Positions 1-49,067 of a stretch of DNA of 49,067 nt are shown piece after piece. Numbering within the stretch: position 1 is the stretch's first letter; each line of letters starts with the position of its first letter. Made by a program: the position numbers and the translations under genes. The notes beneath the pieces were generated by a model that worked only from the letters and a program-made list of their open reading frames with translations, was not told where the DNA came from and did not search any database. Origin of the DNA: Planctomycetota bacterium (lineage in GTDB: Bacteria; Planctomycetota; Phycisphaerae; Phycisphaerales; UBA1924); the NCBI GenBank assembly GCA_003696725.1, contig RFGI01000016.1, forward strand, positions 1-49,067, written 5' to 3'.

Positions 1-899
1 ACCGACCGCGGGCCGAGCTGTTCGAGGATGAAGACCCGGCAGTAGCGCTTCAGCGCGCGGCGCGCCGGGGCGCCGGGCTCGGTGTGCCGGCAGGTGATGT
101 AGGCGAGGTTCAGCATGAAGTTCAGGCCCGTGGTCACACTATCGGCTCGCGGGCCGGGCGTGCGGTGATGATGGCAGCGGGCCCGGCCGGCCTCGGCGAG
201 CAGGTGGGCGCGGGCCACGGTCAGCGAGAGGTCGAAGTCCTCCAGCGCGGTCCGTGGCGGGCGGAGTATCTCGTTGAAGGGCGGGTCGGGCAGGGCCGAC
301 CGGCGGAAGGTCATCCGGAACCCCGGCAGGTGCGGGATCAGCCGGGCGCCGGCGTTCTCGAGCCAGCCGGGCGCTGACCGCCCCGCCAGGATCGAGTCGG
401 ACGCGATCGAGAGCGGGTGGCGGATGGTGGCGTTGAGCGCCCGGTGCCGGAGGCTCGCCAGTCGGTACTTGACCCGCTCGGAGAGGGGTCGGGCGGCGAC
501 GCCGGTCCGCGGCAGGTCGATCGGCGCCTCGGGCCAATCGGCCTGGGCCACGCCCCCGATGGCGCCGGCCTCGTCGCGCTCGTACACCCGCATGGTTTCT
601 TCCGCGGTGTCGGGGTACCACAGCGAGTCATCGTCGGGGTAGAAGACGATCGGCGCCCCGGCGAGCCGGGTCCCGGCGTTGCGCTGGTGGGCGGCGCCGC
701 GCGGCCCGCGCTCCAGGATCACCGGGAACTCGGCGCCCGCGGTCGCGTCGGCGACGGCGCGCTCGACGGGCGCGGGGTCGTCGCTGGCGTCGATGACGAT
801 GAGCCGCGCCGGCGGGCGAGTCTGCCGGAGCATCAAGGGCAGCGACAGCGCGAGCATCGCGGGGCGGTTGGCCGTCGCGATGACGATGTCGTAGTCCAT
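1..899 (-). CDS. Glycosyltransferase family 2-like protein, 3' end truncated by window start
   Basis: Minus-strand reading from ATG at 899 gives MDYDIVIATANRPAMLALSLPLMLRQTRPPARLIVIDASDD...FYPDDDSLWYPDTAEE, with a GT2 N-terminus and DDD-type motif. Open to position 1 and absent from the supplied ORF track because it has no stop in the window. Confidence 0.85.
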   Translation of the reverse strand, partial: MDYDIVIATANRPAMLALSLPLMLRQTRPPARLIVIDASDDPAPVERAVADATAGAEFPVILERGPRGAAHQRNAGTRLAGAPIVFYPDDDSLWYPDTAEETMRVYERDEAGAIGGVAQADWPEAPIDLPRTGVAARPLSERVKYRLASLRHRALNATIRHPLSIASDSILAGRSAPGWLENAGARLIPHLPGFRMTFRRSALPDPPFNEILRPPRTALEDFDLSLTVARAHLLAEAGRARCHHHRTPGPRADSVTTGLNFMLNLAYITCRHTEPGAPARRALKRYCRVFILEQLGPRS

Positions 900-972
900 G
901 CTCGGGCGAAGCGCGAAGAGCGGGCGCGTCCGGGGGGGCCGGCGTCAACGTGTGCGGCGCGATCCGAGGGCG

Positions 973-2025
973 TCACGCGCGGGCGGATTCACGCTCCCGG
1001 ACGTGGGCGCCCTTGGGCGCCACGGCGCGGGGGCCGACCTTGCCGCCGTACTTCTTGATGTATTCGTCGTAGATCCACTTGTAGGTGCGCTCCATGCCGT
1101 CGCGGAGGGAGATCGACGGCGCCCACCCGAGCCGCTCCTTGATGAGGGTGTTGTCGGAGTTGCGGCCGTTGACGCCCTTGGGCGCGTCGAGGTTGTAGTT
1201 GCGGTTGAGCTTGATCCCGGCGATCTCCTCCACGATGTCCACCAGCCCGTTGATCGTGGTCAGCTCGTCCGAGCCGAGGTTCAGCGGCTCGGTCACGTCC
1301 GAGTCCGTGATCATCTGCGTGCCCTTGAGGCAGTCATCGATGTACATGAAGGAGCGTGTCTGCTTGCCGTCGCCCCAGATCTCGATGTCGTGGTCGCCGG
1401 AGAGCTTGCACTCGATGACCTTGCGGCAGATGGCCGCCGGCGCCTTTTCCCGACCGCCCTCCCAGGTTCCCTCGGGGCCGTAGACGTTGTGGTAGCGGAC
1501 CAGGCGGGTCTGCAGGCCGAAGTCCTCGCGGAAGTGCCGGCACATGCGCTCGGAGAAGAGTTTCTCCCAGCCGTAGCCGTCCTCGGGCATGGCCGGGTAG
1601 GCGTCCTCCTCCTTGAGGGGGACGACGTCCTCGGACTTCTGCTTGTCGGCGTTGTAGACGCACGCCGACGAGGAATAGAAGAACCGCTCGACGCCGGCGT
1701 CCCGCGCCGCCATCAGCATGTGGGTGTTGATGAGGACCGAGAGCATGCACTCGGCCTTGTGCGTCTCGATGAACCCCATCCCGCCCATGTCCGCGGCGAG
1801 CTGGAAGACCTTCCACGCCCCGTCACAGGCCCGGCGGCAGTTGGCGAGGTCCTTCAGGTCCGCCTGGACGTTGTCCACGTCGTCGAAGACCTGGTGCCAC
1901 TCGTCGTAGGGCTTGATGTCCACCGAGCGGATCCGGGTGAACCCCTGCCGGCGGAGGTCCGCCACGAGGTTCCCGCCGATGAACCCGCCGCCCCCGGCGA
2001 CCACGATCAGATCATCCTTGGCCAT
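973..2025 (-). CDS. NAD-dependent epimerase, GDP-mannose 3,5-epimerase-like (extended SDR)
   Basis: MAKDDLIVVAGGGGFIGGNLV Rossmann motif; ADMGGMGFI, GTWEGGREKAPAAICRK and GRNSDNTLIKERLGWAPS closely resemble plant GME motifs. The start is taken at MAKDD rather than the longer ORF. Confidence 0.88.
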   Translation of the reverse strand: MAKDDLIVVAGGGGFIGGNLVADLRRQGFTRIRSVDIKPYDEWHQVFDDVDNVQADLKDLANCRRACDGAWKVFQLAADMGGMGFIETHKAECMLSVLINTHMLMAARDAGVERFFYSSSACVYNADKQKSEDVVPLKEEDAYPAMPEDGYGWEKLFSERMCRHFREDFGLQTRLVRYHNVYGPEGTWEGGREKAPAAICRKVIECKLSGDHDIEIWGDGKQTRSFMYIDDCLKGTQMITDSDVTEPLNLGSDELTTINGLVDIVEEIAGIKLNRNYNLDAPKGVNGRNSDNTLIKERLGWAPSISLRDGMERTYKWIYDEYIKKYGGKVGPRAVAPKGAHVRERESARA

Positions 2026-2315
2026 GATGCTCTCGCTTCTCTTCGTTGATTCGTCTGAGATCGAACCGCCGGCCCCGTTCTCGGACCCCGGCCGACGCGG
2101 GGCCACGCCGTGCATCGGCACGACGAACCCGCGGATCGAGGCCCACCCATCCACGACGATCGGCGGCCCGTCCGCCGACCCCGCGTTGTCTGCTACGAGC
2201 GGCGCGCGGGCGGGTTCGAGAGGCGCCGGCGCCCGGCCGCGGAGCCGCTAGGCTTGCCGGCCCGAGCGGGCTTGGTCCGCGCGGCGCATCACCCCACGAG
2301 GAGAGAGGATCCACA

Positions 2316-3506
2316 ATGCCCACGGCGAGCGGCCTGATCAACCCACACGGCGGCGCCCTGGTCGACCGGCTCGCGCCCGGTGATGAGGCCCGGGCGATCC
2401 GCGACCGGGCCGGCTCGCTCGCCGCGATCGACCTTTCCGCGAAACAGTCCTGCGACTTGGAGATGATCGGCGTGGGCGCCTTCAGCCCGCTGACCGGGTT
2501 CATGGGCCAGGCCGACTGCCGCTCGGTCTGCGACTCGATGACCCTGGCTTCCGGCGAGGTCTGGCCGATCCCGATCCTGCTGGCGGTGGACTCGGCCCGG
2601 GCGCCGGCCGTCGGGGAGGAGGTCGCCCTGTACGCCACCGCCCCCTCGACGGGCCAGCGCGTGCTCCAGGGGATCATGCGGGTCCAGGAGGTCTTCCCGC
2701 ACGACAAGGCGCGGGAGATCCCGGCCGTCTTCCGCACCGAAGACCCGGCCCACCCAGGCGTCAAGCAGGTCCTCGACGAGGGCGACACCTGCCTGGCCGG
2801 TCCCGTCACCGTCGTCCAGCCCTGCGTCGACCCCGACGGGCCCGAGGCGTTCCTTGACCACCGCATGGCCCCGGCCCAGACGCGGGCGCTCTTCGCCGAG
2901 CGCGGTTGGCGGACCGTCGCCGCTTTTCAGACCCGCAACCCTATCCACCGGGCGCACGAGTACCTGTGCAAGTGCGCCCAGGAGATCTGCGACGGGCTCC
3001 TGATCCATCCGCTGGTCGGGGAAACCAAGCCCGGCGACATCCCCGCCGCGACCCGCATGGCGTGCTACCGCGTGTTGATCGACAAGTACTTCGTGCCCGA
3101 GCGCACGGCCCTGACGGTGATGCCCGCGGCCATGCGCTACGCCGGCCCGCGCGAGGCCGTCCTGCATGCCCTGGTCCGCAAGAACTACGGGTGCACGCAC
3201 TTCATCGTCGGGCGCGACCACGCCGGGGTGGGAGACTACTACGGCACCTACGACGCCCAGAACATCTTCGACGAGCTGGACCCGGCGTCGGTGGGCATCA
3301 CCCCGCTGAAGTTCGAGCACGCCGCGTGGTGCCAGACCTGCGAGGGGATGACCAGCGCCAAGACCTGCCCGCACCCGGGGGATCAGAAGATCTTTCTGTC
3401 GGGCACGAAGGTGCGCGAGATGCTCGCCGCCGGGCGGAAGCCGCCGATGGAGTTCAGCCGCCCCGAGGTCGCCGAGGAGCTCATCGGCTGGGCCGCCGGT
3501 GGCTAA
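2316..3506 (+). CDS. sat: Sulfate adenylyltransferase (ATP sulfurylase)
   Basis: MPTASGLINPHGG...; FQTRNPIHRAHEYL, GRDHAGVGDYYGTYDAQ and FLSGTKVREMLAAG motifs. Confidence 0.96.
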   Translation: MPTASGLINPHGGALVDRLAPGDEARAIRDRAGSLAAIDLSAKQSCDLEMIGVGAFSPLTGFMGQADCRSVCDSMTLASGEVWPIPILLAVDSARAPAVGEEVALYATAPSTGQRVLQGIMRVQEVFPHDKAREIPAVFRTEDPAHPGVKQVLDEGDTCLAGPVTVVQPCVDPDGPEAFLDHRMAPAQTRALFAERGWRTVAAFQTRNPIHRAHEYLCKCAQEICDGLLIHPLVGETKPGDIPAATRMACYRVLIDKYFVPERTALTVMPAAMRYAGPREAVLHALVRKNYGCTHFIVGRDHAGVGDYYGTYDAQNIFDELDPASVGITPLKFEHAAWCQTCEGMTSAKTCPHPGDQKIFLSGTKVREMLAAGRKPPMEFSRPEVAEELIGWAAGG

Positions 3507-4666
3507 GGCGTCGCGAGCGCCGGGGCAGGCTCGGCAGAGCCGGCGCGCGGGTAGTGCGCATCGAGGACGGCGCGCCAGTCCTCGATCGTCCGCACCGCGA
3601 TGAACCGCTGGCGCACGGCGTCGGCGTCCGGGTGGCGGGCCGCGAAACGGATCCCGAACTTGCGCATCATCAGCCCGGCGCGGCGCTCGCCGTTGACGGC
3701 CACGGCCAGGCGGAAGTGCTCCTCCAGGACGCGGCGCTGCTCGGCTAGGGTGGGCGCGGCCGGTGCGCGGCCGGCCATCAGATCCCGCGCCTGCCGGAAG
3801 ACCCACGGATCGCCGATGCACCCGCGCGCCACCGACACCGCCGCCACGCCCGTGTAGCCGATCATGCGGAAGATGTCCGCGGCGGACCAGACGTCGCCCG
3901 AGCCGAAAATCAGCCGATCGGGCCGGCGCCGGACCAGGTCGCGCAGGAACGACCACCGGCTCGGCCCGACGTACTTCTGCTCGACGGTCCGCCCGTGGAC
4001 GGTGACCCACGCGCAGCCGATCTCGTAGGCGGCGTCGAAGATGGTCATGAAGTCGCGCTCGGCCCGGGCCGAGTCGTCGCTGCCGCGGCGCATCTTCACC
4101 GTGACGGGGACCGCCGGGGGCACAGCGTCTCGCACGGCGCGGAGGATGGCGACGGCGCCGGCGGGCTCGCGCAGCCAGTGCCCGCCGCGGGCCTTGGCCT
4201 TGATCTTCTTGACCGGGCAGGCGAGGTTCACGTCGATCGCGGCGAACCCGCGATCGGCGGGGGGGTTGCGCTCGATCATCCGGGCCGCCGCCGAGGCCAT
4301 CTCGTCCGGGTCGGAGCCCATGATCTGCCCGGCGAGGGGGTGGTCCTCGACGCCCCCGGGGACGTTCTCGTGCAGCTCGCCAAGGTCGGCTTTGGCAAAC
4401 CCGCGGCCGCCGGCCAGGAGCGTGCGGTCCAGGAGCGCCTCAGTGACGCAGTACGGGCAGCCCAAACGGCGCGCGATGATCCGCATAGCTGCGTCTGAAT
4501 ACCCGGCCAGGCCCGCCTGGAAGAACGGGGCGTCGAAGCCGGGCGCCAGCGACTCGATGCGTGGGTCGATCCGCGTCCGCCGGGCGATCTCGGCGGGGTC
4601 CAGCCGCTGGGCGCCGGGGGCGATCGCGGGCGCCGGCGCCGTGGCGTTGTTGCTCGAACAGCCCAT
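3503..4666 (-). CDS. dus: tRNA-dihydrouridine synthase
   Basis: QAGLAGYSDAAMR, DVNLACPVKKIKAKARGG, VTVKMRRG, VHGRTVEQ, FGSGDVWS, ARGCIGDPWVF. The N-terminal start is uncertain. Confidence 0.92.
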   Translation of the reverse strand: MGCSSNNATAPAPAIAPGAQRLDPAEIARRTRIDPRIESLAPGFDAPFFQAGLAGYSDAAMRIIARRLGCPYCVTEALLDRTLLAGGRGFAKADLGELHENVPGGVEDHPLAGQIMGSDPDEMASAAARMIERNPPADRGFAAIDVNLACPVKKIKAKARGGHWLREPAGAVAILRAVRDAVPPAVPVTVKMRRGSDDSARAERDFMTIFDAAYEIGCAWVTVHGRTVEQKYVGPSRWSFLRDLVRRRPDRLIFGSGDVWSAADIFRMIGYTGVAAVSVARGCIGDPWVFRQARDLMAGRAPAAPTLAEQRRVLEEHFRLAVAVNGERRAGLMMRKFGIRFAARHPDADAVRQRFIAVRTIEDWRAVLDAHYPRAGSAEPAPALATP

Positions 4667-4684
4667 CGGCGGGACTATACGAAC

Positions 4685-5101
4685 ATGACCGGTCCGATCA
4701 GGTTCGTGCTCGCGATGGCGGTGTGCTCAGGGCTCGGGGCGTGCCGGGGCGGGGGGCTCCACCCTGGGCCCGCGTACCCCGAGAACGCCCCCAGGCTCGA
4801 TCCCCTGGACATCCAACTCAGGGTCGGATCCCTCGCGATCACGTTCACCAACACAACGGCGCGCGTGCTGCCTGAGGGGCGGGTGTGGCTCAACGCGTGG
4901 TACAGCGCCCCGGCCGGGCCCGTGGGTGTGGGCGAGACCGTCTCGATCCCGGTGTCGGCGTTCCGGGACGAGCACGGGGAGGCCATCCGTGGCGGCGGGT
5001 TCTTCGCCGCTGAGGCGCCCGAGCCGATCGTGCTGGCGCAGTACGCCACGGCCGACGGGCTGCACGGGGTCGTTGTGGTGGTGTCGGATGATGGGCCCTG
5101 A
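4685..5101 (+). CDS. Small putative lipoprotein of unknown function
   Basis: Signal peptide with lipobox-like LGAC (MTGPIRFVLAMAVCSGLGACRGGG); ATG just after an ACTATAC promoter-like box. Confidence 0.65.
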   Translation: MTGPIRFVLAMAVCSGLGACRGGGLHPGPAYPENAPRLDPLDIQLRVGSLAITFTNTTARVLPEGRVWLNAWYSAPAGPVGVGETVSIPVSAFRDEHGEAIRGGGFFAAEAPEPIVLAQYATADGLHGVVVVVSDDGP

Positions 5102-5136
5102 ACGGACCGATCATCCGCGCATCGCGATAAGGCGCC

Positions 5137-5174
5137 AATAAAAAGACCCACCATACCGGGGGAAGTATGGTGGG
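5137..5174 (-). terminator. Rho-independent terminator on the minus strand
   Basis: Perfect 10-bp stem CCCACCATAC (5147-5156) / GTATGGTGGG (5165-5174), 8-nt loop. On the minus strand it is followed by UCUUUUUAUU (revcomp of AATAAAAAGA 5137-5146). Confidence 0.8.
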
Positions 5175-5468
5175 CAGGAGGGAAGAAACACGTCACACAT
5201 AGCGTAGCAACCGCCCGCCGATGGGGCAAGAGGATTTTTGCCCGCTCGCGGAGAGGGGTGGCGATCACGCGGGCCAGACTCGGCCGGCTCGGCGGATCGG
5301 CCCGCGGGGGGCGGCGCGGGCCCTGCGGGCGCCTGTTTTTGGGGCTGGATCGGCCCCGGGCCGGTTCGCGACCCATCAACCCGGCGGCTGAAGCGTCCGA
5401 TGATGCGTGACGATCACTCTCCGCAAGAGCACGGAGGGGGTATTCGCTCCAGATCGGAGGCGGCCGTC

Positions 5469-6548
5469 GTGAAGATCCTCGTCGTCGATGATTCCGCGTT
5501 CATGCGGCGGTCCTTGACGAAGCTCATCGAGAGCGACCCCGATCTGCGCGTGGTGGACACGGCCCGCGACGGCGAGGACGCCGTCGAGAAGGCCAAGCGG
5601 TTGCGGCCGGACCTCATCACGCTCGACGTCGAGATGCCCAAGATGAACGGGCTCGACGCCCTGCGGAAGATCATGGTCGACTGCCCGACGACCGTGCTGA
5701 TGGTCTCGAGCCTGACGACCAAGGGCAGCCGCGAGGCGCTCAAGGCGCTGCGGTTGGGCGCGGCGGACTTCATCGCCAAGGACGCCAGCTTCGTCAGCCT
5801 GAACCTCGATTCGATCCGCGACGAGCTGATCGCGAAGATCAAGGCGCTCGGCCCCTTGGGCCCCGGCGTGAAGAAGCACGAGGCCGCGGCGCCTCGCCCG
5901 GCGGCCTCGGGCTCGCCCCCGGAGTTCGAGCCCGACCGGTTCGATCTGCTCGTCATCGGATCCTCGACAGGGGGGCCCCCGGTGGTGGAGACGATCGCCG
6001 GGTCGCTGGCGCCGGACCTCGCATGTCCGGTGGTGCTGGCGCAGCACATGCCGGCGGTCTTCACCAAGAGCCTCGCGGAGCGCCTCAACGCCAAGTGCGC
6101 CGTGAGCGTGTACGAGGCTGAGGACGGCATGCCGCTCTACCCGGGGACGATGTACATCGCGCCCGGCGGCCAGCAGACTCGGGTGCGGGCGTCGATCGCG
6201 GGGGGGATGTCGCTGCGCGTCAACGACACACCGGCCGACGCCCTGTACAAGCCGAGCGTGAACGTGCTCTTCGAGTCCGCCGCCGCCACGACTGGGGGTA
6301 AGACGCTGGGCGTGGTGCTCACCGGGATGGGCGATGACGGTGCGGCGGGCTCGGCGCAGATCGTGGAGAAGGGCGGCGTGGTGCTCACGCAATCGGCGGA
6401 CACCTGCGTCGTCTATGGGATGCCCAAGGCCGTCGACGACGCGGGGTGTTCGCAGGCCCGGCTCTCGCCGCAGCAGTTGTGCCGGGCGATCGGCGCGCTC
6501 CGCGCCACCGACTCGGGGACGCCAGCGGCGAACCGTAAAGCCGGCTAA
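5469..6548 (+). CDS. cheB: Chemotaxis protein-glutamate methylesterase CheB (REC + methylesterase)
   Basis: GTG start after GGAGG; MKILVVDDSAFMRRSL...LDVEMPKMNGLDAL; GSSTGGPPVVETI; LAQHMPAVFTKSLAERLN; VLTGMGDDGAAGSAQI. Confidence 0.95.
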   Translation: MKILVVDDSAFMRRSLTKLIESDPDLRVVDTARDGEDAVEKAKRLRPDLITLDVEMPKMNGLDALRKIMVDCPTTVLMVSSLTTKGSREALKALRLGAADFIAKDASFVSLNLDSIRDELIAKIKALGPLGPGVKKHEAAAPRPAASGSPPEFEPDRFDLLVIGSSTGGPPVVETIAGSLAPDLACPVVLAQHMPAVFTKSLAERLNAKCAVSVYEAEDGMPLYPGTMYIAPGGQQTRVRASIAGGMSLRVNDTPADALYKPSVNVLFESAAATTGGKTLGVVLTGMGDDGAAGSAQIVEKGGVVLTQSADTCVVYGMPKAVDDAGCSQARLSPQQLCRAIGALRATDSGTPAANRKAG

Positions 6549-6660
6549 CGCGGCCTGGTCACTGAACCCGAGCGCCGATCGGCCCGATGGATCGATGCCC
6601 GCCCGAGCCGATCGGCCCCGGCGGCCGCGCCGCGACGCGCCCCAGTCCAGGAGACACGAC

Positions 6661-7176
6661 ATGACCGCACAGGCCGCCCCCGACACGCCAGACCTGCACG
6701 CCGGTGACAATGAGATGCTCCAGTTGGTGACCTTCGCGGTCGGCGGGGAGGAGTACGCGGTGGAGATCCTGTCCGTGCAGGAGATCAACCGCATGATGGA
6801 GCTGACGCGCATCCCGCAGAGCCCCCCGGAGGTCGAGGGCGTCATCAATCTCCGGGGCCGGATCATCCCCGTGATCGACCTGCGCAAGCGTTTCGGGATG
6901 GACCCCAGCGAGCGCGACGACGCCAGCCGGATCATCGTGGTCGAGGTCGCCGACCGCACGCTGGGCTTCATCGTCGACCGCGTGCACGAGGTGCTGCGGA
7001 TCGCCCGCTCGATCGTCGAGCCGGCGCCGAGCATGGTCGGGTCCGTGGACTCCGACTACATCGCCGGGGTGGGCAAGCTCGAGGACCGGCTGCTCATCCT
7101 CCTGGACCTTGCGACGCTCTTCAGCGCCGAGCAGCTCGACTCGATCCACTCCGCGGCGTCGGCCACGGCGGCCTGA
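6661..7176 (+). CDS. cheW: Chemotaxis coupling protein CheW
   Basis: LVTFAVGGEEYAVEILSVQEI...GVINLRGRIIPVIDLRKRFGM. Confidence 0.95.
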   Translation: MTAQAAPDTPDLHAGDNEMLQLVTFAVGGEEYAVEILSVQEINRMMELTRIPQSPPEVEGVINLRGRIIPVIDLRKRFGMDPSERDDASRIIVVEVADRTLGFIVDRVHEVLRIARSIVEPAPSMVGSVDSDYIAGVGKLEDRLLILLDLATLFSAEQLDSIHSAASATAA

Positions 7177-7226
7177 GCCTCTCTTCTCTCTCCCGCACCG
7201 CCGGACCCCGGCCGGAAGACCGACCG

Positions 7227-8108
7227 ATGAGCACCGCCACCATCTCGATGACGGACGGCCAGTTCACCCGCCTGCGCGACATCATCTACGAGCGCAGCGG
7301 GATCGACTTCCAGCCCGCCAAGAAGTACCTCCTCGAGTCCCGCCTGGGCCGGCGGCTCCAGGAGCTCGAGATGGAGGACTACGACCAGTACATCATGTTC
7401 ATCACCATCGGCCCCTACCGGGACGACGAGTTCCAGGAGATGTTCAACCGCATCACCATCAACGAGACGTCCTTCTTCCGCAACGAGCCGCAGCTGAGCG
7501 TCTTCGAGAACCACGCCCTGCCCGCGGTCCTCGACGCCCGCGCCGACGCCAAGCGGATCAGGATCTGGTCGGCGGCGTGCAGCTCCGGCGAGGAGCCCTT
7601 CACCCTCGCCATGATCCTGCACCGCACGCTGGGCGTGCGCCTCATGGACTGGCGGATCGAGATCCTCGGGACGGACATCTCCGGGAAAGCCCTCGAGATC
7701 GCCAACAGCGGGGTCTACTCCTCGTACGCCGTCCGTTCGACGCCCAAGCTGATGCTCGACCGGTATTTCACGGAGAAGAACGGGCACTACGAGCTCGACC
7801 CCGAGATCCGATCGATGGTCTCGTTCGAGACCATGAACCTCAAGGACCGCATGGCCGCCCGCCGCCACGGGCAGTGGGACGTGATCTTCTGCCGGAACGT
7901 GCTGATCTACTTTGACGAGAAGATGAAGAAGCAGGTCGTGCAGACGTTCCACGACCAGCTCGCCGACGACGGCTGGCTCTTCATCGGGCACTCCGAATCC
8001 ATCCGCGACCTGGACGTCGCCTTTGAGCCCGTGGACATCCCCGAGGGGTTCTGCCACCGCAAGGTCGGGTGCAACCCGGCCGGCGCGGGTCTCAAACTCA
8101 GCGCCTGA
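7227..8108 (+). CDS. cheR: Chemotaxis protein methyltransferase CheR
   Basis: FNRITINETSFFRNEPQL, IWSAACSSGEEPFTLAMIL, DVIFCRNVLIYFDEKMKKQV. Confidence 0.96.
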   Translation: MSTATISMTDGQFTRLRDIIYERSGIDFQPAKKYLLESRLGRRLQELEMEDYDQYIMFITIGPYRDDEFQEMFNRITINETSFFRNEPQLSVFENHALPAVLDARADAKRIRIWSAACSSGEEPFTLAMILHRTLGVRLMDWRIEILGTDISGKALEIANSGVYSSYAVRSTPKLMLDRYFTEKNGHYELDPEIRSMVSFETMNLKDRMAARRHGQWDVIFCRNVLIYFDEKMKKQVVQTFHDQLADDGWLFIGHSESIRDLDVAFEPVDIPEGFCHRKVGCNPAGAGLKLSA

Positions 8109-8120
8109 CACCGGAGCGAC

Positions 8121-10457
8121 GTGAAGATGCAGGGATTCGACCCTGAAATCTTGAACGACTTCCTCACCGAGTCCGGCGAGCTCCTCGAAGAGCTCGACGC
8201 CGACCTCGTGGAGCTGGAGTCGGCGTCGGACGACCCGGACCTGCTCAACAAGGTCTTCCGGGCGCTGCACACCATCAAGGGCAGCGCCTCGTTCCTGGCC
8301 CTGGCGCCGATCGTCTCGATCGCCCACGCCGCCGAAGACGCCCTCAACGCCGCACGACGGGGCGAGCTGGCCATCGACCGCGAGGTGATGGATCGTCTGC
8401 TGGAAGCCATCGACCTCCTGCGCACGCAGTTCGACGAGCTGCGCGACGGCTCGTCCCTGACCGAGCCCGACGCCACGCTCGTCGAGACGCTCCGCGCCAT
8501 GGGCGAGGGCGGGGCGCCCTCAGCGTCGGCGCCGCCGACACCCTCGGCGCCCGTCGCCGACGCGCCCAAGGCCGAGCCGATCGCCGACACCGGGGACTCG
8601 AGTCAGGCCGAGGCCAGCGGCGCCGGCGTCCGATCGCTCGTGCTCAACGAGAGCAAGTCCGGGCTCCTGGAGTTCATGATCGCGGACCTCGACGAGTCGC
8701 TCGACGACATCGAGATCCGGCTGGCCAGGCTGCTCAACGGCGCCGAATCCGCGAGCGAGGACGCCGCCCACATCGGCGAGGTCTGCGAGGCGCTGACGCG
8801 CACCGCGGAGTTCTTCGAGCATGAGCCCATGCGCTCGCTCGTCGCGGTCTTGGGGACGGCGGCCGAGCGCGTGACGGACCTCGCCGACACCGGCCGGGTC
8901 CAGCTCCTGCCGCGCATGGCCGGCATCCTGCTCCTGCTGCGCAAGCAGGCCAAAGCGCTCGACGAGGGCGAGGTCGTCTGGTGGGGCGTGGACACGCTCG
9001 CCGGGCGGATCGCGGACCTGATCCTCGGTCACGAGATCGACGCCGACGCCCGCCTGCCGGAGGCCGCCGACGGGCTGGCGGCCCTGGCGACCGACGGTGT
9101 CCGGCTCGACGGCGCCGACGAACCCGCTCCAGCCGACACCCCGGACAATCCGCCCGTGGCGGGCGCGCCCGCGCCGCCGGCGTCGACGCCAGATCAAGCC
9201 CGGCCGACCGAACCGCCCGTCGCCGACGCCGGCCCGGCCAAAGCCGCCCGCGTCGAGCAGACGATCCGCGTGGAGGTCGGCCGGCTCGAGGAACTGCTGA
9301 ACCTCGTCGGGGAGCTCGTCCTCCAGAAGAACCGCGTCGGCGCCCTGGCCCGGCAGAGCCAGGACCACGACGTGCTGACCCAGGAGGCCCGCGAGGCGCT
9401 GGCCCAGTCCAGCAGCGATCTGGACCGCGTCACCGGCGACATCCAGCTGGCCGTCATGCGCACCCGCATGCAGCCCCTGGACAAGCTCTTCGGCAAGTAC
9501 CCCCGGCTGATCCGCGACCTCGCCAAGAAGACCGGCAAGAAGATCCGCCTGGTCGTCGAGGGGGGCGACACCGAGGTCGACAAGTCCGTCATCGAGGAGC
9601 TGGGCGACCCGCTCGTGCACCTGATGCGCAACAGCGCCGACCACGGGCTGGAGACGCCCGAGGAGCGCCTCGCCGCCGGCAAGGACGAGACCGGGACGAT
9701 CCGCCTGGTCGCGTCGCAGGCCGGGGACCACGTGCTGGTGCAGATCATTGACGACGGGCGGGGCCTGAGCCGGGAGAAACTGCTCGCCAAGGCCATCGAG
9801 AAGGGCCTGACCACCGAGGCCGAGGCCGAGGCCCTCTCGGACAGGGACGTGTACCGGTTCATCATGGGCGCCGGGTTCTCGACCGCGGCCCAGGTGTCGG
9901 ACCTCTCGGGCCGAGGCGTGGGGATGGACGTTGTCCGGACGAACATCGAGAAGCTCAAGGGGTCGGTCGACGTTGATTCATCGCCCGGCGCCGGGACCAC
10001 GATCCTGATCCGGATCCCGCTGACCGTGGCGATCATGCCGGCGATGATGGTCGGCGTGGGGCGCGAGCTCTACGCGGTGCCGCTGTCGAACATCGTGGAG
10101 ATCGTGCGCCCCGACGAGGGCGACGTCTCGAGCGTCAACGGCCGGCGGGTGATGCGCCTGCGGGACGTGGTGCTGCCGCTGGTGTCGATGGAGGACCTGT
10201 TCGACACGCCCGAGGCGCAGCGTGAGCCGGCGCGGTTCGCGGTGGTGGTGGAGCTCAACGAGCAGCGTGTGGGGCTGTTGGTCTCACGGCTGATCGGTCA
10301 GCACGAAGTGGTGATCAAGCCGCTCGACGGCGGGTACGCGGGGTCGGCGCCGGTCAGCGGCGCGACGGTCCGTGACGACGGCGGGGTGAGCCTGATCGTG
10401 GACGTAGCCAAAGTGATCGCGGCGGCGCAGGAGTCCGCCGAGGCGCTGGCCGCCTGA
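8121..10457 (+). CDS. cheA: Chemotaxis histidine kinase CheA with a noncanonical central region
   Basis: Hpt HTIKGSASF; LVGELVLQKNR; MRTRMQPLDKLFGKYPRLIRDLA; HLMRNSADHGLE; GRGVGMDVVRTNIEKLKG; C-terminal CheW-like domain. Alternative ATG at 8127. Confidence 0.96.
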   Translation: MKMQGFDPEILNDFLTESGELLEELDADLVELESASDDPDLLNKVFRALHTIKGSASFLALAPIVSIAHAAEDALNAARRGELAIDREVMDRLLEAIDLLRTQFDELRDGSSLTEPDATLVETLRAMGEGGAPSASAPPTPSAPVADAPKAEPIADTGDSSQAEASGAGVRSLVLNESKSGLLEFMIADLDESLDDIEIRLARLLNGAESASEDAAHIGEVCEALTRTAEFFEHEPMRSLVAVLGTAAERVTDLADTGRVQLLPRMAGILLLLRKQAKALDEGEVVWWGVDTLAGRIADLILGHEIDADARLPEAADGLAALATDGVRLDGADEPAPADTPDNPPVAGAPAPPASTPDQARPTEPPVADAGPAKAARVEQTIRVEVGRLEELLNLVGELVLQKNRVGALARQSQDHDVLTQEAREALAQSSSDLDRVTGDIQLAVMRTRMQPLDKLFGKYPRLIRDLAKKTGKKIRLVVEGGDTEVDKSVIEELGDPLVHLMRNSADHGLETPEERLAAGKDETGTIRLVASQAGDHVLVQIIDDGRGLSREKLLAKAIEKGLTTEAEAEALSDRDVYRFIMGAGFSTAAQVSDLSGRGVGMDVVRTNIEKLKGSVDVDSSPGAGTTILIRIPLTVAIMPAMMVGVGRELYAVPLSNIVEIVRPDEGDVSSVNGRRVMRLRDVVLPLVSMEDLFDTPEAQREPARFAVVVELNEQRVGLLVSRLIGQHEVVIKPLDGGYAGSAPVSGATVRDDGGVSLIVDVAKVIAAAQESAEALAA

Positions 10458-10491
10458 CGGGCGCCGGCGCGACCAGGGAAGGACGACACCG

Positions 10492-10983
10492 ATGGACCCG
10501 AACCTCATCACCCCGTTCATGCAGAGCGTGCAGAACGTCTTCTCGACGATGCTCCAGCTGCCGGTGGAGATCGGCGAGCCCGCCGTCAAGGCCGACGCCG
10601 CCACCACCTACGACGTCTCGGGGATCATCGGGATGAGCGGGGACGTGGTCGGCGCGGTGGTCCTGAGCTTCCCGAAAGAGACGGCCGAGCGCATCGTCGC
10701 CCTCTTTACGGGCCAGGACACGAGCCCCGAGGACGAGGACTTCGCCGACGCCATCGGCGAGCTCGTGAACATGGTCGCGGGGGGCGCCAAGGGCATGTTC
10801 CAGAAGCGGCAGGCGTCGATCTCCTGCCCCAGCGTGGTCATCGGCAAGAGCCACATCGTCTCGCGCCCCAAGGGCGTCCCGTGCATCAGCATCCCGTGCG
10901 AGACGGACTGCGGCTCTTTGTGCATCGAGGTCGGGATCCGCGACGCGGCCGCGGATGAAGAGGTCCAGAGCCAGGCCGCCTGA
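10492..10983 (+). CDS. cheX: Chemotaxis phosphatase CheX-like
   Basis: Short CheC/CheX-type protein with DAIGELVNMVAGGAKG and SCPSVVIGKSH, sitting between cheA and cheY. Confidence 0.85.
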   Translation: MDPNLITPFMQSVQNVFSTMLQLPVEIGEPAVKADAATTYDVSGIIGMSGDVVGAVVLSFPKETAERIVALFTGQDTSPEDEDFADAIGELVNMVAGGAKGMFQKRQASISCPSVVIGKSHIVSRPKGVPCISIPCETDCGSLCIEVGIRDAAADEEVQSQAA

Positions 10984-11027
10984 GCCGGCGTTCCCCGTGA
11001 CGCGACGCGAAGAAGGAAAGGTGCGAG

Positions 11028-11399
11028 ATGAAGATCCTCCTCGTCGAAGACTCCAAGACGATGCGTAACATCGAGAAGTCGGTCCTGGCCCAGCTGGGCT
11101 ACACCGAGGTCGAAGAAGCCGTCGACGGGCAGGACGCCCTGAAGAAGCTCTCTGACTTCCAGCCGGAACTGCTCTTGGTGGATTGGAACATGCCCAACAT
11201 GGACGGGCTGTCGTTCGTCAAAGCGTACCGGCAGATGAACAAGGCCACGCCCGTCATCATGGTCACCACCGAGAGCGAGAAGGCCCGCGTCGTCGAGGCC
11301 ATCAAGGCGGGCGTGAACAACTACGTCGTCAAGCCCTTCACGCCCGACCTGCTCTCCCAGCGGATCAACGAGACCCTGGAGAAGTGCAAGGCGGCCTGA
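11028..11399 (+). CDS. cheY: Response regulator CheY
   Basis: MKILLVEDSKTMRNIEKSV...LLLVDWNMPNMDGLSF...MVTTESEK...VVKPFTPDLL. Confidence 0.95.
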   Translation: MKILLVEDSKTMRNIEKSVLAQLGYTEVEEAVDGQDALKKLSDFQPELLLVDWNMPNMDGLSFVKAYRQMNKATPVIMVTTESEKARVVEAIKAGVNNYVVKPFTPDLLSQRINETLEKCKAA

Positions 11400-11440
11400 C
11401 CGGAGCGAAAGCCGCCGGTCACACCCTGGGCCGATCAGCC

Positions 11441-12946
11441 ATGTCCGACGCGCCGGAGCCATATCCCAAGCCGACGCTCGCCGTGGCCCCCGACTCGATG
11501 AGCGCCACGCTCACGCTTCACCCCGGCGGGCCGCCCGAGGAGCCGACCGCCGAACTGTGTTTGGGCGTGCTCCGCTCTGAGAACATCGAGGCCGGGCCCG
11601 AGGTCGTCGCCGCGATCGAGGGGCTCCTGCGCCAGCGCCGCGTCGACCCCACAAAGGCCCATTCGGCCGTCGTGGCGAGCGGCGTGGCGCCGATCCCCGG
11701 CGTCGACGGCCGGCTGGAGTTCAACCCCGGCTTCGACCCCGACGACTGCTGTTCAGACGCCCCGGCGGCCCCGCCGCCCGACGCCGGCGAGGACGCGGCG
11801 GTCGACCACTACAACCGGCGCGCGTTCTGCTTCATCATCGCGGGAGACGAGATCGGTCGCGTCTACGAGCCCACCGAGGGCAGCCCCGGCCGGGACGTCC
11901 GCGGGCGCACCCTCAACACCAAGCCGGGCAAGCCCTGCCAATTCAAAACCGACGAGACGATCGTGCTCAAGGACGACGGCCGGCTCGTCGCGCTCACCGG
12001 CGGCGTGCTGGTGCGCAACGGCGCCATGCTCAGAGTCGACCGGGCCCTGGACGTGCCCGGCAATGTTGACTTCAACACCGGGAACATCCGGTTCAGCGGC
12101 GACGTCGTGATCGAGAAGGGCGTGCGCGACTGCTTCATCGTCGAGGCGACCGGGAGCGTGACGGTGCGCGGACTGGTCGAGGCCGCCACCGTCATCGCCG
12201 GCGCCGACGCCGAGCTCCAGAGCGGGATGGCCGCTCGTGAAAAAGGCGTCGTCCGCGTCAGCGGCGATCTGCGCGCCAAGTACCTCGACAATGTCGACGG
12301 GACCGTCGGCGGTGCGCTCGTGGTCGAGAAAGAGATCATCAACTGCCGGCTGGAGGTCGCCGGCGCGATCGAATCGCCCTCGGCGGCGCTGATCGGCGGG
12401 CGGCTCGTCGTGGCCGGCTCGGTCGGGCTGCGCGAGATCGGCGCCGAGTCCGGCACGCCGACGGAGCTCGTCCTCGGTCTGAGCGAGATCGTCGAAACCA
12501 GCGAGGCCAGGGCCGCCGCGTTCGCCGAGAAGATCGACGAGACCCGCGCGCCGATCGAGAAGGAGTTCGAGGGCCTGGTCCGCAACCTCGCCAAACTCAA
12601 CAAGGATCAGCAGCGCCGCCACCGCACGCTCAACAAGGCCATCCGCGAGATCGAGGAGATCGAGCAGAAGATCGACGCCGGCGTCAGCGCCCTGCGGACC
12701 GCGGCGGGGCGGACCGCGCACGTCGACATCCGCGTCGACGGGATGATCTACGCGGGCGTCCGGCTGATCATCGGGAACGAGGTCGTCCGCTTCACGGACG
12801 ACGCCCCGGGGCCGGTGCACGTCCGGCGGGGGCAAGGCGGCGCGATCGAGATCGGCCCGCCCGGCGGGCAGGGCCGACCGATCGAGCAGGCCGCCGAGGT
12901 CTCGACGCTCTCGGACGCTCCTGCTCAGCCCGCCGAGGCGGCGTAG
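11441..12946 (+). CDS. fapA: FapA family protein (DUF342)
   Basis: GRVYEPTEGSPGRDVRGRTLNTKPGKP, VPGNVDFNTGNIRFSGDVVIEKGV and a beta-helix-like C-terminus are typical of DUF342/FapA. Confidence 0.85.
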   Translation: MSDAPEPYPKPTLAVAPDSMSATLTLHPGGPPEEPTAELCLGVLRSENIEAGPEVVAAIEGLLRQRRVDPTKAHSAVVASGVAPIPGVDGRLEFNPGFDPDDCCSDAPAAPPPDAGEDAAVDHYNRRAFCFIIAGDEIGRVYEPTEGSPGRDVRGRTLNTKPGKPCQFKTDETIVLKDDGRLVALTGGVLVRNGAMLRVDRALDVPGNVDFNTGNIRFSGDVVIEKGVRDCFIVEATGSVTVRGLVEAATVIAGADAELQSGMAAREKGVVRVSGDLRAKYLDNVDGTVGGALVVEKEIINCRLEVAGAIESPSAALIGGRLVVAGSVGLREIGAESGTPTELVLGLSEIVETSEARAAAFAEKIDETRAPIEKEFEGLVRNLAKLNKDQQRRHRTLNKAIREIEEIEQKIDAGVSALRTAAGRTAHVDIRVDGMIYAGVRLIIGNEVVRFTDDAPGPVHVRRGQGGAIEIGPPGGQGRPIEQAAEVSTLSDAPAQPAEAA

Positions 12947-13042
12947 CGCCGCGCACGGGTGAACCGTGCTCCCCGCGGGCTCGAACAACGCCCCGTCGGT
13001 CGGCCGCTGGACAAACGCCCCCGACACCGGAGAATCCCCGCT

Positions 13043-14365
13043 GTGCACGGGCTGCGCTGTTCATCCGTATTGGTCGGAGACAAGCCGCGGGCGATCCTCG
13101 GGGCGGTCCTGGCGCTCGCGGCGCTCGTGGCGGCGCCCCCCGGGCTCGAAGCGCAGCCCGACGCCGAGCCATCGACACAGCCGACCGCGGACGCCCACGC
13201 GGGCGCTGACCCCGCACCCGGCGACGAGGTCCTCCTGATCTGGCGCAACGGCCAACGCATGCGGGCCACATGGGCCGGGCGAACCGGCGCCGACATCGAG
13301 GTCGTGATCGGCGGCCTGCGCACCCGCATCCCGGCCCGCGAGATCGATCGCGTCGTCCCCCAGCGGCCGGCGATCGAACGCTACCACGACATGCGCACCG
13401 TGATCGACGACGCGGACGTGGATCGGCTCCTGGCCCTCGCCGAGTGGTGCCGGGCGAACCGCCTGTACGACCAGGCTCTGGCGGACCTGGGCCACGTCCT
13501 GACGCTCGAGCCGGCCAACCCCGAGGCGTTGCGGCTGGCGCGGATCGTCGAGCAGGAGCGGGCCCTGCGCAGGGCCGAAGCCGCCACACGCGAGGATGGC
13601 GAACGTCGCGAGCGTTCCCGCCCCGCCCCGCCCCGCGGCATCCGGCCGGACCTCTTCCCGCTGCTGACCGAGGAGCAGGTGAACCTGCTGAAGGTCTGGG
13701 AGCTGGATCTGGAGAACCCGCCCAGGATCCAGATCGATCGGGCCACGGTCGACGAGTTCCTGTCCCGGTACGCCGACGACCCGGCAATCCCCGCCACCGC
13801 GGACGGGCGCGAGGCCTTCCACCGCAAGCCGCCCGTCGAGATCCTGGCCGAGATGTTCCGCCTGCGCGCCCGGGAGTTGTACGGCCGGGTGCGCGTCCTG
13901 GACATGCCCGAGTCGCTGGACCGGTTCCGGCGGGACGTCAACGCCACGTGGCTGGTCAACTTCTGCGCTTCGACCCGGTGCCACGGCGGGGAGAACGCCG
14001 GGCCGCTGCTGCTCTACAACCGCGACCCGCGCGCCGAGCGAGCCGCGCTGACCAACTTCATCATCCTGGACCGGGCGCGCCTCGCCGACGGCCGGCCGCT
14101 GATCGACTACGAGGACCCGGAGCGCTCGCCGCTGGTGCAGATGCTCCTGCCTCCTCAGCGGTCGTCGGCGCCGCACCCGCAAGTCAAGGGGTGGCGGCCG
14201 CTGTTCCGCACGCCCGACGCCCGCCGCTACGCCGACGCGGTGGAGTGGATCCGCTCGATGCGCACCCCGAGGGATGAAGCCCCGATCGAGTACCAGCCCC
14301 CGACGGTCGCCGACGTGATCCCGGCGGACCAAGCGCCAGCCCCGGCGGAACCGCAGCCCCGGTAG
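13043..14365 (+). CDS. Secreted protein of unknown function with a CX4CH motif
   Basis: GTG-start signal peptide (AILGAVLALAALVAAPPGLEA); WLVNFCASTRCHGGENAGPLLLYN. The start is uncertain within ORF 12959..14365. Confidence 0.7.
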   Translation: MHGLRCSSVLVGDKPRAILGAVLALAALVAAPPGLEAQPDAEPSTQPTADAHAGADPAPGDEVLLIWRNGQRMRATWAGRTGADIEVVIGGLRTRIPAREIDRVVPQRPAIERYHDMRTVIDDADVDRLLALAEWCRANRLYDQALADLGHVLTLEPANPEALRLARIVEQERALRRAEAATREDGERRERSRPAPPRGIRPDLFPLLTEEQVNLLKVWELDLENPPRIQIDRATVDEFLSRYADDPAIPATADGREAFHRKPPVEILAEMFRLRARELYGRVRVLDMPESLDRFRRDVNATWLVNFCASTRCHGGENAGPLLLYNRDPRAERAALTNFIILDRARLADGRPLIDYEDPERSPLVQMLLPPQRSSAPHPQVKGWRPLFRTPDARRYADAVEWIRSMRTPRDEAPIEYQPPTVADVIPADQAPAPAEPQPR

Positions 14366-14393
14366 GCTCGGATTGCATACCCGCCGGCGGTGG

Positions 14394-14399
14394 TACACT
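14394..14399 (+). promoter_or_regulatory. Putative sigma70-like promoter (-10 TACACT; -35 TTGCAT at 14373-14378)
   Basis: TTGCAT-N15-TACACT upstream of the lipoprotein gene starting at 14448. Confidence 0.5.
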
Positions 14400-14447
14400 C
14401 GCGACCGGCCCGGGCATGATGGGCCAAGTAGAAGGACACCTTCCGAC

Positions 14448-15782
14448 GTGAGACACCGACGCCGACACCGCCCGCTGGTCGCCCTTCTCGGGCTGGCGCC
14501 GATCGCGCTCGCCGGGTGCGAGAAGGCCGACCCCGTCGCGCTGGCCATCGCCGACGTCGAGCGCGAGTTGGCTGAGATCCACCCCGGCGGGACGGCCGCG
14601 GCCGATCCGGGCTCCCGCGAATCGGTTTACCGGTCGGCGATTTCGGCGCTGCGCGCCGCCGGGCAGTCGGGGACCGACGCCCAGCGCGACGCGGCGAGCC
14701 TGCTGACCGCGATCGCCGAAGAGGGTCTGTCGCGGCTGGCGTCGGCGGACGCGGCGGCGCTCGAGTCGCGCTTGGTGGATCTGGCCGCCCGGCTGCGCGC
14801 TACCGCGGACCGGGCCGTCGCGGAGCTGGCCCTGGCCGAGGCGCTGGCGACGCAGACCGGCGATTCGGAGCGTTCCGAGCTCGAAACCGGCCTCGCCGAG
14901 GGCCGAGCCCGCGTCGCCGAGGCCCAGGCCCGGCGCGACGAGCTGACCGGTCAACGTGAGGCGTTGCTGCTGCGGGCCGAGGGCCACGCCGCCCGCGCCG
15001 CCGAGCATTCCGCCACCGCCGGCCGGCTGCGGTCCGAGGCGCTCGCCGCCGATCCGGACGCCGTCGCCGAGATCGCCCAGCGGGCGTACGAGGCGCAGCG
15101 CCGCGCCGCAGCGGAGGACACCGCCGCCTCGGACCTGCGGGCCCAAGCGGAGCGGCTGGACCCCGAGATCGCCGAGCAGAGCCTCGTGATCGAATCGGTC
15201 CAGGCTGAGATTCAGGCGCTCAATGAGGCGTTGGCCCGCGTCGATCAGCGGGTGCGCGACGCCGAAGCCTCGGCGCAGTCGGCGCGGGCGTCGGCGCGGT
15301 CGGCGGCCCAGGACGCCGAGGCGATCCTCGATCAGTTCGAGGCCGCCCGGACCCAGGCCGACGAGCTCTGGGCTCAGGCCGTCACTCACGCTCAGGCCGC
15401 GATCGCCTCGGTGGGCCGGGCCCGCGGGATCGACCGGGCGACGCTGGCCCTGCGCCGCGGCGAGTCGCAGCAGCGGCTGGGCGAGATCATGGACGCCCGC
15501 GCCCGGGGGCTGAGCCGGTCGGTCGGACAGCTCGAGCTGCTGGCGGGGTTGGATCGCCCGTTGCCGTTCGCGGCTCGGCTCGACGCGCTGATCGGCGCGT
15601 ACGAGGCCGCCGCCGACGAGGCCGCGGCCGGCGCCGCCGACGCGTTCGGCGCCGCGATCGCCGCGTACGAGGGCGCTTCGACCCGCGACGCGACGGTGCG
15701 GGACCGGCTCGACCGCGTCCGGGCGCTGCTGGCCGGTCAGCGGCCTCCCTCGGATGGGGCCCCGGCCGATCAGGCCGGTTGA
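14448..15782 (+). CDS. Coiled-coil lipoprotein of unknown function
   Basis: VRHRRRHRPLVALLGLAPIALAGCEKAD lipobox, followed by about 350 aa of Ala/Glu/Gln/Arg-rich heptad-like sequence. Confidence 0.7.
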   Translation: MRHRRRHRPLVALLGLAPIALAGCEKADPVALAIADVERELAEIHPGGTAAADPGSRESVYRSAISALRAAGQSGTDAQRDAASLLTAIAEEGLSRLASADAAALESRLVDLAARLRATADRAVAELALAEALATQTGDSERSELETGLAEGRARVAEAQARRDELTGQREALLLRAEGHAARAAEHSATAGRLRSEALAADPDAVAEIAQRAYEAQRRAAAEDTAASDLRAQAERLDPEIAEQSLVIESVQAEIQALNEALARVDQRVRDAEASAQSARASARSAAQDAEAILDQFEAARTQADELWAQAVTHAQAAIASVGRARGIDRATLALRRGESQQRLGEIMDARARGLSRSVGQLELLAGLDRPLPFAARLDALIGAYEAAADEAAAGAADAFGAAIAAYEGASTRDATVRDRLDRVRALLAGQRPPSDGAPADQAG

Positions 15783-15832
15783 CGGACGGCGCCGGGTCCC
15801 GGCGCGGCATCCTTCTCCCTATTGTTGAAGCC

Positions 15833-16810
15833 ATGCCCAGCACCGCCCCGATCCCAGAGGCCATGCCCGCCCCCGCGCTGCCCGAGGTCCGGATGAACGT
15901 CGTCCGGCCGGCGGCGCCGGTGATCGGCCGCGTCGTCCGCAACGAGATCTGCACCGCGTCGCGCAAGGCCGCCGGATTCGTCCGCCACATCGAGTTCGAC
16001 GTGTCCGGGACGCCGCTGGCCGGCGCCTTCCGCGCCGGGCAGGCGTTCGGCGTGCTCCCGCCGGGCGTCGACCCGAAGACCGGCAAGCCTCACGCGGTCC
16101 GCCTGTACTCGCTGGCGTGCCCCACCGGGGGCGAGGACGGCGCCGGCGCTGTCATCTCCACCACCGTCAAGCGCACCATCGACGAGCACTGGGACGATCA
16201 GTCGCTCTTTCTGGGCGTGGCGTCGAACTACCTCTGCGACCTGTGCGAGGGCGACGAGGTCCGGCTCTCAGGGCCCAACGGCAAGCGTTTCCTCCTCCCC
16301 GAGAACCACGCCGACCACGAGTACCTCTTTCTCGCGACCGGCACCGGGATCGCCCCCTTCCGGGGCATGGTGCGGGAGCTGCTGGGCCGCGGCTGCGACC
16401 GGCCGATCACGCTGATCATGGGCTCGCCGTACCGCACGGACCTCCTGTACCACGAGGAGTTCCGCTCACTCGAGGCCGACCACGCCAACTTCACCTACCT
16501 GACCGCGATCAGTCGCGAGCGCGACGACAACGGGGGGCCGGGCCTGTACGCCCACGAGCGGCTCGCGATGACGCTCGAACGGGCGGCGCCGGGCCTGGCC
16601 GAGGGAAAGACGCTCGTGTACATCTGCGGGATCGCCGGGATGGAGGCGGGCGTGGCCCGCGTCCTCACCGAAGCGCTGCCCGCTGAGGCGCTGGCGCCGT
16701 ACCTGACGATCACCGACGACGCCCTGCGCGCCGACCCGGACGCCTGGACGCGCGAGGGCGTCCGGCGCGGCGTGCGCTTCGGCGAGCGCGTCTTTATCGA
16801 GGTGTACTAG
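15833..16810 (+). CDS. Ferredoxin-NADP(+) reductase family protein (FNR/PetH-like)
   Basis: RLYSLAC, CDLCEGDEVRLSGPNGKRFLLP, FLATGTGIAPFRGMVREL, YICGIAGMEAGV, C-terminal VFIEVY. Confidence 0.93.
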   Translation: MPSTAPIPEAMPAPALPEVRMNVVRPAAPVIGRVVRNEICTASRKAAGFVRHIEFDVSGTPLAGAFRAGQAFGVLPPGVDPKTGKPHAVRLYSLACPTGGEDGAGAVISTTVKRTIDEHWDDQSLFLGVASNYLCDLCEGDEVRLSGPNGKRFLLPENHADHEYLFLATGTGIAPFRGMVRELLGRGCDRPITLIMGSPYRTDLLYHEEFRSLEADHANFTYLTAISRERDDNGGPGLYAHERLAMTLERAAPGLAEGKTLVYICGIAGMEAGVARVLTEALPAEALAPYLTITDDALRADPDAWTREGVRRGVRFGERVFIEVY

Positions 16811-16941
16811 GCTCTTTTTGACGGATCGGAGAGGAGCGACGAGGCGACAGGAACAGCCGGTGGGACGGCCGTTTCGGCCGTCATCCCGCCCATACTGACG
16901 GGCGAGACGCCCGTCCCACCGATCCGTCAAACAGTACCTAG
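16807..16941. mobile_element. Putative MITE/REP-like palindromic element, 135 bp
   Basis: Terminal inverted repeats CTAGGCTCTTTTTGACGGATCGG (16807-16829) vs revcomp of 16919-16941, 20/23 matches. Nested inverted repeat CGGTGGGACGG/CCGTCCCACCG and two internal 8-bp hairpins, GACGGCCG-TTT-CGGCCGTC and GACGGGCG-AGA-CGCCCGTC. Confidence 0.65.
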
Positions 16942-16998
16942 ACGCTCGATGACGGGTCCGAGGATGGTCATCTCGTCCGCCGAGTCTTGTCGTGGCCG

Positions 16999-17838
16999 TC
17001 AGTCGCGCGACTGGAGCTTCGACAGCAGGCGCAGGATCTCCAGGTACAGCCAGACCAGCGTGATCATCAGGCTGAAGGCGGCGTACCACTCGTACCGCTT
17101 CTCGGCGCCGGCGCGCACGCCCGTCTCGACATAGTCGAAGTCCAGCACGAGGTTCAGCGCCGCGATCACGATCACGAACAGGCTGAACCCGATGCCGATG
17201 GGCCCGGCATCGTGGATGTACGGGATCCCGACGCCGAAGAGGCCCAGCACGAGCGTCGCGACGTAGACCAGCGCGATCCCGCCGGTCGCGGCGACCACCC
17301 CCGCTGCGAACTTCCGCGACGGCTTGATCAGCCGTGTCGCGTACGCGATGAGCATCGCTCCCAGCACGCCAAAGGTCAGCAGCACCGCCTGGGCGATCAT
17401 GGCGTAGTTTGGCGTCAGCACGCCGTTCTCTGTCGTCCCGAACTCATGCGCGTAGAGGGCCGAGACGGAGCCGAGCACGGCGCCTTCCAGGAGGGCGTAC
17501 ACCGGCGCGGTCGCCGGCGCGATCCTCGGTTTGGCGATCGTGACCAGCGCGACGATAAACCCGGCGATCGCGCCGCCAAACAGCGGGAGCCCGTAGCCGA
17601 TCGTGGCCGAGCCGTCGGCGCCGGGCGCCACGAGGTCCCAGGTGAAGACCGCGGTCGCGGCGCACAGGCCCAGGAGGATCAGCGTCTTGTTCGCGGTCCC
17701 GGCGACGGACATCTTCCCGGGTTCGGCGCGGGCGGCGTCCCTCGGAGGGACGGCGACGCCGCGCGCTTCGAGGTCCTCCCACTTCTGGGCCGGGCCGAAG
17801 ATGTCGGTGCGCTGAGCGGGGTTTGCGGTGCGGAGCAT
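16999..17838 (-). CDS. Bax inhibitor-1/YccA family membrane protein
   Basis: Multi-TM protein with LLEGAVLGSVSALYAHEF, LNLVLDFDYVETGVRAGAEKRYEWYAAFSLMITLVWLYLEILRLLS. Confidence 0.92.
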   Translation of the reverse strand: MLRTANPAQRTDIFGPAQKWEDLEARGVAVPPRDAARAEPGKMSVAGTANKTLILLGLCAATAVFTWDLVAPGADGSATIGYGLPLFGGAIAGFIVALVTIAKPRIAPATAPVYALLEGAVLGSVSALYAHEFGTTENGVLTPNYAMIAQAVLLTFGVLGAMLIAYATRLIKPSRKFAAGVVAATGGIALVYVATLVLGLFGVGIPYIHDAGPIGIGFSLFVIVIAALNLVLDFDYVETGVRAGAEKRYEWYAAFSLMITLVWLYLEILRLLSKLQSRD

Positions 17839-17898
17839 GCCGGGGCCTTTCGGGTGGGAGATCGTGCCGATGATCGCGGGTGATCGTAGCCCGGGCGC

Positions 17899-19329
17899 TC
17901 AGTCGGTCGGCAGGCCCTTGCTGCGCCAGATGCGGGCGAGGTCCTCGGGGCGGACGGCCTCCATCACGATCCCGCTGGAGAGGAACTTGCGCACGAGGTA
18001 GCCGTCCTGGTCGAGGACGCTGCGGTCGGTCAGGGCGTCCTCGGTGGGGCGGGTCTCGACGATCCACTCGTTGGGCCGGTCGGACCTGGCGAGGCGGTCG
18101 CGGCGGAGCAGGATGTCCGAGTGCTGCGGCTGGTAGGTGTAGAACGCGTACTCGAGCTCCGCGCCGACCTCGACGAGCATGAACGGCAGCAGGTACGTCT
18201 CGACCAGCGAGAGGTAGCCCTCGTCGGGCGTGTCCCAGGTCTTGGCGATGGGGGGCTGCCCCGGCTGGACGATGTTGACGCTGATGGTGTCGCCGGTGCG
18301 GGCGCCGGTCTCGGTGTAGAGGGCCGAGTCCTTGCCGCGTTTGACGGCCATGCGGATGGACCATGCCTCGGCCCGGCGGTCGGGGGTCATGAAGAACGAG
18401 GACTCCGAGTCGATCACGCGGTCGCCCTCCAGGAACCGGGCCTTGACCTCGACGAGCAGGCCCCGCTCCCGGTCCGCCTGGCGCCACGCGGTGCGCCGCC
18501 GGCGGGGGTCCAGTTCGCCCCGCTGGCCGGGCCTGATCTCGACGGACTGGTACGCGACCTCGGTGTCGTCGCCCTCCAGGCCCGTCCCGCCCGGTCGGTA
18601 CAGGCGGAAGAACCGCCGGCCCTTGGGCGCCAGGGCCATCAGGTCCTCGCTCGTGAACCGGTCCAGGAGGCGCTGCCCGGCGAGGACGCCCGAGGCCCGC
18701 TCCGCGGCGACCTCGCCCAGCTCGCGGAACCGGACCGTGCTCACCACGGCCTCGTAGATCGGTTTGACCCGGTCGAACTCCGGCTCCAGGCAGTCGATCT
18801 GGAAGATCACGAACCGGCCCGGCTCGATCGGGAAGACCGTGTACCCCGTCACGAACACCATCCCGTCGACGCGGGGCACCCGGGCGTAGAACCGGGCGGC
18901 CTGGACGCCGTTGATCGCCAGATGGTCTTCGACGCCGAACCGCACGGCGCTGGCTTGGGCGTTGACCCGCCCGGTGGCGGGGTCTCGGCCGACGCTGCTT
19001 GCGCGGATCTCCTCCCACAGCCCCTCGGTGACCCCGGCGGGGGTGAGCGTCGTGTCCCGGCTGCGGGGGCTGTGCATCCGGAGGATCCAGGTCCCGTCCT
19101 CGGGGGTGACCGTGAACGAGGCTTCCAGCCCCCCGACGTTGGTCGAGTCCAGCGCCGCCCCGACAGGAAGCCGGACGGTCATGCCCAGGCTCCGAACCTG
19201 GATCGGCTGGGGGGCCAGCTCCACGGGCTCGCCCGGGGCGGCGCGGCCGGGCGCGGGCCCGACGCCCAGGGCGAGGAGGGCGGCCGCCGCGACGGGGGCG
19301 ATCGATGGCCGGGCAGGGGCGTGTCTCAT
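17899..19329 (-). CDS. Secreted protein of unknown function
   Basis: Signal peptide MRHAPARPSIAPVAAAALLALGVGPAPGRAAPG; long ORF with consistent codon bias; divergent from rpsJ. Confidence 0.7.
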   Translation of the reverse strand: MRHAPARPSIAPVAAAALLALGVGPAPGRAAPGEPVELAPQPIQVRSLGMTVRLPVGAALDSTNVGGLEASFTVTPEDGTWILRMHSPRSRDTTLTPAGVTEGLWEEIRASSVGRDPATGRVNAQASAVRFGVEDHLAINGVQAARFYARVPRVDGMVFVTGYTVFPIEPGRFVIFQIDCLEPEFDRVKPIYEAVVSTVRFRELGEVAAERASGVLAGQRLLDRFTSEDLMALAPKGRRFFRLYRPGGTGLEGDDTEVAYQSVEIRPGQRGELDPRRRRTAWRQADRERGLLVEVKARFLEGDRVIDSESSFFMTPDRRAEAWSIRMAVKRGKDSALYTETGARTGDTISVNIVQPGQPPIAKTWDTPDEGYLSLVETYLLPFMLVEVGAELEYAFYTYQPQHSDILLRRDRLARSDRPNEWIVETRPTEDALTDRSVLDQDGYLVRKFLSSGIVMEAVRPEDLARIWRSKGLPTD

Positions 19330-19430
19330 GGGTGTCTCCCGGTGGCCGGGGGGGATGGTGAATCGGTCGGCGCCGACACGCGACCGGACCGGTTCCCCGG
19401 ACTGTATATGTCGGCCGCTGGCCCCCCGGC

Positions 19431-19458
19431 TTGACACCCAAGCCGGACTCCCTACATT
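19431..19458 (+). promoter_or_regulatory. Sigma70-like promoter of the S10 cluster
   Basis: TTGACA (19431-19436)-N16-TACATT (19453-19458); predicts a ~225-nt leader before rpsJ. Confidence 0.75.
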
Positions 19459-19691
19459 TTCCCGTTCGCCGCTTCCCCAGCGGGGTTCGGCGGCGGCGGT
19501 GGAACGGATCCCACCCGCGGCGTGTCCGCAACGGCCGGGTGTGGGTGGGCCCACACGCAGCAACAGCGAGCGAGCCGGCATCGTCCGGCATGGGTCGGTC
19601 GGGGCGGTCCCCGCCGGCGACGGAGTGTGACGGCCGCCCCCGAGGGCGGGCCTTCGAGGACGATTGACCCCGACGGGGGGCGCCAGCGGCG

Positions 19692-20000
<309 letters not shown>

Positions 20001-20011
20001 CGGCAACCACG

Positions 20012-20045
20012 CCGGCCCGCCCTCCGAGGGGCGAGCCGGTTTTTT
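20012..20045 (+). terminator. Intrinsic terminator/attenuator between rpsJ and rplC
   Basis: CCGGC-C-CGCCC (20012-20022), loop TCCGAG, GGGCG-A-GCCGG (20029-20039), then TTTTTT (20040-20045). Confidence 0.8.
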
Positions 20046-20116
20046 GATTCAGCGAGAGCCCCGGGTCGGTCCCGCGGGCGAGCCCGGCAGCGGGCGGAAA
20101 GGCGGCGGATCCAGCG

Positions 20117-20809
20117 ATGGGCGTGATGCTCCTGGGCGAAAAGATCGGGATGACTCGCTTCTTCACCGAAGACGAGACCAATATCCCCGTGACCGTCGTC
20201 CGGGCCGGGCCCTGCTACGTCACGCAGGTGCGCACCCCCGATCGCGACGGGTACGCGGCGGTGCAGATCGGGTTTGATGAGATCAAGCCTCGACGGTCCA
20301 CCAGGCCGATGATCGGGCACGACTTCAAGGCCGGCGCCCCGCCCCTGCGCCACCACCGCGAGTTCCGCGTCGACGAGGCCGACCTTGACCAGTATGAGCC
20401 CGGTCAGGTGCTCACCGTCGAGGTCTTCGAGAATCACGCCTACGTGGATGTGGCCGGCGTCAGCAAGGGCAAAGGCTTCCAGGGCGTGATGAAGCGGCAC
20501 AACTTCGCTGGGCTCGAGGCGAGCCACGGCGTGGAGCGCAAGCACCGCTCGGCCGGCTCGATCGGCGGCGGGGGCGCGAACCTGGGCACGGGCCCCAAGC
20601 TCATGAAGGGCCGGCGGATGGCCGGGCACATGGGCGCCGAGCGCGTCACCGTCCGGTCGCTGGACGTCATCAAGATCATCCCCGAGCAGGGGCTGATGCT
20701 CATCAAAGGGCCGGTCCCCGGGCCCAACCGGGGGCTGGTGGAGATTCGCACGCCCACACGGCTCTACAAGTCGAAGGGGCGCAAGCAGGCGGCGGCCCTA
20801 AAGGGCTGA
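20117..20809 (+). CDS. rplC: 50S ribosomal protein L3
   Basis: LGEKIGMTRFF...GVSKGKGFQGVMKRHNF...GPVPGPNRGLVEIR. Confidence 0.98.
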   Translation: MGVMLLGEKIGMTRFFTEDETNIPVTVVRAGPCYVTQVRTPDRDGYAAVQIGFDEIKPRRSTRPMIGHDFKAGAPPLRHHREFRVDEADLDQYEPGQVLTVEVFENHAYVDVAGVSKGKGFQGVMKRHNFAGLEASHGVERKHRSAGSIGGGGANLGTGPKLMKGRRMAGHMGAERVTVRSLDVIKIIPEQGLMLIKGPVPGPNRGLVEIRTPTRLYKSKGRKQAAALKG

Positions 20810-21036
20810 CCGCATCACAACCGGTGTGGCTCACCGAGCCGCGCCGGTGCGGAGTGATCGGTTTCGATCGGCGGGCGACAGGCGCCCGGCGGTCGGCCCG
20901 GGAGGTCCGGCGTCTCGCCGGAAACCGCCGGGCGCACACAGGAGCGGCACGTCGCCGAGTCAACGCCGGCGCGACCCCGAGTGTCGGGGCGAACCGGCCA
21001 CGGCGCCACCAGGCGACCGACGAGCGAGACAGACCC
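20810..21036 (+). promoter_or_regulatory. Structured 227-nt rplC-rplD spacer, candidate cis-regulatory RNA
   Basis: Several hairpins: 20820-20848 ACCGGTGTGGCTC-ACC-GAGCCGCGCCGGT (13 bp including 2 G-U) extended by CCGC/GCGG; TCCGGCG-TCT-CGCCGGA; CCCCGA-GTG-TCGGGG. Confidence 0.5.
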
Positions 21037-21729
21037 ATGGATGTCCCCGTCTACACCATCGAGGGCGAAGAGGCCGGCGCCATGACCATCGACGAGCAGT
21101 CGCTGGGCGGCGAGGTCAACCCGGCCCTGCTCAAGCAGGCCTTCGTCCGGTACCACGCCAACCGCCGGCAGGGCTCGGCGCGCACCAGGAACCGCTCCCT
21201 GGTCGAGGGCTCGACGCGCAAACTCTTCCGCCAGAAGGGCACCGGCCGGGCCCGCATGGGCATGGCCCGCACGCCCATCCGCCGGGGCGGGGGCGTGACC
21301 TTCGCCAAAACCCGCGGGCGCGAGGCCTTCCGCCAGGACATGCCCGTCAAGATGCGCCGCAAGGCCAACCGCAACGCCCTCTTGGCCAAGCTCGTCGACG
21401 GCGAGGTGAAGGTCCTCCAGGCGATGGACTTCGCCGAGCCCAAGACCAAGGCGTTCGAGGCCATGATCGACGCCCTGGGCGTCGACCGATCGTGCCTGGT
21501 CGCCATCGACCCGGCCAACCGCAACGCCCGGCTTAGCGCCCGCAACGTCCCGGGCGTGGACACCCTCCCGCCGGCGCAGATGACTTGCTACGAGCTTCTG
21601 AACCACCGGTTCCTGGTGATCGCCCGGGCGGATCTGGAGGCGTGGCTCGACGGGCCCAGCGCCGGCACGGACAAGCGCGCCAAGGCCCACGCCCGCAGCC
21701 GGACAAAGACCGCGGGGGCGTCGTCGTGA
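21037..21729 (+). CDS. rplD: 50S ribosomal protein L4
   Basis: RQGSARTRNRSLVEGSTRKLFRQKGTGRARMGMARTPIRRGGGVTFAKTRG. Confidence 0.97.
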   Translation: MDVPVYTIEGEEAGAMTIDEQSLGGEVNPALLKQAFVRYHANRRQGSARTRNRSLVEGSTRKLFRQKGTGRARMGMARTPIRRGGGVTFAKTRGREAFRQDMPVKMRRKANRNALLAKLVDGEVKVLQAMDFAEPKTKAFEAMIDALGVDRSCLVAIDPANRNARLSARNVPGVDTLPPAQMTCYELLNHRFLVIARADLEAWLDGPSAGTDKRAKAHARSRTKTAGASS

Positions 21730-22007
21730 AAAACCCGTTGCACATCATCAAGAAGCCGCTGCTGACGGAGAAGAACACGTTCCACTCCGGCGAGTTCAAC
21801 CGGCACGCGTTCCTCGTCGACCGCCGGGCCCGCAAGGACGAGATCCGGTCGGCGATCGAGGAGCTCTACGGCGTCAAGGTGGAGTCCGTCGCCACGCAGA
21901 ACCGCAAGGGCAAGGTCAAACGCACCCGCTTCGGCTACGTCCAGGAGCCGACCGTCAAGACCGCCGTGGTCAAGCTCCGCCAGGGCGACACGATCGAGCT
22001 CTTCTGA
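21726..22007 (+). CDS. rplW: 50S ribosomal protein L23
   Basis: GTG start overlapping the rplD stop (GTGA); IIKKPLLTEKNTF...ELYGVKVESVATQNRKGKVKR. Confidence 0.95.
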   Translation: MKNPLHIIKKPLLTEKNTFHSGEFNRHAFLVDRRARKDEIRSAIEELYGVKVESVATQNRKGKVKRTRFGYVQEPTVKTAVVKLRQGDTIELF

Positions 22008-22034
22008 CACACCCGACCCGGACTGAGGATTCTC

Positions 22035-22913
22035 ATGGCCATCCGCGTCTACAAACCGACGACCGCCGGCCGGCGCAACGCCTCGGTCAACACCCGAGAC
22101 GAGGTGACCAAGGAGCGCCCGGAGAAGTCGCTCTTGCGCCCGCTGCCCAAGAAGGCCGGCCGCAACCACCAGGGCAAGATCACGGTCCGCGGCCGGGGCG
22201 GCGGGCACAAGCGCCGCTACCGCGTCATCGACTTCAAGCGCAAGCAGCTCCGCGGCAAGAAGGCCGTGGTCCTCGGGATCGAGTACGACCCCAACCGCTC
22301 GTGCAACATCGCGCTGCTGGAGTTCGACGCGACGGCGCCCGACGGCGCCGCGATCAAGAAGCGCTGCTACATCCCCGCGCCCCGCGGCGTGACCGACGGC
22401 GACGTCCTGCTCACCAGCGAGACGCCCGTCGACCCCAAGCCCGGCACGGCGATGCCGATGAAGCACATCCCCACGGGCCTGAACATCCACTGCGTCGAGC
22501 TCCAGCCGGGCAAGGGCGCCCAGCTGGCGCGCTCCGCGGGGATGTCCGTCCGCCTGACCAACCGCGAGGGCCGGCTCGCCACCCTGCTGCTGCCCTCGGG
22601 TGAGTTGCGGCAGGTCTCGGTCGAGTGCTGGGCGACCGTCGGGGTGGTGGGCAACGCCGATCACGCCCGGCGCCGGCTGGGCAAGGCCGGCAAGAGCCGG
22701 CACCTCGGCCGCCGGCCCAAGACCCGCGGCGTGGCCATGTCCCACGACGCCCACCCGCTGGGCGGGGGCGAGGGCCGGTCCAAGGGCGGCCGGGCCCCGG
22801 TCTCCAGGTCCGGCACGCCGTCCAAGGGCGGCTCGACCCGCAACAAGAAGCAGCACTCCTCGAAACTCATCATCCGCCGGCGCAAGAGCAAGCGCTACGG
22901 CCAGCTCCGCTGA
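22035..22913 (+). CDS. rplB: 50S ribosomal protein L2
   Basis: MAIRVYKPTTAGRRN...KITVRGRGGGHKRRYRVIDFKR...HPLGGGEGRSKGG. Confidence 0.98.
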   Translation: MAIRVYKPTTAGRRNASVNTRDEVTKERPEKSLLRPLPKKAGRNHQGKITVRGRGGGHKRRYRVIDFKRKQLRGKKAVVLGIEYDPNRSCNIALLEFDATAPDGAAIKKRCYIPAPRGVTDGDVLLTSETPVDPKPGTAMPMKHIPTGLNIHCVELQPGKGAQLARSAGMSVRLTNREGRLATLLLPSGELRQVSVECWATVGVVGNADHARRRLGKAGKSRHLGRRPKTRGVAMSHDAHPLGGGEGRSKGGRAPVSRSGTPSKGGSTRNKKQHSSKLIIRRRKSKRYGQLR

Positions 22914-22945
22914 ACCCCGACTGACGCCCCGGAGGCGACCCACCC

Positions 22946-23227
22946 ATGGCACGCTCCCTCAAGAAAGGCCCGTTCGTGGATGAGAAGCTCTACCGCAAGG
23001 TGGAGACGCTCAGCCAGCAGAACAAGCGCGCCCCCATCCGGACGTGGGCCCGCCGGTGCACCATCGTGCCTGAGTTCGTCGGGCACACCTTCCAGGTCCA
23101 CAACGGGCGGGCGTTCCTGGAGGTCTTCGTCACCGAGGACATGGTGGGGCACAAGCTGGGCGAGTTCGCCCCCACGCGCCTGTTCCGCGGCCACACCAAC
23201 AAGAAGGAAGGGATCAAGGGCCGGTGA
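22946..23227 (+). CDS. rpsS: 30S ribosomal protein S19
   Basis: [15 protein letters not shown]...[23 protein letters not shown]. Confidence 0.98.
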
Positions 23228-23266
23228 CGCGAGGCCCGACCCGACGCCCGAGAGGTCAGACCCGAC

Positions 23267-23812
23267 GTGAAGATCAACCCTGACAGACTCAACGCCCGCA
23301 TCGCCCAGGCCGGCGCCGGCGCCGAGGATCTGGCCCGCGCCATGGCTCGGCCGGGGCTCTCGGCCGATGACGCGGCCCGCGCGATCGCCAACTGGCGCGT
23401 CGGCCGCAACCACCCGCGCGCCAAGGCCGCCGACGTCCGCGCCCTGGCCGAGGCGCTGTCCTGCCGGCCGGCGGACATCGCCCGTTTCGAGACCAAGGCC
23501 CGGTTCGTCCGGTCCAGCGCCCGCAAGGCGCGGCTGATGGCGGACCTGATCCGTGGGCGGCGCGTCGACGACGCGGTCACGCTCCTGGAGTTCAACCACC
23601 GCCGGGCCGCGACGATGGTGGTCAAGGCCCTCAAGACCGCGATCGCCGACGCGGAGCAGTCCGAGGCGGACATCGGCCGGCTGGTGGTCGCCGAATCGCG
23701 GGTCGACGGCGGGCCCATCATCAAGAGGTTCCGGCCCAAGGATCGCGGCCGGGCCCACCCCATCCGCAAGCGCACCAGCCACATCGTCGTCGGCGTCGAG
23801 GAGGCCGCCTGA
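23267..23812 (+). CDS. rplV: 50S ribosomal protein L22 with ~75-aa N-terminal HTH-like extension
   Basis: The L22 core starts near ETKARFVRSSARKARLMADLIRG. It is preceded by MKINPDRLNARIAQAGAGAEDLARAMARPGLSADDAARAIANWRVGRNHPRAKAADVRALAEALSCRPADIARF. Confidence 0.96.
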   Translation: MKINPDRLNARIAQAGAGAEDLARAMARPGLSADDAARAIANWRVGRNHPRAKAADVRALAEALSCRPADIARFETKARFVRSSARKARLMADLIRGRRVDDAVTLLEFNHRRAATMVVKALKTAIADAEQSEADIGRLVVAESRVDGGPIIKRFRPKDRGRAHPIRKRTSHIVVGVEEAA

Positions 23813-24510
23813 TGGGACAGAAGACGCACCCGTACGGCTTCCGCGTGGGGATCACCGAGCCCCACAAGAGCCGCTGGTACGCGCCCAAGGCGCTGTACGG
23901 CGAGCTGCTGGTGGAGGACTACCGCATCCGCGAGTTCGTGGACAAGAGGCTCAACCGCACGCCCCCGTTCGCCGCGGTCAGCGACATCCAGATCGAGCGG
24001 ACCCGCGAGGAGCTGAAGGTCATCGTGTCGACGGCCCGGCCGGGGCTCGTGATCGGGCCCAAGGGCGCCGAGGTCGACCGCCTGACGGAGGAGCTGCAGT
24101 ACCTCACGGGCCGGAAGGTCTCGATCGCGATCAACGAGATCAAGAACCCGGACATCACGGCCCAGCTCGTCGCCGAGGGCATCGCCGAGCAGCTCAAGAA
24201 GCGGGCGTCGTTCCGACGGATTGTGAAGATGCGGGCCGAGGCGGCCATGCAGAACGGCGCCCAGGGCGTGCGCATCCTGATCGCGGGGCGTCTGGGCGGC
24301 GCGGAGATGAGCCGCCGGCTGGACACCCGGCTGGGGCGCCTGCCGCTGTCGACGCTGCAGGCCAACATCGACTACGGCTTCGCGACCTCGTTCACGACCT
24401 ACGGCGCCCTGGGCGTCAAGGTCTGGGTCTTCCGCGGGATGTTCGGCGAGAACACCGACCCCGACCCGGCGCCGGGCGGGCGCCGGCCGCGGGCCCGGGG
24501 CCGGCGGTGA
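23812..24510 (+). CDS. rpsC: 30S ribosomal protein S3
   Basis: MGQKTHPYGFRVGI...GARGVRI-like GAQGVRILIAGRLGGAEMSR; start overlaps the rplV stop (TGATG). Confidence 0.98.
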   Translation: MGQKTHPYGFRVGITEPHKSRWYAPKALYGELLVEDYRIREFVDKRLNRTPPFAAVSDIQIERTREELKVIVSTARPGLVIGPKGAEVDRLTEELQYLTGRKVSIAINEIKNPDITAQLVAEGIAEQLKKRASFRRIVKMRAEAAMQNGAQGVRILIAGRLGGAEMSRRLDTRLGRLPLSTLQANIDYGFATSFTTYGALGVKVWVFRGMFGENTDPDPAPGGRRPRARGRR

Positions 24511-24577
24511 CCGTTGGGACTGTGTGCAGCCGCGGGCGGCGCGTCGCCGGCCCGCGTCATATCGGAGACACGCCGCC

Positions 24578-24997
24578 ATGGCGATGATGCCCAAACGAGT
24601 CAAGCACCGCAAAGAGATGCGGCGTGCGCGGGACCGCAAGGCGACCAAGGGCAACTACGTCGCCTACGGGGACTACGGCTTGCAGTCGACCGAGGGCTGC
24701 TGGCTCACCGCCCGGCAGATCGAGGCCGGCCGCATCGCCGCCCAGCACTACCTCAAGCGTCAGGGCAAGATCTTCATCCGGGTCTTCCCGGACAAGCCGG
24801 TGTCGAAGAAGCCGCTGGAGACCCGGATGGGCAAGGGCAAGGCGGACACCGACTATTGGGCGGCCCGGGTCAAGCCGGGCACGGTGCTGTACGAGATCGC
24901 GGGCGTCCCGGAGGACGTCGCCAAGCGCACGCTGGTGCGGATCGCCATGAAGATGCCGGTGCGGTGCCGGTTCATCGGCCGGCGGGTGACGGCGTGA
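24578..24997 (+). CDS. rplP: 50S ribosomal protein L16
   Basis: MMPKRVKHRKEMR...GDYGLQSTEGCWLTARQIEAGRIA...IRVFPDKPVSKKPLETRMGKGK. Confidence 0.98.
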   Translation: MAMMPKRVKHRKEMRRARDRKATKGNYVAYGDYGLQSTEGCWLTARQIEAGRIAAQHYLKRQGKIFIRVFPDKPVSKKPLETRMGKGKADTDYWAARVKPGTVLYEIAGVPEDVAKRTLVRIAMKMPVRCRFIGRRVTA

Positions 24998-25019
24998 GGG
25001 CCGCAGAAGGGATCGCGCG

Positions 25020-25223
25020 ATGAAGGCCGCCGAAGCGCACAAGATGACCGACGAGGAGATCACCGTGGAGCTCCGCCGACTCAGCCGCCGGCTCTTCGAC
25101 CTCCGCACCCAGGCGGTGACGGAGAAGATCGAGGACGTCAGCCAGTTCAGCAAGATCCGGCGCGACATCGCCCGGCTCAAGACCGAGCGCCGCGCGCGGC
25201 AGCTCAGGGAGGCCCGCGCGTGA
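25020..25223 (+). CDS. rpmC: 50S ribosomal protein L29
   Basis: MTDEEITVELRRLSRRLFDLRTQAVTEKIEDVSQFSKIRRDIARLKT. Confidence 0.95.
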   Translation: MKAAEAHKMTDEEITVELRRLSRRLFDLRTQAVTEKIEDVSQFSKIRRDIARLKTERRARQLREARA

Positions 25224-25498
25224 GCAAGTGCGCCGTCGAACTCAAGCCGCACGGCCCGGGGCGCGTGGGCGTGGTCCGCTCGGACAAGCGCGACCGCACG
25301 CGCACGGTCGAGATCCGCTACCTCGCCAAGCACCCCAAGTACGGCAAGTACATGCGCAAGCGGACGGTCCTGCAGGTCCACGACGCCGACAACGCGTCCG
25401 CCGAGGGCGACCGCGTCGAGGTCGCGCCCTGCCGGCCCGTGAGCAAGACCAAGCGATGGATGCTCGTCCGCGTGGTGGAGAAGGCCACGCGCGTCTGA
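25220..25498 (+). CDS. rpsQ: 30S ribosomal protein S17
   Basis: [16 protein letters not shown]...[26 protein letters not shown] overlap with rpmC. Confidence 0.95.
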
Positions 25499-25526
25499 CC
25501 CGAACCCGCGCAGAGGTGAACACCCG

Positions 25527-25913
25527 ATGATCCAGCAAGAGACCAGGTGCGAGGTCGCGGACAACTCCGGCGCCAAGGTGGCGCAGGTCATCCGCGTGCT
25601 CGGCGGGTCCACGGCCCGCGGCAGGTACACCCGCCGCACCGCCGGCGTGGGCGACCGCGTCGTCTGCACCATCAAGAAGTCCCTGCCCGGCGCCGACCTC
25701 AAGCCCGGGACCAAGGTCCGCGCCGTGGTCATCCGCACCGCCTTCCCCACGCGCCGGCCCGACGGCTCGACCGTCCGCTTCGACAACAACGCCGTGGTGC
25801 TCATCGGCGACGACGGCAACCCGCGCGGGACGCGGATCTTCGGCGCCGTCGCCCGTGAGCTCCGCGAGCGCAACTACATGAAGATCGTGTCCCTCGCTTC
25901 GGAGGTCGTCTGA
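25527..25913 (+). CDS. rplN: 50S ribosomal protein L14
   Basis: [27 protein letters not shown]...[28 protein letters not shown]. Confidence 0.98.
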
Positions 25914-25917
25914 CGCC

Positions 25918-26256
25918 ATGCCCAGGCACGTACGAACCGGCGATCTCGTCATCGTCACCGCGGGTGAGAGCCGCGGCATGACCGGCAAGGTCCTCCGCGT
26001 CCTGCCCGACCGCGACCGCGTCGTCGTCCAGGGCGTCAACCTGCGCAAGCGCCACACCAAGCCCACCCAGGCCAACCCTCAGGGCGCCATCGTCGAGCGC
26101 GAGGAGCCCCTGCACATCTCCAACGTCAGCCCCCTCGTCGACGGCAAGCCCTCGCGCGTCCGATTCCCGACCAAGCCCGACGGCGCCAAGGCCCGCGTCG
26201 CCGTCCGCGGCGGGAAGGAGCTCAACATCGTCCGCGGGCCCAAGACCAAAGCCTGA
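25918..26256 (+). CDS. rplX: 50S ribosomal protein L24
   Basis: RTGDLVIVTAGESRGMTGKVLRVLPDRDRVVVQGVNLRKRHTKP. Confidence 0.97.
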   Translation: MPRHVRTGDLVIVTAGESRGMTGKVLRVLPDRDRVVVQGVNLRKRHTKPTQANPQGAIVEREEPLHISNVSPLVDGKPSRVRFPTKPDGAKARVAVRGGKELNIVRGPKTKA

Positions 26257-26289
26257 CCCGCCCGCCCCGATTCACCGAGACGACCGCCC

Positions 26290-26895
26290 ATGGCCAGCAC
26301 CACCGACACCGACGCCGTCCCCGAGACGCCCGCCCCGCCGGCGAGGCTGCGCGTGCGCTACCGCGAGGAGATCGCCCCCACGCTCGCCGACCGCTTCGGC
26401 CGGACCAACCCGATGAGCTGGCCCCGGCTCGAGAAGGTGGTCCTCAACGTCAACATGGGCCGGCACCTCGAGAACAACAAGCTCCCCGCGAACGTGAAGG
26501 ACCAGGTGACGGCGACGCTCACCACCGTCTCCGGACAGAAGCCCGTGATCGTGATCGCCCGCAAGTCGGTCTCGAACTTCAAGGTCCGCGAGGGCGCCGA
26601 GACCGCCGCCATGGTCACCCTCCGCGGGGACCGCGCGTGGCACTTTCTGGATCGGCTCATCAACCTCGTCACGCCGCGGATCAAGGACTTCCGGGGGCTC
26701 TCGGAGAAGGCCTTCGACGCCAAGGGCAACTACTCCATGGGCCTGACCGAGCAGGCCGTCTTTCCCGAGATCGACATGGGCAAGGTGGGGATCACCCACG
26801 GCATGCACGTCAACCTCGTGTTCCGCAACTCCACCCCCGAGATCAGCCGGTATGTCCTAGGCGAGCTCGGGTTCCCGTTCGCCCGCAAGGACTGA
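26290..26895 (+). CDS. rplE: 50S ribosomal protein L5
   Basis: RLEKVVLNVNMGRHLEN...GQKPVIVIARKSVSNFKVREG...FPEIDMGKVGITHGMHVNLVF. Confidence 0.97.
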   Translation: MASTTDTDAVPETPAPPARLRVRYREEIAPTLADRFGRTNPMSWPRLEKVVLNVNMGRHLENNKLPANVKDQVTATLTTVSGQKPVIVIARKSVSNFKVREGAETAAMVTLRGDRAWHFLDRLINLVTPRIKDFRGLSEKAFDAKGNYSMGLTEQAVFPEIDMGKVGITHGMHVNLVFRNSTPEISRYVLGELGFPFARKD

Positions 26896-26928
26896 CCCAC
26901 ACCTTTCAGTGAGAGACGCACCCGACCC

Positions 26929-27114
26929 ATGGCCACCAAAGCTCAGATCGCCAAGTCCAAGCGTCCGCCCAAGTTCAGCACGCGGCAGGTCCGCCGGTGC
27001 GAGATCAGCGGGCGGGCCCGCGGCGTGTACCGCAAGTTCCGCGTCAGCCGCATCGTCCTGCGGGAGCTCGCCCTGAAGGGGCAGGTCCCGGGCATGCGCA
27101 AGGCCAGCTGGTGA
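26929..27114 (+). CDS. rpsN: 30S ribosomal protein S14, short form lacking most zinc ligands
   Basis: [62 protein letters not shown]-terminus typical of short S14. Confidence 0.95.
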
Positions 27115-27164
27115 GGCAGACCGAACGGGCCGGCGCCGACCGGCCGCAGGAGTGACCCGACGAG

Positions 27165-27563
27165 ATGGCCATCAACGACCCCATCGCCGACATGCTCACC
27201 CGGATCCGCAACGCCCTGGGCAACCGGTCCAAGACGGTCCGATGCCTCAACAGCAAGGTCTGCCGCGGCGTCGCCGAGGTCCTGCGCGACGAGGGCTACA
27301 TCGCCGGGTTCGACGTCATCGACGACGGCCGGCAGGGCCTCATCCGCGTCAAGCTCAAGTACGGGCCGCGCGGCGAGGCGGTCCTCACCGAACTCCGCCG
27401 GGTGTCCAAACCCGGGCGGCGCGTCTACGCCAGGGTCGACGAGCTGACCCGCCCCAGGCAGGGGCTCGGCGTCTCGATCGTCTCCACCTCGCACGGCGTG
27501 ATGAGCGACCGCAAGGCCCGGTCCGAACGCGTCGGCGGCGAGGTCCTCGCGGAAGTCGCTTAG
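27165..27563 (+). CDS. rpsH: 30S ribosomal protein S8
   Basis: DPIADMLTRIRNAL...RVSKPGRRVYARVDELTRPRQGLGVSIVSTSHGVMSDRKAR. Confidence 0.97.
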   Translation: MAINDPIADMLTRIRNALGNRSKTVRCLNSKVCRGVAEVLRDEGYIAGFDVIDDGRQGLIRVKLKYGPRGEAVLTELRRVSKPGRRVYARVDELTRPRQGLGVSIVSTSHGVMSDRKARSERVGGEVLAEVA

Positions 27564-27602
27564 GCACCCTCCCGCCACACACGCACGGAGCAGCACGGCC
27601 CC

Positions 27603-28154
27603 ATGTCCCGCATCGGCAAACAACCCGTCGAGGTCCCGTCCAAGGTCAAGGTTACGATCGGTGACGGCGCGGTCACCGCCGAGTCCGGCGGCAAGACCCT
27701 CTCCGTCGCGGTCCGGCCGGAGATCGCGGTTCGCTGGGACGAGAGCGAGAAGCGTCTGCTCGTCGCGCCTGCGGCGGGCCTCGAGAACGACCGCCAGGCC
27801 CGGGCCCTGTGGGGCACGACGCGGGCCCTGATCCAGAACATGATCACCGGGCTGACGGCGGGGTACCAGAAGAAACTCGAGGTCAACGGCGTGGGGTGGA
27901 CGGCGGCCGTCGCCGGCCCGGAGCTCGAGCTCAAGGTCGGGTACGCCAACGCGATCCGCGTCCCGATCCCGCCGGGCCTGAGCGTCGCCGTGGAGCGGAA
28001 CATCATCACCGTCACGGGGGCGGACAAGCAGGCCGTGGGCGAGTTCGCCGCGACCGTCCGCGCCAAGCGCAAGCCCGAGCCGTACAAGGGCAAGGGCGTC
28101 AAGTACCTGGACGAGGTCATCCGCCGCAAGAGCGGCAAGAAGTTCGGCGCCTAA
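27603..28154 (+). CDS. rplF: 50S ribosomal protein L6
   Basis: [19 protein letters not shown]...[19 protein letters not shown]...[24 protein letters not shown]. Confidence 0.98.
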
Positions 28155-28185
28155 AACCGCCGTCAGCACACGCGGGACGATCACC

Positions 28186-28548
28186 ATGCACACCAGCAAG
28201 ACACGATGGCAGCGGCGCGAGCGTCGCCACCGGCGCGTGCGAGGCCGGGCCGTGGGCACGCCCGACCGGCCTCGGCTGTGCGTCTACCGCTCGCTCAAGC
28301 ACATCTACGCCCAGGTCATCGACGACCTGGCCGGTCGCACGCTGGCGTCGGCGTCGACGCGCGACAAGGACTTCGCCGGGGGCGCCACCGGCAACACCGA
28401 CGCCGCCGCCCGGGTGGGCGCGAGCCTCGCCGAGCGCGCCAAGGCCGCCGGTGTGTCCAAGGTCGTCTTCGACCGAGGCGGCTTCCGCTACCACGGGCGG
28501 GTCAAGGCCCTGGCCGAGGGCGCCCGCAAGGGCGGCCTGGAATTCTGA
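28186..28548 (+). CDS. rplR: 50S ribosomal protein L18
   Basis: [31 protein letters not shown]...[28 protein letters not shown]. Confidence 0.97.
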
Positions 28549-28598
28549 ACCGAACCCCGCGCGGGCCGGCGCCCGCCACGAACGACGAGCGTTGATCC

Positions 28599-29213
28599 AT
28601 GGCAGAGCTGCTGGACGAAAAAACAAACCTCGAGAGCACGACCGTCGGCGTGTTCCGCACCGCCGCGACCGTCAAGGGCGGTCGCCGGTTCTCGTTCTCC
28701 TCGCTGGTCGTGGCGGGCAACCGCCGGGGCGAGGTCGGGATCGGGTACGGCAAGGCCAACCAGGTCCCGCCGGCGATCGAGAAGGCCCAGAAAGAGGCCA
28801 AGAAGTCTCTCCGCCCGGTCATGCTCCAGGGCGGGACCATCCCGCACGAGGTGGTGGGGCGTTTCGCCGCGTCGCGGGTCAAGCTCGCGCCGGCGTCGCC
28901 GGGCACAGGCGTGATCGCCGGCGCGGCCGTCCGCGCCGTCCTGGAGATGGCCGGCGTGACCGACTGCCTGACGAAGTGCTACGGCTCGACGAACAAACAG
29001 AACGTCGTCAAGGCGACGCTCGACGCCCTCTCCAGGCTGCGCACCAAGGCGGAGATCGAGTCGCTCCGCGGCGTGGAGGTCGGGATGACGGAGGTCGACG
29101 AGCGGCTGGCGCGGGCCGACACACTCGCCCCCGCCGAGCGAGAGCCGGGCCAAGCCGACGCCGGGCCGGGCGCCGACGAATCCTCTGAACCCACGGGAGC
29201 GCCGCAGCCATGA
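28599..29213 (+). CDS. rpsE: 30S ribosomal protein S5 with acidic C-terminal tail
   Basis: VKGGRRFSFSSLVVAGNRRGEVGIGYGKANQVPPAIEKA...AGAAVRAVLEMAGVTDCLTKCYGSTN. Confidence 0.97.
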   Translation: MAELLDEKTNLESTTVGVFRTAATVKGGRRFSFSSLVVAGNRRGEVGIGYGKANQVPPAIEKAQKEAKKSLRPVMLQGGTIPHEVVGRFAASRVKLAPASPGTGVIAGAAVRAVLEMAGVTDCLTKCYGSTNKQNVVKATLDALSRLRTKAEIESLRGVEVGMTEVDERLARADTLAPAEREPGQADAGPGADESSEPTGAPQP

Positions 29214-29827
29214 TGATCCACGAGATCACCGCCCAGGTCGGGCGCCATCGTCAGCGCAAGCGCGTCGGTCGCGGCCGCGCCAGCGGGCACGGCAAGACCT
29301 CCGGCCGAGGGCACAAAGGGGCCCAGAGCCGATCGGGGAACTCCACACGCCCGCAGTTCGAGGGCGGCTCCCTGCCGTACTTCCGCCGGATCCCGGTCCG
29401 CGGGTTTTCGAACGTCAAGTTCCGCACGCGGTTCTGGACGGTCAACCTGGGAGACGTGCTGGCGCACCCGTCGTTCGCCAAGGGCGGCGCCGTCACCAAG
29501 GACGCCCTGATCGACGCGGGTCTGATCCGCGACCACAGCCGACCCCTGAAGATCCTGGGCGATCTCAAGAACCACGCGGGCCAGGAGATCGCCGAGGTCT
29601 CCGTCGCCCTGGAGGTCGCCGCCGAACGCGTCACGAAGTCGGCCCGGGCGAAGATCGAGGCCGCCGGCGGGTCCGTCACCGAGACAGGCACCAGGCGGGA
29701 TCGGGTGCGCGGGATCGACCGGGCCTCGGGCGATCCGACGCCCAAGAACCTGACCAAGAAGCTCAAGCGCTCCAAGCCGCGTGTCGCCGCCGACGCCGGC
29801 GGGAAGAAGAAGAAAAAGAAGAAGTGA
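29210..29827 (+). CDS. rplO: 50S ribosomal protein L15 with poly-Lys C-terminus
   Basis: RKRVGRGRASGHGKTSGRGHKGAQSRSG...FEGGSLPYFRRIPVRGFSN; ends GGKKKKKKK. Confidence 0.96.
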   Translation: MMIHEITAQVGRHRQRKRVGRGRASGHGKTSGRGHKGAQSRSGNSTRPQFEGGSLPYFRRIPVRGFSNVKFRTRFWTVNLGDVLAHPSFAKGGAVTKDALIDAGLIRDHSRPLKILGDLKNHAGQEIAEVSVALEVAAERVTKSARAKIEAAGGSVTETGTRRDRVRGIDRASGDPTPKNLTKKLKRSKPRVAADAGGKKKKKKK

Positions 29828-29882
29828 CCCCTCGGACCCACCGGGCACGACCTCATCCCGGGCAGCGCCGGACGGACAACGC

Positions 29883-31328
29883 ATGTTCCAGGCGATCCTG
29901 AACATCTTCAAGATTCCCGACCTGCGGAACAAGGTCCTGTTCACCGTGGGCATGCTCGCGGTGTACCGGATCGGGTTCTGGATCCCGGTCCCGGGCGTGA
30001 ACCAGGAGGCGCTGGCGCGCACCTTCGAGCAGGCCCAGACCGAGCAGACGGGCCTGGGCCAGATCGCCAGCTTCGTGTCGATCTTTTCGGGCGGGAGCCT
30101 GGGCCAGTCGACGATCTTCGGGCTGGGGATCATGCCGTACATCACCGCGGCGATCATCTTCCAGGTCTTCGGGTCGGTGTCCGAGCGGCTCAAGAAGCTC
30201 AAGGAGGAGGGCGCCGCCGGCCAGCAGAAGATCCAGGAGTACACGCGGTACCTGACGATCCTGATGTGCGTGATCCAGGCCGTCGGCTGGCTGGTGATGA
30301 TCAGCAAGCAGGGGCTGATCTTCTCCAACTGGGTGCAAAACCCGGTGTGGTGGGTGATGGCCGTGACGTCGATGACGGCCGGGTCCATCTTCCTGATGTG
30401 GCTGGGCGAGCAGATCGACCGCTACGGGATCGGCAACGGCGCGTCGCTCATCATCACCGCGGGCATCCTGGCGAGCATGCCCAACGCCATCCAGTGGGTG
30501 ATCCAGAACTCGCCCATCGGGCAGATCGGCCCCATCGCGGCGTTCTACGGGGTGGACGTGCAATCCGACCCGCAGATGTCCTGGCTGGGCGTGATCATGC
30601 TGGTCGCGTCGTTCCTGGTGGTCGTGGGGGGCGCGGTGCTGATCACCGTCGCCCAGCGGCGCATCCCCATCCAGCAGGCCAAGCACACCCGCGGGCGGAA
30701 GGTCTACGGCGGGCAGCGATCGTACCTGCCCCTGCGCGTGAACCACTCCGGCGTGATGCCGATCATCTTCGCCTCGTCGCTGATGGTGTTCCCGTCGGCG
30801 GGGTTCAGCTTCCTCGCCGAGCAGGCCGTCAGCGCCGACCTGGCGCCGTGGTGGCGGGCCACGACCCGGTTCCTGGCCGACAACTTCCAGATGGGGACGG
30901 CGTTCCCGTACATCCTGGTGTACGTGGGGATGATCTACTTCTTCAGTTACCTCTGGACCACGGTCCAGTTCAACCCCGAGGACATGGCCAAGCAGCTGCG
31001 CGATTCGGGCTCGTTCATCCCGGGGCTGCGGCCGGGGCCGCGCACCGCGGAGTACCTGGAGACGGTGCTGGAGCGGATCACCTACGTCGGCGCCGGGTTC
31101 CTGGCGGTGATCGCGGTGATCCCGACGCTGGTGGCCTCGGCGATGAAGGTGCCGTTCTTCGTGGCGGCGTTCCTCGGGGGGACGGGGCTGCTGATCGTGG
31201 TCTCGGTGGGGCTGGACTTCATCCAGAGGATCGAAGCCAACCTGCTCATGCGGAACTACGCCGGGTTCCTCGGCGGGTCGGACCAGGTCGGCGGGGGCGG
31301 GCCCCGCGTCCGGTCGCCCAGGGGGTAG
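29883..31328 (+). CDS. secY: Preprotein translocase subunit SecY
   Basis: [40 protein letters not shown]...[14 protein letters not shown]...[22 protein letters not shown]. Confidence 0.98.
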
Positions 31329-31342
31329 CGGGCCGGCCCGCT
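31327..31342. repeat. 16-bp perfect palindrome overlapping the secY stop codon
   Basis: AGCGGGCCGGCCCGCT equals its own reverse complement; it abuts the putative infA promoter. Confidence 0.7.
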
Positions 31343-31370
31343 GGCACAACCGCGGGGATCGGCCTACACT
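31341..31370 (+). promoter_or_regulatory. Putative promoter upstream of infA
   Basis: CTGGCA-N18-TACACT (31365-31370). Confidence 0.45.
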
Positions 31371-31456
31371 GGCCGATTCCGCGTGAGACAAGCACGGCGA
31401 ACGCCCCGGGCGGTCCGGCGGCGGCGCGACGAGAACGGAGGACGCCCGCGCAGGCG

Positions 31457-31675
31457 ATGCCCAAGCAGGACGACAAGCTGACGCTCGAGGCGGAGGTCGT
31501 CGAGGCCCTCCCCAACGCCACGTTCCGGGTCAAGCTCCCGAACGACCACCTCGTCCTCGCCTACGTCTCGGGCAAGATGCGCAAGCACTACATCCGCATC
31601 CTGCCCGGCGACCGCGTCACCGTGGAACTGAGCCCCTACGACCTAACCAAGGCCCGGATCACGTACCGCCACTGA
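31457..31675 (+). CDS. infA: Translation initiation factor IF-1
   Basis: [68 protein letters not shown] upstream. Confidence 0.97.
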
Positions 31676-31698
31676 CCCCGCGCCCGGGAGCACGCGCC

Positions 31699-31815
31699 AT
31701 GAAGGTCCGATCGAGCGTCAAACGAATCTGCGCCCAGTGCAAGATCATCCGCCGTCACGGCAAGGTCCGTGTGATCTGCCCGGCCGATCCCAAGCACAAG
31801 CAGGTCCAGGGCTGA
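31699..31815 (+). CDS. rpmJ: 50S ribosomal protein L36 (zinc-ligand containing)
   Basis: [38 protein letters not shown] (38 aa). Not listed as its own ORF in the track. Confidence 0.97.
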
Positions 31816-31843
31816 GCCGCCCGCACCCGGAGAACGACCGACC

Positions 31844-32221
31844 ATGCCCCGAATCGCAGGCGTTGACATCCCCGACCGCAAGGCGATCCGCTACGCGCTG
31901 CGGTACATCCACGGGATCGGGCCGAGGTTCGCCGACCAGATCCTCGCCGAGACCGGGATCGATCCCACGACCAAGGCGCAGGATCTGACCGACCAGCAGG
32001 TGTCGCAGATCAACGGCGTGATCGACGCGACCTACATCGTCGAGGGCGCCCTCCGCCGGCAGGTCGCGCAGAACATCCAGCGGCTGCGCGACATCCGATG
32101 CTACCGCGGGGAGCGCCACCGCCGGGGGCTGCCCGTCCGCGGGCAGCGCACGCGCTGCAACGCCCGCACGCGCAAGGGCAAGAAGAAGACCGTCGCCGGG
32201 AAGAAGGGCGTCAAGGGCTGA
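31844..32221 (+). CDS. rpsM: 30S ribosomal protein S13
   Basis: [34 protein letters not shown]...[21 protein letters not shown]. Confidence 0.98.
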
Positions 32222-32267
32222 GTGATGACGCCGCCGACCGGGCGGCATGGACGGGACCACACGCGGA

Positions 32268-32645
32268 ATGGCGAAGAAGCAGAAAAAAGTCAGACGGAAC
32301 GTTGTCAAGGGGGTCGCCCACGTCAAGGCGACCTTCAACAACACCATCGTCACCATCACGGACCCCAGCGGCGACGCCCTGTGCGCCGACAGCGCGGGCA
32401 CGATGGGGTTCAAGGGCGCCCGCAAGGCCACACCCTTCGCCGCCACCCGCGCCGGGGAGAGCGCGGGGTCGAAGGCTCGCAAGATGGGCATGGTGGAGAT
32501 CGAGGTGCGGATCACCGGCGCCGGCCCGGGGCGAGAGGCCGCCGTCAACGGGCTGGCCTCGACCGGGCTGAAGGTCACCGCGTTAGAGGATCACACGCCG
32601 GTCCCGCACAACGGGTGCCGGCCGAGGAAGCGCCGCCGCGTCTGA
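32268..32645 (+). CDS. rpsK: 30S ribosomal protein S11
   Basis: [36 protein letters not shown]...[20 protein letters not shown]...[13 protein letters not shown]. Confidence 0.98.
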
Positions 32646-32800
32646 TCCGACCGGATCGGGCCGGCGCCGACGAGACAGACCACCGCCCGGGACAGAAGGC
32701 GACCCGTGGGGCCGGCCCGCGCCCCGCACACCCGCCGCGATCCCGGGCGCCCGTTCAGCGATCACTGGACACCGCGGGCCACGTTGGAGCGACCGACACC

Positions 32801-33799
32801 ATGCGCATCAAATGGAGAGGGCTGGAGCTTCCGAGCTCGATCACCGTGGACCCGCGGTCGGCGGCGCCGGACTACGCCAAGTTCAGCATCGAGCCGTTCG
32901 AGCGCGGCTTCGGGACGACGATCGGCAACAGCCTGAGGCGGGTGCTGCTGTCGAGCCTGGAGGGCGCCGCCGTCACCAGCGTCAAGATCGCCGGCGCCGA
33001 GCACGAGTTCTCCTCGCTGCCCGGCGTGGTCGAGGACGTCACGGACATCATCCTCAACGTCAAGAACCTCATCGTCAACGTCGAGAGCGAGGAGCCCAAG
33101 ACCCTCCGGCTGGCGGCGACCGGCCCGGGTGAGGTCACCGCGGACCTGATCGAGGCCGACACCGCCGTCACCGTCGTCAACAAGGACCTGGTCATCGCCA
33201 CGCTCTCGGGTGAAGTGGACTTCGACATGGAGCTGCGTGTGGAGCGCGGCCGGGGGTACGTCCCGGCCAGCGAGCAGTACGCGGACGCCGACGAGCAGGA
33301 GATCGGGCGGATCCCCGTCGACGCGATCTACTCCCCGGTGCAGCGTGTGCGGTACAAGGTCGAGGAGACGCGCGTGGGCCAGCGGGTCAACTACGACCGG
33401 CTGGTGATGGAGATCTGGACCGACGGGACGATCACGCCGGAGATGGCCCTGGTCGAGGCGGCCAAGATCCTCCGCAAGCACCTCAACCCGTTCGTGCAGT
33501 TCGCCGAGCTGGGCGAGGCCCGGGTCTCGCAGGAGGCGGCCGCCGCCGCCAGCGTGGACGACGCCCTGGTCCGCAAACTGCAATCGCCGATCACGGACCT
33601 GGAGTTGTCGGTGCGGGCGAGCAACTGCCTGGAGTCGTCGCAGATCCTGACCGTCGCGGACCTGGTGTCGCGCGACGAGGCGGAGCTCCTCAAGGTTCGG
33701 TCGTTCGGCAAGACCTCGCTGCGCGAAGTGAAACGCAAGCTCGCGGAGTGGGACCTGTCGCTGGGGATGGAGCTGCCCGAGGGCGTTCGGACGGGCTGA
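32801..33799 (+). CDS. rpoA: DNA-directed RNA polymerase subunit alpha
   Basis: [36 protein letters not shown]...[11 protein letters not shown]...[27 protein letters not shown]. Confidence 0.98.
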
Positions 33800-33844
33800 C
33801 GTGACGGGCCGCCCGCGGGCGGCGCCAACAAAGGACGGTGGACC

Positions 33845-34423
33845 ATGCGGCATCGCAAGGCCGGCTACAAACTGGGGCGCACGACCGCGCACCGCACCTC
33901 GACGCTGCGCAACCTCGCGGCGGGGCTCTTCGAGCACGGGCAGATCACCACCACGATCCCCCGCGCCAAGGCCGTCCAGCCATTCGCCGAGCGGCTGATC
34001 ACGCTCGCCAAGCGCGGGGACCTGCACGCCCGGCGGCTGGCGGCGGCCAGGCTCAACGACCGCATCATGGCCTCCGACGAGGACGCCCTGGAGCGCAACC
34101 GCTACGGCGAGATCCGGAAAGGTCCCAAGCTCATCAAGCACCTCTTCGAAGAGATCGGCCCGCGCTTCAAGGACCGCCCCGGGGGCTACACCCGCATCGT
34201 CAAACTCGACAAGCGCCGGCTCGGCGACGGCGGGGCGCTGTGCGTCCTGCAGCTGGTGGGCGACGAGGAGGGCCCCGAGATCGGCGGGCGCGTGAGCGTC
34301 CGGCGGCGGATCGCCGACGGCCGGACCGAGTTCGCCGCCAAGCTCCGCAAGGCGGGCAAGGCCGCGAGCACCGCCCCGCCCGAGGCCGCCGCCGAACCTT
34401 CGGACGACGCCGCCGCCGGCTGA
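33845..34423 (+). CDS. rplQ: 50S ribosomal protein L17 with C-terminal extension
   Basis: MRHRKAGYKLGRTTAHRTSTLRNLAAGLFEHGQITTTIPRAKAVQPFAERLITLAKRG. Confidence 0.98.
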   Translation: MRHRKAGYKLGRTTAHRTSTLRNLAAGLFEHGQITTTIPRAKAVQPFAERLITLAKRGDLHARRLAAARLNDRIMASDEDALERNRYGEIRKGPKLIKHLFEEIGPRFKDRPGGYTRIVKLDKRRLGDGGALCVLQLVGDEEGPEIGGRVSVRRRIADGRTEFAAKLRKAGKAASTAPPEAAAEPSDDAAAG

Positions 34424-34439
34424 GCCGCGACGCCGCCGG

Positions 34440-34445
34440 TACACT
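34440..34445 (+). promoter_or_regulatory. TACACT -10-like box 8 nt before the pheS ATG
   Basis: TACACT-cccggccc-ATG; the same spacing recurs before the FAH gene at 47602. Confidence 0.45.
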
Positions 34446-34453
34446 CCCGGCCC

Positions 34454-35470
34454 ATGCTCGATCGGATCGATGATCTCGAGCGCGAGGCGCTGGCGTCACT
34501 CGCGGATGTCGACAGCGCCGAGGCCCTCGAACGTTGGCGCATCGCGCACCTGGGGGCCAAGGGCGCTCTCAAGCGGGTCGCTGCCGGCCTGAAGGAGGTC
34601 CCGCGCGAGGAGAAGCCCGCGGTCGGGAAGCGCCTCAACGAGGTCAAGGCGGCGCTGGAATCGGCGTTCGAGGCGAAGAAGGCCGGGCTCGGCGCCTCCA
34701 CCCCGTCGCGCGCGGGGGGCGCGCACCTGGACATGACCGAGCCGGGGCTGGCGCCCGCCGTCGGCCGCCGCCACGTCCTGTCGCGCGTCCGGGAGGAGCT
34801 GGTCGACGTCTTCGGCCGGATGGGCTTCGAGGTCGCCGAGGGCCCGGAGCTCGAGGACGAGGAGCACAACTTCGTCAAGCTCAACATGCCCCCCGACCAC
34901 CCGGGCCGGGACCCGATCGACAACTTCTACATCGAGGGGGAGGCCCACGACGCGGCAGCGCGGATGCTCCGCAGCCAGACCAGCACCGTCCAGATCCGCG
35001 TGATGGAGACGCGCCGGCCCCCGCTGAAGATCATCTCGCCCGGGCGGGTCTACCGGCCGGACACCGTCGACGCCACACACTCGTTCATGTTCCACCAGCT
35101 GGAAGGCCTCTACGTCGACCGCGACGTGTCGATGGTGGACCTGTCGACGACGCTGTTCCAGTTCGCGCGAGCGTACTTCGGCGCCGACGCGGAGGTGCGG
35201 CTGACGCCGTCGTACTTCCCGTTCACCGAGCCCAGCGCGGAGTTCTATATGAAGATCCGTCTGCGGCCAGACGAGCCGGCGCAGTGGATCGAGCTGGGCG
35301 GCTGCGGGATGGTGGACCCGGCGGTGTTCGAGGCCGTCGGGTACGACCCGGAAGAGTGGACGGGCTTCGCGTTCGGCTTCGGGATCGAGCGGATCGCGAT
35401 GGGCAAGCACGGCGTGCCGGACATCCGGATGCTCTTCGAGAACGACCTGCGTGTGCTCGAGCAACTCTGA
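34454..35470 (+). CDS. pheS: Phenylalanine-tRNA ligase alpha subunit
   Basis: GFEVAEGPELEDEEHNFVKLNMPPDHPGRDPIDNFYI...SPGRVYRPDTVDATHSFMFHQLEGL...GFAFGFGIERIAMGKHGVPDIRML. Confidence 0.97.
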   Translation: MLDRIDDLEREALASLADVDSAEALERWRIAHLGAKGALKRVAAGLKEVPREEKPAVGKRLNEVKAALESAFEAKKAGLGASTPSRAGGAHLDMTEPGLAPAVGRRHVLSRVREELVDVFGRMGFEVAEGPELEDEEHNFVKLNMPPDHPGRDPIDNFYIEGEAHDAAARMLRSQTSTVQIRVMETRRPPLKIISPGRVYRPDTVDATHSFMFHQLEGLYVDRDVSMVDLSTTLFQFARAYFGADAEVRLTPSYFPFTEPSAEFYMKIRLRPDEPAQWIELGGCGMVDPAVFEAVGYDPEEWTGFAFGFGIERIAMGKHGVPDIRMLFENDLRVLEQL

Positions 35471-35533
35471 CCGGGCGTCATCGGAACCGGTGCGCCCGCC
35501 GGTGAAACCTCGGGCCTGCGGATGGGAGGCGGC

Positions 35534-36202
35534 ATGAACGACGAGAGCAACCCCTACGACGCCGGCGAGGCCGATCGCACCCAGGGAAGCGACACGGGCG
35601 ACGTGTTCATCGCGCCGCCGACCGAGCCGGGCGAGATCGATGATTTCAAGGAGCCGCCCCGCTGGCCCAGCGTCGTCGGCGTGATCGGCATCGTGTGGGG
35701 CGCCCTGGGCCTGGTGTGCGGGGGGCTGGGGTCGGCGTGGATGATGATCGGCCCTCGATTCATGCAGAGCGGCGCCGGCCAGATGCAGGGGGGCATGCCG
35801 CCGGTGATGACGACGTTTCAACCCGGCCAGTTCGTGCTGACCATCGTGGGCACGGTCTGGAGCCTTTACCTGATCGTGTGCGGCGCCGTGTGCGCCAGCC
35901 GCAAGCCGATCGCCCGCCCGATGACGCTCCTGTGGGCGGTGGTGGCGATCGCGCTCACCGCGGTCAGCATGAAGATGCAATTGGATCTCCAGGCGGAGAT
36001 CGCCCAATGGGTCAAGGACAACCCCACGGCCGACTTTTCCAAGACTCAGCAAGGCCCCGGCGCGGCGATCGGCCGCATGGCCGGGCTGGCGTTCGGCTTG
36101 ATCTTCGGGCTGGCGTGGCCTGTTTTCTGCCTGGTCTGGTTCGGCGTCGTCAAGACCAAGCCCGAGCAGATGACCGGCGACGCCGACGTGCCCGCGGCGT
36201 GA
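35534..36202 (+). CDS. Membrane protein of unknown function
   Basis: N-terminal polar segment then about four hydrophobic helices (VVGVIGIVWGALGLVCGGLG; FVLTIVGTVWSLYLIVCGAVCA; MTLLWAVVAIALTAV; LAFGLIFGLAWPVFCLVWFGVV). Confidence 0.7.
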   Translation: MNDESNPYDAGEADRTQGSDTGDVFIAPPTEPGEIDDFKEPPRWPSVVGVIGIVWGALGLVCGGLGSAWMMIGPRFMQSGAGQMQGGMPPVMTTFQPGQFVLTIVGTVWSLYLIVCGAVCASRKPIARPMTLLWAVVAIALTAVSMKMQLDLQAEIAQWVKDNPTADFSKTQQGPGAAIGRMAGLAFGLIFGLAWPVFCLVWFGVVKTKPEQMTGDADVPAA

Positions 36203-36213
36203 GCCCGGCCCGC

Positions 36214-37584
36214 TCAGCCGACCTCGCGCTTCTGGAACAGGATCACGGCCAGCGCCACCAGCCCCGCGACCTGAACGGCGGAGTACAACGCCACCAGCCC
36301 GACATACCGCGCCGGGATCGAATGCGCCTGGGTGACGGCGTCGACGAGCCAGAAGAACTGAAGGTTCGGCACGACCGACCACGCCGCCCGGGCGGGCCAG
36401 TTCACCCGTGTCTCGGTCGCGAAGAGGAACTGCCCCGCGGCGGGCGGGCGCTCGGCGCGCACGCCCCCGGCGTTGAGGATGCGCAGGCGGTGGATGTCCT
36501 CCTCGACGGGCTCGACCTGCCGGACGATGACGTTGGGCGAGGGCCTGGGCCGGGCCCAGGTCGCGGGGTCGTCGAGGTCTCCCTCGAAGGACGCCTGCGT
36601 CGGCGGGATGAGGGCCAGCCCGTCTGGCGTCGGGCCGTAGTACAACCGGTCGCCAGGGGAGAGGAGGATCGCTGTGGGCCCGTCGAGCGTCAGCCGCCAG
36701 GTGTCGCCGGGGTCGCGGAAGTCGCCGTCGCGGTCGGTGACGGGCTCGGCCTCGGTGATGGTGGCGATCGGCTGGTTCTGATAGGCGTGTCGGCCGAAGA
36801 AGTAGTTGGAGAGCAGGCCGAGCAGAAAGACGCCGGCGCACAGGGTGATGGTCATGACCTGGCCCAGCCGGGTCGAGGCGGCCAGCGCGATCGCCGCGAG
36901 GACCGGGGCGGCCAGGAGCAGCGCCGAGGCGGCCAGGGTAACCTGCGGCTTGAACGATTCTGTGATGGGGATGATCTGGCCGGCGGCGTTGCGGTCCAGG
37001 GCCAGGGCCAGGACCAGCCCGGCCGTCAGCGCGGGCGTGAGGATGTACACGGCGGTTGAGGAGAACACCCAGCCGTAGAAGTAGTTGCCCCAGGCGGCGA
37101 CGCCGATCGCCAGGGCCATGGACGCGCCGATGGCGCCGATCACGACCGGGTCGAAGGTGTCGGTCGCCCGCATCATCACGCCGTGACGGATGGCCAGGAG
37201 CAGGAACAGGATCTGGAGATAGGTCGCCAGGACCACGGCGCCGGCCGTGCCCAGGTATTTGCCGATCACGAAGACGGGCCGGCCCACCGGCTTGCTGATG
37301 ACCGTCAGGGCGGTCTTGCGGTCGATCTCCCGGCTCAAGACAGCGGTGCTGGTCAGGGCGGCGAGGATCGTCGCGAGGACGAAAACAGTCGCTAAGCCCA
37401 TATCCAGAAGGAGTTTATCGTCCTTAGACACCTCCGAGGAGTCGCTGTAGCCCATGCTGTACGCGCTGAGCAGGAGGTTGAAGGATTGAAGGAGGAGCCC
37501 GGCGAGGATGAGGATGAAGTAGATGGGCTGGCGCAGGCTCTCGACGAAGGTGTTGCGCGCGATGGCGAGGGCTTGGGTGAGCAT
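36214..37584 (-). CDS. ABC-2 type transporter permease-like membrane protein
   Basis: MLTQALAIARNTFVESLRQPIYFILILAGLLL; LSREIDRKTALTVISKPVGRPVFVIGKYLGT; multiple TM helices. Confidence 0.82.
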   Translation of the reverse strand: MLTQALAIARNTFVESLRQPIYFILILAGLLLQSFNLLLSAYSMGYSDSSEVSKDDKLLLDMGLATVFVLATILAALTSTAVLSREIDRKTALTVISKPVGRPVFVIGKYLGTAGAVVLATYLQILFLLLAIRHGVMMRATDTFDPVVIGAIGASMALAIGVAAWGNYFYGWVFSSTAVYILTPALTAGLVLALALDRNAAGQIIPITESFKPQVTLAASALLLAAPVLAAIALAASTRLGQVMTITLCAGVFLLGLLSNYFFGRHAYQNQPIATITEAEPVTDRDGDFRDPGDTWRLTLDGPTAILLSPGDRLYYGPTPDGLALIPPTQASFEGDLDDPATWARPRPSPNVIVRQVEPVEEDIHRLRILNAGGVRAERPPAAGQFLFATETRVNWPARAAWSVVPNLQFFWLVDAVTQAHSIPARYVGLVALYSAVQVAGLVALAVILFQKREVG

Positions 37585-37658
37585 GGCGAGCGGGGATGGC
37601 CGGGCGCCGGGCCGCGACGGATCGGCCGGGATGGGCCGACGGGGCGGGATCGGGTGAA

Positions 37659-37687
37659 CATATAGGCGTCGGTCGTGCGTACATCAA
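37659..37687 (-). promoter_or_regulatory. Sigma70-like promoter for the minus-strand ABC permease
   Basis: Minus strand TTGATG-N17-TATATG. Confidence 0.65.
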
Positions 37688-37852
37688 ACGGGCCCCGCCG
37701 GGTCGGGGTTCGCGCGGCGCGGGGGACGGCGGTCTCGGAACCGGGCGCCCGCGGTGGACAGGGAGGGCGCGCCGGAGACAATGGCGGGCGGGAGCCCCCG
37801 ATCCCGACCTCGCCCCGCTGGAGCTTCCTCCCGACGTTAGGCTAAACCGACC

Positions 37853-39916
37853 ATGAGCAGCGATCCCAACGCCTTCAAGCGGGCCACGGTTGTCAGCCTG
37901 TTCGGACTTGCGATCCAGGCGGCCCTGGCGCTGACCGTGCTGATCTACGCCTTGATCGGGCGTGACCACGCCGGGGTGACCGCGGCGATCTATCTGGGGC
38001 TGGGCGTCCCGGTGTGGTTCGGGTTGGCGCTGGTCTTCCATCAGCACCGGCTGGCGGCAATCGAGGCCATCGAAGAAGAGATGCTCCTGGCGGGGGGGGC
38101 GGCCGAGGCGTCGGTCTTCCAGGAAGCCGCCGGGGAGCTCCGCGTCGCGGCGCGCAAGGCCGAGTGGATGCACCGGGTCCTGCTGCCCGGGCTGTCGCTG
38201 GCCGTCGCGGGGGCGCTGCTCGTCATCGGGTGGCTGCGGTACTCGGCGGGGCTGGAGTTCCTCAAGCCCGACGGCTTTCTCGCGCCCGGGCTGACAGGCT
38301 GGGCGGTGACCATCGGGCTGGTGATCGCGGCGGTGGGCTTCGTCTTTGCGCGGTTCTGCGCCGGGATGGCCCAGCAGGAGGTGTGGTCGAACCTGCGCGC
38401 CGGGGCGACGTGGGCCGTCGGCGCCGCGGTAGTGGGTTTGCTCATGGCCGTGGCGCACGGGGTGGCGTTCGCCACAACGGACGCGATCCTCAGGCGGCTG
38501 CCCGTGATCCTGCCCGTTCTGATGATGGCGTTGGGCGCCGAGATCATCCTCAACTTCATCCTGAGCGTGTACCGCCCGCGCGTGCCCGGCGAGTTCCCCC
38601 GCCCCGCGTTCGACTCGCGGGTTCTGGCGTTCATCGCGGCCCCCGATCGCCTCGCCGAGTCCATCAGCGAGGCCATCAACTACCAGTTCGGGCTGGATGT
38701 CTCGTCGACGTGGTTCTACCAGCTGCTGAGCCGATCGCTGGCGTTCCTCCTGCTGGTGGGGGGGCTGGTGGTGTGGCTGCTGACGGCCGTCGCGGTGGTG
38801 GGCCCCGACGAGAAGGGCCTGGTGCTGCGCTCCGGGCGGCTGGTGCGGGCGGTGGACTCGACGGTCACCGGCAAGCTGCCCTGGCCCTTCGAGCGGGTCG
38901 AGACCTACCCCGCGGAGAACATGGTCACACTGAACCTGGGCTCGTTCCCGCACCACGCCGAGAACCGCGACCCGATCCTTTGGACCGAGCCGCACGGCGT
39001 CGACGAGACGTACTTCCTGGTGCGCGCCTCCTCGGCCGGGGCAGACGCCGCCCGGCTCGACGACATGGCGCTCGTCTCGGCGGAGATCCCGCTGAAGTAC
39101 GTCGTCGAGGACATGATCGCGTACCAGCTGCTGGCCGCCGACGGCGAGACCGAGCGCGATCGGCACCGGCAGGACCTCCTGGGCAACCTCGCGCGGCGGA
39201 CCGTCATGGAAGTCCTGGCGCGTTTCTCGGTCGATGAGGTTCTGGGCGGCGACCGGGACCGCATCAACCGGGCCCTGCGGCGCCAGATCGAGGCGCAGTT
39301 CGCCGGGCTCAACCGTGACCCGGAGACCGGCGTGGCGCGCGGCTCTGGAGTGCGCATCGTGTTCGTGGGCGTGGTCGGGGCTCACCCGCCGTTCCGGAGC
39401 GAGGTCGGGGCCAGCTTCGAGGCGGTCGTCAACGCGGACCAGCGGCGTCTGGCGGCCGAGGAGAACGCCGGGGCCCGCGCGATCCAGACGCTCGCCTCGG
39501 TCGCCGGAGAGGTGGACCTCGCCCGGCGGATCGTGCAGGAGCTGGACGAGCTCGAGCGACTGACCGCGTCGGGCGCCGACGCCCAGGCCGTCGCCCGCCA
39601 GCGGATCGAGATCGAGCGATTGATCGACCAAGCCGGGGGAGAGGCCGCGGGCCTTCTGCTGGCGGCGCGGGCGGACCGCTGGACGCGGCACATGGACTAC
39701 CGCGGCCGGGCGGCGCGGCAGGAGGGGCGGCTGGCGCTCTACAACGCGGCGCCCGAGGTGTACCTCGCCGGGCTCTATCTGGACGCTCTGCGCGAGGCCG
39801 TCGCCGACAGCCGGCTCTTCATCACCACGGTGGACTCGCCCAGCGTCCGGCTGACGCTCGAACAGGCGCCGGACACCCTCGAAGGCATCCTCAACGAGAC
39901 GAGACAGGAGAACTGA
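37853..39916 (+). CDS. SPFH/Band-7 (HflK-like) protein with polytopic N-terminal membrane domain
   Basis: About 7 hydrophobic segments, then VVGPDEKGLVLRSGRLVRAVDSTVTGKLPWPFERVETYPAENMVTLNLG (HflK-type SPFH) and coiled-coil C-terminus. Confidence 0.85.
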   Translation: MSSDPNAFKRATVVSLFGLAIQAALALTVLIYALIGRDHAGVTAAIYLGLGVPVWFGLALVFHQHRLAAIEAIEEEMLLAGGAAEASVFQEAAGELRVAARKAEWMHRVLLPGLSLAVAGALLVIGWLRYSAGLEFLKPDGFLAPGLTGWAVTIGLVIAAVGFVFARFCAGMAQQEVWSNLRAGATWAVGAAVVGLLMAVAHGVAFATTDAILRRLPVILPVLMMALGAEIILNFILSVYRPRVPGEFPRPAFDSRVLAFIAAPDRLAESISEAINYQFGLDVSSTWFYQLLSRSLAFLLLVGGLVVWLLTAVAVVGPDEKGLVLRSGRLVRAVDSTVTGKLPWPFERVETYPAENMVTLNLGSFPHHAENRDPILWTEPHGVDETYFLVRASSAGADAARLDDMALVSAEIPLKYVVEDMIAYQLLAADGETERDRHRQDLLGNLARRTVMEVLARFSVDEVLGGDRDRINRALRRQIEAQFAGLNRDPETGVARGSGVRIVFVGVVGAHPPFRSEVGASFEAVVNADQRRLAAEENAGARAIQTLASVAGEVDLARRIVQELDELERLTASGADAQAVARQRIEIERLIDQAGGEAAGLLLAARADRWTRHMDYRGRAARQEGRLALYNAAPEVYLAGLYLDALREAVADSRLFITTVDSPSVRLTLEQAPDTLEGILNETRQEN

Positions 39917-39918
39917 CC

Positions 39919-40920
39919 GTGCGATTCAGCCTGCTTCTGGTCTTCGCGGCGGTGATCGTGCTCGGGTTCATCGGCTTCATGCTGACGTACACCGTGCGGT
40001 TCACCGAGGTCGGCGTCGTGACGACGTTCGGCAGCGCCAACGAAGAGAGCGTCGTCCGCGAGGCGGGCCTGAAGTGGCGCGCCCCGTACCCGGTGCAGAA
40101 GGTCACCAAGTACGACACGCGCGTCCGCGTCCTCAACACGCGCAGCGAGACGCTGCAGACGGCGGACAACCGCCAGGTGATCGCCCAGGCGTTCGTCGCC
40201 TGGCGCGTGAGCGACCCGCTGCGGTTCTTCCAGCGGTTCGGGGGCGCCGGCGCCGACGCCCGTGACCATTACCGCGAGGCCCAGCGCGCCGTCGAGGACC
40301 TGGTCCGCGGCGCCCTGGGCGCGGTGTCCGGGTACACGTTCAGCGATCTGTTCGCCGCCGACGGGTCGCGGCTGGCCGAGCTCGAGGCCGAGCTGCTCGA
40401 CCGGCTGCGCGGGGACGCGGACGGGACGCGACGGCTCGCGGACCTCGGCATCGAGGCGGAGTTCGTGGGGATCAGCCAGCTCGTCCTCCCCGCGGAGACC
40501 ACCGAGGCGGTCTTCGCCCGGATGAAGGCCCAGCGCGAGCGGCTCGCCGCCGAGGCCACCAGCCGCGGCGAGGCGCTGGCCCAGACCATCATCAACGACG
40601 CGGAGTCCGCCGCCGCCCGGATCCGCGCGTTCGCCGAGCAGCGCGCCGAGCAGATCCGCGTGCAGGGCGAGATCGAGGCCGCCCAGTACATCGCCACGCT
40701 CAACCAGGCCAAGAACCTCGCCGTGTTCCTGGATCAGCTCGAGTTCATGAAGAAACTCCTGGGCCGGAACACGACGCTGGTGCTGTCCACCGCGATGCCC
40801 GGCCTGGGGATTTTCCGCCCCGACGCCCTGGCCGAGGACCGCACCGACGCCGACGGCGTGCCCGTGTTCTCCGAGCCCAAGGCCCCGGCCGTCGCCACCG
40901 GCCAGGAGCGTGAGGAATGA
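39919..40920 (+). CDS. SPFH/Band-7 protein, HflC-like
   Basis: Single N-terminal TM; YTVRFTEVGVVTTFGSANEESVVREAGLKWRAPYPVQKVTKYDTRVRVLNTRSETLQTADNRQVIAQAFVAWRV. Confidence 0.87.
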   Translation: MRFSLLLVFAAVIVLGFIGFMLTYTVRFTEVGVVTTFGSANEESVVREAGLKWRAPYPVQKVTKYDTRVRVLNTRSETLQTADNRQVIAQAFVAWRVSDPLRFFQRFGGAGADARDHYREAQRAVEDLVRGALGAVSGYTFSDLFAADGSRLAELEAELLDRLRGDADGTRRLADLGIEAEFVGISQLVLPAETTEAVFARMKAQRERLAAEATSRGEALAQTIINDAESAAARIRAFAEQRAEQIRVQGEIEAAQYIATLNQAKNLAVFLDQLEFMKKLLGRNTTLVLSTAMPGLGIFRPDALAEDRTDADGVPVFSEPKAPAVATGQEREE

Positions 40921-42377
40921 GCGACGGCGCGCTCCCCGAAGACGGCGCTCTGACCGGCAACGGCGCCGCGACCGCGCTGGACGCGCCGCCCGCACGCGGT
41001 GCGGCCGTGCTGGACCTCGCCGACAATCAGGCCGCGGGCCCGTCGCTCGACCCGGCGCAGGAATCCCTGGCCAGCGCCCTGCGGCTGACGTTCCGCATCG
41101 TGCAGTTCGTGATGGTGCTGCTGGTGGCCGCGTTCCTCATCAGCGGGGTGCAGACCGTCGGGGAGTCCGAGCGCGGCATCAAGCTCCTCTTTGGCCGGGT
41201 CAGTCAGGCCAACGTCCAGCCCGGCATCCGGTGGAACTGGCCCTACCCCTTCGGCGAGATCGTTCGCGTCGGGACGAGCCAGGAATCGCTGAGCGTCGGC
41301 GACGCCTTCATGCCCCGGCTCTCGGCGTCGCAGCGCTCCCGGCGCTGGACGGAGATCACCACCACCAAGAACCAACTCAAGCCCGGTGAGGACGGATCGG
41401 TGGTGACGGCCGACGGCGCCATTGCGCACCTGGAGTGCTCGGTCGCGTACCATCGCGATGACCCGGTCGCCAACGCGCAGCACGTGTATTCGCTCGACGA
41501 GGCGTCTCTGGTGCGCCTCGCGGTGCAGCGCGGGGTGGTGCTCGCGGTGGCGCAGACCCCGATCGACGCGCTCCTGCGGCAGTCGGCGTCGGGCTCGTCG
41601 GGGTCTCTGTCCGAGCAGATCAGGCGATCGGCGCAGGCCGTCCTGGACCGGTCCGAATCCGGCATCGTGATCGACACGGTGTCGGTGCGAGACCCCCGGC
41701 CGCCGCTGGCCGTCGCCAAGGAGTTCGACGCCGTCGCCCAGGCCGAGGCCGAGGCCGCCAAAGTCCGCGAGGAGGCCAGCCAGGCCGCCCGGCTTGCGCT
41801 GACGGATATGGCCGGGGAGGCGGCCGAGCCCCTGCTGGACCGGATCGACGCGTACGAGCGGGCGCTGGAGCTCGGCTCGGACGCCGGCGAGACGCCCGAC
41901 GCCGTGCTCGCCCAGATCGAGGCGCTGCTCGAGGGCCGGCCCGTCGAGATCGGCGGCCGAACCGTCGAGGCCGCTCCGGGCGGGCAGGTGACGGAGATCC
42001 TCAACCAAGGCCGGCAGTACCGCACGGACGTCGTCGCCCGGGCGCGCTCCCGCGCGGAGGTGTTCCAGGCCAAGCTGGCCCAGTTCCGCACCGACCCGGC
42101 CGTGCTGGTGGCGTCCGATTGGGCCGACGCGTACCTCACGTTCCTGTCCAACCACTACGAGACGATCCTCGTACCGGAGGGCTCCGAGGGCGAGTTGATC
42201 CTGACGCCGGACCCCTCCATCCCGCGCAAGCTCGAGCGCGAGCGGAACCTGCGGCAGGCGCAAGAAACCATCCAAGGGAAGATCGAGTTCCTTCAGAACC
42301 GGTCCAAGCTCCGCGAGCAAGAGCGCCTGGAGCGCGAGGCCCGGCAACGCCGCCAGCAGGGGCGCCCGTCCGGCTGA
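40917..42377 (+). CDS. SPFH/Band-7 protein, second HflK-like
   Basis: ATGA overlap with upstream gene; TM then VGESERGIKLLFGRVSQANVQPGIRWNWPYPFGEIVRVGTSQESLSVGDAF. Confidence 0.86.
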   Translation: MSDGALPEDGALTGNGAATALDAPPARGAAVLDLADNQAAGPSLDPAQESLASALRLTFRIVQFVMVLLVAAFLISGVQTVGESERGIKLLFGRVSQANVQPGIRWNWPYPFGEIVRVGTSQESLSVGDAFMPRLSASQRSRRWTEITTTKNQLKPGEDGSVVTADGAIAHLECSVAYHRDDPVANAQHVYSLDEASLVRLAVQRGVVLAVAQTPIDALLRQSASGSSGSLSEQIRRSAQAVLDRSESGIVIDTVSVRDPRPPLAVAKEFDAVAQAEAEAAKVREEASQAARLALTDMAGEAAEPLLDRIDAYERALELGSDAGETPDAVLAQIEALLEGRPVEIGGRTVEAAPGGQVTEILNQGRQYRTDVVARARSRAEVFQAKLAQFRTDPAVLVASDWADAYLTFLSNHYETILVPEGSEGELILTPDPSIPRKLERERNLRQAQETIQGKIEFLQNRSKLREQERLEREARQRRQQGRPSG

Positions 42378-42412
42378 GCCCCGACACGGGCGATCCCTCC
42401 ACGAGGCCCCGA

Positions 42413-43651
42413 ATGCCCCCGACACCGCGAGACACGCCGGTCGTTTTCACCAAGGGACTGACCAAGGTCTTCCGGGACTTCTGGATGCGCTCGCGCGTCA
42501 CGGCTGTGGACCACCTGGACCTCGAGGTCCGGCCCGGGGAGATCTTCGGCCTGCTCGGGCCCAACGGCTCGGGCAAGTCGACCACGATCAAGATCCTGCT
42601 CGGGCTCTTACACAAGACGTCGGGCGTCGCCGCGGTCTTCGGCAAGCCCCCGTCCGACGTCGCCGTCAAGGAGCGCATCGGCGTCCTGCCTGAGGAGTCG
42701 TACCTCTACCCGTACCTCAACGCGATCGAGACGCTCGACTACTACGGCAAGCTCTTCGAGATCCCGCGCCGGGACCGCGAACGCCGGTCGAATGAGCTCC
42801 TGGAAATGGTCGGGCTGGCGTCGGTGGCGCACCGCCCGATCCACGAATACTCCAAGGGCATGCAGCGGCGGATCGGGCTCGCCCAGGCGCTGATCAACGA
42901 CCCGGAGTTCCTCGTCCTGGACGAGCCGACCTCGGGGCTGGACCCGATCGGCGCCAAGCAGGTCAAGGACCTGATCGTCAGCCTCGCCCGGCGCGGCAAG
43001 ACCGTGCTCCTCTCGAGCCATCAGCTCTCCGACGTCGAGGATTGCGTCGACCGTCTGGTCATCCTCTACGGCGGGAAGAAGCGGGCCGAGGGCACGTGCG
43101 AGGAGCTGCTCACGGCGCGCGACGCCATGAGCCTCGAGACCGACACGCTCGACGAGGAGACCATCACCGAGCTCGAGCGCATCCTCGCGGCGCACGGGCA
43201 CGGCCTGCGCCGGGTCGCCAAGCCCCGGCAGCGCCTCGAAGACCTGTTCATGAGCATCGTCGATCAGGCCCGGGCCGAGCGCCTCGAGACCGGCGGGGCG
43301 CAGGCCGGCGGGGCCACCGCGGCGTTCCTGGTCGGTGAGGCGCAACCCGAGCGGGGCGAGCGGCTCATCGAACGCCTCGTCGCCGATGCGCACGCGCCGG
43401 AGCCCGAAGAGCCGCAGCCGGGATCCGCATCGGCCCCGCCGCCGGATGAGGACGCCCGCATCATCGAGTCGCTCGTCGCGGACGAACACCCCGAGCCCGA
43501 GAGCGCCGCGACGCCCGAGCCGAGCGGCGAGCCGGGGGCGTCGGCGCCCGAGCAGACGCCCAGCGACGAGCCCGACCTGGGCGTGATCGAGTCGCTCCTG
43601 TCGCCCGGTGACGAGGGCTCCGCCGCGGACGGCGAGGGCCGCGGACCGTGA
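42413..43651 (+). CDS. ABC transporter ATP-binding protein with repetitive acidic C-terminal tail
   Basis: Walker A LLGPNGSGKSTTIKILLGL, signature YSKGMQRRIGLAQALIN, Walker B FLVLDEPTSGLDPIG; ~100-aa Pro/Glu/Ala-rich tail. Confidence 0.95.
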   Translation: MPPTPRDTPVVFTKGLTKVFRDFWMRSRVTAVDHLDLEVRPGEIFGLLGPNGSGKSTTIKILLGLLHKTSGVAAVFGKPPSDVAVKERIGVLPEESYLYPYLNAIETLDYYGKLFEIPRRDRERRSNELLEMVGLASVAHRPIHEYSKGMQRRIGLAQALINDPEFLVLDEPTSGLDPIGAKQVKDLIVSLARRGKTVLLSSHQLSDVEDCVDRLVILYGGKKRAEGTCEELLTARDAMSLETDTLDEETITELERILAAHGHGLRRVAKPRQRLEDLFMSIVDQARAERLETGGAQAGGATAAFLVGEAQPERGERLIERLVADAHAPEPEEPQPGSASAPPPDEDARIIESLVADEHPEPESAATPEPSGEPGASAPEQTPSDEPDLGVIESLLSPGDEGSAADGEGRGP

Positions 43652-45561
43652 GGCCGAAAGAGGCGATCGGGGCGCTGGCCCGGCTCCAGCGGACGACGCG
43701 GTTCCGCGTCATCGCGTCGATCGCGGTGGTGGTGATCGCGGCGGTGGGGTACTCGGTCTGGCTGGCGGGCGCTGTGGGCGCGGGCCACGCGGGCGACGCG
43801 ATGGCGGGGTCGGCCGTGACCACGCCGGGCGCCGGCGAGTCCCCGCCGCTGACCGCCGACGCGATCAAGGCGATGGTCCGCACGGGGAGCGCCTGGGCGG
43901 TGGTGGGCGTCGGGACAGCCGTCGCGACGGGCCTGGCGCTGGTGGTGATCTGGCTCGGCGCGGCGCTGACGTACCTGGCGATCGGGGCGCTGGCCGCGGC
44001 CGTCGCCGCGCCCCTGTGGCTGATGGAGCCGACGCGGGCGCTGGGCCAGTTCGCGCTCGGGGCGCTGGCGCTGACGGCGGCGTTCAGCGTGCTCATCCGG
44101 GCGGCGCGGGCGGCGCTGGGCTTAAACCGGCCCGTGCTGGCGATCGCGCAGAACGTGATCGACGAGGCCGTGCGCATGAAGATCAGCCTGGTCTTCATCA
44201 TCGGGCTGATCGTGCTGCTCTCGGCGATGCCGCAGGTCCTGGACCCGGGCCAGCCGCTGCGCTACCGGGTGCAGTCGTTCCTCCAGTACAGCGTGACGGG
44301 GACGATGTGGACGCTGGCGCTGCTGACGCTGTTCTTTTCGACGGCGACGGTGGCCTTCGAGCAGCGCGACCGGCTGATCTGGCAGACGATGGTCAAGCCG
44401 GTGTCGCCCTTGACGTACCTCCTGGGCAAGTGGCTCGGGGTGACGATGCTGAACCTCGCCCTGACGGCCGTCGCCGCCGCCGGCGTGTTCATCTTCGTCG
44501 AGGTCCTCCGCGCCCAGCCGGCGCGGGACGAGATCCGGCCGTACGTCCTGGCCGACGGGACGCCGGGCGTCAGCGAGGATCGGCGGATCCTGGAGACGGA
44601 GGTGCTCGCGGCCCGGGCCGGGACGACCTTCGACGAACCGGAGATCGTGATGGAGCGCGTCGAGCAGCGCGCCGCCGAGCGCCTCCAGGAGGCGATCCAG
44701 CGGGACCTGTCGCTGCGGGACAGCCCCGCCCGGCAGGCGGCCCTGCTGGGCGACATCCGCGAGGAGATCATCAAGACCGCGACCGAACAGTACCGATCGA
44801 TCGAGCCCGGCGGCCGGCGGACGTACCGCTTCAGCGGGCTCGCCGGCGCTGCGGACCTCGGCCGCCCGCTCACCGTCCGGTACCGTGTCAACGCGGGCAG
44901 CAACCACCCCTCGGATCTGTATCACGTCACGTTCCTGAGCGCCGCCGGAGCGACGATCAAGCAGATCCCGCTGGGCGTGACCACCTCGATCCTGCTCCCC
45001 CCCGGCGTGATCGACCCCGAGGGCGCGGTCACGCTGACCGTCGTCAACGGCGACGCCCAGCGCGGGATTCCCAACCCGCTCACGATCCGGTTCCCGCCCG
45101 ACGGGTTCGAGATTCTCTACACCGCCGGGACGTACGAGTCGAACTTCCTGCGCGTCGCCCTGACGGTGTGGGTCAAGCTCGCGTTCCTGGCGGCCGTGGG
45201 CATCGCGTCGGCGACGTTCGTGAGCTTCCCCGTCGCGGTCCTGCTGACGCTGGTGGTGTTGTTCAGCGCCGAGAGCGCGGGGTTTCTGGGCGACACGCTC
45301 AACGAGTTTCCCGTGCGCGACGACGCGGGACATGTCAATTGGCCTGCCCTGATCATCTACCTCATCGCCAGGCCGGTCGCGTCGGCGTTCACGGTCTACA
45401 GCGAGCTCAACCCCGCCGGGCGGCTTGTTGAGGGGCGGCTGGTCGCGTGGGGGACGCTGGCCCACGGGGTGGGCGTGCTGGCGGCGTGGTCGGTGGGGAC
45501 CCTGGGCCTAGGGTGGGCGATCTTCCGCAAGCGGGAACTGGCGATCTATTCGGGGCACTGA
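43648..45561 (+). CDS. ABC transporter permease-like membrane protein
   Basis: GTGA overlap with the ATPase gene; multi-TM; FEQRDRLIWQTMVKPVSPLTYLLGKWLGVTML resembles the minus-strand permease motif. Confidence 0.83.
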   Translation: MRPKEAIGALARLQRTTRFRVIASIAVVVIAAVGYSVWLAGAVGAGHAGDAMAGSAVTTPGAGESPPLTADAIKAMVRTGSAWAVVGVGTAVATGLALVVIWLGAALTYLAIGALAAAVAAPLWLMEPTRALGQFALGALALTAAFSVLIRAARAALGLNRPVLAIAQNVIDEAVRMKISLVFIIGLIVLLSAMPQVLDPGQPLRYRVQSFLQYSVTGTMWTLALLTLFFSTATVAFEQRDRLIWQTMVKPVSPLTYLLGKWLGVTMLNLALTAVAAAGVFIFVEVLRAQPARDEIRPYVLADGTPGVSEDRRILETEVLAARAGTTFDEPEIVMERVEQRAAERLQEAIQRDLSLRDSPARQAALLGDIREEIIKTATEQYRSIEPGGRRTYRFSGLAGAADLGRPLTVRYRVNAGSNHPSDLYHVTFLSAAGATIKQIPLGVTTSILLPPGVIDPEGAVTLTVVNGDAQRGIPNPLTIRFPPDGFEILYTAGTYESNFLRVALTVWVKLAFLAAVGIASATFVSFPVAVLLTLVVLFSAESAGFLGDTLNEFPVRDDAGHVNWPALIIYLIARPVASAFTVYSELNPAGRLVEGRLVAWGTLAHGVGVLAAWSVGTLGLGWAIFRKRELAIYSGH

Positions 45562-45601
45562 GCCGCACGGGCGGCGACCGGCCGGCCAAGGTGAAAGCGT
45601 C

Positions 45602-47578
45602 ATGAAGACCGACACACGGATCCAGCTCGCCGCCGGCGCCGTCCTGGCGCTGGCGCTGGCGTCGGCGATGATCCTGACCCCGTCGATCGCCGCCGAGGCC
45701 GGGCGGGCGCAGCTCGTCTACACCGACCGGGCCGAGGAGGGCGACCCGCCGGAGGTCGCCGTGGGGATCGCGCTGGGCGCCTTCCGCGGGCTCTTTGTCA
45801 ACATTCTCTGGTTCCGCGCCGAGAAGCTCAAGCAGGAGGGCAAGTTCCACGAGGCCGTGCAGCTCTCGCGCACAATCACGCGGCTGCAGCCGCGGTTCCC
45901 GCGCGTGTGGGCCTTCCTGGCCTGGAACATGGCGTACAACATCTCCGTCGCGACGCACACGGCCCGCGAGCGCTGGCAGTGGGTCAACGAGGGGATCCGC
46001 CTGCTGCGCGACGAGGCCATCCCGCGCAATCCCAACGACGCGCTGCTGCACAAGGAGCTCGCGTGGCTGTTCTTCCACAAGATCCAGGGCTTCGCCGACG
46101 ACGCCAACCAGTATTACAAGCGGGAGCTGGCCCGCGAGTGGACCTTCGTCCTGGGCCCGCCGGCGCCCGACGCGCCCACCCGCGAAGAACGCGTGCAGCA
46201 GCGGATCGACATGATCCAGTCGTTCGCGGATGCGCCCGACACGCTCGAGGCGCTGTACGCCCAGGCCGACGCGATGGACGACCCGCCGCCCGTGCGCGAG
46301 CTCGTCCGTCGGCTGCGTGAGGAGGCCCGCCTCGACCTCGACGAGGAGCTGCTGCGCCTGTTCACGCTGCGGGTGATGTTCGATTTTTCGGGGATGCGCG
46401 AGTTCGCCGGCGCCGAGCTGACGGACGCCAACCGGAACCTGGCGCTCGAATCGATCATGAACGAGCCCGGGATGGACGCCGCCTGGCAGCTCCTGATCCC
46501 GTACGTCAGGAAGCGCGTGGTGGTCGATCGTTACCACATGGAGCCCGACCGCATGATCCGCTACACACGGATCTTCGGCCCGCTGGACTGGCGCCACCCC
46601 TGCGCGCACGCGATCTACTGGCTCCAGCGGGGGCTCGAGGAGGCCATGCGCCGCCGCAACAAGCTCGACTTCGACCTGACCAACACGGACCGGACGCTGA
46701 TGGGCGCCATCCAGGACATGTTCCGGTGGGGGACGATCAACTACGACCTCATCAGCGACTCCTACGTGCAGATGTTCAACTTCGATTATGTCGAGGTCTA
46801 CGGCCGGGTGTTCGAGGAGATCGTCGTCCCCCGGGCCAACCGCCGCGGCCCGATCGATTCGGCGCAGGGGGTCGAGCGCGAGGACCGCCCGTTCCGCGTG
46901 ATGGCGATGGGCTACGTCAACTTCCTGCGCGACGTGACGCGCATCTACTACCGCATGGGCGAGCGGGAAAAGGCCGCTGAGACCTTCGAGCGGCTCCGCA
47001 CCTGGCAGGGCATCAACTACAACGAGTCGGAATGGGAGCTCGGGCTGTCGCTGGACGAGTTCATCCGGCTGGACTTCGAGGAGCGGATCGATTCGCCGAT
47101 GTTCGCCGCGACGGAGTTCGCCGCCGCCCTGCGCGACGGGTTCCTGCGCGGGCTGCTCCGCGGCAACCGCGAGCTCTTCACCAACCAGCGCGCCTACGCG
47201 TACGAGGTGCATCAGCACTATCAGAAAAGGCAGAACCGGCTGACCATCGCGGACCCGAACGCCAACCGCATGAACTTCCTCCCGCCGATCTACATCGACG
47301 GTGAGAAGAACGTGCTCCTGAGCGTGCTCATGGAGCTGACGGCCGGGTCGAACGCGGCCCTGCCGATCGAGGCGTCGCTCCTGTACCGCCGGCTCCCGCT
47401 GCGCACGGCTCAGGCGGCCTACGACGACATCGTGAACCTGTTCGGCGCGCGCGTGCGGGACTTCGACCGCTGGTTCCCCGAGCCGCCCGGCATGGAGGAG
47501 TACCGCACGCTCCGGGCGGAGCTGGACGCGGGCTCCGACGCCGCCCGCAAGGCCCTCAACGAGATCGAGATCAAGTAA
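45602..47578 (+). CDS. Membrane-anchored TPR-like protein of unknown function
   Basis: N-terminal TM, then ALGAFRGLFVNILWFRAEKLKQEGKFHEAVQLSRTITRLQPRFPRVWAFLAWNMAYNISV helical-repeat-like sequence. Confidence 0.72.
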   Translation: MKTDTRIQLAAGAVLALALASAMILTPSIAAEAGRAQLVYTDRAEEGDPPEVAVGIALGAFRGLFVNILWFRAEKLKQEGKFHEAVQLSRTITRLQPRFPRVWAFLAWNMAYNISVATHTARERWQWVNEGIRLLRDEAIPRNPNDALLHKELAWLFFHKIQGFADDANQYYKRELAREWTFVLGPPAPDAPTREERVQQRIDMIQSFADAPDTLEALYAQADAMDDPPPVRELVRRLREEARLDLDEELLRLFTLRVMFDFSGMREFAGAELTDANRNLALESIMNEPGMDAAWQLLIPYVRKRVVVDRYHMEPDRMIRYTRIFGPLDWRHPCAHAIYWLQRGLEEAMRRRNKLDFDLTNTDRTLMGAIQDMFRWGTINYDLISDSYVQMFNFDYVEVYGRVFEEIVVPRANRRGPIDSAQGVEREDRPFRVMAMGYVNFLRDVTRIYYRMGEREKAAETFERLRTWQGINYNESEWELGLSLDEFIRLDFEERIDSPMFAATEFAAALRDGFLRGLLRGNRELFTNQRAYAYEVHQHYQKRQNRLTIADPNANRMNFLPPIYIDGEKNVLLSVLMELTAGSNAALPIEASLLYRRLPLRTAQAAYDDIVNLFGARVRDFDRWFPEPPGMEEYRTLRAELDAGSDAARKALNEIEIK

Positions 47579-47601
47579 CCGCCGGCGCGCTCGCGCGGGC
47601 G

Positions 47602-47607
47602 TACACT
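47602..47607 (+). promoter_or_regulatory. TACACT -10-like box 8 nt before the FAH-gene ATG
   Basis: TACACT-gctcggcc-ATG. Confidence 0.45.
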
Positions 47608-47615
47608 GCTCGGCC

Positions 47616-48329
47616 ATGGACCTGATCCGCACAGAGTGGGGCGTGGCGGTGTCGCGCCCGGGCGCGGCGCCGCTGCTGATCCGCCGGATCGTGGGCGTCG
47701 GGCGGAACTACGCCGACCACGCGCAGGAGATGGGCGCCTCGCGACCGGAGCGCCCGCTGCTCTTCGCCAAGGCCGTCACCAGCGCCTCGGCGCCGGGTGA
47801 GCCGATCGTGCTCCCCGCGTGCTGCCGGGACCGCGAGCAGGTGGATTACGAGGGGGAGCTCGCGGTCATCATCGGCCAGCGCTGCCGAGACGTGCGCGAG
47901 GATGACGCGCTCGGCGTCGTACTCGGGTACTGCTGCGCCAACGACGTGTCGGCCCGGTGGTGGCAGAAGCAGGGCGCCGGAGGGCAGTTCCACCGCGGCA
48001 AGTCGTTCGACACATTCTGTCCCCTCGGGCCGCGGGTCACGCCCGCCGCCGACGCCCCCGACCCGCAGGCCCTCGAGCTCACGACCAGGCTCAACGGGGA
48101 GGTCGTGCAGTCCGCGGGGACCTCGCAGATGCTGTTCCCGGTGCGGGAGCTGATCGCCGAGATCAGCCGTGACACGACGCTCCTGCCGGGCACGGTGATC
48201 CTGACGGGCACGCCCGCGGGTGTCGGGTTCGGCCGGTCGCCACAGCGGTTCCTGCGGTCGGGCGACACGGTCGAGGTCGAGATCTCCGGGCTGGGCGTCC
48301 TGCGCAGCGAGGTCCGCGACGGGTGTTGA
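47616..48329 (+). CDS. Fumarylacetoacetate hydrolase (FAH) family protein
   Basis: [62 protein letters not shown]. Confidence 0.94.
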
Positions 48330-48363
48330 CGTCAGAGGGATCTTTGAACAGCACGAACACGCC

Positions 48364-49067
48364 ATGATGACATCCGCCGAGATCCGCCGCCGGTTCATCG
48401 ATTACTTCGTGGAACGGCACGGGCACACGTTCGTCCCGTCGTCGCCCGTCGTCCCCCACGGCGATCCCACGCTGCTGTTCACCAACGCGGGGATGAATCA
48501 GTTCAAGCCGATCTTCCTGGGGCAGGCGCCGCCGGGGGGCCCGCTGGGGGGGCTGAGGCGCGCGGCCAACAGCCAGAAGTGCATCCGCGCCGGCGGCAAG
48601 CACAACGACCTCGACGACGTCGGCACGGACCTCTACCACCACACCTTCTTCGAGATGCTCGGGAACTGGTCGTTCGGCGACTACTTCAAGGCCGAGGCCA
48701 TCGCCTGGGCGTGGGACCTGTTGGTCAGCGAGTGGGGCCTCGACCCGGATCGGCTCTACGCGACGTACTTCGGCGGGGACGCGTCCCTGGGGCTCGAACC
48801 CGACGAGGAGGCGCGGGACCTGTGGCGGCGCCACCTGCCGGCCGATCGCGTGCTGCCCGGTTCGACAAAGGACAACTTCTGGGAGATGGGCGACACCGGC
48901 CCGTGCGGGCCGTGCAGCGAGATCCACATCGACACCCGGCCCGACGACCAGCGCGCAGCGACGCCCGGGCGCGACCTCGTCAACACCGACCACGGCGAGG
49001 TCATCGAGCTGTGGAACCTGGTGTTCATCCAGTTCAACCGCACAGATGCGGGGCTGGTCCCGCTGCC
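48364..49067 (+). CDS. alaS: Alanine-tRNA ligase, 3' end truncated by window end
   Basis: [26 protein letters not shown]...[17 protein letters not shown]...[22 protein letters not shown]. Confidence 0.96.

Follow-up and report, generated by a model that had tools for sequence, protein, structure and literature searches.

Ribosomal protein uL22 is universal and lines the tunnel of the nascent peptide, and the helix-turn-helix (HTH) is a module normally used for DNA binding. Enlarged forms of L22 are already known. In spinach chloroplasts, uL22c carries lineage-specific extensions that are mostly extended or poorly resolved (PMC5071890), and the NCBIfam family NF008917 describes a fusion of L22 with an unknown domain, in which L22 stands at the start of the profile and the extra part is hence C-terminal. 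Neither addition has been reported as an HTH. An XRE-type HTH that binds rRNA is known from EDF1/MBF1, whose cro/C1-type HTH sits between rRNA helices h16 and h33 (PMC7486125). EDF1/MBF1 is, however, a separate factor on the small (40S) subunit of eukaryotes and archaea and not a ribosomal-protein fusion.

Here we describe an L22 of Phycisphaerae that begins with an HTH domain, encoded in a stretch of 49,067 nucleotides (hereafter the window; all features given below lie on the + strand). It shares with the chloroplast protein a lineage-specific enlargement of L22, and with EDF1/MBF1 an XRE-type HTH, for which we propose rRNA binding as well. The remarkable part is the HTH nature of the added domain. 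A search of the open-access literature, with subscription papers largely outside its reach, returned no paper on an HTH-L22 fusion or on L22 in Phycisphaerae.

The rplV gene and its operon

The rplV gene (uL22) is an open frame of 181 codons at 23267-23812, encoding 181 amino acids. It lies between rpsS (S19, 22946..23227), from which it is separated by a 39-nt spacer, and rpsC (S3, 23812..24510), whose start shares one base with the rplV stop; the S10 operon of the window has its usual order. The preliminary description gave the gene an ATG start, which has to be corrected to the GTG at 23267. A Shine-Dalgarno-like GAGAGG is seen in the sequence 11 nt ahead of this GTG (23250..23255), and such a motif precedes rplV in only about half of the homologues. 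Elsewhere in the window, at 28599-29827, the gene for L15 (from 29210) directly follows that for S5 (28599-29213) with no intervening L30 gene, and a bL17-like frame at 33845-34423 has 192 amino acids where 120-130 are usual, so that it too may carry an extension.

The protein agrees with bacterial uL22 (PF00237, TIGR01044) in its core (residues 77-177), in its place in the S10 operon and in a core phylogeny close to the species tree. The canonical core, with the tunnel hairpin and the stop codon, occupies 23492..23812; it matches PF00237 over residues 77-177 (E 6e-33, 113.6 bits against a curated cut-off of 28) and TIGR01044 (110.2 bits, cut-off 73.65), and its best match among the L22 chains of 70S structures in the PDB has a TMt of 0.89. 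The difference lies in about 75 additional N-terminal residues, which form a separate folded domain (codons 1-75, 23267..23491). A search of the genome found the rplV of the window as its single L22 gene and no second one, so the fused protein is presumed to be incorporated into the 50S subunit.

Production of a usual short L22 from an internal start was considered and rejected. The in-frame start codons are GTG1, ATG26 (within the HTH), and ATG91 and later ones; codons 27-90 hold no ATG, GTG or TTG, as the preliminary description had suspected in finding no obvious internal start. The gene of the window does not, therefore, encode the usual short L22. Nor is an internal start conserved, as an ATG by the core boundary occurs in just 17 of 60 homologues.

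The extension as a translated and selected sequence

The addition of about 75 residues, in frame ahead of a normal L22 core, is present as first described, with the peptide then quoted beginning at residue 8. Because the DNA of the window has 71% G+C, an open frame is weak evidence on its own, and conservation was therefore examined. The codon-position G+C of the extension (0.77/0.59/0.92), together with its dN/dS in close pairs (about 0.13-0.19, higher than in the core yet far below 1), indicates that it is translated and under selection. In one such pair (L045/L048), dN is 0.18 in the extension and 0.05 in the core. Operons with the domain have a median of 288 nt between the rpsS stop and the L22 core, those without it 75 nt, and residues N42, W43 and P50 are invariant in two sets of homologues (50/50 and 37/37). 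Conservation, dN/dS and operon spacing rule out a chance open frame, and the fusion of L22 with an HTH, as well as the fold of the latter, is well supported.

Predicted fold of the domain

AlphaFold2 models the domain with a pLDDT of 92.2 when taken alone, and the full-length fused protein (with 50 homologues) with a pLDDT of 95.4 and a pTM of 0.86, the domain itself reaching about 96. The HTH fold anticipated in the preliminary description is obtained throughout (pLDDT 92-96). In the model, the domain passes via a short turn into strand 1 of L22; no linker lies in between, and the junction falls exactly where the normal protein begins. Helix 1 comprises residues 5-15 (23279..23311), helix 2 residues 19-26 (23321..23344) and helix 4 residues 54-63 (23426..23455). 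Helix 3, at the position of a recognition helix as judged from model and conservation, comprises residues 33-44 (23363..23398) and contains the invariant N42-W43 (23390..23395) of the homologue alignments. It is followed by a basic loop of conserved character, RVGRNHPRAK (23396..23425), which leads to helix 4 and includes the invariant P50 (23414-23416).

The XRE/Cro-type layout proposed earlier agrees with the AlphaFold2, Foldseek and Pfam results alike. The top Foldseek matches in the PDB are mostly XRE/lambda-repressor-type structures, among them C.AhdI, P22 c2, 434 Cro, DdrO, CapH and C.Csp231I, as well as the XRE-type domains of HEPD and HppE; the TM-score on the query reaches 0.68, and since no match has an E-value below 0.001 the assignment relies on their agreement. 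In Pfam, HTH_31 is matched by 24 of 37 homologues and HTH_3 by 13 at E<=0.1; two homologues pass the 27-bit cut-off of HTH_31 (PF13560), namely L039 with 34.3 and L057 with 27.7 bits, and the window copy has marginal matches only (HTH_26, E 0.025). A lambda-repressor/XRE-type helical bundle is well supported by the model.

Compared with XRE/Cro-C1 domains (PF13560 HTH_31, PF01381 HTH_3; for example P22 c2, 434 Cro, C.AhdI and C.Csp231I), the fold and the basic charge are alike, and the W-x6-P signature after helix 3 is held in common, the N-W-x6-P spacing following the XRE pattern (QWERSETEP in P22 c2). The net charge is +5 in the window copy and +5 in the median of the homologues (pI about 10), against +5 in P22 c2 and +4 in the 434 repressor. 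Conserved basic residues lie to either side of N42, which, aligned by hand, we take to correspond to Q33, a recognition-helix residue of the 434 repressor. The L22 domain differs in a longer connection between helices 2 and 3 and a longer helix 3, in its fusion to a ribosomal protein, and in that no dimerisation part is seen. The turn between helices 2 and 3 has 6 residues in the model and helix 3 has 12, and the tight short turn of an HTH is absent. In a hand comparison, leucine 22 and W43 are 21 residues apart, against 14 in both P22 c2 and the 434 repressor, so that the connection is about 7 residues longer; its length also differs from member to member. The canonical DNA-reading geometry is hence not kept, which speaks against an ordinary operator-binding repressor.

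These features bear on the idea that the domain is an autoregulator, with free excess L22 repressing the S10 operon through the binding of its HTH to operator DNA or leader mRNA. Ribosomal-protein operons are often autoregulated, for example by L4 in Escherichia coli, and both the XRE-type fold and a basic charge close to that of true repressors would suit such a role. Against these points stand the stretched and variable connection between helices 2 and 3, the lack of a visible dimerisation region, and a spacer before rplV that ranges from 4 to 123 nt across homologues and would hardly offer a common site in the mRNA. We regard autoregulation as quite unlikely, and a structural role on rRNA looks more likely.

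Occurrence and phylogeny

Of 100 genomes searched in the window's own family, 96 gave an L22 match, and each of these carries the extension, its alignment starting at query residue 1-11. Across the class, the 77-residue extension piece finds a match at E<=0.01 in 144 of 396 genomes, a count that includes a few weak matches that are not L22. Twenty class loci from families f5, f12, f17, f19, f22, f23, f25 and f26 are all L22 fusions of about 180 residues, and every member fetched is an L22 fusion within an S10 operon. Searches of the class and the phylum for a stand-alone homologue of the domain gave nothing beyond weak generic matches. With profile A2, run on 395 genomes across the phylum, the strong matches (E<1e-18) all fall within the same class; three weak ones outside it (E 2e-5 to 8e-4) are not L22, and the L22 of those genomes is without the domain. 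In the other Planctomycetota sampled, L22 has the usual start or short tails and no extension. The named relatives of the whole protein, among the best 80 listed, are Phycisphaerales/Phycisphaeraceae metagenome-assembled genomes (MAGs). Three loci titled Leptolyngbya, Cyanobacteria and Vicinamibacteraceae (L161, L198 and L221) encode an L22 fused in the Phycisphaerales manner; these MAGs have probably been mislabelled.

A tree built from 14 S10-operon proteins puts the domain at two separate places. The first is a clade of f12, f17, f19, f22, f23, f25 and f26 (support 1.00); the second consists of f1 and f5, in a clade that also holds the domain-free f4 (the grouping of f4 with f5 is weakly supported, at 0.46). 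Families f2, f3, f4, f7, f8, f10, f13, f15, f16, f18 and f21 are without the domain. The expectation that similar extensions occur in other Phycisphaerae thus holds for further families and fails for the class as a whole, as the domain is confined to two clades. The tree of L22 cores agrees broadly with that of the species, and the cores of both domain clades were inherited vertically. Homology between the extensions of the two groups is clear (49% identity and E 9e-14 for the G266 copy, for example), and their tree shows the same two groups. This split is compatible with transfer between the clades, with an ancestral domain and several losses, and with two related fusions. The L22 tunnel hairpin of the first clade (L084-L101) has 3 residues more than that of the window (RVDGGPIIKRF), and these lie where the hairpin tip makes up the constriction of the tunnel; an example is L095:947-1495 (RVDDAGVRLGTKRW).

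A rival view is that the domain is a passive relic, a well-folding and harmless fusion retained without any specific partner. Many relatives live without it, and the extension evolves faster than the core, as such a view would have it. A relic is nevertheless improbable, given the low dN/dS in close pairs, the invariance of N42, W43 and P50, and the presence of the domain in every genome of its own family with an L22 match.

A possible anchor on the ribosome

The most likely role of the domain, we infer, is that of a structural anchor on rRNA or at the exit site, a reading in which our confidence is about evenly balanced. The HTH domain would be a permanent structural component of the large subunit, placed on the solvent side beside the tunnel exit. 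With the basic surface of the former HTH (K7, R28, position 41, N42 and the loop 44-53 with P50), it would hold a fixed site on either 23S rRNA or an adjacent ribosomal protein. uL22 might thereby gain a second foothold, of use in early 50S assembly and in shaping the exit rim. uL22 is among the earliest proteins in 50S assembly, together with uL24 and uL29, and touches domain I of 23S rRNA (PMC11723945).

Several observations lead to this anchor. Every copy retrieved is part of an L22 gene within the S10 operon, and the class and phylum searches showed no stand-alone homologue beyond weak generic matches; the full-length model is confident, with only a short turn from the domain into strand 1 of L22; and the domain is basic, with N42 invariant in both clades, as would fit an unchanging ligand such as rRNA. 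N42 could also be a structural residue instead of a contact. EDF1/MBF1 offers a precedent for an XRE-type HTH that binds rRNA. From these lines we infer incorporation into the ribosome, rRNA binding and a role in assembly.

The anchor is weakened by relatives of the same class that live without the domain, and by the 23S rRNA genes, which were located by a conserved-motif search: no length variant of 23S rRNA separates the genomes with the domain from those without (8 versus 12 genomes). The region at E. coli 1513-1533 was rejected as a correlate, being missing in f1, f5 and also the domain-free f4, and kept in some domain-bearing genomes. As to the region itself, about 15-19 nt are absent in f1, f5, f4 and one f19 genome (L311-L315, L317, L324) and present in the other relatives compared. 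Another 23S rRNA gene, L328 (G077), has about 463 nt inserted at E. coli 1165-1182, possibly an intervening sequence or intron.

The domain might instead be a docking platform at the exit site, binding deformylase, aminopeptidase, SRP, a chaperone or a membrane factor and so tuning the fate of emerging chains. uL22 adjoins the tunnel exit, and peptide deformylase docks on L22 by its C-terminal helix (PMC8712518); XRE-type folds fused to enzymes exist in the solved structures of HEPD and HppE. Yet the C-terminal helix of peptide deformylase shows no difference between genomes that have the extension and those that lack it (a comparison that leaves aside G060, and in which G266 has a second, shorter copy), bL32 is present in 27 of 28 genomes, and the conserved face of the domain is basic. 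We consider docking unlikely. Finally, in the two Phycisphaerae branches a transcription-factor-type HTH could have become a fixed element of the ribosome, with the protein also regulating its own S10 operon away from the ribosome by binding nucleic acid; we give this dual role very little weight.

Significance

The retention of an HTH on L22 across whole bacterial families means that a core ribosomal protein can acquire a domain of the gene-regulator type. If the dual role were true, ribosome assembly and gene control would be coupled via one fused protein. The HTH-L22 fusion may serve as a clade marker, and it presents a clear target for cryo-EM in a Planctomycetota ribosome.
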